NCBI RefSeq assembly: GCF_019966595.1
Contig: NZ_JAINFJ010000008.1
Span: 1-64,000 of the forward strand
Source: Oricola indica
GTDB taxonomy: Bacteria > Pseudomonadota > Alphaproteobacteria > Rhizobiales > Rhizobiaceae
DNA length: 64,000 nucleotides
Reading direction: 5' to 3'
How positions within the stretch are numbered: the stretch's first letter is position 1; every line of letters starts with the position of its first letter. Made by a program: the position numbers and the translations under genes. The notes under the pieces are model-generated. The model did not search any database. It had not been told where the DNA came from and saw nothing but the letters and a program-made list of their open reading frames with translations. Of this stretch, positions 1-64,000 are shown in pieces.

Positions 1-30
1 GTAAGGGCTGATTGTTTATCAGACCCATCC

Positions 31-342
31 TCATCGATAAGGAAGAGCATGGAGACGGGAGCTTAAAGCATGTGCTTCAAGTGATGCTTTGGGTAGCGAC
101 TCCGAGTGTAAAGATGGCGGTGGTGATACCCGCCTCCTCCCCTCTAGGTCTTCATGGGTCTCCAGCCGCACAGCGATGCACGGCAGAGACCTGCTTCTCG
201 TGTTCAACCGGACTGGATTGCTTCCGGGTCCTAGGAATGTGGCGGCCAGCATCTGGTCCACATGCCGACCGCCACGATTGGCAGCGGCAGCCGCCAGCAC
301 CATGCTAGCCACCTCAAGCACGACACCACAAGCCGCCGCCAC
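31..342 (-). CDS. Possible small hypothetical protein (weak)
   Basis: This is a 103-codon frame with a GTG start only three bases after the stop of the upstream DUF4062 gene, so it could be the next gene of that operon. Residues 1-20 are hydrophobic and alanine-rich; the rest is rich in Arg, Ser and Pro with no motif I recognise. Such frames also arise by chance in GC-rich DNA, and the overlapping plus-strand frames are equally open. Positions 1-30 hold nothing I can identify. Low confidence. Confidence 0.22.
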   Translation of the reverse strand: MAAACGVVLEVASMVLAAAAANRGGRHVDQMLAATFLGPGSNPVRLNTRSRSLPCIAVRLETHEDLEGRRRVSPPPSLHSESLPKASLEAHALSSRLHALPYR

Positions 343-345
343 GCA

Positions 346-1197
346 CTAAAGATTGTCCGCCTGTTCATATCCCCGACTTGTCACACGGAAAACCTCGTGT
401 GGCGTGCCTCCATGATACTCAAGCAGTCCCCTTCGTTGGAGTTCCTGCACGGCGGAAAGCCAATTTGCACTGGAGCGAACATCCCCGCGCACCACAAAGT
501 CTCGTCCGTTTGTCTGCACGTGGTCGCTAGTTATAAGCGATAACACCAACACTTGGCCTTTCCGATCATGCGCGGCTTCTCGGAGTAATTCCTTTGCGGT
601 TTCTGAGAGGTCTATGCCCTGAGTTCTTGGAGCACCGCCCACGAGTGCATCGCCCGAGCCGTTCTGATTTCCGTTTGGCCCCATCCGCTTGAAAATGCGA
701 TTGATGGTCTGAGCGAGTTGGCGGGTAAGAAGCGTCTGTAGCTCTGTGGTCGAATCATAGGTTGCCAGCAGCCCCAGCCCCTGCATCTCTTTTCGAAAGC
801 GCTTCACGGCTGCATATTGGTCTTGATCGATACTGTCAGGCACCACGGGAGCGGACGAAAAGTAAAGAAGCGTCGGTTTCTTCCCCTCTATGTGTTCCCG
901 AATCTCCTCTTCGGTGCCGCTATCGGCCACACCCGTTGGACTTCCAAACCGAGTCCAAAAGAGTCCGATCAGAATGTCACACTCCTTGAGAATCTGCTTG
1001 TTGATGATCCCTTGAGGACGGTCCCCCATTTCGGGTGACGCATGGCTCTCCCAACCGACCGGCATAAGGACCAGCTTGCGATCCTCAGCGTGGACAGAGT
1101 TCCACTCATGGATAACCTGCCGGACCAGTTGGCGCTCTTCGTTGGTGTCGCCAGGTGACGCGATCATTATGTTAAGAACTGTAGCCTGATAGCCCAT
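346..1197 (-). CDS. DUF4062 (TIR-like) domain protein with C-terminal winged-helix-like region
   Basis: The 283-residue protein opens with the family signature MIASPGDTNEER, followed by the conserved PVGWE, RPQGIIN, CDILIGLFWTRFGSPT and SGTEEEI blocks, which together mark a DUF4062-type domain over about residues 6-165. This fold is related to TIR domains and is known from predicted conflict and defence proteins. Residues about 195-283 look like a small winged-helix domain (LITSDHV, LQRRGLLEY, FRVTSRGYEQA). The ATG start has a good AGAGGTG site four bases upstream. It lies in an integrated element, which fits an accessory or defence role, but its substrate is unknown. No NTPase domain is fused to it, unlike many DUF4062 proteins. 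Confidence 0.75.
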   Translation of the reverse strand: MGYQATVLNIMIASPGDTNEERQLVRQVIHEWNSVHAEDRKLVLMPVGWESHASPEMGDRPQGIINKQILKECDILIGLFWTRFGSPTGVADSGTEEEIREHIEGKKPTLLYFSSAPVVPDSIDQDQYAAVKRFRKEMQGLGLLATYDSTTELQTLLTRQLAQTINRIFKRMGPNGNQNGSGDALVGGAPRTQGIDLSETAKELLREAAHDRKGQVLVLSLITSDHVQTNGRDFVVRGDVRSSANWLSAVQELQRRGLLEYHGGTPHEVFRVTSRGYEQADNL

Positions 1198-1400
1198 TGC
1201 ACACCTCTGCCGACCGGAGGGCGGAGACTAGGGGAATCCCGGACGCGCTCCAAGGGGTCGTAAATTCAACATCCAGAATAAACGTGGCGGCGCTCGCGTT
1301 TCCCCCCATGGCCCCCGCCGCTGCCTGAGGAAACGACCCTAGGCCCCCACCCCCATGGCGTGAAGGTGAGCCGGGGGCAGGCCAGCCCACCGCAATCAAA

Positions 1401-1475
1401 AGCGTCCACAAATGTAAACCTTTTTGGCACAATCCTCTTGACTGTACCTTTAGCGTCCACTAATTATATGTCCAC
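1401..1475 (+). promoter_or_regulatory. Direct repeats and promoter upstream of the resolvase
   Basis: AGCGTCCAC occurs at 1401-1409 and again at 1452-1460, 51 bases apart (close to five helical turns), with a partial third copy, TGTCCAC, at 1469-1475. A sigma70-like promoter overlaps the set: TTGACT at 1438-1443 and AATTAT at 1462-1467, spacing 18. The repeats could be recombinase-binding subsites or operators for autoregulation. The rest of 1198-1400 holds no gene I can support. Confidence 0.45.
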
Positions 1476-1501
1476 GATACCTTAAGAGGATAGTAGACGT
1501 T

Positions 1502-2065
1502 ATGGGCGAGATTATTGGCTATGCGCGTGTGTCGAGCGTTGGGCAGCGGCACGAGGGCCAGGTGGAGCGGCTCAAGGAGGCGGGAGCCACCAAGGTCTTT
1601 GCGGAGAAGGTCTCAGGACTGGACAAGGAGCGGCCCGAATTGGCGCGGTGCCTTGAGTACCTCCGCGAAGGCGACACGCTGCTAATCACCAAGCTGGACA
1701 GGCTGGCCCGTTCCACCAGCCATCTCCACCAGATCGTGGAAGACCTCACGGCCAAGGGGGTGGGCTTCAAGGTCCTTGATGACGCCTCCCTAGATACCAC
1801 CACCCGCACGGGGAAGCTGGTCTTTGGCATCCTTGCATCCATCGCGGAGTTTGAGACGGCCCTCAGGAAAGAACGCCAGATGGAAGGCATCGCGAAGGCC
1901 AAGGCGGAAGCTGAAAAGGAAGGCAAGCCTTGGGGGAGACCTAAGCTAGTGACCTCGGAGGTGGAGGCGAAGATTGCCAAGTTACGAGAAGACGGCATGT
2001 CCATCCGCAAGATCGCTGCGGAGGTGGGGTTCTCCAAGGCGACTGTGCAGAAGGCCATTAGTTAG
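1502..2065 (+). CDS. Serine recombinase, resolvase/invertase family
   Basis: This 187-residue small serine recombinase has the N-terminal catalytic motif GYARVSS (nucleophile Ser11), the LDRLARS motif with its catalytic arginines, and the segment GILASIAEFETALRKER that forms the long E helix. Residues about 140-187 (WGRPKLVTSEVEAKIAKL, then SIRKIAAEVGFSKATVQKAI) are the Hin-type helix-turn-helix. The length matches resolvases such as those of Tn3-family elements and DNA invertases. An AAGAGGA site lies 11 bases before the ATG. The repeats just upstream may be its sites. No transposase is present here, so it may serve multimer resolution, excision or inversion for the element. It overlaps the convergent next gene by eight bases. 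Confidence 0.93.
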   Translation: MGEIIGYARVSSVGQRHEGQVERLKEAGATKVFAEKVSGLDKERPELARCLEYLREGDTLLITKLDRLARSTSHLHQIVEDLTAKGVGFKVLDDASLDTTTRTGKLVFGILASIAEFETALRKERQMEGIAKAKAEAEKEGKPWGRPKLVTSEVEAKIAKLREDGMSIRKIAAEVGFSKATVQKAIS

Positions 2066-2435
2066 CCAATGATGCGGGGTCGATGCCTTGTTCAATTGTC
2101 ACGATGTTGAGGATGGCCCTATAGTCGATTCCACGTCCCGCACGGATATCGCTTCTGACCTTATCTTCGAGGCGTTGCTTCTCAGCTTTCAGCCGCCTTG
2201 CAGTCTGGGCCGGGGTCTCTCCCTTCGGTTCTGCGTTGGCATGTGATTGACCGGGTGAAAGGCACTCTATGCCTCCAGTCTTCTCAAAGTGGCAAAGCTC
2301 AACGCCGTGCGTCCAGCGGTCATATCGGAGGAACATTACAGGCGTGGTAGTCGGTGTGATCGAATACCGCCAGAACCAAGCCGCCCCAACGACCACGAGC
2401 ACCGACCCCACTACCGGGAGGACAGCACGCATCAA
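2058..2435 (-). CDS. Hypothetical protein with N-terminal membrane anchor
   Basis: This is a 125-residue protein I do not recognise. Residues 1-24 form one hydrophobic segment (MMRAVLPVVGSVLVVVGAAWFW), probably a membrane anchor or uncleaved signal. Residues 35-60 contain two cysteines (ELCHFEKTGGIECLS), and the C-terminal half is a charged helix (TAQTARRLKAEKQRLEDKVRSDI). Its ATG overlaps the stop of the upstream winged-helix gene by four bases (ATGA), so the two are very probably co-translated. It converges on the resolvase gene. Confidence 0.6.
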   Translation of the reverse strand: MMRAVLPVVGSVLVVVGAAWFWRYSITPTTTPVMFLRYDRWTHGVELCHFEKTGGIECLSPGQSHANAEPKGETPAQTARRLKAEKQRLEDKVRSDIRAGRGIDYRAILNIVTIEQGIDPASLAN

Positions 2436-3046
2436 GCACCGTCCTCAGGTTCATTGTCCTTGAGGACTTGCTCCTCCGCCATCACGCTAGCGAGTTTGTC
2501 TGAAGGCAGTGCGGCCATTAGAACCGCGTCCACCTGCGGGAGGTATGACGCCCACATTGGCCTCCCTTCAAATTGGATGTTCTCGGGGTGCCCGTCCATC
2601 CGACACAAAGCGCGTGCCGCTATTTCTCGTGGACCTTGTTTGCGCCTCTTGGTCATGCCTCGTTGATCCGGCAGGACTGCTAGGAGTTGGTCTCTCAGGT
2701 GAACGCCCTTCGTCGTCAAGCTGGCGACCTTCTGTCTCCGGTTCCTCGGGTAGGTATCTGTTTTGACGAGGCCCATACCGGGTTTTTCTTGGCGCTCCCA
2801 GTCTCCTAGATAGCGTAAATGCCTGGATACCGTTGTTTCGCTGAGGCCGATTCTACTCGCCAATTCGTGAAGCGTTAAAGGCTCTTCCCCATCGTGTATA
2901 CCACCCCACAACGCTACGCCAAGGAACGTGTTTATGATTGAGGCGTTGATCTCACCCTTAAGCGAAAGCATTACAAGATTAGCATCAAGGTATCCCTGTA
3001 GGGTCCTGAAATTGAGGTGCTTTTTATCCAACTCGCGCCCCTCCAA
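2432..3046 (-). CDS. Winged-helix (MarR-like) DNA-binding protein
   Basis: This 204-residue protein has a helix-turn-helix at about residues 58-85 (LTLHELASRIGLSETTVSRHLRYLGDW), followed by a wing-like KVASLTTKGVHLRDQLLAVLPDQ, as in MarR-type regulators. The C-terminal 75 residues are unassigned. No in-frame ATG exists near the N-terminus; TTG at 3046 with a GGTGA site seven bases upstream is the best start. It lies 27 bases after the integrase stop on the same strand, suggesting an int-regulator-membrane protein operon. A role controlling the element is likely but inferred. Confidence 0.7.
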   Translation of the reverse strand: MEGRELDKKHLNFRTLQGYLDANLVMLSLKGEINASIINTFLGVALWGGIHDGEEPLTLHELASRIGLSETTVSRHLRYLGDWERQEKPGMGLVKTDTYPRNRRQKVASLTTKGVHLRDQLLAVLPDQRGMTKRRKQGPREIAARALCRMDGHPENIQFEGRPMWASYLPQVDAVLMAALPSDKLASVMAEEQVLKDNEPEDGA

Positions 3047-3073
3047 CAGTTTATCACCATGGGCGGTTTTACA

Positions 3074-4756
3074 CTAAAGGAGAGGGTCGATGTTTGCCAT
3101 CTCCGCTGCGAGTTTAGTCCACATCTCCCGACTCTTTCCGTATTTCTGGGAACTCCTCCCCGTTGATCGCCCCGTAATATAGGCGGCCACATCGTCGGAC
3201 ATGACGCCCAACCGTAGGTCCTCGAAAAGGTGACGGAAGCCGTGAGCGGGAGGAGGGGTGCGGCTCTCTTCCTTCAACACATCGCCACGAATCCATTCCC
3301 CAAGGCTTTGCTGTTTGCGCTTCTCCGGGAAGATGAGCGCGGTATTTGCACCGCGAGCATATTCTATGAATCCCTCGCGAATCACTGCGGGGTGAATGGG
3401 GACCACACGGCTTGTTTTGGTCTTGGTGGTCTTTCCTTGCCCATCGTGGCGGACGTGAAGGAACCAGTGGCCACCGAACTCCTCCAGGTCATTGCGCTCC
3501 AATTGCGAGACTTCTCCAATCCTCATGCCTGAATAGGCCATCAGCCACGGCATCCAGCGCTTGAAAGCTAGCCGCTGATCTCTACTGGCAAGCAGGACCA
3601 GCCGCGCCTGCTCCTTCGTATAAGTCCGATTTGCGCTGTCCGGCCTTTGCGCCTCAGGTAGCTCTAGCGCTTCGAGTGGGTCGCCTTTCGGAAATATCGT
3701 CTTGTCATTCTGGCGAATTGCCCACTTCACCACCGCGCTTAACACTAACACTTTATCCCGAAGAGTCTTGGCGGAGAGACCATCTTTTCGCAACTTCTCC
3801 ATCCACCGCCGAACCTCGTCCTTACTCACGGTGGCGATTCGCTCTGAGCCCCGCCAAGAGGTGAATTCGAGGCACACCCTCCGATACTTCTTGAATGTCG
3901 CGGGTGAGCGTGCGGGTGCCGTGCCGAGTGTGACCATCCTCTCTCGCTCTTCAATCACACTGCGAAAGGTCTCATCTACGGTCTTTCTGGAGCCCCCGAC
4001 AAAGACAGGGGGATTGGCTGCCCAAGCGGGGGTCTCATAGTTCCCCTCTGCGTTCTCGCCCAACCAGTTGCGGGCACGCTCCCTGAACCGCCCAACCTGC
4101 TCGGAGAGGGCCGACCGCTCGGAGGTGGTAAGGCGTACCCTATGCCTGTCCGCCAAGCCCTTGGCGATTGCGTAGGCGGCGGCCTCGTCTGATTTAGTGA
4201 GGGCCTTTAAGAACTCCGCCACCAAGTCCCGCTGTGCTACGGGAAGGTTTGCGCTCTGCAAGGCGGAGAGGCGCTCCTCAAGTTCGGGCCGGGAGAGGGG
4301 GAGTAGCTCTTGTGAGAGTGTGAAGACGGAATCACCATCCCGCAGCGAAAGGCGGCAGTAGTGGTCTCGCAGGTTTTCGGCCAGCACTTCAAGCAAGCGG
4401 CGAGGTGGTGGGATTTCGCTCGGATTTTCCTCGTGTTTGTCCCGGAAGGAAACGGCGTCCTCTATCGCCAACGCCATGCGCTCCTTCTCAGTCAGGTGCC
4501 GATAATCCGCTTCGAGCAATATACGCCATCGGTCCCACTGCTCCTCTTGGTCAGTTGCGATATCCCGATAGCGGCGATCCGCAACCGCCTTCTCCTTGGT
4601 TTCCAGCGAACGCCAGACCTCGCGTATGACCTGGAGCCGGAGAGCCAAGAGTTCTTCGCGTCGGTTCCAAAGGTCGGTCGGGGTCGCCTTCCGGTAATAC
4701 CAAATGTCGCCGCGCTTGCTTGGACCGGCCATCGTCCATCTTCTCCGCTTGCTCAT
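3074..4756 (-). CDS. Tyrosine recombinase / phage-type integrase
   Basis: This 560-residue protein has a DUF6538-like N-terminus (RGDIWYYRKATPTDLW), a core-binding SAM-like domain at about 265-350 (SPATFKKYRRVCLEFTSW) and a catalytic domain at about 385-550. Visible catalytic residues are Arg of YSGMRIGE (about 412), His and Arg of AHGFRH (about 508) and Tyr of QKYG (about 539). The position normally held by His or Trp (LGHS in most relatives) reads TGRS, so this residue seems to be Arg. The ATG has an AAGGTG site five bases upstream. Its place beside tRNA-Val indicates site-specific integration into that tRNA gene. Confidence 0.93.
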   Translation of the reverse strand: MSKRRRWTMAGPSKRGDIWYYRKATPTDLWNRREELLALRLQVIREVWRSLETKEKAVADRRYRDIATDQEEQWDRWRILLEADYRHLTEKERMALAIEDAVSFRDKHEENPSEIPPPRRLLEVLAENLRDHYCRLSLRDGDSVFTLSQELLPLSRPELEERLSALQSANLPVAQRDLVAEFLKALTKSDEAAAYAIAKGLADRHRVRLTTSERSALSEQVGRFRERARNWLGENAEGNYETPAWAANPPVFVGGSRKTVDETFRSVIEERERMVTLGTAPARSPATFKKYRRVCLEFTSWRGSERIATVSKDEVRRWMEKLRKDGLSAKTLRDKVLVLSAVVKWAIRQNDKTIFPKGDPLEALELPEAQRPDSANRTYTKEQARLVLLASRDQRLAFKRWMPWLMAYSGMRIGEVSQLERNDLEEFGGHWFLHVRHDGQGKTTKTKTSRVVPIHPAVIREGFIEYARGANTALIFPEKRKQQSLGEWIRGDVLKEESRTPPPAHGFRHLFEDLRLGVMSDDVAAYITGRSTGRSSQKYGKSREMWTKLAAEMANIDPLL

Positions 4757-4833
4757 AGTGCACCTTTTCGTAGCAGTCCGACTTGCGAAATGCCAAGAAA
4801 AACACTAACTTGTTGGCGCTACAGGGAGAATGA

Positions 4834-4909
<76 letters not shown>

Positions 4910-5091
4910 GGAAACCGTGGCGGGTATCTAAGCGGGAATGCGCGTCGATGCAAGCGTTGGTTGGCGTTTCGCGCGCCGCAGATTCCGGGTGGTAAAAAAA
5001 CCTGCACGAGGCGCTTGCGGTTCGCTTGACAGGGTATGGGGAACCGCTTAATTGACCGCTCACGCTTCGGGCCACGGCCCGGACGGAAAAC

Positions 5092-5168
5092 GCGGGTGTA
5101 GCTCAGTTGGTTAGAGTGCCGGCCTGTCACGCCGGAGGTCGCGGGTTCGAGCCCCGTCACTCGCGCCA
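5092..5168 (+). tRNA. tRNA-Asp (anticodon GTC)
   Basis: The cloverleaf has acceptor GCGGGTG with CACTCGC, anticodon stem CCGGC/GCCGG around CTGTCAC (anticodon GTC), T loop TTCGAGC, discriminator G and encoded CCA. The gene is divergent from tRNA-Val, with about 180 bases between them and no gene in that gap. Confidence 0.97.
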
Positions 5169-5195
5169 TTTTCCACAATAGCTGGAAAATGGCGC
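5163..5195 (+). repeat. 13-bp perfect inverted repeat overlapping the tRNA-Asp 3' end
   Basis: GCGCCATTTTCCA at 5163-5175 is repeated exactly in inverted form at 5183-5195 with a seven-base loop. The left arm contains the discriminator and CCA of tRNA-Asp. No U-run follows, so it is not a classical terminator. It may act in 3' processing or transcript ending, or be a recombination scar. A second small hairpin (CTCCC/GGGAG) follows at 5200-5212. Confidence 0.6.
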
Positions 5196-5527
5196 AGCCC
5201 TCCCTGGGGGAGCAAAAAACGCAATCCTCATTGTTTCTCCACTGTTCGCAGAGCACTGCCGGTAACCCGCGGTGCGATATTGTTTCGAATTTAATATGAC
5301 TAAAAAAGTCAGGTAAATCCCGTGACTTGAGTTCCGGGCTCCGGAGCGGGCGAACGGTCGCAGGAGTGACTTTTCACGCTGATTTCGGCTTATGTTGCAC
5401 TTGCGTAGAACGGCTCCAAGGTCTAACCCGTGGGCATCGCAAGAGCGGCGAGGGGCCTCTTTCGACGGGTCTTCCCATCAAGCCATGGAGACCGTCCCGC
5501 CGCGCAATGAAATGGTGAAGCCAGACC
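5196..5527 (+). promoter_or_regulatory. Intergenic leader of the nuo operon with palindromic sites
   Basis: No gene is visible in these 332 bases. An AT-rich patch carries TGACT at 5297-5301 and AGTCA at 5307-5311, arms about one helical turn apart, and a third TGACTT follows near 5322. GCTCCGGAGC at 5338-5347 is a perfect 10-base palindrome. These are candidate operators for the operon that starts at 5528. I could not pick out a convincing -35/-10 pair by eye. Confidence 0.3.
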
Positions 5528-5893
5528 ATGGACGCAGTCATCGCATCCTATTTGCCGATCATCATCTTTCTCCTGGTGTGCGCCGGTATCGGCGCAGCCC
5601 TGATGATCGCTCCCTTCGTCGTCGCCTACAAGAATCCGGATCCCGAGAAGCTCTCGGCTTATGAGTGCGGATTCAATGCCTTCGACGATGCGCGCATGAA
5701 ATTCGACGTACGGTTCTACCTCGTCGCGATTCTCTTCATCATCTTCGATCTCGAAGTGGCGTTCCTGTTCCCCTGGGCGGTTTCGTTCGGCGAACTGGGG
5801 ATGTTCGGCTTCTGGTCGATGATGGTTTTCCTTGGCGTTTTGACCATCGGCTTTATCTACGAGTGGAAGAAGGGAGCGCTGGAATGGGATTGA
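5528..5893 (+). CDS. nuoA: NADH-quinone oxidoreductase subunit A
   Basis: This 121-residue membrane subunit of respiratory complex I sits at the junction of the hydrophilic and membrane arms. Three hydrophobic helices are visible (about 8-30, 63-85 and 93-113), with the conserved loop [44 protein letters not shown] between the first two; its Cys lies in the region known to close over the quinone channel. The ATG begins the nuo operon, and its stop is overlapped by the nuoB start by ten bases. Confidence 0.97.
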
Positions 5894-6459
5894 GCGACAA
5901 CACGCTCGTCGCGCCGCAGCCGAAAGGCGTGCTGGACCCCAAGACGGGCAAGCCCGTGGGCGCCGACGATCCGTTCTTCGGCGAGATGAACAACGAACTC
6001 GCCGACAAGGGGTTTCTCGTCACCTCGACGGACGAACTGATCAACTGGGCGCGCACCGGCTCGCTGATGTGGATGACGTTCGGCCTGGCCTGCTGCGCCG
6101 TCGAAATGATGCAGATGTCGATGCCGCGCTACGACTGCGAGCGCTTCGGCTTCGCGCCGCGCGGCTCTCCGCGCCAGTCCGACGTGATGATCGTCGCCGG
6201 CACGCTGACCAACAAGATGGCGCCCGCCTTGCGCAAGGTCTACGACCAGATGCCCGAGCCGCGTTATGTCATCTCGATGGGCTCCTGCGCCAATGGCGGC
6301 GGCTACTACCACTATTCCTATTCGGTGGTGCGCGGATGCGACCGGGTCGTTCCGGTGGACATCTACGTTCCCGGCTGCCCGCCGACCGCGGAGGCGCTGC
6401 TCTATGGCGTGCTCCTGCTGCAAAAGAAGATCCGCCGAACCGGCACGATCGAACGCTGA
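5884..6459 (+). CDS. nuoB: NADH-quinone oxidoreductase subunit B (N2 cluster)
   Basis: This 191-residue subunit carries the terminal [4Fe-4S] cluster N2 that reduces quinone. The tandem cysteines of [11 protein letters not shown] and those of [11 protein letters not shown] and [14 protein letters not shown] are all present. The start chosen is the ATG at 5884, inside the last codons of nuoA, with AGGGAG seven bases upstream. The open frame runs back further, but those codons only shadow nuoA. The N-terminal 30 residues before the core are a typical alphaproteobacterial extension. Confidence 0.97.
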
Positions 6460-6485
6460 TCGCCGCTAACGGAGCCGCATGAAAC

Positions 6486-7094
6486 ATGGCCACGACCGAA
6501 ACGCTCAATGACCTTGCCGGTACGCTCGCGGATGCGCTGGAGGGGATCGACTACGAGACGAGCATCGCCTTTGGCGAACTGACGATCACGACCGGAATCG
6601 GCAGCCTGATCGAGCTGCTGACCGCGCTGCGCGACGATGTGCAGCTGAAATTCGTCTCGTTCATCGATGTCACCGCCGTCGATTATCCGGGCCGCGAACG
6701 CCGGTTCGACGTCGTCTATCACCTGATGTCGCCGACGCTGAACCAGCGGCTGCGCGTCAAGCTGGAGACCGACGAGGACACGGCCGTTCCCAGCGCCGTT
6801 GGCGTCTATCCCGGCGCGAACTGGTTCGAGCGCGAGACCTACGACATGTATGGGGTGCTGTTTTCCGGCCATCCGGATCTGCGCCGCCTGCTGACCGATT
6901 ACGGTTTCGAAGGCCATCCGCTGCGCAAGGACTTCCCGCTGTCAGGCTTCGTGCAGGTGCGCTACGACGACGAGCAGAAGCGCGTCGTCTACGAGCCGGT
7001 GAAGCTGCGCCAGGAATTCCGCGATTTCGATTTCCTCTCGCCATGGGAAGGCACGGACTATGTGCTGCCGGGCGATGAAAAGAAAAGTGTATAG
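6486..7094 (+). CDS. nuoC: NADH-quinone oxidoreductase subunit C (30 kDa)
   Basis: This 202-residue peripheral-arm subunit shows the 30-kDa signature in [16 protein letters not shown], followed by [22 protein letters not shown]. The protein is a separate NuoC, not the NuoCD fusion of Escherichia coli. Its last codons and TAG stop lie at the very edge of a heptamer array: the stop TAG at 7092-7094 is the first three bases of the first repeat unit, so the natural C-terminus may have been altered slightly (it ends GDEKKSV). Confidence 0.97.
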
Positions 7095-7126
7095 CGAATA
7101 GGGAGTAGTGAATAGCGAGTAGGGAA
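7092..7126 (+). repeat. Left heptamer array, five TAGNGAR units
   Basis: Units are TAGCGAA, TAGGGAG, TAGTGAA, TAGCGAG and TAGGGAA in perfect seven-base register. Because 7 is not a multiple of 3, the TAG of successive units falls in all three frames, so no ribosome can read through. The first TAG is the nuoC stop codon. Confidence 0.9.
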
Positions 7127-7178
7127 GCCGATTTCGGACATAACGTCATACCGCGACCTTCGGATCTGGCAGCTGGCC

Positions 7179-7505
7179 ATGGATTTGTCGGTTGATGTTT
7201 ACCGGGAGACGGTTGGCTTTCCCAAAAGCGAGACCTACGGAATGACGAGCCAAATTCGACGGGCCTCGACTTCCATTGCGGCCAATATCGCCGAAGGGCA
7301 TGGTCGGGAGAATACCGGGGCTTTCGTGCAGTTCCTGAGAATTGCACAAGGCTCCTTGAAAGAACTGGAAACCCATTTGATCCTCGCCGGACGGCTTGGA
7401 TATCTGGATGAAAAAATCGCGGGCGGGTTGCTCGCCAGAACGGATGAATTGGGCAGGATGATCAGATCGATGATCAGACGACTGCAGGAAAAGATGGCAG
7501 AATGA
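7179..7505 (+). CDS. Four-helix-bundle protein, 23S rRNA intervening-sequence (S23/bAvd-like) family
   Basis: From the ATG the protein has 108 residues, but the same frame is open from 7116, and the codons before the ATG spell the conserved family opening SYRDLRIWQLA, so the true N-terminus is upstream. No ATG, GTG or TTG exists there: only ATT at 7131 (AGGGAA four bases before it), ATA at 7140 and CTG at 7173. The family blocks [21 protein letters not shown] and [22 protein letters not shown] are clear. Relatives occur in 23S rRNA intervening sequences and as bAvd accessory proteins of diversity-generating retroelements; they form basic barrel-like pentamers thought to bind nucleic acid. No reverse transcriptase or rRNA is nearby. 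Codon use is visibly more AT-rich than in the nuo genes. Its role in the nuo operon is unknown. Confidence 0.88.
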
Positions 7506-7510
7506 ACGGC

Positions 7511-7545
7511 ACGATTATTCGCTATTCGCTACTCGCTATTCGCTT
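7511..7545 (-). repeat. Right heptamer array, inverted
   Basis: Read on the minus strand from 7545, the units are AAGCGAA, TAGCGAG, TAGCGAA, TAGCGAA and a degenerate TAATCGT. Units one to four match left-array units one to four in order, and two of the four differences would be G-U pairs in RNA. The transcript could therefore fold into a stem of about 28 base pairs that loops out the gene. It ends seven bases before the nuoD ribosome-binding site. Confidence 0.88.
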
Positions 7546-7563
7546 GACCGCCGGAGGTGTGTC

Positions 7564-8754
7564 ATGACCGAGCATAACGTCCGCAATTTCACCATCAATT
7601 TCGGGCCGCAGCATCCGGCCGCACACGGCGTTTTGCGCCTTGTGCTGGAGCTGGACGGCGAGGTCTGCGAGCGTGTCGATCCGCATATCGGTCTGCTGCA
7701 TCGCGGCACCGAGAAGCTGATGGAGCACAAGACCTATCTGCAGGCCGTGCCTTATCTCGACCGGCTCGACTATGTTGCGCCGATGAACCAGGAGCACGCC
7801 TTTGCGCTGGCCGTCGAGCGGATGCTGGAGATCGAGGTGCCGAAGCGCGGCCAGGTAATCCGCGTCCTGTTCTCGGAGATCGGCCGCATTCTCTCGCACC
7901 TCCTGAACATCACGACTCAGGCACTCGATGTCGGGGCGCTGACGCCGCCGCTGTGGGGCTTCGAGGAGCGCGAGAAGCTGATGGTGTTCTACGAGCGGGC
8001 CTGCGGCGCGCGCATGCACGCGGCCTATTTCCGGCCCGGCGGCGTCCACCAGGACATTCCGCAGAAGCTGGTCGAAGACATCGGCAACTGGATCGATCCG
8101 TTCCTCAAGGTCGTCGACGATCTCGACGGGCTGCTGACCGCCAACCGCATCTTCAAGCAGCGCAACGTCGATATCGGCGTCGTCAAGCTGGAAGACGCCT
8201 GGGCCTGGGGTTTCTCGGGCGTCATGGTGCGCGGCTCGGGCGCGAAATGGGACCTGCGCAAAGCGCAGCCTTACGAGTGCTACGACGAGATGGATTTCAA
8301 GATTCCCGTCGGCAAGAACGGCGACTGCTTCGACCGCTACCTGATCCGCATGGAAGAGATGCGCCAGGCCGCTCACATTATGCGCCAGTGCGTCGATCGC
8401 CTGCTCGGTTCCGAGGCGACCGGGCCTGTCTCGAATGTCGACGGCAAGATCGTTCCGCCGAAGCGCGGCGAGATGAAGCGCTCCATGGAAGCGCTGATCC
8501 ATCACTTCAAGCTTTACACCGAGGGCTATCACGTGCCGGCGGGCGAGGTTTATGCAGCCGTCGAGGCGCCCAAGGGCGAGTTCGGCGTCTACCTGGTCGC
8601 CGACGGCTCCAACAAGCCCTACAAGGTGAAGCTGCGCGCGCCCGGTTTCGCGCATCTTCAGGCAATGGATTTCCTTTGCCGCGGCCACATGCTGGCCGAC
8701 GTCTCCGCCGTACTCGGCTCCCTCGATATCGTGTTTGGTGAGGTGGACCGCTAA
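7564..8754 (+). CDS. nuoD: NADH-quinone oxidoreductase subunit D (49 kDa)
   Basis: This 396-residue subunit forms the quinone-binding cavity together with NuoB. The 49-kDa signature is seen in [22 protein letters not shown]; the [10 protein letters not shown] loop near residue 15 carries the quinone-contacting His, and the C-terminus ends in the family's [14 protein letters not shown] strong GGAGGT lies six bases before the ATG, so translation can restart independently after the cassette that separates it from nuoC. The stop overlaps the nuoE start by one base. Confidence 0.97.
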
Positions 8755-9995
8755 TGTCTGTTCGTCGTCTCGCAGAAGGAAACGTCCAGCCGGCGGATTT
8801 CGCGTTCAGCGCGGAGATGACCGCCGAGGTGGACAAGTGGGTCGCGAAGTACCCCGAAGGCCGGCAGCAATCGGCCGTGATTCCGCTGCTCATGCTCGCG
8901 CAGGAGCAGGAGGGCTGGGTCACCAAGGCTGCCATCGAGCATATCGCCGAAACGCTGGAAATGCCGCGCATTCGTGTTCTGGAAGTCGCCACTTTCTATA
9001 CGCAGTTCATGCTGCAGCCCGTCGGCACCAAGGCGCATGTGCAGGTTTGCGGCACCACGCCCTGCATGCTGCGTGGCGCGGAGGACCTGAAGAAGGTCTG
9101 CCAGAACCGCATCCATCACGACCAGTTCGCGCTCAGCGACGGCGGCAAGCTGTCGTGGGAGGAAGTCGAGTGCCAGGGCGCCTGCGTCAACGCGCCGATG
9201 GTGATGATCGGCAAGGACACCTACGAGGACCTGACGCCGGAGCGGCTCGAAGAGATCATCGACGCGTTCGAGGCCGGCAAGGGCGACACGATCACGCCCG
9301 GTCCGCAGATCGACCGCATCTATTCGGCGCCTGTCGGCGGTCCGGTCACGCTGCTCGACGATGAATCGAGGAAGGCGGCCTCGGCACCGCGCGGCAACGG
9401 CAACGGGCCGCAGGAGATGACCAAGGCGGCCAAGCCCGAGACCGCGGCTCCGGAAGGCGACGACACGCTCGCCGATCCCGACGAGGCCGAGGGCCCCGGC
9501 CGCACCAAGGCTTCCAAGGCCGAAGTCGATGCCAAGACCGAGGAGTCGGGGCCGACGATGAAGGTCGCGAGCACGGCGAGCGGCGTGAAACCGAAGAAGA
9601 AGCCTGTCGAGAAATCCGTAGGCAACGGCAATGCGACCATGAATCTCGCGTCGACGGCGTCCGGCCGGGCGAAACCGGGCGAAAAGCCGGCTGAGGCGGC
9701 TGGCGAGACGTCACTCGATGACAAGAACCGGCCGGCGGCGATCGACAAGCCCGCCAATCCTGACGACCTGAAGCTGATTTCCGGCGTCGGGCCGAAGATC
9801 GAGAATACGCTCAACTCGCTCGGCATCTACACCTTCGAGCAGGTCGCTGGCTGGAAAAAGGCCGAGCGCGAATGGGTCGACGGCTATCTGAAATTCAAGG
9901 GCCGAATCGACCGGGACGACTGGGTGAAGCAGGCCAAGGCGCTCTCCAAGGGCGTCGATGAATATGTCCGCGTTTTCGGCAAGAAGCCGCGGTAA
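8754..9995 (+). CDS. nuoE: NADH-quinone oxidoreductase subunit E with C-terminal helix-hairpin-helix extension
   Basis: Residues 1-175 are the thioredoxin-like [2Fe-2S] (N1a) domain, with the cluster cysteines in CGTTPCMLRG and CQGACVNAPM. A long, low-complexity linker rich in Lys, Ala, Glu and Pro (about 195-330) leads to a C-terminal domain at about 335-413 beginning NPDDLKLISGVGPKIENTLNSLG, a helix-hairpin-helix-like unit. At 413 residues the protein is more than twice the length of a minimal NuoE; the extension is typical of rhizobial relatives. The same domain recurs at the end of the protein at 11407. Confidence 0.96.
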   Translation: MSVRRLAEGNVQPADFAFSAEMTAEVDKWVAKYPEGRQQSAVIPLLMLAQEQEGWVTKAAIEHIAETLEMPRIRVLEVATFYTQFMLQPVGTKAHVQVCGTTPCMLRGAEDLKKVCQNRIHHDQFALSDGGKLSWEEVECQGACVNAPMVMIGKDTYEDLTPERLEEIIDAFEAGKGDTITPGPQIDRIYSAPVGGPVTLLDDESRKAASAPRGNGNGPQEMTKAAKPETAAPEGDDTLADPDEAEGPGRTKASKAEVDAKTEESGPTMKVASTASGVKPKKKPVEKSVGNGNATMNLASTASGRAKPGEKPAEAAGETSLDDKNRPAAIDKPANPDDLKLISGVGPKIENTLNSLGIYTFEQVAGWKKAEREWVDGYLKFKGRIDRDDWVKQAKALSKGVDEYVRVFGKKPR

Positions 9996-10007
9996 GGGGA
10001 ATGAACG

Positions 10008-11312
10008 ATGCTCGCTGACAAGGATCGCATTTTCACCAATATCTACGGGCTGCGCGACAAGTCGCTCAAGGGCGCGATGGCGCGTGGGCACTGGGACGGC
10101 ACCAAGGGTCTGATCGAGAAGGGCAAGGACTGGATCATCTCCGAGATGAAGGCATCCGGTCTGCGCGGGCGCGGCGGCGCCGGCTTCCCGACTGGTCTCA
10201 AATGGTCCTTCATGCCGAAGGAAAGCGACGGCCGGCCGCATTATCTGGTCGTCAATGCCGACGAATCCGAGCCGGGGACCTGCAAGGACCGCGACATCAT
10301 GCGTCACGATCCGCACACGCTGATCGAGGGCTGCGTGATCGCCAGTTTCGCGATGGGCGCGCATGTCGCCTATATCTATGTTCGCGGCGAGTATATCCGC
10401 GAGCGCGAGGCGCTGCAGCAAGCGATCGACGAGTGCTACGACGCCGGTCTCCTGGGCAAGAACAACAAGTGCGGCTGGGACATGGACGTCTATGTCCATC
10501 ACGGCGCAGGCGCCTATATCTGCGGCGAGGAAACGGCGCTGCTGGAAAGCCTTGAGGGCAAGAAGGGCCAGCCGCGCCTGAAGCCTCCTTTTCCAGCGAA
10601 TGTCGGCCTCTATGGCTGCCCGACCACGGTCAACAACGTCGAATCCATCGCGGTCGCGCCGACGATCCTGCGGCGCGGCGGCGCGTGGTTTGCCGGGTTC
10701 GGCAAGGAAAACAACACCGGGACCAAGCTGTTCTGCGTCTCCGGCCACGTCAACAATCCGTGCACCTTCGAAGAAGCGATGTCGGTGCCGTTCCGCGAAC
10801 TGATCGACACCCATTGCGGCGGCATTCGCGGAGGCTGGGACAATCTGCTCGCCGTCATCCCGGGCGGCTCTTCGGTGCCGATGGTGCCGGCCGAGGAAAT
10901 CATCGACTGCCCGATGGATTTCGATTCGCTGCGCGGCCTGAAATCCGGTCTCGGCACGGCCGCCGTGATCGTCATGGACAAGTCGACCGACGTCGTGAAG
11001 GCGATCGCCCGGCTTGCCTATTTCTACAAGCACGAGAGCTGCGGCCAGTGCACGCCATGCCGCGAAGGCACCGGCTGGATGTGGCGCGTCATGGAGCGCA
11101 TGGTGACCGGCAACGCGCACAAGCGCGAGATCGACATGCTGCTCGACGTGACCAAGCAGGTCGAGGGCCACACGATCTGCGCGCTCGGCGACGCCGCCGC
11201 ATGGCCGATTCAGGGCCTCGTCCGGCATTTCCGTCCGGAAATCGAGCGCCGGATCGACGAATTCTCGCACAATGCGCACCAGACGAAGCCGGTCCTGGAG
11301 GCCGCGGAATAG
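10008..11312 (+). CDS. nuoF: NADH-quinone oxidoreductase subunit F (NADH- and FMN-binding)
   Basis: This 434-residue subunit oxidises NADH. It shows the glycine-rich NADH loop [16 protein letters not shown], the FMN region [23 protein letters not shown], and the N3 [4Fe-4S] ligands in [12 protein letters not shown] plus the later Cys of [19 protein letters not shown] lies seven bases before the ATG. It follows nuoE by 12 bases, as expected for subunits that assemble together. Confidence 0.97.
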
Positions 11313-11406
11313 AGACGACAACAAGCAAGGCGGAACCAGCCGCCGCAAAGAGGAAATGCCAGGGGTAGGGGAACCGAACAGACACATGATGCCCAAGGAG
11401 GGTTCG

Positions 11407-12354
11407 ATGTCGAAGTCCACGCTACCGGAAGAAACGATGAAGACCGAAACGCCCATCGCCGCATTTGCCGGCGAGATGACCGAAATGCAGAAGGACGCCA
11501 TCGAATGGATGGCGGGTGCGTCCGCGCCGCAATTCGCGGGCGTGGCGAACCTTGCCGCGCATCCCATGGGCGCGATGGCGGCGGCTTCGGCGATCGGCAT
11601 GGGCCTTGCGGGCCAGATGTTCGGCATCTTCGCCGGATCGATGGCGGGCGCGATGCAGGCCGCGAACCTGCTGGCCAACGACACGTCCGGCGGCCGCAGC
11701 GAGATCTTCGGCATGGCCAATCCGCTGAACTTCGATCCCGCGAGCGGCAGTTTCGACGAGACGAAGGAGCCCGACACGGTCGCGGCGAAACCGGCTGCGA
11801 AGAAGCCGGTCGAGGCCAAGAAGCCCGTTGAGGCCAAGAAGCCCGTCGCGGCAAAGAAATCCGCACCGAAAAAGGCCGCGCCGGCCAAACCCGCGCCGGC
11901 AAAGCCGGAGGCCGTGAAGGAAACGGTGAAGGCCGAGGCGCCTGCCGCGAAGCCCAAACCGGCCAAGGCCACGGCTGCCAAGCCTGCACCCGCGAAATCC
12001 GCGCCCGCCAAGCCGGCGGTCGCCGCGACGCCGGAGCCGGTCGCGCTCGCAAAGACCGCGCCGGTCGAGGAAACGCCGGTTGCCTCCGGTACGATCGCGC
12101 CCGTGATGCCCGAGGATTTCGTCAAGCCGAAAGCCATGGCGAAGCCGGACATGCCGGACGATCTGAAGGCGATTTCCGGCGTCGGGCCGAAGCTGGAAGG
12201 CGTGCTCAACAGCCTCGGCATCTGGACCTATGGCCAGATCGCGGCGCTGACGCCCTATGAAGTCGCCTGGGTGGACGATTACCTGCAGTTCAAGGGCCGG
12301 ATCGAGCGTGACGGCTGGATCGCGCAGGCCGCAGACCTCGCGAAGAAGGGCTGA
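11407..12354 (+). CDS. nuo-linked helix-hairpin-helix protein
   Basis: This 315-residue accessory protein is not a core complex I subunit. Residues about 15-105 hold an amphipathic or hydrophobic Ala/Gly/Met-rich segment (AAASAIGMGLAGQMFGIFAGS). Residues about 120-230 are a histone-like run of AKPA and AKKPVE repeats. Residues about 245-315 match the NuoE C-terminus closely (PDDLKAISGVGPKLEGVLNSLGI, then WVDDYLQFKGRIERDGW). AAGGAGGG just before the ATG at 11407 fixes the start, although the frame is open further up. Similar genes sit in other rhizobial nuo operons. A structural or anchoring role is possible, as is nucleic-acid binding; the function is not known to me. Confidence 0.85.
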   Translation: MSKSTLPEETMKTETPIAAFAGEMTEMQKDAIEWMAGASAPQFAGVANLAAHPMGAMAAASAIGMGLAGQMFGIFAGSMAGAMQAANLLANDTSGGRSEIFGMANPLNFDPASGSFDETKEPDTVAAKPAAKKPVEAKKPVEAKKPVAAKKSAPKKAAPAKPAPAKPEAVKETVKAEAPAAKPKPAKATAAKPAPAKSAPAKPAVAATPEPVALAKTAPVEETPVASGTIAPVMPEDFVKPKAMAKPDMPDDLKAISGVGPKLEGVLNSLGIWTYGQIAALTPYEVAWVDDYLQFKGRIERDGWIAQAADLAKKG

Positions 12355-12364
12355 CGGTATCGCC

Positions 12365-12826
12365 ATGCACCTTGCCGAGATCAACATCGCAAAGCCGGCC
12401 TACGCCCTGGACGATCCGAGGATCGCCGGCTTCGTGAATCGTCTCGACCAGGTGAACGCGATCGCCGAGCGGTCGCCGGGTTTCGTCTGGCGCTTGCAGG
12501 ACGAGGCCGGAAGCGCTCTCGCGATCCGGGCATTCGAAGACCCGACGCTGATCGTCAATATGAGCGTTTGGGAGACACCGGAGCATCTGGAGCAATTCGT
12601 CTGGAACACGGTGCATAAACAGGTTTATCGCCGCAAGGCGGAGTGGTTCGAGGCGATGAAATCGCACCACTTCGCCATGTGGTGGGTCGAGGAAGGGCAT
12701 GTCCCGACGCTTGAAGAGGCGCGGGCGAAGCTCGATCATCTCGATCTCCACGGCGATAGCGAGGAAGCATTTGGTTGGGCGCATCTGCCGCATGTCAAAC
12801 TTTGGCAGACGCAGCGTTGCGCTTGA
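12365..12826 (+). CDS. DUF3291 domain protein
   Basis: This 153-residue soluble protein belongs to the DUF3291 family, a dimeric alpha-beta-barrel fold related to small monooxygenases. Matching blocks are [63 protein letters not shown] and FGWAHLPH. It starts ten bases after the preceding gene and ends 25 bases before nuoG, so it is transcribed with complex I. No link to NADH oxidation is established; it may be a passenger. Confidence 0.85.
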
Positions 12827-12851
12827 AGGATCTAAGGTTGGAATTCGCATC

Positions 12852-14939
12852 ATGGCAGTGATCAAGGTTGACGGCAAAGAGGTCGAGGTTCCGGACCACT
12901 ACACGCTGTTGCAGGCGTGCGAGGAGGCCGGCGCCGAGGTGCCGCGTTTCTGTTTCCACGAACGTCTGTCGATTGCCGGCAATTGCCGCATGTGCCTGGT
13001 CGAGGTGAAGGGTGGACCGCCCAAGCCGGCCGCGTCCTGCGCCATGGGCGTGCGCGACCTGCGCCCGGGACCGGAAGGCCAGCCGCCGGAAGTCTTCACC
13101 AACACGCCGATGGTCAAGAAGGCGCGCGAAGGGGTGATGGAGTTCCTCCTCATCAACCACCCGCTGGACTGCCCGATCTGCGACCAGGGCGGCGAGTGCG
13201 ACCTTCAGGACCAGGCGATGGCCTTCGGTGTCGATGCGTCGCGCTACCAGGAGAACAAGCGCGCGGTCGAGGACAAATATATCGGCCCGCTGGTCAAGAC
13301 GATCATGACGCGCTGCATCCACTGCACGCGCTGCGTCCGGTTCACCACCGAAGTCGCCGGCATTTCCGAACTCGGCCTGATCGGCCGCGGCGAGGATGCC
13401 GAGATCACCACCTATCTCGAACAGGCGATGACCTCCGAACTTCAGGGCAACGTGATCGACCTGTGCCCGGTCGGCGCATTGACCTCGAAGCCGTATGAAT
13501 TCCATGCCCGCCCGTGGGAACTGTCCAAGACCGAATCGATCGACGTGATGGACGCCGTCGGCTCGGCCATCCGCGTGGACACGCGCGGCCGCGAAGTGAT
13601 GCGCATCATGCCGCGCGTCAACGAGGCGGTGAACGAGGAGTGGATCTCCGACAAGACACGCTTCATCTGGGACGGTCTGCGCACCCAGCGCCTCGACAAG
13701 CCTTATGTCAGGGGCACGGACGGCAAGCTCAAGCCTGCTTCGTGGGGCGAGGCTTTCGGCGCGATCAAGACCGCGCTGGACGGCAAGGCGGGTGGCGACA
13801 TCGGCGCCATTGCCGGCGATCTCGCGGGTGTCGAGGAAATGTATGCGCTGAAGGAACTTCTCGGCGCGCTCGGCTCGACGAATATCGATTGCCGCCAGGA
13901 CGGCGCGGCGCTCGATCCGTCGCTCGGCCGTGCATCCTATCTCTTCAATCCGACCATCGAGGGCATCGAGAACGCAGACGCGATCCTGATCGTCGGCGCC
14001 AATCCGCGCTTCGAGGCGCCGGTGCTCAATGCGCGCATCCGCAAGGCATGGCGCGCATCCGACATGAAGATCGGCGTGATCGGCGAGATGGGCGACCTGC
14101 GCTACGATTACGAGATGCTGGGCGCGGGAACCGAGACGCTGGCCGACATCGCGGGCGGCTCGCATTCCTTCTTCAAGACCCTGCAGGACGCCGAACGTCC
14201 GATGGTGATCGTCGGGCAGGGCGCGCTTTCGGGCGAGGGCGGCGCTGCGGTGCTGAGCCTTGCCGCCAAGCTGGCCGAAGCGACGGGCGCCCTGAGCGAC
14301 GACTGGAACGGTTTCGCGGTGCTGCACACGGCGGCGGCGCGCGTGGGCGGCCTCGATCTCGGCTTCGTGCCGGGCGAGGGCGGTCTCGACGCGGCCTCCA
14401 TGGTGGCCGGTTCGGATGTGCTGTTCCTGCTTGGCGCGGACGAGATGGACCTGCGCCAGCGCAAGGACGGCGCGTTCACGGTCTATATCGGCACGCATGG
14501 CGATGTCGGCGCGCACCATGCCGACGTTATCCTGCCGGCCTCCGCCTATACCGAGAAATCGGCGACCTACGTCAACACCGAGGGCCGCGTGCAGGCGACG
14601 ACGCGCGCCGGATTCGCGCCGGGCGACGCCAAGGAGGACTGGGCGATTCTGAGGGCGCTCTCGGATGTGCTCGGCCACAAACTGCCCTTCGATTCGCTGG
14701 CGCAGTTGCGTGCCGCGCTCTACGAGGCGTATCCGCATTTCGCCCGCATCGACACGATCGAGCCCGGCAATACGGATGATATTGCTGCGCTTGCGAAAAA
14801 AGGCGGCGAAACCGGCAAGTCAGCATTTGCATCGCCGGTCAAAGACTTCTATTTGACCAACCCAATCGCGCGCGCATCCGCCGTCATGGCGGAATGTTCC
14901 AGCCTCGCGCGAAACGGCTTTGCGCAGGCCGCAGAGTGA
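12852..14939 (+). CDS. nuoG: NADH-quinone oxidoreductase subunit G (75 kDa)
   Basis: This 695-residue iron-sulfur subunit has an N-terminal [2Fe-2S] ferredoxin domain ([19 protein letters not shown], with a later Cys in PAASC), the His/Cys [4Fe-4S] site [19 protein letters not shown], a second [4Fe-4S] site in [11 protein letters not shown], and a degenerate molybdopterin-oxidoreductase-like C-terminal domain (about 215-690). The ATG at 12852 begins [15 protein letters not shown]; upstream codons in this frame belong to the DUF3291 gene in another frame. The length fits alphaproteobacterial NuoG. Confidence 0.97.
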
Positions 14940-14972
14940 CCCGGGAAAGAAAGCAGGAAACGGACGGCATTC

Positions 14973-16007
14973 ATGTTTGAAACCTACGTCATTCCCGGGC
15001 TGATCATTCTGCTGCAGACGCTTGCCCTGCTGATCGCGCTGCTGGTGTTCACGGCCTTCATTCTCTACGCCGACCGCAAGGTCTGGGCCGCCGTCCAGTC
15101 GCGGCGCGGTCCGAACGTCGTCGGACCGTGGGGGCTGCTGCAGTCCTTTGCGGACCTCTTGAAGTTTGTCCTCAAGGAGCCGGTCGTTCCCGACAGCGCC
15201 AACAAGGGCATCTTCCTGCTCGCGCCGTTCGTTTCGGCGACGCTCGCACTGGCCGCCTGGGCCGTCATCCCGCTCAGCGAGGGATGGGCGATCGCCTCGG
15301 TCAATGTCGGCATTCTCTACGTCTTCGCGATCTCCTCACTCGAGGTCTACGGCGTGATCATGGCCGGCTGGGCGTCGAACTCGAAATATCCGTTCCTCGG
15401 CGCGCTGCGTTCCGCCGCGCAGATGGTCTCCTACGAGGTGTCCATCGGTTTCGTGATCGTCACGGTGCTGCTCTGCGTCGGATCGCTGAACCTGTCGGAC
15501 ATCGTGCTGGCGCAGCGGGACGGCATCGGCACCTATTTCGGCCTGCCGAACACCTTCCTCGACTGGCACTGGCTCGGCCTGCTGCCGATGTTCGTGATCT
15601 TCTTCATCTCGGCGCTGGCCGAGACGAACCGCCCGCCCTTCGACCTTGTCGAGGCCGAATCGGAACTCGTCGCCGGTCACATGATCGAGTACTCCTCGAC
15701 CCCCTACATGATGTTCATGCTGGGCGAGTACATCGCGATCCTGCTGATGTGTGCGCTGACGACGGTCCTGTTCCTCGGCGGATGGCTGCCGCCCTTCGAT
15801 TTCGCGCCGTTTACCTGGCTGCCGGGCGTCTTCTGGTTCGTGCTGAAACTGAGCCTCGTCTTCTTCATGTTCGCCATGGTGAAGGCCTTCGTGCCGCGCT
15901 ACCGCTACGATCAGCTCATGCGCCTCGGCTGGAAAGTGTTCCTGCCGATCTCGCTGTTCATGGTCGTCGCAACCGCGGCGTTTCTGAAACTGACAGGCTG
16001 GGCCTGA
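14973..16007 (+). CDS. nuoH: NADH-quinone oxidoreductase subunit H
   Basis: This 344-residue membrane subunit has about eight transmembrane helices and lies where quinone enters complex I. Family motifs include [34 protein letters not shown] near the N-terminus and the cytoplasmic loop [25 protein letters not shown], whose acidic residues line the quinone and proton path. It is placed between nuoG and nuoI as usual. Confidence 0.98.
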
Positions 16008-16026
16008 GACAGGGAGGCATGGGACG

Positions 16027-16518
16027 ATGAGCACACTCGCACAAGCCGCCAAGTCGCTTCTTCTGCTTGAATTCATAGGCGCGTTCTTCTTGTCGATGCG
16101 CCGCTTCTTCGAGCCGAAATTCACGCTGAACTACCCGCACGAGAAGGGGCCGGTGAGCCCGCGTTTTCGCGGCGAACACGCGCTGCGCCGCTATCCGAAC
16201 GGCGAGGAACGCTGCATCGCCTGCAAGCTGTGCGAGGCGATCTGCCCGGCGCAGGCCATCACCATCGAGGCCGGACCGCGCCGCAACGACGGCACCCGCC
16301 GCACGGTGCGCTACGATATCGACATGGTGAAGTGCATCTATTGCGGCTTCTGCCAGGAAGCCTGCCCGGTCGACGCTATTGTCGAGGGGCCGAATTTCGA
16401 GTTCGCCACGGAAAGCCGTGAAGAACTCTACTACGACAAGGACAAACTTCTGGCGAACGGCGACCGGTGGGAACGCGAAATCGCGCGCAACATCTCGATG
16501 GACGCGCCGTACCGCTAG
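16027..16518 (+). CDS. nuoI: NADH-quinone oxidoreductase subunit I (two [4Fe-4S])
   Basis: This 163-residue ferredoxin-like subunit holds clusters N6a and N6b. Both CxxCxxCxxxCP motifs are present: [12 protein letters not shown] and [12 protein letters not shown]. The N-terminal amphipathic stretch ([19 protein letters not shown]) attaches it to the membrane arm. GGGAGG stands upstream of the ATG. The 96 bases between nuoI and nuoJ hold no gene. Confidence 0.98.
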
Positions 16519-16614
16519 GACTGGAAACTTCATAACGCCGCTTCGACGAGGCGGCGGCATGCCGGAACGGGCGCAACGACGTCCGGGACGGAAAGGGAGA
16601 TCGGGGAAGCGATC

Positions 16615-17238
16615 ATGATTACTGGATTAGGGGCGGCGTTTTTCTACCTGTTCGCCTTCATAGCCATCGCGAGCGCCTTCATGGTGATTGCCGCGCGCAA
16701 TCCCGTGCACTCGGTGCTGTATCTGATCCTGACCTTCTTCAACGCGGCGGCGCTGTTCCTGCTGACCGGCGCTGAATTCCTGTCGATGATCCTGCTGGTG
16801 GTCTATGTCGGCGCGGTCGCGGTGCTGTTCCTGTTCGTCGTGATGATGCTCGACGTCGACTTCGCCTCGATGAAGCGCGGCGCTCTCGAATACGCGCCGA
16901 TCGGCGCCATCGTGGGCGTCATCCTCGCCGCCGAACTGGTGCTCGTGCTGGCGGGCTCGGCATTCGATCTCGGTCAGCCGGCGACGACCGCGCTGCCGAC
17001 GCCGGACCCGGCGGTCCGTCACAACACGGCGGCGCTCGGCGACATTCTCTATACCGACTACATCTTCTTCTTCCAGATCGCCGGCCTTGTCCTGCTGGTG
17101 GCGATGATCGGCGCGATCGTGCTGACGCTGCGCCCGTCGCGGCCGCATGTGAAGCGCCAGAGCATCGTCGCGCAGGTCGGTCGCAAGCCGTCCGAGGCGA
17201 TCGAGGTGGTTGATGTCGAGACAGGCAAGGGGCTCTGA
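16615..17238 (+). CDS. nuoJ: NADH-quinone oxidoreductase subunit J
   Basis: This 207-residue subunit has five predicted membrane helices. The conserved helix-three segment [27 protein letters not shown], whose pi-bulge moves during turnover in known structures, is clear. The C-terminal 35 residues are a soluble tail. nuoK follows after five bases. Confidence 0.97.
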
Positions 17239-17243
17239 TACCG

Positions 17244-17552
17244 ATGACCATCACCATCTCCCACTACCTGACCGTCAGCGCGCTGCTGTTCGTGATCGGC
17301 GTGTTCGGCATCTTCCTGAACCGCAAGAACGTCATCGTCATCCTGATGTCGGTCGAACTGATCCTGCTGTCGGTCAACCTGAACTTCGTGGCGTTCTCGG
17401 CACATCTCCAGGACCTGGTCGGCCAGGTCTTCGCGCTGTTCGTCCTGACGGTCGCGGCCGCCGAGGCGGCCATCGGACTTGCAATTCTCGTCGTCTTCTA
17501 TCGCAACCGCGGCTCGATCGCGGTGGAAGACGTGAACATGATGAAGGGCTGA
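17244..17552 (+). CDS. nuoK: NADH-quinone oxidoreductase subunit K
   Basis: This 102-residue subunit, related to MrpC antiporter subunits, has three membrane helices with the buried glutamates of [14 protein letters not shown] and [12 protein letters not shown] that take part in proton transfer. Length and motifs match the family exactly. It lies tightly between nuoJ and nuoL. Confidence 0.98.
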
Positions 17553-17559
17553 CGGCACC

Positions 17560-19617
17560 ATGTATCACGCCATTGTCTTTCTGCCCCTGATCGGTGCGCT
17601 GATCGCAGGCCTTGCCGGGACGTCCATCGGCGCGAAGGCCAGCGAGTATGTGACCTCGGGGATCATGATCTTCGTCGCGCTCCTGTCCTGGATCGCGTTC
17701 TTCTCGGTCGGCCTGTCCGACGAACCGGCCTTCACCATCCAGGTGTTGCGCTGGATCCAGACCGGCGGGCTGGACATCAACTGGGCGTTCCGCATCGACA
17801 CGCTGACTGTCGTGATGCTGGTCGTGGTCAACACCGTGTCCTCGCTCGTGCATGTCTACTCCATCGGCTACATGCACCACGATCCGCACCGGCCGCGCTT
17901 CTTCGCCTATCTGTCGCTGTTCACCTTCGCCATGCTCATGCTGGTGACTTCGGACAACCTCGTGCAGATGTTCTTCGGCTGGGAAGGCGTCGGCCTGGCG
18001 TCCTATCTGCTGATCGGGTTCTGGTACAAGAAACCCTCGGCCAGCGCCGCGGCGATGAAGGCCTTCATCGTCAACCGCGTCGGCGACTTCGGCTTCGCGC
18101 TCGGTATCTTCGGCGTCTTCGTCCTGTTCGGCTCGGTCAATCTCGGTGTCATCTTCGCCAATGCCGCATCCTTCCTGCCGGAAGGCGCGGGGCATGGCGC
18201 AGCCGTTGAAGCGGCCGCCGAGGCGCATGGCGCGATGGACAGCGAGACCGTCCTGACCTTCCTCGGCTACCAGCTCGACAAGGCGCATGCGCTCACCGTC
18301 ATCTGCTTGCTGCTCTTCATGGGCGCGATGGGCAAGTCGGCGCAGTTCCTGCTGCACACCTGGCTGCCTGACGCCATGGAAGGCCCGACGCCGGTTTCCG
18401 CGCTGATCCACGCTGCGACCATGGTGACCGCGGGCGTGTTCATGGTGGCGCGCATGTCGCCGCTGTTCGAACTCAGCCCGACCGCGCTGACCGTCGTGAC
18501 GACCATCGGTGCGATCACCGCCTTCTTCGCCGCCACGGTCGGCCTCGTGCAGAACGACATCAAGCGCGTCATCGCCTATTCAACCTGTTCGCAGCTCGGC
18601 TACATGTTCGTCGCGCTGGGCGTCGGCGCCTACGGGGCAGGGATCTTCCACCTGTTCACGCACGCCTTCTTCAAGGCGCTGCTGTTTCTCGGCGCGGGCT
18701 CGGTCATCCATGCCGTGTCCGACGAGCAGGACATGCGCCGCATGGGCGGCCTGCGCAAGCACATCCCGATGACCTACTGGATGATGATCATCGGCACGCT
18801 GGCGCTGACCGGCGTCGGCATTCCGGGCACGCTGTTCGGCACCGCCGGGTTCTTCTCCAAGGACGCGATCATCGAAAGCGCCTATGTCGGCCACAACGCG
18901 GCCTCGGGCTTCGCCTTCGGCATGCTCGTGATCGCGGCGCTGTTCACCAGCTTCTATTCCTGGCGGCTGATCTTCATGACCTTCCACGGCAAGCCGCGCG
19001 CCTCCGCCGACGTGATGCATCACGTCCACGAGTCGCCGCCGGTCATGCTGATCCCGCTCTACGTGCTCGCCGCCGGCGCGCTTCTGGCCGGCCTCATCTT
19101 CCACGACTTCTTCATCGGCCATGCCGCCGAAGCCGCAGAGCACGTCGAGGGATGGTACAACGAGTTCTGGCGCGGCGCGCTGTTTGCCGGACCGGACAAC
19201 CATATCCTTGCGGAATTCCACAATGTGCCCTGGGCGGTGAAGCTCAGCCCGTTCATCGTGATGCTGCTTGGCCTGGTCACCGCCTGGTACATGTATATCC
19301 GCTCGCCGCAGACGCCGAAGGCGCTCGCCGAGCAGCATGAGGGGCTCTACAAGTTCCTCCTCAACAAGTGGTATTTCGACGAGCTCTACGACTTCCTGTT
19401 CGTCAAGCCGGCCATGCGGCTGGGCACCTTCCTGTGGAAGTGGGGCGACGGCTGGCTGATCGACGGCTTCGGGCCTGACGGCGTCGCTTCGCGCGTTCGC
19501 CAGGTGACCGGTCGTGTCGTGAAGCTGCAGACCGGATACCTCTATCATTATGCGTTCGCGATGCTGATCGGTGTCGCCGCGCTCGTTACGTGGATGATGC
19601 TCGGGGGCAGCGTCTGA
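17560..19617 (+). CDS. nuoL: NADH-quinone oxidoreductase subunit L (antiporter-like)
   Basis: This 685-residue distal proton-pumping subunit has about 16 membrane helices, including the long lateral helix and C-terminal anchor. The antiporter core shows [19 protein letters not shown] (key Glu), [34 protein letters not shown] (Lys and His of the channel) and [19 protein letters not shown]. An extra acidic/Ala-rich loop ([13 protein letters not shown]) at about residue 215 is common in alphaproteobacteria. The stop overlaps the nuoM ATG by one base. Confidence 0.98.
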
Positions 19618-21137
19618 TGGCCGGAATGCCGATCCTCTCACTGGTTACGTTTCTGCCGCTCGTCGGCGTGCTGATCATCCTGTTCATCAATGACGACAGC
19701 GAGATCGCGCGGCGCAACATCCGCATGGTCGCGCTGCTGACGACGGCCTTCACCTTCGCCATCTCGCTCCTGATCTGGATCGGGTTCGACACGTCTACGG
19801 CGGACTTCCAGTTCGTCGAGAAGGTCGACTGGCTCGACAGCGGTATCTCCTATCACATGGGCGTCGACGGCATTTCTATGCTGTTCGTGATCCTGACGAC
19901 CTTCCTGATGCCGCTTTGCATCCTGGCGAGCTGGGAAGCGGTGCAGAAGCGCGTCAAGGCCTACATGATCGCGTTCCTGATCCTGGAAACGCTGATGGTC
20001 GGCGTGTTCTGCGCGCTCGACATCGTGCTGTTCTACGTCTTCTTCGAAGGCGGCCTGATCCCGATGTACATCATCATCGGCGTGTGGGGCGGAAAGCGGC
20101 GCGTCTACGCCTCGTTCAAGTTCTTCCTCTACACGCTGCTCGGCTCGGTGCTGATGCTGATCGCCATCATGGCGATGTACTGGGACGCGGGAACCACCTC
20201 GATCCCGGAACTGCTGGAGCATGATTTCCCGGCTTCGATGCAGACATGGCTGTGGGTCGCCTTCTTCGCCTCCTTCGCGGTGAAGATGCCGATGTGGCCG
20301 GTGCACACCTGGTTGCCCGACGCCCACGTCGAGGCGCCGACCGCCGGCTCCGTCATCCTGGCGGGCATCCTGTTGAAGCTCGGCGGCTACGGCCTGATCC
20401 GCTTCTCTCTGTCGATGTTCCCGATCGCCTCGGCCGACCTGTCGTGGTTCGTCTTCACGCTCTCGGTGATCGCGATCGTCTACACATCGCTGGTCGCGCT
20501 GATGCAGGAAGACATCAAGAAACTGATCGCCTACTCGTCGGTCGCCCATATGGGCTATGTGACGATGGGTATCTTCGCGGCCAACCACCAGGGTCTCGAC
20601 GGCGCGATCTTCCAGATGCTGTCGCACGGCCTCGTCTCGGGCGCGCTGTTCCTGTGCGTCGGCGTCGTCTACGACCGTATGCACACCCGCGAGATCTCGG
20701 CCTATGGCGGCCTGGTCAACATCATGCCGAAATACGCCGTCGCCTTCATGATCTTCACGATGGCGAATGTCGGCCTGCCGGGCACGTCGGGCTTTGTCGG
20801 CGAGTTCCTGACGCTGATGGGCATGTTCCGGGCCAACACATGGTTCGCGGCCATCGCCACGCTGGGCGTGATCCTGTCTGCGGCCTATGCGCTCTGGCTC
20901 TATCGCCGCGTGATCTTCGGCGTGCTCGAGAAGGAGAGCCTCAAGGCGATGCTCGACCTGTCGACGCGCGAAAAGGCGATCCTCTATCCGCTGATCGCAC
21001 TCACAATTTTCTTCGGTGTCTATCCGATGCCGGTCTTCGATGTCACCGCCGCGTCCGTTGACGCGCTCCTGTCCGACTATTCCGCAGCGCTTGAGGCGGC
21101 ACGTGCCGCCGCGGATGTCGCGATGTCGGTCCATTAA
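19617..21137 (+). CDS. nuoM: NADH-quinone oxidoreductase subunit M (antiporter-like)
   Basis: This 506-residue proton-pumping subunit has about 14 helices. Key sites are [18 protein letters not shown] (Glu), [35 protein letters not shown] (Lys and His) and [17 protein letters not shown]. The start chosen is the ATG at 19617 that overlaps the nuoL stop; an in-frame ATG upstream lies inside nuoL and is unlikely. Confidence 0.98.
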
Positions 21138-21155
21138 GCGGGGAGCTACAGGTCC

Positions 21156-22601
21156 ATGTCTGCCGAATTGTTGTCCCAGAGCCTGACGCTCGCACTGCCG
21201 GAACTGATCCTGGCGGGCGGTGCGATGGTGCTGCTCATGATCGGCGTGTTCGCGCCGGCCGACCGCGCCAACTCGACCGTCACCGGCCTTGCCGTCGCGG
21301 TGCTGATCGGCGTCCTCGGATGGATGTTGCTGATGGGCGGCCGGGGCGAGGCCTTCGGCGGCGCCTATGTGCAGGACGGTTATGCCGCCTTCATGAAGAC
21401 GCTGACGCTGATCGGCTCCATCGTGGCGCTCGCCATGTCGGTCGGTTTTGCGCGGGCGGAAAAGTTCGACCGCTTCGAGTTCCCCATCCTGATCATGCTG
21501 TCGACGCTCGGCATGATGTTGATGGTCTCCGCCAACAGCCTGCTGACGCTCTATATGGGCCTCGAACTGCAGTCGCTGGCGCTCTACGTCGTCGCCGCCA
21601 TCAACCGCGACAGTGTTCGTTCCACCGAGGCGGGCCTGAAATATTTCGTTCTCGGCGCATTGTCGTCGGGCATGATGCTCTACGGCATTTCGCTGATCTA
21701 CGGCTTCACCGGCCATGTCGAGTTCACCGAGATCGCGGCGGCGTTGACCGGCGCCGACCGGTCCGTCGGCGTGCTGTTCGGCCTCGTCTTCCTGATCACC
21801 GGTCTCGCCTTCAAGATCTCCGCCGTGCCGTTCCACATGTGGACGCCTGACGTCTATGAGGGCGCGCCGACGCCGGTGACGGCCTTCTTCGCCTCCGCGC
21901 CGAAAATGGCGGCGATGGCGATGTTCGTGCGCGTCGTGATCGACGGCTTCGGCCCGGTAACCGCCGACTGGCAGCAAATCATCGTGTTCATTTCGATCGC
22001 CTCCATGATCCTCGGCGCGTTCGCCGCGATCGGTCAGCGCAACATCAAGCGCCTGATGGCCTATTCGTCCATCGGCCATATGGGCTATGCGCTGGTCGGG
22101 CTGTCGGCGGGTACGCTGGTCGGGGTCAAGGGCGTCATCATCTACATGACGATCTACCTGGCCATGACGCTCGGCACCTTCGCCGTCATCCTCGCCATGC
22201 GCCGCAAGGACGACGGCAATGTCGAGAATATCGACGATCTGGCCGGCCTGTCCTCGACCAACCCGGTCATGGCGACCGTGCTGACCATCCTGATGTTCTC
22301 GCTGGCCGGCATTCCGCCGCTCGCAGGCTTCTGGGCGAAATGGTACGTCTTCCTCGCAGCCGTCGAGGCCGGTCTCTACCCGCTCGCCATCATCGGCGTG
22401 CTCGCCTCCGTCGTCGGCGCTTTCTACTATCTGCGCATCATCAAGCTGATTTGGTTCGACGAATCCGTCGGCGGCTTCGTGCCGGCGGCAGGCGAGCTGC
22501 GGCTGGTGATGGGCGCGTCCGGGCTGTTCGTGCTCGGTTACGTGCTGATTGGCGGACCGATCGCGGCCACCGCCGAGACCGCCGCGCGGGCGCTGTTCTG
22601 A
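21156..22601 (+). CDS. nuoN: NADH-quinone oxidoreductase subunit N (antiporter-like)
   Basis: This 481-residue subunit is the third antiporter-like unit of the membrane arm, with about 14 helices. Landmarks are [18 protein letters not shown] (Glu), [38 protein letters not shown] (Lys and His) and [21 protein letters not shown]. It completes the set of 14 nuo genes; birA follows 22 bases on. Confidence 0.98.
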
Positions 22602-22623
22602 TCGCGCCGGTCCGGTTCGCCGC

Positions 22624-23430
22624 GTGACGGGGTCGCCGATCGAGGGGCTTGCCGGCTGGCGGCGTCTCGACCTGATGTCCGTCGGCTCCACCAATTCGGA
22701 AGCCATGACGCTGGCCCATGACGGCGATCCGGGACATCTCTGGATCACCGCTGGCGAGCAGCTGTCGGGGCGGGGCCGTCGCGGACGCGGCTGGACGTCG
22801 CCCCCCGGCAATCTCTATGCCTCCGCCCTCATGATCGATCCGGCGCCTCCTGCGGCGCTGTCCTCGCTGCCGCTCGTCGTCGCGGTGGCGGTGCGCGACG
22901 CGATCGCGGCCTGCGGGCTGCCGGAGGGAGCGCAGCTGAAGATCAAGTGGCCGAACGACATCCTGCTCAACGACGCGAAATGCTGCGGCATGCTGCTGGA
23001 AAGCCAGAACCTGCGCGGCGGATCGATTGCGGTCGTGTTCGGGTGCGGCATCAACATCGTCACCTATCCGGACCCGGGGCTCTACAGCGCGACGGCGCTG
23101 AACCGGGAAGGGATCGCGGCGACGCCGGAAACGCTGTTCCTGCATCTCGCGCGGGCCTTCGACGACGCGCTCGCGCTCTGGGATTGCGGCCGCGGCATTG
23201 GCGCGATTCGCGAGAGATGGCTGGCCGATGCGCAGGGAATCGGCGAGGCGATTACAGTCAATCTTGCAAATGAGCGGGTGGAAGGCCTATTTGAAGGCAT
23301 AGACCCGCACGGAATACTGCTTCTTCGCACCGGGAACGGGACACTCCGGCCAATTTCGGCCGGCGATCTTTTCTTCGACACTTCGAATATTGGTGGCGGC
23401 ACCGCGTCCGCACGAGAACAACAAGAATGA
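22624..23430 (+). CDS. birA: Biotin-[acetyl-CoA-carboxylase] ligase
   Basis: This 268-residue enzyme attaches biotin to carboxylases. It has the ligase core SVGSTNSEAM, SGRGRRGRGWTSPPGNLYAS (biotinyl-AMP-binding loop) and IKWPNDILLNDAKCCGMLLE, then a small C-terminal domain. No N-terminal helix-turn-helix is present, so it is the catalytic-only type and not a repressor. The GTG at 22624 is chosen because the codons before it overlap nuoN. Birthplace next to nuoN is common in rhizobia. It overlaps the next gene by four bases. Confidence 0.93.
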   Translation: MTGSPIEGLAGWRRLDLMSVGSTNSEAMTLAHDGDPGHLWITAGEQLSGRGRRGRGWTSPPGNLYASALMIDPAPPAALSSLPLVVAVAVRDAIAACGLPEGAQLKIKWPNDILLNDAKCCGMLLESQNLRGGSIAVVFGCGINIVTYPDPGLYSATALNREGIAATPETLFLHLARAFDDALALWDCGRGIGAIRERWLADAQGIGEAITVNLANERVEGLFEGIDPHGILLLRTGNGTLRPISAGDLFFDTSNIGGGTASAREQQE

Positions 23431-25103
23431 ATATGGACGAATTTGTGTTTGTGCCGCTCGGCGGCGTTGGTGAAATCGGCATGAATCTGGCGATGTACGG
23501 ATTCGGGCCCGCAAAGAAGCGCGAGTGGATCGTCGTCGATTGCGGCGTGACCTTTCCGGGGCCGCATCTGCCGGGGGTTGACCTCGTGCTGCCGGATACG
23601 CGCTTCCTGGAAGCCGAGCGCGACCGGGTGTGCGCGATCGTCATCACCCATGCGCATGAAGACCATTACGGCGCGCTGCTGGCGCTCTATCCGCGCATTT
23701 CGCCCGAAGGCACCGTGCCTGTGCACGCCACCGCCTTCACCGCGGGACTGTTGGAAGCCAAGGCGCAATCCGAGCCGGGCGCGCCGAAGATCGATGTCAC
23801 CGTCTTCGAACCGGGCGATACGCTGACCGCCGGACCGTTTGAGATCGGAACGGTGACGGTGACGCATTCCATTCCCGAACCGGTCTCGCTGGCGATCACG
23901 ACGCCGCTCGGCACCGTGTTGCATACCGGCGACTGGAAGGACGACGAAGACCCGGCGATGGGGCCGAAGACCGACCGCAACGCGTTCGAGAAACTCGGCG
24001 ACAAGGGTGTGCTGGCGCTGATTTGCGATTCCACCAACGCCATGCGCGAAGGCGTTTCGCCCTCCGAGAAGGAAGTGTCCGAGGGCCTGCGCAAGGTCAT
24101 CGAGGCGGCCGAGGGCAGGGTGGCGGTCACCACCTTCTCCTCCAATGTCGGGCGCATTCGCTCCATTGCGGAAGCGGCGCGCGATTGCGGCCGCCAGGTG
24201 CTGCTGCTCGGGCGCTCGATCAAGCGAGTCGTCGATGTGGCGAGCGACCTTGGCTACATGGACGGCCTGCCGCCGTTTCTCGCGGAAGAGGACTTCACCC
24301 ATATCCCGCGTTCGAAGGTGGTCATCATTCTGACCGGGTCGCAGGGCGAGCCGCGCGCCGCGCTGGCGAAGCTCTCGCGCGACGAGATGCGTGACGTGGC
24401 GCTGACGTCCGGCGATACCGTGGTCTATTCCTCGCGCATGATTCCCGGCAACGAGAAGGCGGTGATCGAGACGCAGAATCGGCTGATCGACATGGGGATC
24501 GAGATCATCGAGGACCGTGACGCGCTGGTGCATGTGTCCGGCCATCCCCGCCGCAACGAATTGCGGTCGATGTACAAGTGGACGCGGCCGGCGATCGGCG
24601 TGCCGGTGCATGGCGAGGCGGCGCATTTGTCGGCGCATGCGAAGCTGATGAGCGAATGCGGCATCCGCGACGTCGTGCCCGCGCGCAATGGCGACCTTGT
24701 CCGGCTCGCGCCCGGCGATCCGGAAATCATCGCCGACATTCCGCATGGCGAGATCTACAAGGACGGGCTCTTGATCGGCAGCGGCGACGACCTCGGTGTC
24801 GGCGACCGGCGCAGATTGTCCTTTGCCGGCCATGTCGCGGTCTCAATCGTGTTGAACAAACAGCGTGAACTGGCCGCCGATCCCGACCTCGTCGCGATCG
24901 GGGTGCCGCAGGTGGACGCGCGGGGCGAGGATATCGAAGACCTGATGTTCGACGCCGCCGTCGAAGCTTTCGAGAGCATTCCCCGGGCCCGCCGGCGCGA
25001 CCTCGAACTGGTCGAACGCGCGGTGCATGGCGCGGTCCGCTCCGCGGCGCGCAATGCCTGGGGCAAGAAGCCGCTGGTCAGCGTACTCGTATCGAGCGCC
25101 TGA
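23427..25103 (+). CDS. rnj: Ribonuclease J
   Basis: This 558-residue metallo-beta-lactamase/beta-CASP ribonuclease does 5' exonuclease and endonuclease processing of mRNA and rRNA. The zinc motif THAHEDHYGAL (His75, His77, Asp79, His80), the TGDWKDDEDP loop, DSTNAMREG, the beta-CASP segment TGSQGEPRAALAKL and VSGHPRRNEL are visible. The ATG overlaps the birA stop (ATGA), implying coupled translation. RNase J is widespread in Hyphomicrobiales. Confidence 0.95.
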   Translation: MNMDEFVFVPLGGVGEIGMNLAMYGFGPAKKREWIVVDCGVTFPGPHLPGVDLVLPDTRFLEAERDRVCAIVITHAHEDHYGALLALYPRISPEGTVPVHATAFTAGLLEAKAQSEPGAPKIDVTVFEPGDTLTAGPFEIGTVTVTHSIPEPVSLAITTPLGTVLHTGDWKDDEDPAMGPKTDRNAFEKLGDKGVLALICDSTNAMREGVSPSEKEVSEGLRKVIEAAEGRVAVTTFSSNVGRIRSIAEAARDCGRQVLLLGRSIKRVVDVASDLGYMDGLPPFLAEEDFTHIPRSKVVIILTGSQGEPRAALAKLSRDEMRDVALTSGDTVVYSSRMIPGNEKAVIETQNRLIDMGIEIIEDRDALVHVSGHPRRNELRSMYKWTRPAIGVPVHGEAAHLSAHAKLMSECGIRDVVPARNGDLVRLAPGDPEIIADIPHGEIYKDGLLIGSGDDLGVGDRRRLSFAGHVAVSIVLNKQRELAADPDLVAIGVPQVDARGEDIEDLMFDAAVEAFESIPRARRRDLELVERAVHGAVRSAARNAWGKKPLVSVLVSSA

Positions 25104-25142
25104 TCGGGGTATCAGCCCCGGACCGGATTATTGGAGACTGTC

Positions 25143-25547
25143 ATGCTTGGACGTTTGAACCACGTCGCCATCGCCGTGCCCGATCTGGCCGCGGCGGCCA
25201 ACAAGTACAGCACCGTTCTCGGCGCGACGGTGTCGGAGCCGCAGGCCTTGCCCGAACACGGCGTGACGGTGGTCTTCGTCGAACTGGCCAACACCAAGAC
25301 CGAATTGCTGGAGCCGCTCGGCGAGAATTCGCCGATCGCCGCCTTCCTGGCCAAGAACCCGTCGGGCGGCATTCACCACATGTGCTACGAGGTCGACGAC
25401 ATCCTCGCCGCGCGCGATGCGCTCAAGAGCGACGGCGTACGGGTGCTGGGAGACGGCGAGCCGAAGACCGGCGCGCATGGCAAGCCGGTGCTGTTCCTCC
25501 ACCCCAAGGACTTCGACGGCACGCTGATCGAACTCGAACAGGTATAG
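25143..25547 (+). CDS. mce: Methylmalonyl-CoA epimerase
   Basis: This 134-residue vicinal-oxygen-chelate protein interconverts R- and S-methylmalonyl-CoA in propionate degradation. It has metal ligands in LNHVAIAVPDL (His), GGIHHMCYEVDDI (His) and the C-terminal LIELEQV (Glu). The start is the ATG at 25143 with TTGGAG seven bases ahead; the upstream TTG at 25131 is part of that site and less likely. Confidence 0.94.
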   Translation: MLGRLNHVAIAVPDLAAAANKYSTVLGATVSEPQALPEHGVTVVFVELANTKTELLEPLGENSPIAAFLAKNPSGGIHHMCYEVDDILAARDALKSDGVRVLGDGEPKTGAHGKPVLFLHPKDFDGTLIELEQV

Positions 25548-25556
25548 GCGCCGACC

Positions 25557-25826
25557 GTGAACGTGATTTCCGCCCTCGCAATCTACTTCATCATCTGGTG
25601 GATCGTGCTCTTCATGATGCTGCCGATCGGCGTGCGCAGCCAGGTGGAGGAGAACGACATCACGCTCGGTACGGAACATGGCGCTCCGGCGAAACCGGCG
25701 CTCGGCAAGAAGATGGCGATGACCACAGTCATCTCGCTCGTGATCTTCGGGCTGTTCTATTACGTCACGGCGGTGATGGGATACAGCGTCGACGACCTGC
25801 CGCGGATCGTTCCCGAATTCCGTTGA
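25557..25826 (+). CDS. DUF1467 family membrane protein
   Basis: This 89-residue protein has two transmembrane helices (about 4-24 and 53-76) joined by a cytoplasmic or periplasmic loop with RSQVEENDITLGTEHGAP, the hallmark of the DUF1467 family. A GTG start follows mce by nine bases. It is a small alphaproteobacterial inner-membrane protein of unknown role and probably the last gene of the nuo-birA-rnj-mce transcript. Confidence 0.9.
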   Translation: MNVISALAIYFIIWWIVLFMMLPIGVRSQVEENDITLGTEHGAPAKPALGKKMAMTTVISLVIFGLFYYVTAVMGYSVDDLPRIVPEFR

Positions 25827-25847
25827 TCTGAAGAAAAGCCAAGGCTG

Positions 25848-25883
25848 AAAAAAATTAAGTGGCAGGGTTTGCACCCTGCCACT
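25848..25883 (-). terminator. Intrinsic terminator of the minus-strand small RNA
   Basis: On the minus strand an 11-bp perfect stem (AGTGGCAGGGT/ACCCTGCCACT) closed by a GCAA tetraloop is followed after three bases by seven T residues. On the plus strand no U-run follows the stem, so its orientation is minus, although the stem may also help end the DUF1467 transcript. Confidence 0.85.
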
Positions 25884-26013
25884 CAGAACGGGCCCGATTT
25901 TCATCCGCTGCCGTGGCAGCGTCGCAGCTCGACATGCGAGCGCGGAAAATCCATTCCTCCCAAGACTTTGACCACGTTCGTTAGCCCGGCCGGGTATGCC
26001 CGGTTCGAGCCAG
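25848..26013 (-). ncRNA. Probable trans-acting small RNA between DUF1467 and proS
   Basis: The minus strand carries a promoter-like pair, GTGACA at 26047-26042 and TACGTA at 26024-26019 (spacing 17; good -35, weak -10), a 5' hairpin CCGGG/CCCGG, an open purine-rich segment CTTGGGAGGAATGG near 25963-25951, and a strong terminator at 25883-25848. No protein gene on this strand needs that terminator. From memory the rhizobial alpha-r9 (Smr9C) small RNA family lies beside proS with similar length, so this may be its homologue; I could not verify it. Start is estimated to within a few bases. Confidence 0.6.
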
Positions 26014-26220
26014 CGTCTTACGTAGCAATGCTTTCGCCCCTTGTCACCGAAAAAATTGCATTGGTTATGCGTCGTATTGCCCATGGAGTTTCATCCGGCG
26101 TCAAAACGGCGCGCCACAACCGTTTCAATTTGCGGGCGAAGCGCTTATGAAGGCGGCCGTAATGCCGGAATTGCGCCCGATTCTTGCCTTACCCGAACAC
26201 TTCGATTCTGGAACCAGCCC

Positions 26221-27549
26221 ATGCGTCTGTCGCGTTATTTCCTGCCGCTTCTGAAGGAAAATCCCAAGGAAGCCGAGATCGTTTCCCATCGCCTTATGCT
26301 GCGCGCCGGCATGATCCGCCAGCAGGCTGCCGGCATCTATTCTATGCTGCCACTCGGCAAGAAGGTGCTGGACAAGGTCTGCAACATCATCCGCGAGGAG
26401 CAGAACCGGGCCGGCGCTATCGAGATCCTGATGCCGACCGTCCAACCTGCCGATCTGTGGATCGAGAGCGGACGGTATAATGATTACGGTCAGGAAATGC
26501 TGCGCATACGCGACCGGCATGATCGCGCGATGTTGTTCGGCCCGACCAACGAGGAAATGGTCACCGATATTTTCCGGTCCTATGTGCGCTCCTACAAGGA
26601 CCTTCCGCTCAATCTCTACCACATTCAGTGGAAGTTCCGTGACGAGGTGCGGCCGCGCTTCGGCGTCATGCGCGGGCGCGAGTTCCTGATGAAGGACGCT
26701 TATTCTTTCGATCTCGATTTCGAGGGCGCGCGCGCGGCGTATAACCGCATGTTCGTCGCCTATCTGCGCACCTTCGACCGCTGCGGCCTGAAATCGATCC
26801 CCATGCGCGCAGACACCGGACCGATCGGCGGCGACCTCAGCCACGAGTTCATCGTGCTCGCCGAGACCGGTGAGTCGGAGGTTTTCTGCCACCGCGATTA
26901 TCTGGAGCTGGACGTGCCCGGCGCCAATGTCGATTTCAACGACGACGCGCAGATGGCGTCCATCGTCGAGAAGTGGACGACGCCCTATGCGGCGACCGAC
27001 GAGATGCATGACGAGGCCGAATGGGCGAAGACGCCGGAAGCCGAGCGCCTGTCCGCGCGGGGCATCGAGGTTGGCCATATCTTCCATTTCGGCACGAAAT
27101 ATTCCGAACCGATGGGCGCGGCCGTGACCGGCCCGGATGGCAAGCAGCACAATGTCTCGATGGGCTCCTACGGCATCGGCCCGACGCGCCTTATCGGCGC
27201 CATCATCGAGGCCTCCCATGACGACAATGGAATCATCTGGCCGGAAAGCGTCGCGCCCTTCGGTGCGGCCATCGTCAACATGAAGCCCGGCGATGCCGGT
27301 TGCGACGGCGTGTCCGATCAGGTCTATGCGGCGCTGACCAAAGCCGGGGTCGACCCGCTTCTCGATGACACGGACGACCGGGCCGGAGCCAAATTCGCGG
27401 CGATGGACCTGATCGGGCTGCCCTGGCAGGTGGTCGTCGGCCCGCGCGGCGTCGGCAACGGCGTTGTCGAGGTCAAGAACCGCAAGACCGGCGAGCGCCA
27501 GGAAGTGACGCCCGAAGCAGCCGTCAACATGCTCACAGGCAGAGGCTGA
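26221..27549 (+). CDS. proS: Prolyl-tRNA synthetase
   Basis: This 442-residue class II synthetase charges tRNA-Pro. It shows motif 1 region [23 protein letters not shown], motif 2 in [28 protein letters not shown] and motif 3 in [14 protein letters not shown], then the anticodon-binding domain. It is the short alphaproteobacterial type, which lacks the large INS editing domain. The ATG at 26221 gives the usual length; upstream in-frame codons belong to the intergenic region, where 26024-26220 shows no other gene. lolC follows after four bases. Confidence 0.97.
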
Positions 27550-27553
27550 CCGC

Positions 27554-28867
27554 GTGACCGCAGTGGCCGAAAGCCCCACCGAGACAACCCCGTCCGCGCA
27601 GCGCAACGGCAATGCGCGCCCGTTTTCCGCCTTCGAAAGGCTGGTGGCGTGGCGCTACCTGAAGCCGCGCCGCAAGGAAGCGGCCGTTTCCATCGTGACC
27701 CTGATCTCGCTGATCGGCGTCACGCTGGGCGTGGCGGCGCTGATCATCGTCATGGCGGTGATGAATGGTTTCCGGGGCGAATTGCTCGACCGCATTCTCG
27801 GACTGAACGGGCATCTCGTGATCTCGGCCATCGAACGGCCGCTGGACGATTACGAGGCGGTGTCGGAACGCGTGTCGGGTGTGCCCGGCGTGAAGATGGC
27901 AATGCCCATCGTCGAGGGCCAGGCGCTGGCGACCGGCAATGTTGGCGCGGGGGCGGGCGTTCTCGTGCGCGGCGTGCGCGGCGCGGATTTCGTCAAGCTC
28001 GATTCCATCGCCGGAAACATCAAGGAAGGATCGATCGAATCCTACCTGACGGGCGACGGCGTCGCGATCGGAACGCGCATGGCGCTCAATCTCGGCCTCG
28101 TGACGGGCGACCTGATCAAGGTCATCTCGCCGGAAGGCGATGTGACGCCCTTCGGAACCACGCCGCGCGTGAAATCCTATCCCGTGCGCGCGATCTTCGA
28201 GATGGGCATGTCGGAATATGACAGCTCGATCATCTTCATGCCGCTCGAGGAAGCCCAGCTCTATTTCAATGTGGAGGGCGAGGCGCAGGTCATCGAACTG
28301 TTCGTCGATGACCCCGACGCCGTGGATTCCTACCGGCCGCTGATCGAGGCGGCGGCCGAGCGGCCGATTCTGATGTCCGACTGGCGACAGCGCAACCAGG
28401 CCTTCTTCTCGGCGCTGATCATCGAGCGCAACGCGATGTTCCTGATCCTGTCGATCGTGGTCCTTGTCGCCTCGCTGAACATCATCGCGAGCCTGATCAT
28501 GATGGTGAAGGAAAAGGCGCGGGGCGTTGCGATCCTGCGCACCATGGGGGCGACGCAGGCCTCTATTATGCGCATCTTCATCATGGCCGGAATTGGCGTC
28601 GGTTTCGTCGGAACGGCGACGGGCTTCATGCTCGGGCTGCTGGTGTGCTGGAACATCAAGGGCATCCAGCGGCTGATGAACTGGATGGCGGGCGCGGATG
28701 TTTGGGACCCGACCATCCGCTTTCTCAGCGAGATCCCGGCGAAGATGAACCCCTACGAGACGCTGGCCGTGGTGGTTCTCTCGCTCAGCCTTTCCTTTCT
28801 GGCCGCGATCCTGCCGGCATGGCGCGCCGCCAAGCTCGATCCCGTCGAAGCGTTGAGGTACGAGTGA
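27554..28867 (+). CDS. lolC: Lipoprotein-releasing ABC transporter permease
   Basis: This 437-residue LolC/E-type permease extracts lipoproteins from the inner membrane for transfer to LolA. It has a cytoplasmic N-terminus ([20 protein letters not shown]), TM1 at about 45-68 ([27 protein letters not shown]), a large periplasmic domain, and three further helices from about 290 on, with the coupling region [18 protein letters not shown]. Only one permease gene is present, as is usual in alphaproteobacteria, so it probably works as a homodimer. GTG start; one-base overlap with lolD. Confidence 0.94.
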
Positions 28868-29559
28868 TGGCCGGCGACAGCACCGTACTGCGCCTGACGG
28901 GCGTGCATCGCGCCTACAAGGAAGGCGACCATCTGCTCGAAATTCTCAAGGGCGCCGACTTCGAGTTGCGGGCTGGAGAGATGGTGGCGATGGTCGCGCC
29001 GTCAGGCGCCGGCAAGTCGACGCTTCTGCATCTGGCGGGCCTTCTGGAGCGCCCGGACGAGGGCGAGGTCTTCATCGCAGACACGGGCTGCGGAACGCTC
29101 AGCGACGCGGAGCGCACGGCAAGGCGCCGCAACGATATCGGCTTCGTCTACCAGTTCCACCATCTCCTGCCGGAATTCTCGGCGCTGGAGAATGTCATGA
29201 TCCCGCAGATGATCCGGGGTCTGGCAAAGAGCGAGGCGGAGACGCGGGCGCGCCAGTTGCTCGACTATCTTCGCATCGGACCGCGCGCGGAACACCGCCC
29301 GGCCGAACTCTCCGGCGGCGAACAGCAGCGCGTCGCCATAGCGCGCGCGGTTGCCAATGCGCCGCTCGTCCTGCTGGCCGACGAACCGACCGGCAATCTC
29401 GATCCCGAAACCTCGGGCTATGTCTTCGAGGCGCTGGCTGCGCTCGCACGCCAGTCGGGCCTGTCGGCGCTGGTCGCGACGCATAATCACGCGCTTGCCG
29501 AACGCATGGACCGCGTGGTCACGCTTGCCGACGGGCAGATTGTTCCCTTTACCGGCTGA
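28867..29559 (+). CDS. lolD: Lipoprotein-releasing ABC transporter ATP-binding protein
   Basis: This 230-residue ATPase has Walker [10 protein letters not shown], signature [14 protein letters not shown], Walker [12 protein letters not shown] and the H-loop THNH. It pairs with the LolC/E permease encoded just before it. A single overlap base (TGATG) suggests coupled translation. Confidence 0.96.
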
Positions 29560-29566
29560 TCCGCCT

Positions 29567-29581
29567 TTAACCACTCGTTAA
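29567..29581 (+). promoter_or_regulatory. CtrA-type binding site TTAA-N7-TTAA
   Basis: TTAA at 29567-29570 and TTAA at 29578-29581 are separated by exactly seven bases, the full consensus for the cell-cycle regulator CtrA of Alphaproteobacteria. It lies 100 bases upstream of the small gene at 29681. In CtrA-activated promoters the box covers the -35 region, which would put the start of transcription near 29605-29612. Confidence 0.6.
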
Positions 29582-29610
29582 CCGAGGATTCCCCGTTCGC
29601 GAGGCTAGGA

Positions 29611-29630
29611 CTCTTTTCCCTTGAAAAGAG
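29611..29630 (+). other. 5' hairpin and A-rich leader of the short gene
   Basis: CTCTTTTC/GAAAAGAG forms an 8-bp stem with a four-base loop. After it, about 45 bases are almost free of T and rich in A and C, ending in the ribosome-binding site of the short gene. A stable 5' stem followed by an unstructured leader fits an efficiently translated, stabilised mRNA. Confidence 0.5.
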
Positions 29631-29680
29631 AACAAAACAAAAACATAAAGAAGACAGACACAAAACAAGGAGACAAAACC

Positions 29681-29767
29681 ATGACTTCCATCGTCCGTGA
29701 CATCGCCTCTTTCGTTTCCATCGCTGCCTTCATCGCGACCTTTTCGATCTGCGTGAACGCGCTCTGA
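29681..29767 (+). CDS. 28-residue hydrophobic peptide
   Basis: This is a 28-codon gene preceded by a near-ideal AAGGAGA eight bases before the ATG. The product, MTSIVRDIASFVSIAAFIATF and then SICVNAL, is one hydrophobic helix after a short charged start, so a single-pass membrane peptide is expected. It is too short for most gene finders. The A-rich leader, strong site, CtrA-type box upstream and hairpin downstream all support expression. I recall similar short hydrophobic proteins in rhizobia but cannot name a function. Confidence 0.65.
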   Translation: MTSIVRDIASFVSIAAFIATFSICVNAL

Positions 29768-29781
29768 TTTCATGCTTTCCA

Positions 29782-29814
29782 CAGCCATGCCGGGAATGGT
29801 TTCCGGCAAGGCTG
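29782..29814 (+). terminator. Long hairpin after the short gene
   Basis: CAGCC/GGCTG and, inside it, TGCCGGGAA/TTTCCGGCA pair as an outer 5-bp and an inner 9-bp stem (one G-T pair) separated by an A-A mismatch, with a three-base loop. It starts 15 bases after the stop codon. No U-run follows, so it may be a 3'-stabilising or attenuating structure instead of a classical terminator. dnaE begins 83 bases later. Confidence 0.45.
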
Positions 29815-29896
29815 GACCGCGCCGTTCCGGCCTACCATAGTTGGTGTCACGCGACTCGCCGGAGCGCGATCAAATCACCAGAGAGCGGAACGGACC

Positions 29897-32800
29897 ATGG
29901 CCGGACAACAGTCGGACAAGCATGACGAGCAGGCGGCTTCGGCCGCGCCCAGCTTCATCCATCTGCGCGTCCACTCGGCCTATTCGCTTCTCGAAGGCGC
30001 GTTGCCGCTGAAGAAGATCATCGGCTTTGCCGAGACGAACCGCATGCCGGCCATCGGCATTGCCGACAGCGGCAATCTGTTCGGTGCGCTGGAATTCGCG
30101 CAGAAGGCGTCGGGCGACGGGATTCAGCCAATCATCGGCTGCCAGCTCGATCTCGTCTTCGACGGCGATCTCGCCACGCCGCGCTCCGGCAGCGGCCGCA
30201 CGTCCCATATTCGCCAGACCGAGAACGTGGTGCTGATCGCCGCGACGGAGACCGGTTATTCGAACCTCGTTGAGCTCGTCTCCAAATCCTATCTCGACAC
30301 GGATGAGGGGGCGCGTGCGCAGTTGCGCTTCGACTGGCTGAAGGACCGCGCCGAGGGCGTGATCTGCCTGACCGGCGGCCCGCTCGGTCCGATCGGGCGC
30401 ATGATTGCCGACGGGCATCAGCCGATTGCCGAGCAGCGGCTACTGGCCCTCAAGGATATCTACGGAGACCGCCTGTATATCGAATTGCAGCGTCACAAGG
30501 GATATGACCGCGCGGTCGAGCAGGGAAGCGTCGACCTGGCCTACAGGCATCTCGTTCCGCTGGTCGCGACCAACGAGGCGTTCTTTCTCAAGCCCGACGA
30601 TTTCGAGGCACATGACGCCCTGATCGCCATCGCGGAGGGCTCTCTTCTGTCGATCGACGACCGCCGGCAATTGACTCCCGATCACTGGCTGAAGCCAGAA
30701 GCCGAGATGATCGCACTCTTTGCCGATCTGCCCGAGGCGGTCGAGAACACCGTCGAGATCGCGCGGCGCTGTTCCTACTACCCGAAAAATCGCAAGCCGA
30801 TCCTGCCGCGCTTCGCGGCCTCCGAGGGCGTCAGCCACCAGGAAGCGGTGGCCGCCGAAGCCAATGAACTGCGTCGCCAGGCGCGTGAGGGCCTCGAGAA
30901 GCGGATACGCGAGCAGGGCATGAGCGAGGGGTACGAGCGCGGCGAATATGACGAGCGGCTGGAATACGAACTCAACATCATCGAGACGATGCAGTTCCCG
31001 GGCTACTTCCTGATCGTCTCCGACTTCATCAAATGGGCGAAGGCGCACGATATTCCGGTCGGTCCGGGTCGCGGGTCGGGCGCGGGTTCGCTCGTCGCAT
31101 GGGCGCTGACGATCACCGATGTCGATCCGCTGCGTTTCTCGCTCTTGTTCGAGCGCTTCCTCAACCCGGATCGCGTCTCGATGCCGGACTTCGATATCGA
31201 CTTTTGCCAGGACCGGCGCGAGGAGGTGATCCGCTACGTCCAGGAGAAATACGGACGCGAGCAGGTCGGCCAGATCATCACCTTCGGAACGCTGCAGGCA
31301 CGCGCCGTGCTGCGCGACGTCGGACGTGTGCTGGAAATGCCCTACGGACAGGTCGACCGGCTGTGCAAGCTCGTCCCGAACAATCCGGCCAATCCCACGC
31401 CGCTCGGCAAGGCGATCGAGGAGGAGCCGAAATTCGAGGAGGAAAAGGAGAAGGAGCCCATCGTCGGACGACTGCTCGACATGGCTCTTAAGCTCGAAGG
31501 CCTTTACCGGCACGCCTCGACCCACGCCGCCGGCATCGTCATCGGCGACCGGCCGCTTTGGCAATTGGTGCCGATGTATTCCGATCCGCGTTCGGACATG
31601 CCGGTCACGCAGTTCAACATGAAGAAGGTCGAGGATGCCGGCCTGGTCAAGTTCGACTTCCTCGGTCTGAAGACGCTGACCGTTCTGAAGACCGCCGTCG
31701 ACCTGATCGCGCGCAAAGGGATCAAGATCGATCTGTCCAACTTGCCGTTCGACGACCGTCCGACCTACGAGATGATGTCGCGTGGCGAGGTCGTCGGTGT
31801 GTTCCAGGTTGAATCGGCGGGCATGCGCAAGGCGCTGCTCGGCATGAAGCCGGACCGTATCGAGGACATCATCGCGCTGGTGGCGCTCTACCGGCCGGGT
31901 CCGATGGAGAACATCCCGACCTACAATGCGCGCAAGCATGGCGAGGAGGAGATCGCGTCGATCCATCCGAAGATCGACCATCTCGTCAAGGAGACGCAGG
32001 GCGTCATCGTCTACCAGGAACAGGTGATGCAGATCGCCCAGGAACTGGCGGGCTACACGCTTGGACAGGCGGACCTTCTGCGCCGCGCCATGGGCAAGAA
32101 GATCCGCGCCGAGATGGAAAAGCAGCGCGGCATCTTCGTCGAGGGCGCCGTCGAGCGGGGCGTCTCCAAGAACCAGGCCGACTTCATCTTCGACCTGCTG
32201 GCCAAGTTCGCCGACTACGGCTTCAACAAGTCTCACGCAGCCGCTTATGCCATCGTGTCCTACCAGACCGCCTATCTGAAGGCGCATTACCCGGTCGAGT
32301 TCCTCGCCGCGTCGATGACCTACGACATGGCGAATGCCGACAAGCTGAACGATTTCCGCCGCGACGCCATACGGCTCGGCATCGAGGTGCAGCCGCCGTC
32401 GGTGCAGACGTCCTACCGGGCCTTCGAGGTCGGCGAAAAGACGATCTACTATGCGCTTGCCGCCATCAAGGGCGTCGGCGACGCGGCGGTGGACCACATC
32501 GTCGAGCGGCGCGGCGACAAGCCGTTCGCGAGCCTCGAGGACTTCGCCAACCGTATCGACACCCGCATCGTCAACCGGCGTACGCTGGAAGGGCTGATCG
32601 CGGCGGGCGCGCTCGACTGTTTCGGCCATGACCGGGCGGCTCTCGTCGCGGGGCTGGACCGCATCGTCGGCCTCTCGCAGCGGGCCGTCGAGCAGGCTGA
32701 AAGCGGGCAGGGCGACATCTTCGGAACGCTCGCCGCAGTGGAGCCGGAGCGATTGTACCTGCCGCATACGGAGCCCTGGCCGACCGCCGACAAGCTGATG

Positions 32801-33403
32801 CGCGAGTTCCAGGCGCTCGGCTTCTACTTCTCCGCCCATCCGCTCGACGACTACGCGCCGGTATTGGAGCGGATGCGCGTGCAGCAATATGCCGATTTCG
32901 CGCTGGCCGTGAAACGCGGCGCGAAGGCCGGGCGTCTCGCCGGAACGGTCGCATCGAAACAGGTGCGCCGAACGCGCATGGGCAACAAGATGGGCATCTT
33001 CGTGCTCTCGGACGCGACCGGGCAGTTCGAAGTAGTGATGTTCTCCGAGACGCTGCAAGCCTATGAAGACGTGATGGAACCCGGCTCCTCGGTGGTGATC
33101 GAGGTCGGCGCCGACAATCGCGAGGAAGGCATCAGCCTGCGCGCCAACAAGGTGCGGCGCCTCGACGACGAGACGCATCGCCAGAACCACACGCTGCGCA
33201 TCTTCGTGCGCGACCAGAAGCCGCTGAAGAGCATCGCCGCGCATCTGAAACCCACGGGCGACAGCCCGGTTTCGCTGATCGTCATCAAGGGCGAAGGCGG
33301 CGGCGAGGTCGAGGTCTCGATCGGCGACAACTACCTGGTTTCGCCGCCGATCGCGGGTGCAGTGAAGGCGATCCCTGGCGTGGTGGACGTGGAACTGGTC
33401 TAG
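29897..33403 (+). CDS. dnaE: DNA polymerase III alpha subunit (DnaE1)
   Basis: This 1168-residue replicative polymerase has an N-terminal PHP domain (FIHLRVHSAYSLLEGALPLKK, IADSGNLFGALEF), the palm with GPGRGSGAGSLVAWAL and the catalytic aspartates of MPDFDIDFCQDRREEV (about 430), fingers with RAMGKKIRAEMEKQ, an HhH region (AAIKGVGDAAVDHIV, about 855) and a C-terminal OB fold (KMGIFVLSDATGQFEVVMFS). Length and motifs match DnaE1, not the mutagenic DnaE2. Its stop overlaps the convergent DUF2269 gene by four bases. Confidence 0.97.
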   Translation: MAGQQSDKHDEQAASAAPSFIHLRVHSAYSLLEGALPLKKIIGFAETNRMPAIGIADSGNLFGALEFAQKASGDGIQPIIGCQLDLVFDGDLATPRSGSGRTSHIRQTENVVLIAATETGYSNLVELVSKSYLDTDEGARAQLRFDWLKDRAEGVICLTGGPLGPIGRMIADGHQPIAEQRLLALKDIYGDRLYIELQRHKGYDRAVEQGSVDLAYRHLVPLVATNEAFFLKPDDFEAHDALIAIAEGSLLSIDDRRQLTPDHWLKPEAEMIALFADLPEAVENTVEIARRCSYYPKNRKPILPRFAASEGVSHQEAVAAEANELRRQAREGLEKRIREQGMSEGYERGEYDERLEYELNIIETMQFPGYFLIVSDFIKWAKAHDIPVGPGRGSGAGSLVAWALTITDVDPLRFSLLFERFLNPDRVSMPDFDIDFCQDRREEVIRYVQEKYGREQVGQIITFGTLQARAVLRDVGRVLEMPYGQVDRLCKLVPNNPANPTPLGKAIEEEPKFEEEKEKEPIVGRLLDMALKLEGLYRHASTHAAGIVIGDRPLWQLVPMYSDPRSDMPVTQFNMKKVEDAGLVKFDFLGLKTLTVLKTAVDLIARKGIKIDLSNLPFDDRPTYEMMSRGEVVGVFQVESAGMRKALLGMKPDRIEDIIALVALYRPGPMENIPTYNARKHGEEEIASIHPKIDHLVKETQGVIVYQEQVMQIAQELAGYTLGQADLLRRAMGKKIRAEMEKQRGIFVEGAVERGVSKNQADFIFDLLAKFADYGFNKSHAAAYAIVSYQTAYLKAHYPVEFLAASMTYDMANADKLNDFRRDAIRLGIEVQPPSVQTSYRAFEVGEKTIYYALAAIKGVGDAAVDHIVERRGDKPFASLEDFANRIDTRIVNRRTLEGLIAAGALDCFGHDRAALVAGLDRIVGLSQRAVEQAESGQGDIFGTLAAVEPERLYLPHTEPWPTADKLMREFQALGFYFSAHPLDDYAPVLERMRVQQYADFALAVKRGAKAGRLAGTVASKQVRRTRMGNKMGIFVLSDATGQFEVVMFSETLQAYEDVMEPGSSVVIEVGADNREEGISLRANKVRRLDDETHRQNHTLRIFVRDQKPLKSIAAHLKPTGDSPVSLIVIKGEGGGEVEVSIGDNYLVSPPIAGAVKAIPGVVDVELV

Positions 33404-33882
33404 AAACCGATGGCAGGCCGCGCCAGCATCAGCCAGACGATGGCCAGCACCGCCGCGAAGGCCGGGAAGCCGCAGGCGAACCAGATGCGGAAGAGCCGGT
33501 GGAAGCGCTCGGGCAGGGCGGTGCCTTCGGCGTCGGCCTGACGCGCCATGTTGCGCAACTGGATCTGGATCCACACGACGGGCAGCCAGAACAGACCGAT
33601 GACGAGATAGAGGATCAGCGACAGGGCAACCCAGCCTTCCGTCAGCGGCCAGCCGACCTCGCGGGCCAGCAGGTAACCGGTTATGGGCTGGACGATGACC
33701 GCCGTCGCCGTGAACAGCGTGTCGGCGATGACCACGGTGGCGGCGACATGCGCGATCAGGGCAGGCTTGCCGGTGCGTTTGGCCATCACCATGAAGAAGG
33801 CGATACCCGCGCCGGTGCCGAGAAAGACGCAGGCGCCGATCACATGCAGCCAGCGCAGGACGAGGGCGTATTCCAGTTCCAT
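33400..33882 (-). CDS. DUF2269 family membrane protein
   Basis: This 160-residue protein has four predicted membrane helices and opens ELEYALVLRWLHVIGACVFLGTGAG, with a helix-borne His typical of DUF2269. Later segments include TATAVIVQPITGYLLAREVGWPL and ALSLILYLVIGLFWLPVVWIQI. The start ATG at 33882 overlaps the stop of the upstream SDR-DoxX gene by one base, so they are co-translated and may act together. Function unknown. Confidence 0.85.
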   Translation of the reverse strand: MELEYALVLRWLHVIGACVFLGTGAGIAFFMVMAKRTGKPALIAHVAATVVIADTLFTATAVIVQPITGYLLAREVGWPLTEGWVALSLILYLVIGLFWLPVVWIQIQLRNMARQADAEGTALPERFHRLFRIWFACGFPAFAAVLAIVWLMLARPAIGF

Positions 33883-35177
33883 CAGCGCTCCCTCAACATG
33901 GAGCGGGTGACAAGGGCGAGCATGATCGTCGGCACGATCTTGACCAGCGAGCCGAGCGGATCGCCCCACAGCCATGGCGTGAACACGGTGGCGGCGGCGA
34001 GGTAGAACGCGCTGACACCGGCCATGGCGAGGCAGGCGAGCGCCGCGAAACGCCGCACGAGGATCATGACAGCCAGCCCGACATCGATCGCGGACCAGAA
34101 AAGGACCGAACTCTTCGCGAGCCATAGCGGCCAGCCGACGGCGGCAAGGACACCCGCCGCCGCTTCCAGGCGAATGAAGCCGACGATCCCGGACACCGCC
34201 CACAGGAAAACGAGCGCCGCGACGGCGAAGGGCATTGCAAGCGCCATGCGCGCCGCGAGCCTGTCCTCGGACCGGGCGGGCATTGAAGCCAGTGTCTGCT
34301 CGAATGTCGCGACGGGTTTGCCGGTGTGGGCGCGCCAGGGAGCGGGATCGCCTCCGACGCCGTCCCGCATGACGTCCATGGCCGTGCTGCGCAGCGGTGA
34401 GCGCCAGCCAAGGCGGCCGAGCGCGTCTGCGCCCTGACTGACCAGAGCCGTCAGCATGTCCGGCATGACGATTGTTGTTTTGGCGGGGTCGAATCCGAGC
34501 CAGCGGCGAATGCCGGCGATGACCGTTTCGAGCGTGTGCGCGTGGTCTTCGACAAGGTCGAGCGTCTGGCCGGACCCCAGTTCGCCCTCGACCGCCATCG
34601 TCACCGCGTCCGTCAGATCGGCGAGGGACACTGTGCGCACCGGTGTGTCGGGATGGGCGATGGGCTGGATGAGCGGGAAGGCCACGAGCATGCGCAGCAG
34701 TGCCGTGCCGCCATAGGCCGTCGGCGCGATGACGAGGCCGGGACGCAGGATTGCGTAGTCGCCGCCCGCGGCGCGGATGGCCGCGTCGCCTTTCGCCTTC
34801 GTGCGGAAAAAGGCCGTGGAAGCGTCGGGCGAGACACCCGCCGCCGATATCTGCACCAGCCTGACGTCGCTCCTGGCGCAGGCCTTCACGAGCGCCGAGA
34901 CCGCGTCCGCATGGATCGCGTGGAGGTGGTCGCGCGGGCCGTCCTGCAAGGCGCCGGCGCAATTGACCACCGCGTCATGGCCGGCGATGACCGCGAGCCA
35001 GTCCTCCGGCGACAGCATCGTCGCCATGTCGCGGATGATCCAGTCGATGCCGGGCAAGACGCGCCGCGCGGTCTCGCCGTTGCGGCCGAGACCCGTGACC
35101 TCGTGGCCGGCCGCGATCAGGCGGGAGGCGAGGCCCGCGCCGATCAGGCCATAGGCGCCAAGAACGAGGACGCGCAT
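33882..35177 (-). CDS. SDR/NAD(P)-binding protein fused to DoxX-like membrane domain
   Basis: Residues 1-290 are an atypical SDR with the N-terminal nucleotide loop LGAYGLIGAGLASRL and NCAGALQDGPRD, like NmrA or sterol-reductase relatives. Residues about 310-431 hold four membrane helices of DoxX type (AVAALVFLWAVSGIVGFIRLE, GWPLWLAKSSVLFWSAIDVGLAVMI). This SDR-DoxX fusion is found in many proteobacteria, with no defined substrate that I know of. The ATG at 35177 begins MRVLVLGAYG; upstream frame codons overlap the next gene. It is co-translated with DUF2269. Confidence 0.87.
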   Translation of the reverse strand: MRVLVLGAYGLIGAGLASRLIAAGHEVTGLGRNGETARRVLPGIDWIIRDMATMLSPEDWLAVIAGHDAVVNCAGALQDGPRDHLHAIHADAVSALVKACARSDVRLVQISAAGVSPDASTAFFRTKAKGDAAIRAAGGDYAILRPGLVIAPTAYGGTALLRMLVAFPLIQPIAHPDTPVRTVSLADLTDAVTMAVEGELGSGQTLDLVEDHAHTLETVIAGIRRWLGFDPAKTTIVMPDMLTALVSQGADALGRLGWRSPLRSTAMDVMRDGVGGDPAPWRAHTGKPVATFEQTLASMPARSEDRLAARMALAMPFAVAALVFLWAVSGIVGFIRLEAAAGVLAAVGWPLWLAKSSVLFWSAIDVGLAVMILVRRFAALACLAMAGVSAFYLAAATVFTPWLWGDPLGSLVKIVPTIMLALVTRSMLRER

Positions 35178-35184
35178 GCGTGGG

Positions 35185-35919
35185 TCAGCCCTTCTTTGCA
35201 CCCTTCGCGGCTTGCTTCTTGCGGATGCGGATCGACCCGCCTTCGCGATGCTCCACCTCGAACGCGCCGGTCTTGCGGACAAGATCGGAGAGCTTGCGCG
35301 AGCCGAAGGTGCGCGGATCGAAATCGGAGGACAGGTTGGAAAGCTGGGTGCCCACCGCGCCGAGCGTCACCCAGGCATCCTCCTCGGTTTCGATCTGTTC
35401 CATCGCCTTCTCGATCAGCGGAATGGCCTTCGAAAAAGCTTCGCGCTTGGCGCTCACTTCCTTCGTTGCGCCGGTGTCCGGCAACAGGTTCTCGGTGTAG
35501 ATGAAGCGCCGGCACGCCTGGCGGAAGCTTTCCGGCGTCTTCTTCTCGCCAAAACCGTAGACATCGACCCCCTGTTCGCGAATGCGCGAGGCGAGGCGGG
35601 TGAAGTCGCTGTCGGAGGAGACGAGGCAGAAGCCGTCGAAACGGGCGGAATGCAGCAGGTCCATCGCGTCGATCACAAGGGTGATGTCGGACGCGTTTTT
35701 GCCCGACGTATAGGCGAATTGCTGCTGCGGCACGATGGCGTGGCTGGCGAGGATCTCGTTCCAGCCCTTCATGCGGTTGCTGGAGAAGTCGCCATAGATG
35801 CGCCGCACGCTGGCCTCGCCGATCTTGGCGATCTCCTCGAAAAGTCCATCGGCGATCTTGGCCGAGGTGTTGTCGGCGTCGATCAGGACGGCGAGGCGCG
35901 GCGATCGGTCTTCGGCCAT
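35185..35919 (-). CDS. NYN-domain RNase-like protein with C-terminal LOTUS/OST-HTH domain
   Basis: Residues 1-155 form a NYN (PIN-like) domain: LAVLIDADNTSAKIADGLFEEI, DAMDLLHSARFDGFCLVSSDSDFTRLASRIREQG supply the acidic metal-binding residues. Residues about 165-238 (AWVTLGAVGTQLSNLSSDFDPRTFGSRKLSDLVRKTGAFEVE) match the LOTUS/OST-HTH fold, which binds RNA in eukaryotic relatives. The architecture suggests an RNA-processing enzyme, but the target is unknown. It lies seven bases from the SDR gene on the same strand. Confidence 0.9.
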   Translation of the reverse strand: MAEDRSPRLAVLIDADNTSAKIADGLFEEIAKIGEASVRRIYGDFSSNRMKGWNEILASHAIVPQQQFAYTSGKNASDITLVIDAMDLLHSARFDGFCLVSSDSDFTRLASRIREQGVDVYGFGEKKTPESFRQACRRFIYTENLLPDTGATKEVSAKREAFSKAIPLIEKAMEQIETEEDAWVTLGAVGTQLSNLSSDFDPRTFGSRKLSDLVRKTGAFEVEHREGGSIRIRKKQAAKGAKKG

Positions 35920-36039
35920 TATGAGAATCCCATGTCACAAGTTCGGCCGCATCATAACGATGCGCCCGCCGCTGTCGATGCGCGCCGGCAAGACTGGCAA
36001 CACTGCCCGCAAGAAAAGGCGTCCGACCGCGCGGCGACG

Positions 36040-37095
36040 TCAATCGCCGCGCTTCATCTTCTTGTCCTTCATCATGCGCTTCACCATCTTGCCGAACTGC
36101 TTGTCGCGCGCGCGACGTTCGGAGAGGCTCGCCGAATTGTGGGCGTCCTCGGCAAGCAGCTTCTTCCAGCGCCGCACGCGGTCCGGATCGAGCGTACCCT
36201 CGGCCACGGGCTTTTCGACCGCGCAACCCGGTTCCCCGTCATGGCCGCAATCGCGGAAGCGGCACTGTTGCGCCAGCTCCGCGACATCGGAGAACACGTC
36301 GTCGATACCGGCATGCACATCGGTCAATTGCAGTTCGCGCATGCCCGGCGTGTCGAGCAGCCACCCGCCCGAGGGCAGGCGGTGCAGCATCCGTCCGGTG
36401 GTCGTGTGGCGGCCCTTGGCGTCATCCTCGCGGATGCCCGCCGTGGCGATGTTCTGCGCGCCGATCAGCGTGTTGACCAGCGTCGACTTGCCGACGCCGG
36501 ACGAACCGACAAGCGCGATCGTTTCGCCGCGCCCGCACCATGCGGTCAGGCGGTCGGCGCTTGCCGGGTCGCGCGCATCGACGGTCTCGACACACAAAGC
36601 CGGCATCAGGCGTGCGGCATCGCGTTCGAAGTCCTCCGGCGTGTCGGTGAGGTCGGCCTTTGTGAGCACGATCACCGGCGTCACGCCCGCATCCTGCGCC
36701 AGCGCCAGATAGCGTTCCAGTCGGGCGACGTTGAAATCCTGGTTGCAGGACGTGACGATGAACAGCGTGTCGATATTCGCCGCGATCAGCTGCATGTGCC
36801 GTCCCGTACCGGCCGCGCGGCGCTTGAACAGGCTTTTTCTGTCCAGGATGCGGTCGATGTGCATGGTGTCCGGGTCGATCAGCAGCCAGTCGCCGACGGT
36901 CGCGCGGTCTTCCTCATCCTCTGCGAAGAAGGGCGGGATGGTGGTTTCGGCATGCATGCCGGTGATTTCCAGCGCATTGCGATGCACTGCGGTGACGCGC
37001 ACCGGTTGAAATGTGTCGAAGTCGGAGGTTTCGAGTTGCGAAGTGAAGAAGGATTTCCAGCCGAAATCGGCCAGTTCGGAAAGATTGATGGTCAT
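36040..37095 (-). CDS. rsgA: Ribosome small-subunit-dependent GTPase A
   Basis: This 351-residue circularly permuted GTPase helps mature the 30S subunit. The motifs come in permuted order: G4 LTKAD, then G1 GSSGVGKST, then G3 DTPGM, preceded by an OB-fold domain and followed by a zinc site CRFRDCGHDGEPGC. The C-terminus is very basic (MVKRMMKDKKMKRGD), consistent with rRNA contact. The 120 bases between it and the NYN gene hold nothing evident. Confidence 0.95.
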   Translation of the reverse strand: MTINLSELADFGWKSFFTSQLETSDFDTFQPVRVTAVHRNALEITGMHAETTIPPFFAEDEEDRATVGDWLLIDPDTMHIDRILDRKSLFKRRAAGTGRHMQLIAANIDTLFIVTSCNQDFNVARLERYLALAQDAGVTPVIVLTKADLTDTPEDFERDAARLMPALCVETVDARDPASADRLTAWCGRGETIALVGSSGVGKSTLVNTLIGAQNIATAGIREDDAKGRHTTTGRMLHRLPSGGWLLDTPGMRELQLTDVHAGIDDVFSDVAELAQQCRFRDCGHDGEPGCAVEKPVAEGTLDPDRVRRWKKLLAEDAHNSASLSERRARDKQFGKMVKRMMKDKKMKRGD

Positions 37096-37539
37096 TGATC
37101 CAGCACCGGTAGCGGCTGTCGTCCCGGTTTCGGGCGCAGCCGGATAAATACGCCAATCGCGCCGCGAGCCGGGGGCTTGCGAGCGATCGGAAGTTCAGCC
37201 GATGGCGGGGCAGGCGGACATTATCGGGCCGCGCGACAGGCGTCGCATCGACCGGTCCGAATGCTTATCCGTGCTTCCGCCCGGCTTTCCGGGGTGCCAG
37301 CACAATCATCAACGACCTTTCTCTCGGTAGCGAACAGTCTGAAGCGGCGGCCGGTCCGCATCCGGTCGCGCAACACCAATATAGGCCTTCGCGCGCAAAC
37401 CGCCAGCATGCCGGCGTTGTTGACCGTGACGAGTGACGGCCTGTGGCAAAAGCGCATCACGGGACAGTCCGGCGTTTCCTTCTGTAGCGAATCGCAGATA
37501 AGCTCCGCACCGTGTTTCGCGGATTGGAGCGTCAGGGCC
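37096..37539. other. Intergenic region without a supported gene
   Basis: This 444-base stretch separates the divergent rsgA and M24-hydrolase genes. Frames on both strands stay open by GC bias, but their translations show no domain, no ribosome-binding site and no continuity with the hydrolase. It presumably contains both promoters; I could not place them. Confidence 0.4.
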
Positions 37540-38676
37540 GTGGCTGATATCCCCGTATCGGAATTCGAGGCCCGTCTCGGCAGGATACAGGCGTCCATGC
37601 GGGTCGCGGGGCTCGACGCGCTGTTCTTCAACACCGAGGCGGAAATCCGCTATTTCACCGGCTTTCGAACGCTGTTCTGGCAAAGCCCGACGCGGCCCTG
37701 GTTTCTCGTCGTGCCGTCTTCGGGCCGGCCGGTGGCGGTGATCCCCGAGATCGGCGCGGCGCTGATGCGCGGATGTTTCGTCGGCGAGGTGCGGACATGG
37801 TCGTCGCCGCACCCGGATGATGACGGGATATCGCTGATCGCCGACGCGCTGCGCCCCTATGCGCGCATTGGCATGCCGATGGGGCGCGAAACGGCGTTGC
37901 GCATGCCGTTGAGCGCATTCCAGACATTGCGCGAGACGCTCTATGGCAGCCAGTTCGTCGACGCGACCGCCATTGTCCGGCGGCAGCGCATGGTGAAGTC
38001 GGAGGCCGAGATCGCCGCGATCGCCGACATATGCGACGTCGCATCGAGAGCATTCGCCGCCGCGCCGTCGCTGTTCCGGCAGGGCCAGACGCTTGCCGAT
38101 GCATTCCGCGCCTTCAAGATAAAGCTCCTCACGGAAGGGGCCGAGGACGTTCCCTATCTCGTCGGCGGCGCCGGACAGGGCGGTTATGCCGACGTCATCT
38201 CGCCGCCATCCGACCAACCCCTCGAGAACGGCGACATCCTGATGCTCGACACGGGCGCGACGCTTGGCGGCTATTTCTGCGATTTCGACCGGAATTTCGC
38301 CATCGGCAAGGCTTCGGACCAGAGCCGGCGCGCGCATGAGACACTCCATCGCGCCACCGAGGCGGCGCTGGCCATCGCACGGCCCGGACGGACCTGCCGC
38401 GACTTGTTCGAAGCCATGGCGGGCGTGATCGGCGAGGGCGGTGGCGATGTCGGGCGGTACGGCCATGGCCTCGGGATGCAATTGACCGAACCGCCATCGC
38501 TCGTCGCATTCGACAACACGGTGCTGGAGCCCGGCATGGTATTAACGCTGGAGCCGGGCATGGGCCTGGGGAAAGGCCGGATCATGGTCACGGAGGAAAA
38601 CATCGTCATTCGCGATGGTCCGCCGCAGTTGCTCTCGCAACGCGCGACACCTGATCTGCCGGTTATCGGAGGCTGA
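37540..38676 (+). CDS. M24-family metallohydrolase (Xaa-Pro peptidase/ectoine-hydrolase-like)
   Basis: This 378-residue protein has a creatinase-like N-terminal domain (LDALFFNTEAEIRYFTGF) and a pita-bread catalytic domain with five metal ligands: Asp in MLDTGATLGGYFCDFDRNF (two), His in GRYGHGLGMQ, Glu in LTLEPGMG and Glu in MVTEENIV. The GTG at 37540, with GGAG ten bases ahead, gives the normal start. The family includes Xaa-Pro aminopeptidase, creatinase, ectoine hydrolase and DMSP lyase DddP. The partner racemase-like gene five bases on recalls the eutD/eutA pair of ectoine use, but the rest of that pathway is absent here. Confidence 0.85.
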   Translation: MADIPVSEFEARLGRIQASMRVAGLDALFFNTEAEIRYFTGFRTLFWQSPTRPWFLVVPSSGRPVAVIPEIGAALMRGCFVGEVRTWSSPHPDDDGISLIADALRPYARIGMPMGRETALRMPLSAFQTLRETLYGSQFVDATAIVRRQRMVKSEAEIAAIADICDVASRAFAAAPSLFRQGQTLADAFRAFKIKLLTEGAEDVPYLVGGAGQGGYADVISPPSDQPLENGDILMLDTGATLGGYFCDFDRNFAIGKASDQSRRAHETLHRATEAALAIARPGRTCRDLFEAMAGVIGEGGGDVGRYGHGLGMQLTEPPSLVAFDNTVLEPGMVLTLEPGMGLGKGRIMVTEENIVIRDGPPQLLSQRATPDLPVIGG

Positions 38677-38681
38677 CACCC

Positions 38682-39425
38682 ATGAAGCTGGATTACGAAC
38701 TGGATGACGGGAACTCGGCGCGCGCCGGCTTCGGCGTGATCGTCCTGCAATCGGACGAGACGCTGGAAAACGAGTTCGCACCGCTGTTTAGCGGCGACGG
38801 GATCGGGCTGCACCATTCTCGCATCCCTTTCGCCGATGCGGTGACACCGGAAACCCTGCACGAGATGCATGAAAACCTGCCGAGGTCCGCGTCGCTGTTC
38901 CCCTCGGAAGGGTCGCTCGACGTGATCGGCTATGCCTGCACCTCGGGGACGACGATGATCGGTATCGACGCGGTCGAGAAGGCAGTGCAATCGGCGCAGC
39001 CGCGTTCCCGGGTGACGAACCCGGTCAGCGGGCTGCTCGCCGCCTGCGAGCATCTTGGCGTGCGCCGGATCGGCTTCTTGACGCCTTACATGCCGGCGGT
39101 TTCGGAGGCGATGCAGGCGCTGCTGGTTTCGCACGGGCTTGAGATCGGCGCGTTCGGGTCGTTCGAGCAGGAAAGCGACCGCGCAGTGGCGCGCATCGCG
39201 CCTGCATCCGTGCTCGACGCCATGTGCAGTGTCGGCGGCGGAGACGTGGACGCGGTGTTCGCATCCTGCACCAATCTGCGGACCTTCTCGGTAATCGAGG
39301 AGGCCGAACGTCGGCTGAACAGGCCGGTGATCACGTCCAACCAGGCGCTCGCCTGGCACATGCTGTGCCTTGCCGGGCTGGACGGAGAGGTGGCGGGGCC
39401 GGGCAGGCTGTTTCAGCCATCCTGA
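38682..39425 (+). CDS. Asp/Glu racemase-superfamily protein (maleate isomerase/EutA-like)
   Basis: This 247-residue protein belongs to the maleate cis-trans isomerase and arylmalonate decarboxylase group. The two catalytic cysteines appear in [13 protein letters not shown] and [10 protein letters not shown], flanked by [26 protein letters not shown] and [17 protein letters not shown]. It directly follows the M24 hydrolase and is surely co-transcribed; the pair probably acts on one small metabolite. The 3' end overlaps the convergent dinB by 13 bases. Confidence 0.85.
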
Positions 39426-40729
39426 TCTCGCTGGGGTTTTCCGCGATTGCCGGTGCCGAAGGTGTAGCCGGTCTCGACGGCCTTTGAACCGTATCTGGCG
39501 CGCACCTTGTCCATCGCGGCTTCGGCCTTCGCGCGGCGCGTGGCATCCGTGTCGACGAGGTCGGACGGATCGGCCATCGCGTCATGCGCGAGATCGGCGA
39601 CACCGATGCCGAGAAGCCGGAACTTCGTGCCGTCGAGTTCCTTTTCCAAGAGTGGCGCGGCAACGCGGAAGATGCGGTCGGCGAGGCGCGTGCGGTCCGG
39701 CAATTGCCGGTTGCGCGTGCGGGTCCTGAATTCCCTGTCCTTGAGCTTCAGCGTCACCGTGCGTCCAGCGAGATCGGCCGCCTTCAGCCGCTCCGACACT
39801 TTCTCCGACAGCGCGCGCAGCACGGGAAGCAGATCGGAGGCGGACGCATAATCCTCGTTGAAGGTGGTCTCCGCCGAGATGCTCTTCGCCTCGTGCTCGA
39901 CATGAACCGTTCGGTCGTCCTGCCCGCGCGACAGGTGGAAGAGACGCCGGCCCATGACGCCGTAGCGCTTCATCAACACGGTCTCGTCCATCGTCTGCAA
40001 CTGGCCGATGGTGCGGATGCCGTCCTTTTCGAGCGTCGCGGCGAAGGCCTTCCCGACGCCCCAGATCAGCGTTACCTTCTTGTCGCGGAGAAAATCGAGC
40101 GCCTCGGCCTGTCCGATGACCGAAAAGCCGCGCGGCTTTTCGAGATCGGAGGCGACCTTGGCGAGGAACTTGCAGTAGGAAAGACCGACCGAGACCGTGA
40201 TGCCGACCTCCTGTTCCACGCGGCGCGCGAACTTCGCCAGAACCCGTGCGGGACTGTCCTTGTGCAGCCGCTCGGTGCCCGTCAGGTCGAGAAACGCCTC
40301 GTCGATGGAGATCGGCTCCACCAAGGGGGTGAGTTCGCGCATCATCTCGCGCACCTGTTTGCCGACCCGGGCGTATTTCTCCATGTCGGGCTTGACGACG
40401 ACGGCGTCCGGGCAGGCGTCGAGCGCCTTGAACATCGGCATCGCCGACCGGACACCCCGAATGCGCGCGATGTAGCAACAGGTCGAGACCACGCCGCGCC
40501 GCCCGCCGCCGACGATGACCGGCTTGTCCAGAAGCTCCGGATTGTCGCGCTTTTCGACGGACGCATAGAAGGCGTCGCAGTCGATATGCGCGATGGACAG
40601 GGCGTGCAGTTCCTCGTGGCGTACGATGCGCGGACTGCCGCAGGAAACACAGCGCCGCCCGCCGCCCGGGAGAGGCGTGAGACAATCGCGGCAAAAACCG
40701 CCGCCGGTCGAATTGACAGAGGTGCTCAT
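39413..40729 (-). CDS. dinB: DNA polymerase IV (Y family)
   Basis: This 438-residue translesion polymerase starts with a zinc ribbon ([20 protein letters not shown]), a rhizobial feature, then the Y-family core: [20 protein letters not shown] (metal Asp), [22 protein letters not shown] (catalytic Asp-Glu), the HhH thumb [20 protein letters not shown] and a little-finger domain. The ATG at 40729 is preferred to the one at 40741 because a LexA-type box covers the latter. It ends without an obvious clamp-binding motif. Confidence 0.94.
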
Positions 40730-40735
40730 CGATGT

Positions 40736-40750
40736 GAACATACCATGAAC
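40736..40750 (-). promoter_or_regulatory. LexA (SOS) box GTTC-N7-GTTC
   Basis: On the minus strand GTTC-ATGGTAT-GTTC is a perfect match to the alphaproteobacterial LexA operator. It ends seven bases before the chosen dinB start and predicts DNA-damage induction of dinB. Confidence 0.75.
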
Positions 40751-40802
40751 AAATTGGGCGCGATAACGCTTTGAGAATCTATCACCAAGCCGGGGGGCCG
40801 TC

Positions 40803-41381
40803 ATGGCAAAGTTGGAGATCGCCGCGCTGACGCCGGATCGCTGGGCCGATTTCGAGGATCTGTTCGGCAAGCAGGGGGCCTGTTACGGCTGCTGGTGCAC
40901 CTATTTCCGGCTCGCGCCGAAGCAGCGCAAGGCGAATTCCGCCGTCGACAACAAAGAGCATATGCGGGCGCGAATCGTTAACGGCCCGCCGCCCGGCCTG
41001 ATCGGTTATCGTGACGGTGTCGCCGTATCCTGGATGCAGATCGGACCGCGCGGAGACGTGCCGCAATTCAACAATGACAGACGGGTCTCGGCGCCTTTGC
41101 CCGACGCGCCGGCGGAGGATGGCGCGGCCTGGGTGATCTCCTGTTTCTTCACGCGCTCTGCGATGCGCGGGCAGGGGCTTTCGCACGCGATGGTCGCTGC
41201 AGGCATCGAGCATGCCCGCGAGAACGGCGCACGGGTGCTCGAAGCCTGCCCCATCGACGCGGCGAAGCATGCGAAATCGGTCGGGTTGTTTGTCGGATCG
41301 ACGCGAGTCTTCGAACAGGCGGGTTTCAAGCAGGTCGCGTTGCGCAAGGAGGGGCGGCCACTGATGCGGCTTGCGCTGTAG
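40803..41381 (+). CDS. GNAT-family N-acetyltransferase
   Basis: This 192-residue protein opens with the CYGCWCTYF motif found in a GNAT subfamily with a Cys-rich N-terminus, then the acetyl-CoA site [31 protein letters not shown], and ends with [24 protein letters not shown]. The substrate is unknown. It is divergent from dinB, 73 bases between starts, and ends six bases before the convergent HAD gene. Confidence 0.85.
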
Positions 41382-41387
41382 GAAAAT

Positions 41388-42053
41388 TCAGTGACCGCGC
41401 GCGGCGAGATAATCGGCGATCGCCTTCGCCGCCGACGGCCAGTCATCCACATTCGTCACGCCTTCGGGCATAGGCGGCAGGTGCGGCGCGAGGGCCTTGT
41501 AGGCCATGAGATGCAGCCCGAGCGCACCGGGCACGGCCGAAAGCACGCTGAGATGGTTCGACGGCAGATCGTCGATGAAGGCGACCGGCCTGTCGGGACG
41601 ATCGCCGGTCAGAGCGGCAACCGCATCGCCCTTGGCATCCTCGGTGGCGATCATCGGATGAGAGAAACCGTGCAGATCAAGAAGGGCACGGCGGCGCGCG
41701 TGATGGCGCGGCGGCATCGCCGTCAGGAACACGATGTCGGCGTCATGCGTCCGCTCGATCTCCGCAAGCGTTTCGAGCGCCCCGTCGACCGGTTTCTGCC
41801 ATGCGTCGTGGACATCGAAGAAGCCATCGAGAAAGGAAGATACCGCTTCGTTTTCAACAGGCTGTCCCGTTTCTTTCATGTAAACGTTTCCCTTCAGGCG
41901 AAAGGACGTCGTTCGCAATTCGTGGCCTTGGCTTTCAAGAAACGCCATGAAGGGCGCGACGAATTCCAGGACAACCTCGTCGATGTCGCAGACGATCAGC
42001 GGACGGTCGGACCGGGCCAGCGCCGCGATGCGTTCGCGTTCGGCGGGCGTCAT
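41388..42053 (-). CDS. HAD-like hydrolase
   Basis: This 221-residue protein carries the HAD motif I sequence LIVCDIDEVVLEF (nucleophile DxD), motif II VFLTAMPP and motif IV VAFIDDLPSNH. The ATG at 42053 overlaps the stop of the DUF3572 gene by four bases (ATGA), which favours it over the ATG four codons upstream. Substrate unknown. The two genes form a small operon. Confidence 0.8.
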   Translation of the reverse strand: MTPAERERIAALARSDRPLIVCDIDEVVLEFVAPFMAFLESQGHELRTTSFRLKGNVYMKETGQPVENEAVSSFLDGFFDVHDAWQKPVDGALETLAEIERTHDADIVFLTAMPPRHHARRRALLDLHGFSHPMIATEDAKGDAVAALTGDRPDRPVAFIDDLPSNHLSVLSAVPGALGLHLMAYKALAPHLPPMPEGVTNVDDWPSAAKAIADYLAARGH

Positions 42054-42346
42054 ATCGAGAACCATTCCTCGCCGGGATTGCCGAGAAGGGTTTCTCGCGC
42101 CCGCTGGACGATTTCCGGGTCGGTCTCAGTCTCGTTGCAGAACGCCATAAGGCTGGGCTCATGCGCCAGAAGGAAGTCGAGCACGCCGGCGAGGAAACCC
42201 GGTTCGGACGCCGCCTGGCGAACCTGCCCGGCTTCGATGCCGGTCAGGGTAAGGAACCGGTCGAGCATTTTTTCGTCGGCGGCAATCCATGAAAGGGCGC
42301 TGACCGCCACTGCTTCCGAGGTCGTGTCTCCGTTGTCCTCGCTCAT
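42050..42346 (-). CDS. DUF3572 family protein
   Basis: This 98-residue helical protein has the DUF3572 pattern: AVAVSALSWIAADEKMLDRFLTLTGI, VRQAASEPGFLAGVLDFLLAHEPSLMAFC and a C-terminal arm. The family is confined to Alphaproteobacteria and often sits next to divK, as here (divergent, 115 bases apart). Function unknown. Confidence 0.85.
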   Translation of the reverse strand: MSEDNGDTTSEAVAVSALSWIAADEKMLDRFLTLTGIEAGQVRQAASEPGFLAGVLDFLLAHEPSLMAFCNETETDPEIVQRARETLLGNPGEEWFSI

Positions 42347-42461
42347 GTTTCGCTTCCGTTCGCTTTTTCTCAAGGGAATCGGGTTATAGCTGTGGAAGAA
42401 GGCAAAAACGACACCGTATTCGAGCGGGAACGGGCTCCGGCGGGGTCGACTGGGGATTGAT

Positions 42462-42833
42462 ATGACAAAGACGGTCATGATCGTCGAGGACAACGAGCTC
42501 AACATGAAGCTCTTCCGCGACCTCATCGAAGCCAGTGGCTACGAAACCGTGCGCACGCGCAACGGGCTTGAAGCGCTCGATCTGGCGCGCGCGCATCGCC
42601 CGGACCTGATCCTGATGGACATCCAGTTGCCCGAGGTGTCGGGCCTCGATGTGACACGCTGGCTCAAGGAAGACGACGACCTGCACGCGATCCCGGTGAT
42701 CGCCGTCACCGCCTTCGCCATGAAGGGCGACGAGGAACGGATCCGGCAGGGCGGATGTGAAGGCTACATATCAAAACCGATTTCGGTTCCTAAATTTATT
42801 GAAACCATTAAGTCGTATCTTGGCGACGCTTGA
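42462..42833 (+). CDS. divK: Single-domain response regulator DivK
   Basis: This 123-residue receiver domain has the phosphoacceptor Asp53 in [13 protein letters not shown], the acidic pair in MIVEDNELN, the Thr of [14 protein letters not shown] and the Lys of GYISKPIS. It lacks an output domain. In Caulobacter, DivK relays DivJ/PleC signals to the CckA-CtrA pathway. It is followed 24 bases later by pleD, the usual rhizobial order. Confidence 0.95.
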
Positions 42834-42857
42834 AACCCTGAAACAGGATCGCGTCCC

Positions 42858-44234
42858 ATGACAGCGCGCATACTGGTAGTCGATGACATCGAGGCGAACC
42901 GCGATCTGCTCGAGACGCGGCTGACCGCCGAATATTTCAATGTCATCACCGCGCGCGACGGCCATGACGCGCTGGCGATCTGTTCCGAGACCTCGGTCGA
43001 TCTCGTGCTGCTCGACATCATGATGCCGGGCATCGACGGCTTCGAGGTCTGCGAGCGCCTGAAGGCCAACGCCGCCACGTGCCATATCCCCGTCGTCATC
43101 GTCACCGCGCTGGACGAGATGGCCGACCGCCTGCGCGGACTGCAGGCAGGCGCGGACGATTTCCTGACCAAGCCGGTCAACGAGATGCAGCTTCTCGCGC
43201 GTGTGCGGAGCTTGCTGCGACTGAAGATGCTGACCGACGAATTGCGTCTACGCGCAGTCACGGCGCGCGATATCGGGCTGGAAAACCTGCTCGACAATAC
43301 GAATGGCGAGGGCGGCAAGAAGCCGAAGATTCTCGTCGTCGACGAGCGGGAGACCTCCGCCGAGAAATTCGTCAAGCCGTTGCGCGGCGCGTTTGAGATC
43401 GTTCATGCGCCGGACCCCAACGCGGCTGTCTTCACGGCGGCCGAAGGCGATTTCGACACGGTGTTCGTGGCCGCGAAATTCTCCGATTTCGACGCCCTTC
43501 GAATCTGCTCGCAAATACGGTCGCTCGACAGGACGCGCTTCGTGCCGATCATCCTTGTCGCCGAAGCCGACGACGACGATCTGATCAAGCGGGCGCTGGA
43601 ACTGGGCGTAAACGACTACATCGTGCGCCCGGTGGACTCCAACGAACTGATCGCGCGCCTGCGCACGCAAGTGAAGCGCAAGCGCTATCATGACGGCCTG
43701 CGCGACAATGTTGCCGCGTCGATCGAACTGGCCGTCACGGACGGGCTGACCGGTCTGCACAACCGGCGCTATCTCGACACGCATCTGGAAACGCTGGTGG
43801 CGCGCGCGCTCAACCGCGGCAAGGAACTGTCGCTGCTGATCACCGACATCGACCGGTTCAAGGACGTCAACGACACGCACGGCCACGATGCCGGCGACGA
43901 CGTGCTGCGCGAGTTCGCGCGGCGGCTGCGGATCAATGTGCGGGGCATGGACCTCGCATGCCGCTATGGCGGCGAGGAATTCGTCATCGTCATGCCAGAC
44001 ACCGCGCCGCATGTCGCGGCCGAAGTGGCGGAGCGCCTGCGCGCGCAAATCGAATCGGAGGGGTTCTCGATCGAGAACGGCGCGCATTCCATCGACGTGA
44101 CCGTCAGCGTCGGGGTGACCAGCCTGATCCAGTCCGAGGCCGAGAACGCCAAGGCGCTGCTGAAGCGGGCCGACGAAGCGCTCTATGAAGCCAAGACCAA
44201 TGGCCGCAACCAGGTGGTCTCCAGAGCGGCTTAG
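42858..44234 (+). CDS. pleD: Diguanylate cyclase response regulator PleD
   Basis: This 458-residue protein has two receiver domains (about 1-120 with Asp53 in VLLDIMMPGIDGF, and 154-275, which lacks a clear phosphoacceptor) and a GGDEF domain (about 290-458) with active-site RYGGEEFVIVMPDT. It makes cyclic di-GMP when phosphorylated. Pairing with divK links cell-cycle phosphorelay to cyclic di-GMP. A terminator shared with rpmG lies after it. Confidence 0.95.
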   Translation: MTARILVVDDIEANRDLLETRLTAEYFNVITARDGHDALAICSETSVDLVLLDIMMPGIDGFEVCERLKANAATCHIPVVIVTALDEMADRLRGLQAGADDFLTKPVNEMQLLARVRSLLRLKMLTDELRLRAVTARDIGLENLLDNTNGEGGKKPKILVVDERETSAEKFVKPLRGAFEIVHAPDPNAAVFTAAEGDFDTVFVAAKFSDFDALRICSQIRSLDRTRFVPIILVAEADDDDLIKRALELGVNDYIVRPVDSNELIARLRTQVKRKRYHDGLRDNVAASIELAVTDGLTGLHNRRYLDTHLETLVARALNRGKELSLLITDIDRFKDVNDTHGHDAGDDVLREFARRLRINVRGMDLACRYGGEEFVIVMPDTAPHVAAEVAERLRAQIESEGFSIENGAHSIDVTVSVGVTSLIQSEAENAKALLKRADEALYEAKTNGRNQVVSRAA

Positions 44235-44250
44235 CAATCTTCAGACAACA

Positions 44251-44280
44251 AAAAACCGCCGGTCTTTCGAACGGCGGTTC
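44251..44280 (-). terminator. Terminator after rpmG (and near pleD 3' end)
   Basis: The 8-bp stem AACCGCCG/CGGCGGTT (44254-44261 and 44272-44279) with a ten-base loop is followed on the minus strand by a T-run. It ends the rpmG transcript and may also slow transcription from pleD. Confidence 0.75.
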
Positions 44281-44303
44281 AAAATGCGCGGATGCGCGAA
44301 GCC

Positions 44304-44471
44304 TTACTTGATCTTGGCTTCCTTGAACTCGACATGCTTCTTGGCAATCGGGTCATATTTGGTCTTCACCATCTTCTCGGTGAAGGTACGGCTGTTCTTC
44401 TTCGTGACGTAGAAGAAGCCGGTGTCCGCGGTGGACAGCAATTTGATTTTGATCGTCGTGGCCTTTGCCAT
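44304..44471 (-). CDS. rpmG: 50S ribosomal protein L33
   Basis: This is a 55-codon gene too short for many gene finders. The product reads [20 protein letters not shown], then [20 protein letters not shown] and [15 protein letters not shown], the classical L33 without zinc-binding cysteines (the so-called C-minus form). Its own promoter should lie in the roughly 100 bases before the ATG. Confidence 0.97.
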
Positions 44472-44575
44472 GGTCCTGTACCTGTCATTTCAAGAGAACG
44501 TGCCGGAAACGGGCCACAGAAGACCGTCGGCGAATTTGCGCGGAAACTACGGATTGCCGGCCAAAAGTCAAGCCG

Positions 44576-45304
44576 TCATTCGAGCGTCTGCACGAAGCGG
44601 CGATGTTCGGCGCGTATGAAGGGAACCGGCATGTCCCGCGACAGCTCGGGATCGGCGCGCAAACGGTCTTCGAGAATGCCGAGGATCGTCCGCGTGATAT
44701 CCGCCATGAGGACAGTCGCCATGTCGGAAAGGGCGATCCAGCGCACTTCCTCCAGTTCTTCCGCCGGATTGGCGATCAGTTCGGAGGGATTTGTGACGTG
44801 GTCGGCGTCCGCAACGAAGAACCGCGTATCGAAGCGGCGCACGCGGCCGGGTGGCGTGATGGCGCGCGCGAGGAAGCGGATCGCGGCGAGATCGGGCAGG
44901 ACGCCGCTTTGCGCGAAGGGCCGCCAGGACGCATGCCCAGTCTTGCCCCGCGCCTGACCATTCCGGCCGATCAGAAGTCCGGTCTCTTCCTGGGTTTCGC
45001 GAATCGCGGCCATGGCGAGCGCCTCGGCGCGGCGCAGGCTGCCGCGCGCGCCCATGCCGGAGACAAGACGCCGCGCATCCGATTCATGCAGCGAACCCGT
45101 TCGCGGCGCGGTCAGGTCGGCGCGCTCCGTTCGCCCGCCCGGAAAGACGAACATGCCGGGCATGAAAGCGAGTTTGTCGCTGCGCCGGCCCATCAGGATA
45201 TCGGTGGAGCCGCCGGACTTCCGCAGCAGGATCAGTGTCGCGGCATCGCGCGGACGCACGTGAGGCGCAGGGCCGTAGGGCTTCAATTCCGCCGTGCGTT
45301 TCAT
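44576..45304 (-). CDS. Nudix hydrolase (NUDT7/NUDT19-like)
   Basis: This 242-residue enzyme hydrolyses nucleoside diphosphates linked to another group. The Nudix helix is AAIRETQEETGLLIG, and the preceding glycine motif FVFPGGRTERADL is separated from it by an insertion, as in CoA- or acyl-CoA-cleaving relatives. The ATG at 45304 begins MKRTAELKPYGP; the longer frame runs into the next gene. Substrate not determined. Confidence 0.85.
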   Translation of the reverse strand: MKRTAELKPYGPAPHVRPRDAATLILLRKSGGSTDILMGRRSDKLAFMPGMFVFPGGRTERADLTAPRTGSLHESDARRLVSGMGARGSLRRAEALAMAAIRETQEETGLLIGRNGQARGKTGHASWRPFAQSGVLPDLAAIRFLARAITPPGRVRRFDTRFFVADADHVTNPSELIANPAEELEEVRWIALSDMATVLMADITRTILGILEDRLRADPELSRDMPVPFIRAEHRRFVQTLE

Positions 45305-45314
45305 CGTGCGCCGG

Positions 45315-45758
45315 TCAGTCGTCCTGCTCGGGATGGGTCTCCGGCATGTCGTCCTCGCCACCGAAACCATGCATGTAATTGGCCCACTGGAAGCCGATCA
45401 CCGCGCCTTTCAGCGGCTGCATGAGAACGACCGACATGGCGATCATGATCGGAACCCAGATCGCCAGATGCACCCAGCCGGACCAGCCGGTCAGGGCCTC
45501 GGCCAACGTAAAGCCGCCGACGCCGACATGGCCGACGATGAAGATGTTCAGATAGGCCGGAAAATCGTCGGCGCGCTGGTGGCTCAAATTCTCGTGGCAG
45601 AACGAGCATGTCTCGACCGGCTTGACGAAAGACGCAAAGAGCTTGCCTTCGCCGCAATTCGGGCAGCGCCCGGCAAAACCGCGCTTCATCGCCGGAACCA
45701 CCGGGCGTTTCGGGTGTGTCGCCTCGTCGCCGCCCTGGAAAATCATCGTATCGGTCAT
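45315..45758 (-). CDS. DUF983 family membrane protein
   Basis: This 147-residue protein has a zinc-ribbon-like N-terminus (GRCPNCGEGKLFASFVKPVETCSFC) followed by two membrane helices (about 68-88 and 95-115). The Cys pairs and the length are those of DUF983, a family often placed near cytochrome oxidase or rnr genes. Its ATG overlaps the rnr stop by four bases. Function unknown. Confidence 0.88.
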   Translation of the reverse strand: MTDTMIFQGGDEATHPKRPVVPAMKRGFAGRCPNCGEGKLFASFVKPVETCSFCHENLSHQRADDFPAYLNIFIVGHVGVGGFTLAEALTGWSGWVHLAIWVPIMIAMSVVLMQPLKGAVIGFQWANYMHGFGGEDDMPETHPEQDD

Positions 45759-48076
45759 CGCTTGCGTCCTGCTCCCTGCCGACCCTTGCCACGCGCCGGT
45801 TTGCCGCGTTTCGCGGTTCGCGCACCTTTGCGCGCCTTATGAAACGATTTGCCGGACAAGCCAAGCTTGCGCGGCTCGCTGACCATTTCGAAGCGCATGG
45901 AGCCTGCCAGCGGCAGCACCTCCGCGATCTTGATCGTCACCGGGTCTCCGAGCCGGTAGCCAAGGCCCGTCCGCTCACCGACCATGGCGTGCGCGGCTTC
46001 GTCGTGATGGAAGTAGTCATCACCGAGAGTCGAAGCGGGAACAAAGCCATCCGCGCCATAGGCCGGCAGCGAAACGAAGATGCCGGAGGAGGCCATGCCC
46101 GCCACGCGGCCCTCGAATTCCTGTCCGATATTGTCGGCCAGATGGAGCGCGATCAGCCGGTCGACAGTATCGCGTTCGGCGTTGACCGCGCGACGTTCTG
46201 CCGCGGAAATCACCCCGGCGATCTCGCGCAACTGGTCGAGCGTGACGTCCGGGAGGCCGTCCTTGCCGTCGCCGAGATCGAGCGCGCGGATCAGCGCGCG
46301 GTGGACGATCAGGTCGGCATAGCGGCGGATCGGCGAGGTGAAATGCGCATAGCGCAGGAGATTGAGGCCGAAATGGCCGTAATTCTCCGGCGCATATTCG
46401 GCCTGCGCCTGGCTGCGCAGGATGACCTCGTTGACCAGGGCGGCGTGATCGGTGTCCTTCACGCGGTCGAGAATGAGGTTGAAGGCCGACGGGCGAAGCT
46501 GTGCGCCGCGCGCCAGCGGAATCTCGATCGTCTTGAGGAATTCGCGAAGCGCTTCCTCCTTGGCCATGGAGGGCTGGTCGTGGACGCGGTAGACCAGCAG
46601 CTGCTGCTTGCCTTCCAGCGTCTCCGCCGCCGCGACATTGGCCTGGATCATGCACTCCTCGATCAGCTTGTGGGCATCGAGGCGGGACGGCACGACGATC
46701 TTGTCGACGAGGCCCTCCTTGTTGAGCACGATCTTGCGTTCCGGCAGGTCGAGTTCGAGCGGGCCGCGCGCATGGCGTCCTTTGAGGAGGCAATGATAGG
46801 CGTTCCACAGCGGCTTCAGCACCGGTTCGAGCAGCGGCCCGGACTTGTCGTCCGGCGCGCCGTCTATCGCGGCCTGCGCCTGGTCGTAGGAGAGCTTCGC
46901 CGCCGAACGCATGATGATGCGGTGGAACGTGTGGCCGCGCTTGCGGCCATCCGCGCCGAAGACCATCCGCACGGCGAGGGCGGGGCGGTCCTCGCCTTCG
47001 CGCAGCGAGCACAGATCGTTGGAGATGCGCTCGGGCAGCATCGGCACGACGCGATCGGGAAAATAGACCGAATTGCCGCGCTGCAGCGCCTCGCGGTCCA
47101 TCGCCGATCCGGGCCGCACGTAGGAGGCGACGTCGGCGATGGCGACGGTGAGGATGTGTCCGCCCGGATTGGCGACATCCGGATCCGGCTCGGCATGCAC
47201 CGCGTCGTCATGGTCCTTGGCGTCGGGCGGGTCGATGGTGACCAGCGGCAGTTTGCGCCAGTCCTCGCGCTTGCCGCCGGCCTTGACGGGCTTCGCCGCT
47301 TCGGCTTCCGCCAGGACGGCCTCCGGAAAGACATGCGGTATGGCGTTGGCGTGGATGGCGATCATCGAAACCGCCTTCTCGGAGGCGAACGAGCCGACGC
47401 GTTGCGTCACGGTGGCGCGCTGCAGCCCGTAGCGGCCGGCGCGCGTCACCTCGACCTCGACGAGGTCGCCGGGGCTCGCGCCGCCGAGTTGCTCCTTGTC
47501 GATGAGCAGTTCGGATTGTTTCCGATCGACGGGTTCGAGCCGGTAGTCGCCATCGTCCGTACGGCGGACAACGCCGAGGATCGCCGCGCGGCGCTTTTCC
47601 AGTTTCTTGATGACGCGTGCGGTGTGGACGCCGTCCTCGCCCTGCGGCGGGGAGATGCGGGCGAGAACCCGGTCGCCGACGCCGGCGGCGGGCTGGCGCT
47701 GTTTGGCGTTGCGCGGCGCGCGGATGGCGATCAGGGGCGGGGAGCCCTGTTCGGCCTCATCCCATTCGAGCGGCCGCGCCAGAAGCCCGCCGTCGCGGTC
47801 GCGTCCGGTGACGGTGAGAACCATGACCTGCGGCAGCGTGCCCGCGGTAACGAGTCGCTTGCCGCGGCGCTGGAAGACGCCTTCTTCCTCCAGTTCCCTG
47901 AAGAGATGCTTCAGGGCGACCCTGTCGTCGCCCTTGAGGTTGAAAGCCTTGGCCACATCGCGTTTCGTCGCCCTGTCCGGATTGTCCCGAATGAAGGACA
48001 CGACATCGTCGCGCGTGGGAAGATGCGCGGTGCGCTCTTTCGGCTGCGGCTTGGGATCGCCCTTGCGCCTAGCCAT
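45755..48076 (-). CDS. rnr: Ribonuclease R
   Basis: This 773-residue 3'-5' exoribonuclease has an N-terminal winged helix (RDVAKAFNLKGDDRVALKHLFRELEEEG), cold-shock domains, the RNB domain with the catalytic aspartates of IDPPDAKDHDDAVHAEPD, the RYAHFTSPIRRYADLIVHRAL segment, an S1 domain (GRVAGMASSGIFVSLPAYGADGFV) and a basic tail. It degrades structured RNA. The start overlaps the topA stop by eight bases, suggesting coupled translation. Confidence 0.96.
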   Translation of the reverse strand: MARRKGDPKPQPKERTAHLPTRDDVVSFIRDNPDRATKRDVAKAFNLKGDDRVALKHLFRELEEEGVFQRRGKRLVTAGTLPQVMVLTVTGRDRDGGLLARPLEWDEAEQGSPPLIAIRAPRNAKQRQPAAGVGDRVLARISPPQGEDGVHTARVIKKLEKRRAAILGVVRRTDDGDYRLEPVDRKQSELLIDKEQLGGASPGDLVEVEVTRAGRYGLQRATVTQRVGSFASEKAVSMIAIHANAIPHVFPEAVLAEAEAAKPVKAGGKREDWRKLPLVTIDPPDAKDHDDAVHAEPDPDVANPGGHILTVAIADVASYVRPGSAMDREALQRGNSVYFPDRVVPMLPERISNDLCSLREGEDRPALAVRMVFGADGRKRGHTFHRIIMRSAAKLSYDQAQAAIDGAPDDKSGPLLEPVLKPLWNAYHCLLKGRHARGPLELDLPERKIVLNKEGLVDKIVVPSRLDAHKLIEECMIQANVAAAETLEGKQQLLVYRVHDQPSMAKEEALREFLKTIEIPLARGAQLRPSAFNLILDRVKDTDHAALVNEVILRSQAQAEYAPENYGHFGLNLLRYAHFTSPIRRYADLIVHRALIRALDLGDGKDGLPDVTLDQLREIAGVISAAERRAVNAERDTVDRLIALHLADNIGQEFEGRVAGMASSGIFVSLPAYGADGFVPASTLGDDYFHHDEAAHAMVGERTGLGYRLGDPVTIKIAEVLPLAGSMRFEMVSEPRKLGLSGKSFHKARKGARTAKRGKPARGKGRQGAGRKR

Positions 48077-50738
48077 TTTCGCCGGATGCGGCGGCTTTCG
48101 CCTTTGCCGGAGCCTTTTTCTTCGTGGCGGTCTTCTTGGTCGATGCCTTCTTTGTCGACGCCTTCTTGGCTGCAGGCTTCTTCGCCTTGCCGCCGCCGAG
48201 CTTCTTGCCGGATTTCTCGGCCTTTTCGGTCAGCAGCTTGACGGCGTCTTCAAGCGTCACCGACATCGGCTCGGTGTTCTTGGGAAGCGTCGCGTTGATC
48301 TTGCCATGATTGACATAGGGGCCGTAGCGGCCGTCACGGACGGTGATCGGCCCGCCGATTTCGGGAAATTCGCCCAGTTCCTTGAGCGCCGCCGGGGCGG
48401 AACGGCCGCGGCCCGGACCCTTGGCGACTTTCTCCGCAAGGACGGTGACCGCGCGGTTGAGGCCGATGGAGAACACATCCTCGATCGATTCCAGGTTGGC
48501 GTAGGTGCCGTCATGCAGCACGAACGGCCCGTAACGGCCGAGCCCCGCCGAGATCATCTTGCCCGATTCCGGGTGCTGGCCGACATCGCGGGGCAGGTTG
48601 ACCAGCGCGAGCGCCTTCTCGTGGTCGATGTCCTCGACCTTCCAGCCCTTCGGCACGCTTGTGCGCTTGGCTTCCTTGCCGTCGCCGCGCTGGACATAGG
48701 GACCGAAGCGGCCGGACCGCAGCGTGATCTCGTCGCCGGTATAGGGATCGGTGCCGAGCACCTTCGGTCCATCGGCGAGAGCGGCTTCGTCTCCCGTCGG
48801 GCCTTCCTCGCCAAGCTGGCGGGTAAAGTTGCATTCCGGATAGTTGGAGCAACCGACGAAGGAGCCGTATTTGCCGAGCTTCAGCGACAGGTTGCCCGTG
48901 CCGCATTTCGGGCAGATGCGCGGATCCGAGCCGTCCTCGCGCGCCGGGAAGACAAGCGGCTCGAGCTGCTCGTTGAGCGCGTCGAGCACGTCGGTGATGC
49001 GCAGTTCCTTGGTTTCCTCCACATGGGCGGAGAATTCTTTCCAGAAGTCGCGCAGGACGTCTTTCCAGTTCAGCCGGCCCGCCGAAATCTCGTCGAGCTT
49101 CTCCTCCAGCGAGGCCGTGAAGTCGTACTCGACGTAACGCTCGAAGAAATCCTGCAAGAATGCCGTGACCAGGCGGCCCTTGGCTTCGGGGATGAGTTTC
49201 TTGCCGTCCAGCTTGACGTATTCGCGGTCGCGCAGCGTCGTCAGCGTCGCCGAATAGGTCGACGGGCGGCCGATGCCGAGTTCTTCCATCTTCTTGATGA
49301 GAGACGCTTCGGAATAGCGCGGCGGCGGCTCGGTGAAGTGCTGTGTCGCCTCGATCTTCTCGCGCGACGGCTTCTCGCCGGTGCGCATCTCGGGCAGGCG
49401 GTTTGAATCGTCCTCGTCATCCGAGTCCGTCTTCATGTCGTCGCGGTGTTCGGTATAGGCGGCAAGGAAGCCGTCGAACTTCACGACCGAGCCGGTGGCG
49501 CGGAGCGTCGCGCGCTTGCCGCCGTCCTCGGCGACGATTTCGACGGTGGTGCGCTCCAGTTCGGCCGAAGCCATCTGGCTGGCGATGCCGCGCTTCCAGA
49601 TCAGGTCGTAGAGCTTCAACTGGTCGCCATCGAGCGATCCGCGCACCGAAGCCGGCGTGCGCATGAAGTCGGTCGGGCGGATCGCCTCGTGGGCTTCCTG
49701 CGCGTTCTTGGCCTTGGTGGAATAGTGGCGCGGCTGGTCCGGCACGTATTTGGCGCCGAACTCCTTGCCGATCGCGTCGCGCGAGGCGGTGATCGCCTCG
49801 GGCGCCATCTGCACGCCGTCGGTACGCATATAAGTGATCAGGCCGACGGTCTCGCCGCCGACATCGATGCCCTCGTAAAGGCGCTGCGCCACCTGCATGG
49901 TGCGGGCCGGCGCGAAACCGAGCTTGGCGGAGGCCGCCTGCTGCAGCGTCGAGGTGGTGAAGGGCGGGGCGGGGTTGCGCTTCTGCGGCTTGGCTTCCAG
50001 CGAGTCGACCGTGAACGCGGCCGATTCCAGCATCGCCTTGATGGTGCCGGCATGGTCGCCATCGGCGATGTCCATCTTGGTGATGCGCTTGCCGTCGAAA
50101 CCGGTCAGCCTTGCGACGAAATCCTGGCCGCCTTCCGTCTTCAGATGCGCGGCGATCTGCCAGTATTCCTCCGGCTTGAAACGCTCGATCTCGCCTTCGC
50201 GGTCGCAGACGAGGCGCAGCGCGACCGACTGAACGCGGCCGGCGGAGCGTGCGCCCGGAAGCTTGCGCCAGAGCACCGGCGAAAGGGTGAAGCCGACGAG
50301 ATAGTCGAGTGCGCGGCGCGCCAGATAGGCGTCGACCAGCGGCGTGTCGATGTCGCGCGGATTCGCCATCGCCTCGGTGACGGCCTTCTTGGTGATCGCA
50401 TTGAAGACGACGCGGCGGACCGGTTTGTCCTTGATCGCCTTCTTCTTGTTGAGAACTTCCAGCACGTGCCAGGAAATTGCCTCGCCCTCGCGATCGGGGT
50501 CGGTTGCGAGGATCAGCGTGTCCGCCGATTTCATCGCCGTGGCGATATCGTTCAGCCGCTTGTTCGACGCCGTATCGACGCTCCACGACATCGCGAAATC
50601 CTCGTCGGGCCGCACCGATCCGTCCTTGGCTGGCAGGTCACGCACATGGCCGAAAGAAGCCAGAACCGTGTATCCGGACCCCAGATATTTGTTGATTGTT
50701 TTGGCCTTGGCGGGCGATTCTACGACGACAACATCCAT
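48069..50738 (-). CDS. topA: DNA topoisomerase I
   Basis: This 889-residue type IA enzyme relaxes negative supercoils. It has the TOPRIM domain (VVVESPAKAKTINKYLG, ILATDPDREGEAISWH), the active-site Tyr in VGLITYMRTDGVQMAP, a zinc finger CPKCGTGNLSLKLGKYGSFVGCSNYPEC, DUF-type C-terminal repeats (LGRYGPFVLHDG, DGRYGPYVNHG) and a Lys/Ala-rich tail (AKKASTKKASTKKTATKKK). The start at 50738 begins MDVVVVESPAKAK; the longer frame adds no conserved sequence. Confidence 0.96.
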   Translation of the reverse strand: MDVVVVESPAKAKTINKYLGSGYTVLASFGHVRDLPAKDGSVRPDEDFAMSWSVDTASNKRLNDIATAMKSADTLILATDPDREGEAISWHVLEVLNKKKAIKDKPVRRVVFNAITKKAVTEAMANPRDIDTPLVDAYLARRALDYLVGFTLSPVLWRKLPGARSAGRVQSVALRLVCDREGEIERFKPEEYWQIAAHLKTEGGQDFVARLTGFDGKRITKMDIADGDHAGTIKAMLESAAFTVDSLEAKPQKRNPAPPFTTSTLQQAASAKLGFAPARTMQVAQRLYEGIDVGGETVGLITYMRTDGVQMAPEAITASRDAIGKEFGAKYVPDQPRHYSTKAKNAQEAHEAIRPTDFMRTPASVRGSLDGDQLKLYDLIWKRGIASQMASAELERTTVEIVAEDGGKRATLRATGSVVKFDGFLAAYTEHRDDMKTDSDDEDDSNRLPEMRTGEKPSREKIEATQHFTEPPPRYSEASLIKKMEELGIGRPSTYSATLTTLRDREYVKLDGKKLIPEAKGRLVTAFLQDFFERYVEYDFTASLEEKLDEISAGRLNWKDVLRDFWKEFSAHVEETKELRITDVLDALNEQLEPLVFPAREDGSDPRICPKCGTGNLSLKLGKYGSFVGCSNYPECNFTRQLGEEGPTGDEAALADGPKVLGTDPYTGDEITLRSGRFGPYVQRGDGKEAKRTSVPKGWKVEDIDHEKALALVNLPRDVGQHPESGKMISAGLGRYGPFVLHDGTYANLESIEDVFSIGLNRAVTVLAEKVAKGPGRGRSAPAALKELGEFPEIGGPITVRDGRYGPYVNHGKINATLPKNTEPMSVTLEDAVKLLTEKAEKSGKKLGGGKAKKPAAKKASTKKASTKKTATKKKAPAKAKAAASGENG

Positions 50739-50842
50739 GACGATCGGGAGCTTACCATAAGTAAATTGCGGCCGATCAAGTGTCGGCAATGGTCCCGGAC
50801 ATGGCTGTCCGGCGCGCTTTGGTCAAGAGGGCAGGCGCCGAA

Positions 50843-50924
50843 TTGACATCTCGCGCAGGAATTACACTAAAAGGTTGTGTGTGCATGCATTGCAATCAAA
50901 AATGGCAATGCTATTGTGACACAA
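50843..50924 (+). promoter_or_regulatory. Promoter and inverted repeats upstream of the small gene at 50996
   Basis: TTGACA at 50843-50848 is a perfect -35, with CTAAAA or TAAAAG 18-19 bases later as a weak -10. Downstream, GCATTGC/GCAATGC (50887-50893 and 50905-50911) and TTGTG-A-CACAA (50914-50924) are inverted repeats that could bind a regulator or fold in the leader. The divergent topA starts at 50738, so this is a shared control region. Confidence 0.45.
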
Positions 50925-50995
50925 CGCTTCCGAAACGCCCGTTTGCCCGGGCGCATTTGGATGGTGCGGCCGGGATTCGCAAAGGGGAGAACAGG

Positions 50996-51196
50996 GTGGG
51001 AGATATCCGCCGGGAGGACCGGGAACGTCTTGAATATGTCGGCGCCATGCTCGGCGAATTGCGGCGGATGACGGATGCCGAGCGCTATCCCATGCTAACC
51101 TTTCTCATCGAGATGGCGAGCCTCGAGGCGAACGAGATCACCGGCAAGGAAAACCGTTCAGGACGCGGCGGGAGCGATCGAGACGCGGTTGCCTGA
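50996..51196 (+). CDS. Small conserved-looking hypothetical protein
   Basis: This is a 66-residue protein starting at GTG with AGGGGAG six to ten bases upstream. The product GDIRREDRERLEYVGAMLGE, then LRRMTDAERYPMLTFLIEMASLEANEI is helical and resembles short rhizobial proteins of unknown function that I recall with RREDRERL-LGELR-FLIEMA patterns. The longer open frame upstream of the GTG has an implausible Cys-rich sequence. Its last 39 bases overlap the convergent dprA. Confidence 0.65.
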   Translation: MGDIRREDRERLEYVGAMLGELRRMTDAERYPMLTFLIEMASLEANEITGKENRSGRGGSDRDAVA

Positions 51197-52318
51197 ATGG
51201 CGCTCGATCCGGCCGGCGAGGTCGAGTTCGAGCACGGCGAGGAAGACCTTGGACGGTGCGATGCCCGTATGCGCTATGATCTCGTCGATCTCGACCGGCG
51301 AGGGACCGAGAAGCTCAAGGATCGCCTCGCGCTGATCATCGCCCGGAGGCAGTGACATTGTGTGTTCCGGCTCGAAAAGGCTGTGCTGAACCGGTGGCGG
51401 CGGGACCATGCCGCCATCGAGCGGTGCAAGGCCCGAAATCACATCTTCGGCGGCGGTCGTGACGATGGCACCGTTTTTCAACAGCATGTTGGTTCCCTGG
51501 GCGCGCGGATCGAGCGGTGAGCCCGGAACGGCGAAGACGAGGCGTCCGAGTTCGTTGGCGAGCCGTGCGGTGATGAGCGATCCCGAGCGCATCGCCGCCT
51601 CGACGACGACGAGGCCCAGCGACAGGGCCGCGATGATGCGATTGCGGCGCGGGAAATCGCGGGCGCGGGGCTCCCAGCCGAAGGGCATGTCCGTGATCGA
51701 TGCGCCGGCACCTGACTCGATGGACGCGAGAAGAGCTTCGTTTTCGGGCGGATAGGGTTGGTCGATGCCACCCGCCAGTACCGCGACAGTCCCTGTTTTA
51801 AGCGATGCCTCGTGCGCGGCGCGGTCGATGCCGCGCGCCAGACCCGAAATCACGGCATATCCGGCAGCACCCAGATCGCGCCCGAGAGACTGTGTCATGC
51901 GGATGCCGCTCAACGAGGCGTTGCGCGCGCCGACTATGCCGACGCCGTTGCGCCGGAAGACGTCCGCGTCGCCCTTGATCGTCACAAGAGGCGGCGCGTT
52001 TTCGGTCAGGCGCAGCATCGGCGGATAGTCGGGCTCTCCGAAACCGACGATGCGCGCGCCATGTCGCTCGACAGCCTCCAGTTCGGCTTCGGCTTCGCCA
52101 TGCCCGAGGATGCGCACGGATTTCAGATTGCCGCCGCGCCGGGAGAGGTCGGGCAGCATTTCGAGCGCCAGTTCGGCCGAGCCGCAATGGGCGATCAGGT
52201 CGCGGAAGGTGGCGGGGCCGACATGCGACGAGCGGTAGAGACGCAGCCAGGCGGTGCGCTGCCGGTCGGAAAGGACGAAGCGGACCGGCTTGCCTGCCTG
52301 TGTGTCCGCCCCGGCCAT
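51158..52318 (-). CDS. dprA: DNA-processing protein DprA
   Basis: This 386-residue protein loads RecA on incoming single-stranded DNA. The Rossmann-like core shows GIVGARNASLSGIRMTQSLGRDL, VISGLARGIDRAAHEASL, TVAVLAGGIDQPYPPEN, RDFPRRNRIIAALS and ARLANELGRLVFAVPGSPLDPRAQGTNMLLKNGA. A C-terminal winged helix (EIDEIIAHTGIAPSKVFLAVLELDLAGRI) is present. The ATG at 52318 follows the plsY stop by four bases. Confidence 0.95.
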   Translation of the reverse strand: MAGADTQAGKPVRFVLSDRQRTAWLRLYRSSHVGPATFRDLIAHCGSAELALEMLPDLSRRGGNLKSVRILGHGEAEAELEAVERHGARIVGFGEPDYPPMLRLTENAPPLVTIKGDADVFRRNGVGIVGARNASLSGIRMTQSLGRDLGAAGYAVISGLARGIDRAAHEASLKTGTVAVLAGGIDQPYPPENEALLASIESGAGASITDMPFGWEPRARDFPRRNRIIAALSLGLVVVEAAMRSGSLITARLANELGRLVFAVPGSPLDPRAQGTNMLLKNGAIVTTAAEDVISGLAPLDGGMVPPPPVQHSLFEPEHTMSLPPGDDQREAILELLGPSPVEIDEIIAHTGIAPSKVFLAVLELDLAGRIERHSGNRVSIAPAAS

Positions 52319-52322
52319 CGGT

Positions 52323-52931
52323 TCAGCCCTTGTTGCCGATCTTGCTCTCCTCGCCGGCAAGCAGGCGGGAGATGTTCTGGCGGTGTTTCCAGAAGACCAG
52401 CGCCGTCAGCGCCACATAGAGGAAGCCGATGGAGGTGAGGCCGACGAAGAACACCGCGATGGTGGTCACGACGCTGGCGGTCAGCGCCGCAAGCGAGGAA
52501 TAGCGAAAGATTACCGCCATCGCGATCCATGTCACGGCGAAGGGGAGCAGGACATGCCAGGAAAAGCCGAGCGAAATGCCCGCGAAGGTCGCGACGCCCT
52601 TGCCGCCCCTGAACTTCAGCCAGACCGGATAGAGATGGCCGAGAAACGCGCCGAGACCGGCGAGAATCGCGGCCTCCGTTCCCAGGAAGTGCCTGGCCAT
52701 CATGACCGGGACCATGCCCTTGAGCGCATCGAGCAGTAGCGTCAGCGCCGCAAGGCCCTTGTTGCCGGTCCTCAGGACATTGGTCGCGCCGATATTGCCG
52801 GAGCCGATGGAGCGGATGTCGCCCAGTCCGGCCATTTGCGTCAGGATCAGGCCGAAGGGCACTGAACCGGACAGGTAGCCGATGACGAATGCGAGCGTCA
52901 GTGCGACCGGCGATGCGGCGGCCAGATCCAA
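52323..52931 (-). CDS. plsY: Glycerol-3-phosphate acyltransferase PlsY
   Basis: This 202-residue inner-membrane enzyme transfers acyl groups from acyl-phosphate to glycerol-3-phosphate. The three conserved motifs are visible: GSVPFG and [36 protein letters not shown], and the [15 protein letters not shown] end. About five membrane helices. It lies between dprA and the pyr genes, a common rhizobial order. Confidence 0.96.
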
Positions 52932-52966
52932 GATGCGTCCCTCCCGAAACCCGTGTCGATGATGCT

Positions 52967-54268
52967 TTATGCGCTGTAAACGCGGTTTCCCGCAACCACC
53001 GTCTCGGTGACGCGGCCCGAGAAGCGGGCGCCGTCGAAGGCGGTGTTCTTGGAGCGGGAATGCAGCGCTTCGGCGTCGAGCACCCAGGGCATGTCGAGAT
53101 CGACAATCGCGAAATCGGCCGCTGCGCCGGGCGCCAGCGTGCCGGCTTCGATGCCGATCAGTTTCGCAGGCGCGGTCGACATCGCCTCGATCAGGCGCGA
53201 CAGGGAGACGTCGCCATTGTGGACGAGCCGCAGCCCGGCCGACAGCATCGTCTCGACCCCGACAGCGCCGTCTGCCGATTCCGAGAAGGGCAGGCGCTTG
53301 GTATCGACGTCCTGGGGGTCGTGCGAGGAGACGATGACATCGATCGTGCCGTCCTTCAGCGCCTCGACCATCGCCCGCCGGTCGTCCTCGTGGCGCAGCG
53401 GCGGCGACAGCTTGAAGAAGGTGCGGTACTCGCCGATATCGGTCTCGTTGAGCGACAGGTGATTGATGGAAACGCCGGCGGAGACGGCCAGGCCCCTGTC
53501 GCGGGCGGCGCGGATCACGTCGGCCGACATGGCGGTGGAAATCTTCGCCGCGTGGTAATTCGCGCCGGTCAGGGCCGCGAGGCGCAGATCGCGTTCGAGC
53601 GGCAGGAGTTCAGCCTCGCGCGGGATGCCGGAAAAGCCGAGCCAGCTGGCAAACAGCCCCTCGTTCATCACGCCGCCGTCGGACAGGTTGGCGTCCTGCG
53701 TCTCATGCGCGATCACCGCGCCGAAATCCCTCGCGTAGCGCATGGCGTTGCGCATCACGGCGGCGTTGGCGATGGTCTGGCGGCCGTCGGTGAACATCAC
53801 CGCGCCGGCATCGAGCAGGATTCCGATCTCGGTCATCTCGGAGCCCTTGAGGCCCTTGGTGATCGCCGCAGCCGGGAATATCCGCGTCTTGGCGGTCTCG
53901 CGGGCGGTGCGCAGGACGAACTCCACCAGCGCCACGTCGTCTATCACCGGATCGGTATCCGGCATCATGACCAGCGACGTCACGCCGCCCGCCGCGGCCG
54001 CAGCACTCGCCGAGGCGATGGTCTCGCGGTGTTCGCCGCCCGGTTCGCCGATGAAGACGCGGGTGTCGACGAGGCCGGGGACGATGGTCAGCCCGGTGCA
54101 GTCGCGCACATCGGCGCCTTCGGGCGCGCCCTGGTTGAGCGCGCGGGCGCCGGCCGCGGCGATCTTGCCATCGACGACGAAGAGTGTGCCGATCTCGTCC
54201 ACGCCGCGCGACGGGTCGACGATGCGCGCATTGCGGTAGACGGCGGTGCCTGAATAGGGGCTCTGCAT
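52967..54268 (-). CDS. pyrC: Dihydroorotase homologue lacking metal ligands (pseudo-DHOase)
   Basis: This 433-residue amidohydrolase-fold protein is encoded with pyrB. The normal metal motif DxHxH is replaced by [13 protein letters not shown]; the usual HVST histidine is Lys in YHAAKIST; and the catalytic Asp of TDHAPH reads VSSHDPQD. Only single histidines remain at other sites ([15 protein letters not shown]). It is therefore probably inactive, like the PyrC' protein that Pseudomonas uses to assemble aspartate transcarbamoylase. A true dihydroorotase should exist elsewhere in the genome. The start overlaps the pyrB stop by one base. Confidence 0.9.
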
Positions 54269-55224
54269 CAGTCGGCCTCGTTCTTGCGCGCGTCGAGCAG
54301 TGCCTCGATGATCGCCATGCGCACGGCGACGCCCATCTCGACCTGTTCCTCGATGACGCTTTGCGGGCCGTCGGCGATTTCGGAGGCGATTTCCACGCCA
54401 CGGTTCATCGGGCCGGGATGCATCACCAGCGCATCTGGCTTCGCCAGCGCCAGCTTGGCGGCGTCGAGGCCGTAGTGGCGGAAATATTCGCGCACCGACG
54501 GCACGAGCGCCTGCGCCATGCGCTCTCGCTGCAGCCTGAGCATCATGACGACGTCTGCATCCTTCAGCCCGTCCTTCATAGAGGTGAAGACCTCGGCGCC
54601 CATCTGCTCGATCGCCGCCGGCATCAGTGTCGACGGGCCGACGACGCGCACGCGAGCGCCCATCGTGTTCAGGAGGATGATGTTGGAGCGCGCCACGCGC
54701 GAATGCAGGATGTCGCCGCAGATCGCCACGGTCAGCCCGCCGATGCTTCCCTTGGCGCGACGGATCGTCAACGCGTCGAGCAGGGCCTGCGTCGGATGCT
54801 CATGCGCTCCATCGCCGGCATTGATCACCGAACAGCCGACCTTGCGCGCCAGAAGCGCCGCCGCGCCGGCCGCCGCGTGGCGGATGATCAGGATATCGGG
54901 CCGCATCGCGTTGAGCGTCATCGCCGTGTCGATCAGCGTCTCGCCCTTCTTCACGGAAGACGACGCGACCGACATGTTCATCACGTCCGCGCCGAGCCGC
55001 TTGCCGGCCAGTTCGAACGAGGCCTGGGTCCGCGTCGATGCCTCGAAGAACAGGTTGATCTGCGTGCGCCCGCGCAGGACGGATTTCTTCTTCTCGCGCT
55101 GGCGCGAGACATCGACATCCGTGTCGGCGCGGTCGAGCAGAGTTTCGATATCGGGATAGGAAAGGCCCGCAATGCCAAGCAGATGGCGATGGGGAAAGAT
55201 AGGAAAGGCGGGTTCTGCGCTCAT
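54268..55224 (-). CDS. pyrB: Aspartate carbamoyltransferase catalytic subunit
   Basis: This 318-residue enzyme joins carbamoyl phosphate and aspartate in pyrimidine synthesis. It shows [20 protein letters not shown] (carbamoyl phosphate site), [27 protein letters not shown] and [14 protein letters not shown]. The ATG at 55224 begins [18 protein letters not shown]; the longer frame is not conserved in appearance. It forms an operon with the pseudo-dihydroorotase. Confidence 0.96.
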
Positions 55225-55378
55225 TTGCCCCTGCTCTAGGGGCATTCCGCCCCGCCCGCAAGCCGCCATTTCCGGCCTGTGCCGATAGTCCACAATGTCA
55301 GGCCACTTTCGCCGCATGCGACGATATTCATTAGGCTTGGCTTAATCCGTTTCCCGCATTCTGATCCGTTCACGACTG

Positions 55379-56992
55379 ATGCGCGGAAATCGAATGAACG
55401 ACGCCGACACACGGGCCTATTGGTGGCCCTATCTCGCAATCCTGCTCGCCACCGTCGTGCTGGGCGCGGTGTTCTACGATCTCGACGCGTTCGAAGCTCT
55501 GCATGAATTCACGCGACAGCACGAGGACTGGGAGCTCGATGAACTCATCCCGCTTGCACTCGCATCGATCTTCGGACTGATCGCCGCGCTGATCGTTCGC
55601 TCGGGCCAGTTGCGGGCTCAGATCAACCGACGCAAGCGGCTGGAGGCGGAAGCGAACGCGCTGGCGCGCCATGATGCGTTGACCGGCCTCCCGAACCGCC
55701 GCTTTTTCGGTGAAAGGGCCAAGGCGATGGTCTCCGAGGCGGTGAAATCCGGCGGGAAGGTCGCGATGTTCGCTATCGATCTCGACCGCTTCAAGCCAAT
55801 CAACGACATCTACGGCCACGCCGCCGGAGATCATGTCCTGCAGATCGTCGCCGACCGAATCACGGCGGAGTTGCCGGCCGGCGCGCTGGCGAGCCGTATG
55901 GGTGGAGACGAATTCGCGGTGTTCCTCGAAATCGACGACGATCCGCACCGGGTCGAGCGTATCGCGCGGCGGATTACCGGTCGGATCGGCGAACCGATGG
56001 AGATCGACAGCCGGTCGTTTTCTGTCACGGCCAGCATCGGGATCGCGATTTATCCGTCCGACGGCAACGAAGTGCACCAGCTTCATACGCGTGCCGATAT
56101 CGCGATGTATGCCGCGAAATCGGCGGGCCGCGACAGCTTCGCCTATTTCGAACCCTCCCTCGGTGAAAAGCATCGAAAGCGTTACGAACTGGAGCGCGAA
56201 CTGGCCGGCGCGATCGCCGAAGGCCAGATCGTGCCCTACCTCCAGCCGGTCTTCGATCTCAAGTCAGGCGCGATGAAGGGATTTGAAATCCTGTCGCGCT
56301 GGAACCACCCGACACGGGGCGTCCTGCTGCCGGAAGAGTTCATTCCGCTCGCCGAGGATTCGGGCCAGATCGTCACGCTTTCGGACTGCGTCCTTCGGCA
56401 AGCCTGCGAAGCTGTTGCGGGCTGGGTGCCGCCGCTCAGCTATTCATTCAATATCTCGCCGCTGCAGTTCCGCGAGCCGCGGCTCGTCGAGCGGATCGTC
56501 GAGATCCTCGAGCAAACCGGCATGCGCAGCGGTTCGCTTGAAGTCGAGATTACCGAAACCGTCTTCATCGATGACGCCGAGCGGGCGAAGTCGATCATCA
56601 ACGAGCTGCGCGCGAACGGAATTTCCGTTGCGCTCGATGATTTCGGCAAGGGGTATTCAAGCCTTTCGCTGCTGAGCCAACTCGATATCGACAAGCTGAA
56701 GATCGATTCCAGCTTCATCGCGGGGTGCAGCCTCGGCGGGCGCAACGAGAAGATCGTCAATTCGGTCATACAGCTGGGGCTGAGCCTTGGGCTCGAAACC
56801 ACCGCGGAAGGCGTTGATTCGACGGAGGACGCGTCGTGGCTCGCAGAGCGGGGCTGCGCGCTTGCCCAGGGTTTCCACTATTCCGAGCCGATGCCGGTTC
56901 TCTCCGCACTGAATTTCTTCGAGCGAAATGCGGGCAAGATCGCGGCGGGCGAGCCGGTCGCGGTCGAGACCGTATCCGGTTCGAAAACCTGA
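55379..56992 (+). CDS. Membrane GGDEF-EAL cyclic-di-GMP protein
   Basis: This is a 537-residue protein. Two membrane helices (about 15-37 and 60-78) precede a GGDEF domain (active-site RMGGDEFAVFLEID at about 178) and an EAL domain with a full set of residues: FEILSRW, NISPLQF, EITETVF, DDFGKGYSSL, LKIDSSFI, TTAEGVDS and AQGFHYSEP. Both halves look intact, so it could synthesise or degrade cyclic di-GMP; which dominates cannot be told from sequence. The ATG at 55394 is an alternative start. It is divergent from pyrB. Confidence 0.92.
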   Translation: MRGNRMNDADTRAYWWPYLAILLATVVLGAVFYDLDAFEALHEFTRQHEDWELDELIPLALASIFGLIAALIVRSGQLRAQINRRKRLEAEANALARHDALTGLPNRRFFGERAKAMVSEAVKSGGKVAMFAIDLDRFKPINDIYGHAAGDHVLQIVADRITAELPAGALASRMGGDEFAVFLEIDDDPHRVERIARRITGRIGEPMEIDSRSFSVTASIGIAIYPSDGNEVHQLHTRADIAMYAAKSAGRDSFAYFEPSLGEKHRKRYELERELAGAIAEGQIVPYLQPVFDLKSGAMKGFEILSRWNHPTRGVLLPEEFIPLAEDSGQIVTLSDCVLRQACEAVAGWVPPLSYSFNISPLQFREPRLVERIVEILEQTGMRSGSLEVEITETVFIDDAERAKSIINELRANGISVALDDFGKGYSSLSLLSQLDIDKLKIDSSFIAGCSLGGRNEKIVNSVIQLGLSLGLETTAEGVDSTEDASWLAERGCALAQGFHYSEPMPVLSALNFFERNAGKIAAGEPVAVETVSGSKT

Positions 56993-57116
56993 CCTCTTCG
57001 CCATTGGCCTGGCATCGCATTTCGGAAACCCGTCTGCGATACAAGGTCGCTTGACTCAGCACATCATGTCTTTCCTGTTACGATGGATCGACGCACAGCC
57101 GAACCAGGACTATTCC

Positions 57117-58748
57117 GTGACCGCGACACATTCCGTCATCAACCAGACCCCGCTGCTCGCCGGCAACGCGTTTCGCGACGATCCGCTGCTGTTGCAGACC
57201 GCTTCCGGATATCCGGAGGCGCAATTGCGCGAATGGCAGCAGATCGGGGCCTATGTGCGCTCCGCCGAAGCGCAGGATCTCGCCCGGCTGGCGAACACCG
57301 AAACGCCGCGGCTGAAAACGCATGACCGTTATGGCCACCGCATCGACCGGGTCGAGTTTCACCCGTCCTACCACGCGCTGATGCGCCGTTCGGCGGGCTG
57401 GGGCCTGACCGGTTCGGTCTGGGAGGCGAAGGCCCAGGGCGCGCCGCCCGGCCACGTCGCCCGCGCGGTCTCCTTCTACATGGTCTCGGGACTGGAAACG
57501 GGGCATCTGTGTCCGATCACAATGTCCAGCGCGTCCGTCGCGGCGCTGATGGCGACGCCGGACCTCGCACGCGGATGGGCGCCGGGAATCGCGTCGCGCA
57601 AATACGATTCGTCGAACAAGCCACCCGCCCAGAAGGCCGGACTGACCATCGGCATGGGCATGACCGAGAAACAGGGCGGCACCGATGTTCGCGCCAATAC
57701 GACCGAGGCGATCCCGGAGGGCAAGGGGCTTTACCGTCTGACCGGGCACAAATGGTTCATGTCGGCGCCGGCGAGCGACGGCTTCCTCGTCCTCGCGCAG
57801 GCGCCGCGCGGCCTGAGCTGTTTCCTGCTGCCGCGCATCCTCCCGAATGGCGAGGCGAACGCGATCCGATTCATGCGCCTCAAGGACAAGCTCGGAAACC
57901 GCTCCAACGCGTCGTCAGAGGTGGAATTCGAGGCCGCTCTTGCGAATCTCGTTGGCGAGGAGGGCGAGGGCGTTCGCACGATCCTCGAAATGGTGACGCT
58001 GACGAGGCTCGATTGTGCCGTCGCGTCCGCCGGTCTCATGCGGGCCTCGCTTTCCGAGGCCGTCCACCACGCACGCCATCGCCACGTGACCGGAGACGTT
58101 CTCTCGGACAAGCCGCTGATGGTCCGCGTTCTCGCCGACATGGCGATCGATACGGCCGCGGCCACCGCATTGTCGATGCGGCTTGCCCATGCGTTCGACC
58201 ATGCGCGCACCGACGCGTTCGAGGCGGCCTATGCCCGCGCCATGACGCCGGTCGTGAAATACTGGGTCTGCAAGGTCGCGCCGGCGATGATCGGCGAGGC
58301 GATGGAGTGCATGGGCGGCAATGGCTACACGGAGGATTTCCCGCTCGCGCGCCACTATCGCGAGGCCCCGGTCAACTCGATCTGGGAGGGATCCGGCAAC
58401 GTCATGGCGCTCGACCTGTTGCGCGTATTGCGCCAGACGCCGGAAGTCTATGATGCGATTCTCGACGACATGGCCCGCCATCTCGGCCGCCGCGCGGCCG
58501 GCACGCTCGACGTGCTGAATGCCGCGCTCGATCTGGCGCGCACAGACGAGGGATCGATCCGTATCGTGGTCGAGCAGCTTGCGCTCGCGGCTGCCGCCGC
58601 CGAACTCTACCGAATTGGCGCGGGACGGCTGGCGGACGCGTTCTGCGAAACACGACTGGCAGGCCAATGGCGGTCCAGCTACGGCATGCTCGACAGCCGT
58701 TTCGATGCCGCCAACCTGCTTGAAGCGCTCTATCCGCCGGACAATTGA
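57117..58748 (+). CDS. Acyl-CoA dehydrogenase, AidB-like
   Basis: This 543-residue flavoprotein matches the AidB branch in length. It has the FAD/substrate loop MGMTEKQGGTDVRANT, the catalytic-region RHYREAPVNSIWEGSGNVMALDLLRV and ECMGGNGYTEDFPLAR. The GTG at 57117 with AGGA eight bases upstream gives TATHSVINQTPLLAGN, the usual family start; the ATG at 57066 would add 17 residues with no ribosome-binding site. AidB in E. coli belongs to the alkylation response, but whether this protein shares that role is uncertain. Confidence 0.9.
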   Translation: MTATHSVINQTPLLAGNAFRDDPLLLQTASGYPEAQLREWQQIGAYVRSAEAQDLARLANTETPRLKTHDRYGHRIDRVEFHPSYHALMRRSAGWGLTGSVWEAKAQGAPPGHVARAVSFYMVSGLETGHLCPITMSSASVAALMATPDLARGWAPGIASRKYDSSNKPPAQKAGLTIGMGMTEKQGGTDVRANTTEAIPEGKGLYRLTGHKWFMSAPASDGFLVLAQAPRGLSCFLLPRILPNGEANAIRFMRLKDKLGNRSNASSEVEFEAALANLVGEEGEGVRTILEMVTLTRLDCAVASAGLMRASLSEAVHHARHRHVTGDVLSDKPLMVRVLADMAIDTAAATALSMRLAHAFDHARTDAFEAAYARAMTPVVKYWVCKVAPAMIGEAMECMGGNGYTEDFPLARHYREAPVNSIWEGSGNVMALDLLRVLRQTPEVYDAILDDMARHLGRRAAGTLDVLNAALDLARTDEGSIRIVVEQLALAAAAAELYRIGAGRLADAFCETRLAGQWRSSYGMLDSRFDAANLLEALYPPDN

Positions 58749-59668
58749 GCCGTAACCGCGAGGACGAGCGGGATCGTGACGAACGAGACCGCCGTCTGGA
58801 CAGTGACGATGGCGGCATAGAGTTGTGCGTCGCCGCCCATCTGCCGGGCAATCACGTAGCCGTTCATCGCCGTCGGGACCGCTGCGCACAGCGCGAGATA
58901 TGAGATCTGCGTCTCGTCGAGGCCGAGCGCGAAGGCTACCGCGATCACGATGGCCGGATAGAGCAGGAGCTTCAGCGTGATCGCCAGCCAGACGGTCGCG
59001 TTCGGCCGTAGCGCGTCGCGCGGATGCAGGCCGGCGCCGATGGCGAGCAGCCCCATGCCGAGCGCCGCCCGGGCGAGAAGATCAAGCATCTCGAGCGCCG
59101 TTTCCGGAAGCGAGAAGGGCAGGGCGCGCATGACGATCGCGGCGCCCGCGGCGAGAATGAGCGGATTGACCGCAATTCTGCGCAGGACCCCGAGAAGGTT
59201 CGCATCACGATTCGTGAACCAGGCGATGACGGCCACCGATCCGACATTGATGGGGATGATCATCACCGCCATGACCAGTGCGACCATGGCCGCGCCTTCG
59301 GCGGGGAACATCTTTTCCGCCACCGCGAAGGCCAGAAAACCGTTCCAGCGCATCACCGACTGGAAGACGCTGGAAAAGGATGCGCCGCTCATGGACATCC
59401 GGTCGCGAAGCAGGGGCCAGAGGGCGAGCGTGCCGATCGCGATCGACGAGCTTGCCACGCCGAGTGCGATGGCGATCGAATCGAGGCTGAGCGTCGAGAA
59501 ATCCGCGCGCAGAATCGTCACGAAAAGGAGCGTCGGGTAGAGGACGTAGAAGCCCATCATGTCCAGTCCGCGCCAGAAGTCGGGCGTGAACAGGGTCAGT
59601 CGCCGCAACGCCTGTCCGAACAGAATCAGCAGGAAAATCGGCAGAATGGCGGTGAAAACGGGGATCAT
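58730..59668 (-). CDS. AEC (auxin efflux carrier) family transporter
   Basis: This 312-residue permease has about ten membrane helices in two five-helix halves, with family marks ILPIFLLILFGQALRR, FYVLYPTLLFVTIL and LALCAAVPTAMNGYVIARQMGGD. AEC proteins export or import small organic anions such as malate or malonate. Its substrate is unknown. The 3' end overlaps the convergent acyl-CoA dehydrogenase by 19 bases. Confidence 0.9.
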   Translation of the reverse strand: MIPVFTAILPIFLLILFGQALRRLTLFTPDFWRGLDMMGFYVLYPTLLFVTILRADFSTLSLDSIAIALGVASSSIAIGTLALWPLLRDRMSMSGASFSSVFQSVMRWNGFLAFAVAEKMFPAEGAAMVALVMAVMIIPINVGSVAVIAWFTNRDANLLGVLRRIAVNPLILAAGAAIVMRALPFSLPETALEMLDLLARAALGMGLLAIGAGLHPRDALRPNATVWLAITLKLLLYPAIVIAVAFALGLDETQISYLALCAAVPTAMNGYVIARQMGGDAQLYAAIVTVQTAVSFVTIPLVLAVTAQLSGG

Positions 59669-59818
59669 TCGGGAGGAGTCCGGACGGTGGAACCCCTCTC
59701 TTGCCCCATCCCGGCGGTCGCGGGCAAGGGCTGTGGAAAGCCGTTAACCTTAACAAAGGGTTTACATTGCGGGTCGAAGGCGCGCAGCCGATAGTCGGGG
59801 CGATCGAACGGTGGCGGT

Positions 59819-60373
59819 ATGCGGCGAATCCTTGTTGGCAGTATTCTCTTGAGCTGGATTACGTTCCTGGTGAGCGTGACGGTGCGCGGCGTCGGTGGCG
59901 CGGAGCACGGCCTGCTGGCCGAAATACAGCTCTTGCTGACCGGTTCACCGGCATTTTCCTTGTCTTTTGGGTTTGCACGGGCGCTTCTGACCGGCGTGGT
60001 CGTCGTCACGCTGACCGCCGTGCTTTGGGCGCTGATGATCGCGGTTTCCGCCGCCGAGGAGGAGCGCCGCGAACGCACCGTTTCACTGGTTGGCGCTTTC
60101 GCCTGGGTCCTGACCGTAACGGCCGTGCTGACGATCACGTCGATCTTCGCCGAAGCGCCGCAGGCCCTGACGATGCTGTTCGCCATTCAGATCGCGACAC
60201 TCGCGTCGATGCTGGCGGCCGGCGGCGTGGAGATCGCCGCCGAGGTATTGCGCTCGGTGTCTAGTGACGAGGCCACCGAGCCGAAGCCGGTCGCCGCCAT
60301 CCGGCAATTTGCACCGGGCCATGCAGGCCTCGCGCTTGTCGGAACGCCGGCGAACGACCGGGAGCCGCGCTGA
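59819..60373 (+). CDS. Hypothetical membrane protein
   Basis: This 184-residue protein, which I do not recognise, has four hydrophobic helices at about 5-25, 45-75, 90-110 and 115-135, then a soluble C-terminal tail. It shares one base with the next small membrane protein gene, so the two are co-translated and may interact. Upstream, GTTAACCTTAAC near 59744 is a possible regulatory sequence in the 150-base gap. Confidence 0.75.
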   Translation: MRRILVGSILLSWITFLVSVTVRGVGGAEHGLLAEIQLLLTGSPAFSLSFGFARALLTGVVVVTLTAVLWALMIAVSAAEEERRERTVSLVGAFAWVLTVTAVLTITSIFAEAPQALTMLFAIQIATLASMLAAGGVEIAAEVLRSVSSDEATEPKPVAAIRQFAPGHAGLALVGTPANDREPR

Positions 60374-60714
60374 TGCGTTATCTCTTTTGGCTCTGGCTGG
60401 TGCCGTTGTCGCTGTTCTGGGGCTGGTTCGGCCTTTCCTACTACGACATGAATTTCGGCCTGACGATGTTCAGCCGCGAGTTGCACGATCTGGTCTTCAG
60501 GATTTACGGAACGCTTCTCCACATCGATCCCGCCACGATCCCGTGGCTGTTCTTCAAGGCCTGCATTTTCGATACGGTGCTGATCTTCGGGATTGTCGCG
60601 TATCGCAAGCGCCGGGCGATTCGGAACTGGTGGACAAGCCGCAAGGCCGGTCAGGAGCCGAAGACCGGTGAAGCGCCGCACGAAGCCGCGCCGGTTCAGC
60701 TTCCCGCCGAATAG
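60373..60714 (+). CDS. DUF6105-like membrane protein
   Basis: This 113-residue protein has two membrane helices: residues about 3-22 ([25 protein letters not shown]) and about 58-78 ([22 protein letters not shown]), then a soluble tail with [15 protein letters not shown]. The [14 protein letters not shown] start is typical of a small alphaproteobacterial family, DUF6105. Function unknown. It converges on ruvX with a 19-base overlap. Confidence 0.75.
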
Positions 60715-61166
60715 AGCCTGTCGAGCGCGCCCTGCAGGATGAAGGCGGCTGCGGCCGAATCGATCCGGTCGGCGCGCTTGCCGCGCGAGACATCCTGCTC
60801 GATCAACGAACGTTCCGCCGCCACCGTCGACAGTCTTTCGTCCCAATAGGCGACGGGCATGTCCGTCAGCCGCGCCAGGTTGCGGGCAAAGGCGCGGGTC
60901 GCCTGCGCGCGCGGCCCTTCGGTTCCGTCCATATTGAGCGGCAGGCCGAGCACGATCGCGCCCGCATTGTCCTTTTCGAGCAAGGCCAGCAGCGCCGTCG
61001 CGTCGGCGGTGAACTTCTTGCGCCGGATCACCGGGCGGGGAGTCGCGAGCGACAGGCCGCGATCGCTGACCGCGATACCGATCGTCTTCGTGCCCAGATC
61101 GAGGCCCGCGACAACCTGTCCGGGCTTCAGCGACGCGGGAATGTCCTCAATTGCGATTTCTGGCAT
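60696..61166 (-). CDS. ruvX: RuvX/YqgF-family nuclease (putative pre-16S rRNA nuclease)
   Basis: This 156-residue RNase H-like enzyme trims the 5' end of 16S rRNA in E. coli. It has [16 protein letters not shown] with the first catalytic Asp, the [14 protein letters not shown] motif, [15 protein letters not shown] and [16 protein letters not shown] with the last Asp. The ATG at 61166 begins [10 protein letters not shown]; the longer frame has no conserved sequence. Confidence 0.94.
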
Positions 61167-61244
61167 GGCCGACCGGTTTTGACCGTGTAATTCTTGGTCG
61201 AGGCTTCTACAGGGAAGCGAAAACCAATGCGAGGAGATATGGCA

Positions 61245-61952
61245 ATGAAACTCACCTGGTACGGCCATTCGGCATTTCGCGTCGAAACAGGCGACGCGCA
61301 GATCCTCATCGATCCGTTCCTGTCCGGCAATCCGTCATGGTCGGGCGGCTGGGAAGACGTCGCCGACGGCGTAACCCATGTGCTGCTGACGCACGGCCAT
61401 GACGACCACATCGGCGACGCGGCCGACATCCTCAAGAAAACCGGGGCGCAACTCGTCGCCAATTTCGAGGTCTGCATGTATCTCGTCGGCCAGGGCGTTG
61501 ACGACAGCCGGATCAATCCGGGCAATTTCGGCGGCACCGTCGATTGCGGCGGCTTCACCACGACATTCGTGCGTGCCGACCACTCTTCATCGAGCCAGAC
61601 AGGCGGCGGCGGAAACGTCTATCTCGGCAATCCCGGCGGCCTTGTGCTGCATTTTCCCGATCAACCGACGCTCTATCACATGGGCGACACCGACATTTTC
61701 GGCGACATGGCGCTGATCAACGAGTTGCACAAGCCCGAGATCGGCATCGTGCCGATCGGCGACCGGTTCACCATGGGCGGGGCAGTGGCGGCGCTGGCGT
61801 GCCGGCGATACTTCTCCTTCGCGAAAGTGATCCCGTGCCACTACGGCACATTCCCGATCATCGACCAGGATGCGGCGACTTTTACGGAAGCGATGGAAGG
61901 CGATGCCGATACGGTTGTGGCGCCGGAAATCGGTAAGCCGTTCGAAGTTTGA
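61245..61952 (+). CDS. UPF0173-type metallo-beta-lactamase-fold hydrolase
   Basis: This 235-residue protein opens [29 protein letters not shown] and has the zinc motif [16 protein letters not shown], later ligands in [12 protein letters not shown] and IPCHYGTFP. The family hydrolyses unidentified substrates. GAGGAG lies eight bases before the ATG at 61245, which fits better than the ATG at 61239, two bases away. Divergent from ruvX. Confidence 0.88.
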
Positions 61953-62102
61953 ACGGGGGCGGCGAACTGTCGGCGCGGGTGATCCTCACCGACTGTAACA
62001 TTTGGGAAATTACGGGTGTTCGCAAAGCGCGTAGGCTTCGAGGCGGGATGGGTATTTTGATTCTCCGCTTCACGTGCGGAGCAGCGCGAAGGGAATCGCT
62101 CA

Positions 62103-62777
62103 ATGAAGAAGTACCTCACCTGTACAGCAGCGACAGTCGGCCTGCTGTTTTCTTCGGCCGGCCTGGCGACCGCAGCGGATGAAATCGGCTATCCGTCCTA
62201 TGGGCTCTATGCGAGCCTCCACGGCGGCTGGTACCTGCCGCAGGAGCCGACCGCCACGTTCGAAGTCGGTCCGGACACGGTGCTCGGCGGTATCAATGTC
62301 GATAATGGCTACCGCATCGGCGGCGCGATCGGGTACGACTTAACCCGCAATTTCGCTGTGGAATTCGAAACGTCCTTTGCGCGCGCGAACGTCAACTCGA
62401 TCGATGTCGGCCCCCCGGTGAATGCAACCCAGCCGGCGCCGGGCTACGGCACGCTTCTGACCCTGATGGGCAACGCGATCGTCGGCGAGGATTACGGCAA
62501 GTGGCGGCCCTATGTCGGCGCCGGTATCGGTGGCGCGCTCGTCACGCTCAATGTCGATTTCATGTCCGGGCTCGACGACAGTGACTGGGCGCTCGCCGGA
62601 CAGGTCTTCGCCGGTATCGACTATGCGATCAGCGACAACGTCTCGGTGGGTGCGCGTTATCGCTACCAGCATGTCGGTTCGACCAACTACTTCGACGACG
62701 GCGACGAGCCCGTCGGCCTCAGCGATTTTGGCGCGCACAGCATCGAATTCGGCCTGAAGGTCAAATTCGGCGGCTAG
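62103..62777 (+). CDS. Outer-membrane beta-barrel protein (porin-like, OMP25/OmpA-type)
   Basis: This 224-residue protein has an N-terminal signal peptide (MKKYLTCTAATVGLLFSSAG, cleaved after LATAA) and a barrel with alternating strands such as YASLHGGWYLPQEP, AIGYDLTRNFAVEFETSFA, PYVGAGIGGALVTLNVDF and HSIEFGLKVKFGG ending close to an aromatic/glycine terminus. It resembles the Omp25/Omp31 group of rhizobia. The leader has a hairpin CTCCGC/GCGGAG shortly before the ATG. Confidence 0.85.
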   Translation: MKKYLTCTAATVGLLFSSAGLATAADEIGYPSYGLYASLHGGWYLPQEPTATFEVGPDTVLGGINVDNGYRIGGAIGYDLTRNFAVEFETSFARANVNSIDVGPPVNATQPAPGYGTLLTLMGNAIVGEDYGKWRPYVGAGIGGALVTLNVDFMSGLDDSDWALAGQVFAGIDYAISDNVSVGARYRYQHVGSTNYFDDGDEPVGLSDFGAHSIEFGLKVKFGG

Positions 62778-62884
62778 GCCTTCGAGAAGACCATCGCGCT
62801 GACAGGGACGGGCGCGGCGCGTGTTGCGCCGCGCAAACGGCAAGGCTATAGCGGGCGAAAGCGAATGATCTCCCGGAGAATTCC

Positions 62885-63172
62885 ATGTCCGTCGACCTTG
62901 CCACCGTCAAGCGCGTCGCCAAACTCGCCCGCATCGCCGTTACCGAAGAGGAAGCGGCGAAGATGGAGGGTGAACTCAACACAATCCTCGGCTTCGTCGA
63001 GCAACTGAACGAAGTCGATGTCTCGGGTGTCGAGCCGATGACTTCGGTGACGCCGATGGAGATGAAGAAGCGCATCGACGTGGTGACCGACGGCGACAAG
63101 GCCGAGGATATCGTTGCCAACGCGCCTGCTTCGGAAGACAATTTCTTCCTCGTGCCCAAGGTGGTGGAGTAG
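62885..63172 (+). CDS. gatC: Asp-tRNA(Asn)/Glu-tRNA(Gln) amidotransferase subunit C
   Basis: This 95-residue small subunit stabilises the GatCAB complex that converts Glu-tRNA(Gln) or Asp-tRNA(Asn). It has the pattern [49 protein letters not shown], then DVVTDGD and [10 protein letters not shown]. The family length and order (gatC first) match. Confidence 0.97.
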
Positions 63173-63178
63173 GCGCTC

Positions 63179-63649
63179 ATGGCGATCGCAATCACCCGCG
63201 AGACGCCTTTGCAGGATGACGTGCGCGGCCTGGTCGCCGCGCTCAATGATCATCTCATCCCGCTGTCGCCACGCGAGTTCCAGTTCCAGATGACCGTCGA
63301 GCAGATGGCCGGTCCGGAGACCGTGCTGTTTGTCGCCCGCGACGAGAGCGGCAAGGCGGTCGGAATTGGCGCGCTGAAGGTGCATGACGGGACCTTCGGC
63401 GAGGTCAAGCGCATGTATACGGATCCCGCCGTGCGCGGCTCCGGCGTGGGCCGGAAGCTCCTCGACGCAATCGAGGCCGAGGCGCGCGAGCGTGGACTGG
63501 CCGAACTGAAGCTCGAAACCGGTGGCACGCCGCCATTCGCGGACACCTGGACCGTCTATGAACGGTGCGGCTTTTCGCGCTGCGGCGTCTTCGCCGACTA
63601 TCCCGATACGCAATACAACGTCTTTTACGAAAAGAAGCTGACCGCATGA
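63179..63649 (+). CDS. GNAT-family N-acetyltransferase inside gatCA
   Basis: This 156-residue protein has the acetyl-CoA loop [31 protein letters not shown] and ends [38 protein letters not shown]. It begins seven bases after gatC and shares ATGA with gatA, so it is co-translated with the amidotransferase, although it has no known part in it. Similar PanM/YhdJ-like acetyltransferases use small amines; the substrate is unknown. Confidence 0.9.
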
Positions 63650-64000
63650 CCGACCTGACCAGCCTCACCATTGCCGAAGCGCGCGAGAAACTGCGCGGCA
63701 AGGAGGTCACCTCCGCTGAACTGACTGACGCCTATCTGGCCGCCATCGACGGCGCCAACGGCGCGCTGAACGCCTATGTGAAGGTGACGCCGGAGAAAGC
63801 GCGCGCCATGGCGAAGGCGTCCGACGAGAAGCTCGCCAAAGGCGAGGGCGGCGCGCTGGAGGGCATCCCGCTCGGTATCAAGGACCTGTTCGCCACCGAG
63901 GGCGTCCACACCCAGGCGTGCAGCCACGTGCTGGACGGTTTCGAGCCGCGTTACGAATCGACGGTCACCGCCAATCTGTTCGCCGACGGCGCGGTCATGC
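63646..64000 (+). CDS. gatA: Asp-tRNA(Asn)/Glu-tRNA(Gln) amidotransferase subunit A (partial)
   Basis: Only the first 118 codons are inside the window; the gene runs off the right edge. The N-terminus ([36 protein letters not shown]) and [18 protein letters not shown], which holds the first catalytic Lys of the amidase signature, identify it. It hydrolyses glutamine to supply ammonia to the tRNA-bound substrate. Confidence 0.95.

Follow-up and report, generated by a model that had tools for sequence, protein, structure and literature searches.

Intervening sequences (IVSs) of 23S rRNA are already known, and so are S23 genes that lie outside rRNA. The cyanobacterial STRRs are intergenic heptamer repeats, and REPINs are short dispersed hairpins, non-autonomous relative to RAYT genes, the RAYT gene being flanked by the same hairpin sequence. 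For the rRNA IVS of Coxiella burnetii, the sections of PMC4990558 devoted to it describe a 28-bp stem cut by RNase III and heptameric repeats that adjoin the S23 start; the S23 protein is apparently not made and the ORF is reported as decaying. In 2016, the same sections described rRNA intervening sequences as unclear in both function and origin, and S23 proteins as having no known function (PMC4990558). In the portion of PMC10053308 that treats them, the Avd/bAvd proteins of diversity-generating retroelements are a four-helix-bundle family related to S23. Heptamers also appear in the repeat descriptions of PMC4679880, as intergenic TAACTGA arrays of Beggiatoaceae that are direct with one inverted case, and in the supplement legends of PMC2700814, as heptanucleotide 'regulator sites' of Geobacter metallireducens, one class of which is drawn over two strands with a loop.

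The S23 insert between nuoC and nuoD

The DNA analysed here, which we call the window, is a stretch of 64,000 nucleotides from Oricola indica. In it, nuoC and nuoD are separated by a gene of the S23/IVP family, which is enclosed by inverted arms of heptamers, as follows.

6486..7094, plus strand: nuoC (Pfam Complex1_30kDa, 156.6 bits)
7092..7121, plus strand: left arm, purine-rich heptamers TAGCGAA TAGGGAG TAGTGAA TAGCGAG (+TA) (sequence, shuffle test)
7122..7130, plus strand: GGGAAGCCG, possible ribosome binding site of the S23 gene, proposed from its sequence
7131..7505, plus strand: S23/IVP four-helix-bundle gene, start uncertain, stop TGA at 7503-7505 (PF05635, TIGR02436)
7516..7545, plus strand: right arm, inverted array TATTCGC TATTCGC TACTCGC TATTCGC T (sequence; base-paired to the left arm in the RNA fold prediction)
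7550..7558, plus strand: GCCGGAGGT, likely ribosome binding site of nuoD by its sequence, between the right arm and the ATG
7564..8754, plus strand: nuoD, downstream flanking gene (NuoD TIGR01962, 573.6 bits)

The inverted heptamer arms around this S23 gene are beyond chance: their alignment score of 23 was reached in 0/1000 dinucleotide shuffles of the flanks (maximum 18). The nuoC stop codon TAG (7092-7094) provides the first three bases of the left arm, and the best pairing joins 7093-7121 with 7516-7544, which makes 29 nt that are 90% complementary. In the predicted RNA fold of 7080-7563 the arms are paired with each other (29 pairs with one mismatch, z -5.26). A preliminary description of the window had placed inverted 28-base arms at 7092-7119 and 7518-7545 with 24/28 identity, and direct reading confirmed this. 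It had also described them as four TAGNGAR heptamers in the same order; this is right for the left arm, but the order is inexact in the right arm, whose minus strand reads (A)AGCGAA, TAGCGAG, TAGCGAA, TAGCGAA. Three tandem GNSARTV heptamers were found in the window's genome only at the two arms, and the reversed-pattern control gave 0 matches. Rfam matches nothing in the window but two tRNAs, and the insert is flanked by nuoC and nuoD, so that it does not lie within an rRNA gene.

Some neighbouring features were also recorded. Upstream of the nuo operon there are tRNA genes at 4837-4909 (minus strand) and 5092-5165 (plus strand). Between the right arm and nuoD (7546-7563), here and in relatives, the likely nuoD ribosome binding site often sits within a tiny palindrome, the stem of which varies between copies (AGCGCggaGCGCT, GGACCggaGGTCC, GGAGCtccGCTCC; by eye). 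The ORF in the nuoE position (window 8754-9995, named by position) encodes 413 aa with a long A/K/E/P-rich extension.

The protein encoded between the arms matches PF05635 with 129 bits (cut-off 33.8) and TIGR02436 with 126.5 bits, which upholds the earlier assignment of an S23/IVP-family gene as the sole gene between the arms. Among sense ORFs of at least 60 aa it stands alone there, and the element encodes no transposase. Its Pfam matches are 23S_rRNA_IVP and a bAvd match below cut-off (20.6 against 40 bits) only, with no TnpA_REP-type protein, and no catalytic family match was found in Pfam or NCBIfam. Relatives with a solved structure, by sequence, are 2gsc and 2rld, and the genome of the window has a single S23 match. 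In the S23 reading frame there is no ATG, GTG or TTG ahead of the conserved SYRDL start, and the first ATG is at 7179; ATT at 7131, behind AGGGAAG, is a possible non-AUG start, and so is ATA at 7140.

Inverted heptamer arms at other S23 loci

The survey comprised 212 S23 loci encoding 185 distinct proteins, 182 of them flanked on either side by 120 nt or more; a locus was called armed when its inverted arm score was at least 18. By this threshold, inverted arms were present at 130/182 distinct loci and 52/182 fell below it, while in controls on the same flanks arms that were reversed but not complemented reached it at 1/182 and direct arms at 11/182. The sample leans to the window's order: 61 loci came from the relatives and the order (43 armed), 50 from a Pfam search of the phylum (27 armed) and 71 from a scan with an order-derived profile (60 armed). 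Outside Pseudomonadota, as judged by record title, 11/16 loci were armed. The best period was 7 in 117 of the 130 armed loci and 8 in 11, and in all 130 the left arm was more than 50% purine. The units differ from place to place; in Hyphomicrobiales they include GCGAATA, GGCAGTA, GGCAGTC, GTGAGTA, GTGAATG and GGGGAGTA (8), and elsewhere AGGATTC (Chitinophaga MAG, L257), AGGTGTC (Chloroploca, L212), GGGAGTG (Nostoc, L229) and AGGGATC (Nitrospirae MAG, L259). TAGNGAR, proposed earlier as the arm unit, is thus correct in the window and too narrow beyond it, being one among many unit sequences. At the level of sequence, what armed loci have in common is a period of 7 (or 8), inversion and left-right matching, while the unit itself varies.

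A standard start codon precedes the conserved S23 start in 113/130 armed loci and is absent in 17/130, the window's included. In 60 pairs of close relatives, which leave out the window's own S23 as too diverged from the rest, dN/dS of armed S23 genes had a median of 0.08 (range 0.03-0.20); as these sequence comparisons indicate, armed S23 genes in close pairs evolve under purifying selection. A search of phage records gave no S23 match, and S23 was found on 37/72,556 plasmid records, cyanobacteria foremost. On two plasmids of Calothrix brevissima NIES-22 (L332, L333), S23 is part of one and the same module and lies downstream of a gene of the phage integrase family.

Two identical S23 copies of one genome (G621; L172/L173) lie inside 23S rRNA genes, on the same strand as the rRNA, with RF02541 extending across both loci. 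Their arms are period-7 inverted arrays of AGGAATC/AGGGATC-like units, and the ATG directly follows the left arm. These were the only 23S rRNA copies among 33 distinct loci screened with Rfam, and 20 mostly weakly armed or unarmed S23 loci gave no Rfam match. In the 23S loci of G000, G033 and G046, a search for paired heptamer arrays found none; there was one lone two-unit match, in L382. As G621 carries such arms within its 23S rRNA genes, the nuo insert appears to be built like an rRNA IVS in an mRNA.

By their flanks, 56/130 armed copies were assigned to nuo. Other recurrent sites, named from Pfam matches of one representative each, lie between genes for glutamine synthetase and an FAD oxidoreductase (9 armed copies), acyl-CoA dehydrogenase and a 3-hydroxyisobutyrate-dehydrogenase-like protein (8), CP_ATPgrasp and Alpha-E (6), and GDP-mannose dehydratase and an epimerase (5). 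The preliminary description had called a protein operon an unusual home for such a gene, which is doubtful: in this sample, seeded from the window's order, operon and intergenic sites are common, and nuoC-nuoD is the commonest. Flank directions were called with a simple GC-frame ORF picker, which gave both flanks co-directional (++) at 51/56 nuo sites and misfiled L249. With it, 101 of the 130 armed copies had both flanking genes co-directional with S23 and 4 had both opposite; when copies were collapsed into 46 site groups, 23 were ++ and 4 were -- (p 3e-4), and the upstream gene was co-directional in 35 of the 43 groups with a call (p 4e-5). By tblastn, all 66 distinct nuo-linked S23 genes (66/66) are on the nuo strand, 65 of them between nuoC and nuoD and one (L149) upstream of nuoC. 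Away from nuo the sense rule does not always hold, since the Nostoc edaphicum plasmid pNe_5 has an S23 gene in antisense orientation between genes for ribonucleotide reductase.

Left and right arms are matched element by element. Across 59 nuo-sited elements the own-pair scores summed to 1370, whereas none of 5000 random left-right matchings exceeded 1017, and the own-pair score exceeded the median of mispaired arms in 57/59, being in the top 5% in 22/59 only. In 48 in-register nuo elements, 86.7% of cells were Watson-Crick in own pairs versus 67.4% in mispaired ones; heptamer positions 1, 4 and 6 are almost fixed as G, A and T, and position 3 varies between C and G, jointly in the two arms, with 3-4 mismatches per 48 copies in each unit. 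Because many copies share units, own-arm matching is not unique: in only 20/60 sampled elements did none of 60 other right arms score better than the element's own, and flanks mispaired between loci also scored at least 18 in 61/546 cases. Arm mismatches comprised 129 G-U and 166 A-C (p 0.036, in the direction opposite to a G-U bias), which speaks against strong selection on an RNA stem. The pattern looks as if pairing were kept at the DNA level, by conversion and slippage; with the G-U test negative, we do not claim selection of the stem as RNA alone.

History of the junction and arm pairs without S23

The nuoC-nuoD junction was readable in 58 of 61 genomes, namely the window's own and 60 relatives. 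It held S23 in 9, arms without S23 in 1 (G036, where heptamer arms occupy a 178-nt gap in L024) and neither in 48. In the window's genus, two junctions are filled with S23 (the second one in G005) and four are empty, with nuoC and nuoD overlapping; S23-filled junctions occur in several families of the order. The four empty congeners bear out the earlier reading of an arm-bounded insertion into a conserved operon. Aligned across relatives, the gene and its arms are not found in all of them and empty sites are seen, and a search for other arm pairs found them elsewhere both with and without an S23 gene.

Since NuoC and NuoD of the two filled congeners are 92.3% identical whereas their S23 proteins are 58% identical, the junction has probably been filled by an S23 element more than once. 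A tree of 53 nuo-sited S23 copies has 10 well-supported splits, of which 8 disagree with splits that are well supported for Nuo. Rapid evolution of S23 could contribute to this discordance; some pairs, with a Nuo identity of 80-85% yet an S23 identity of up to 87%, point to transfer. The nuo insert thus has a sporadic and, to judge from 9/58 junctions and the tree conflict, horizontally acquired distribution. S23 proteins group by site, as seen for 70/94 nearest neighbours, so that much of the spread could be due to homologous recombination that transfers the locus. With regard to a target-site duplication, empty sites have an ATGA overlap, and filled ones have a stop and a start on either side of the element, the right flank differing too. 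No recent jump of S23 to a new site was caught among the loci compared. Two candidates for such a jump were set aside: L249 and L046 have both flanks in common and are therefore the same site, and L151 and L260 have the downstream flank in common, the contig of L260 breaking off close to the left arm. Inserts of about 420-470 nt other than S23 occupy nuoC-nuoD in 11/58 genomes; in one of them (G023, L021:1073-1504) a 143-aa ORF with cysteine motifs, GFA-like by eye, fills the junction.

Heptamer arrays also occur away from S23. Three tandem GNSARTV heptamers gave 387 overlapping matches in 18/61 genomes, while the reversed control gave 16 in 7 genomes, 10 of them in G010; the pattern misses other units (0 matches in G005 and G021, both with an armed S23), so these counts are lower bounds. 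At least three array matches outside the S23 locus were present in 8/13 genomes with S23 versus 4/48 without (Fisher p 1.5e-4; the table was made by hand, and G030, with a weak match only, was counted as lacking S23). Three genomes without an S23 match hold 44 (G013), 15 (G035) and 14 (G055) GNSARTV matches, and so S23 is not needed for the arrays to persist there. Very long GGCAGTC-type arrays, of 29 and 12 units, were seen at L297 (G046 C6 539000-541700), in a genome with a single S23 match.

Among the fetched loci there were 38 S23-less left-right pairs (one place, L294, counted twice) with loops of 9-91 nt; by the same ORF picker, 26 lie between tandem, 10 between convergent and 2 between divergent genes. 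Pairs of this kind lie at what we take, by eye, to be atpD-atpC in two genera (L293, L315) and coxL-coxM in two genera (L268, L322). By the GNSARTV pattern, dispersed related copies are absent from the window's genome, and S23-less pairs are dispersed in G033, where three copies at unrelated places have loop sequence in common, in our view the best sign of dispersal that the sequences offer. At one pair site that is orthologous between G033 and its congener G783, the right arrays of the two genomes consist of different units, which indicates that arrays turn over fast. A comparison of these two congeners for exact insertion ends yielded neither a clean empty site nor a target duplication: at L320 both carry the element, and at L313 G783 has another cassette (L337:2062-2677), of two genes, which we take for a toxin-antitoxin pair of BrnT/BrnA look.

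Candidate explanations and comparison with known systems

The explanation that we favour, with good but far from complete confidence, is that the nuo feature is a small insertion element built like a 23S rRNA IVS, with arms that likely form an RNA stem cuttable by RNase III and with rare spread between junctions. The S23 gene would be read and translated from the host nuo operon transcript, in which the arms are predicted to fold into a stem of about 29 bp. By analogy with what is reported for rRNA IVSs, RNase III may cut this stem and separate the nuoC message from that of nuoD. The S23 pentamer may bind the heptamer hairpin, and such binding may aid the persistence or movement of the element. 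Rare horizontal transfer or re-insertion would bring copies to the same junctions anew, and repeat slippage together with conversion between arms would keep the arms matched.

A mobile element working at the DNA level would account for part of the same evidence. In that case the arms would serve either as terminal inverted repeats or as a single-strand hairpin, mobilised by S23, by an enzyme of the host or by a foreign one; the stem in the RNA would be incidental, and the miniatures would be non-autonomous copies. The dispersed miniature pairs with loops of 9-91 nt, three of them with common loop sequence in G033, the excess of outside arrays in genomes with S23 (8/13 vs 4/48, p 1.5e-4), the missing G-U bias and the array unit replaced between congeners at one orthologous site all agree with it. 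However, the S23 protein has no catalytic family match in Pfam or NCBIfam, no target-site duplication is defined, arrays are abundant in some genomes without S23, and the sense bias (23 sites ++ vs 4 --) is unexpected unless selection removes the rest; we regard this explanation as a serious possibility that stays somewhat under even odds. A vertically inherited, domesticated hairpin that regulates or stabilises the message between the nuo cistrons, with S23 as its regulator, would suit the single strand of all 66 nuo-linked genes, the low dN/dS among close armed pairs, the predicted stem (z -5.26) and the presence in several families of the order. It is nevertheless unlikely, in view of the 49/58 junctions without S23 (4/6 in the same genus), the conflict between S23 and Nuo trees and the same device at unrelated operons.

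The junction might instead simply tolerate extra genes, S23 being ordinary cargo and the heptamers a host repeat family unrelated to it, as the non-S23 inserts of about 420-470 nt in 11/58 genomes and the arrays without S23 would allow. This is hard to reconcile with arms that occur together with S23 at dozens of unrelated sites as well as within 23S rRNA and that are matched element by element, and we consider it quite improbable. The position of the gene between inverted repeats also recalls an invertible phase-variation switch, in which recombination between the arms flips the gene; with one orientation in 66/66 nuo-linked copies we rejected this, and give it hardly any credence.

Beyond the nuo operon, S23 elements and their S23-less miniatures could be a single unrecognised mobile class found over many phyla, marked by inverted, freely changing heptamers in matched arms. 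Within this class, S23 would act on the hairpin as a mobility or replication factor that is not itself catalytic, and 23S rRNA IVSs, and perhaps many unexplained intergenic heptamer repeats, would be members. We put this forward tentatively, leaning slightly against it. If true, rRNA IVSs would be members of a wider class of small elements and not rRNA curiosities; the common hallmark would connect inserts in rRNA with S23 genes in operons and with dispersed heptamer hairpins, and would open function to testing in ordinary soil and marine bacteria. A full-text literature search, covering few subscription journals and no bioRxiv preprints, found no paper linking non-rRNA S23 genes with inverted heptamer arrays, and a search of that scope likewise found none on S23-less miniatures of S23 elements. 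Matched inverted heptamer arrays, as a hallmark joint to operon-borne S23 genes and rRNA IVSs, therefore appear to be new.

Compared with REPINs and RAYT genes, the elements described here are alike in having short dispersed hairpins and a gene flanked by the same hairpin sequence, and unlike in that the S23 protein has no transposase match and the arms are heptamer arrays. The TAACTGA arrays of Beggiatoaceae and the Geobacter sites are similarly tandem 7-nt units in intergenic DNA; the repeat sections of PMC4679880 and the supplement legends of PMC2700814 do not connect them with S23 genes or rRNA IVSs. The S23 of the window also differs from the accessory bAvd of diversity-generating retroelements, by scoring below the cut-off of that profile.

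The nearest likeness is to the rRNA IVSs, a link that consists of one genome of our survey and the published Coxiella case in the sections of PMC4990558 on its IVS. As in the Coxiella IVS described there (PMC4990558), the S23 gene of the nuo insert occupies the loop between terminal inverted repeats of about 28 bp and has tandem heptamers beside its start; the nuo insert is also, like such IVSs, sporadic in distribution. Like a long rRNA IVS, as the G621 copies illustrate, the nuo insert is sense to its host transcript. Two differences stand out: the host RNA is an mRNA operon junction, and armed S23 genes are under purifying selection here, whereas the same sections report the Coxiella ORF as decaying (PMC4990558). 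Of the features that mark a 23S rRNA IVS, the nuo insert has the S23/IVP ORF and terminal inverted repeats with a predicted stem, and it also has heptamer arrays in its arms as in L172/L173, a mark that we propose here and that is not a published one. Because location in rRNA is a defining feature and this insert lies elsewhere, we do not class it as a 23S rRNA IVS but as a variant, which, as its sequence suggests, shares with S23-bearing rRNA IVSs all the features testable here except the host RNA.
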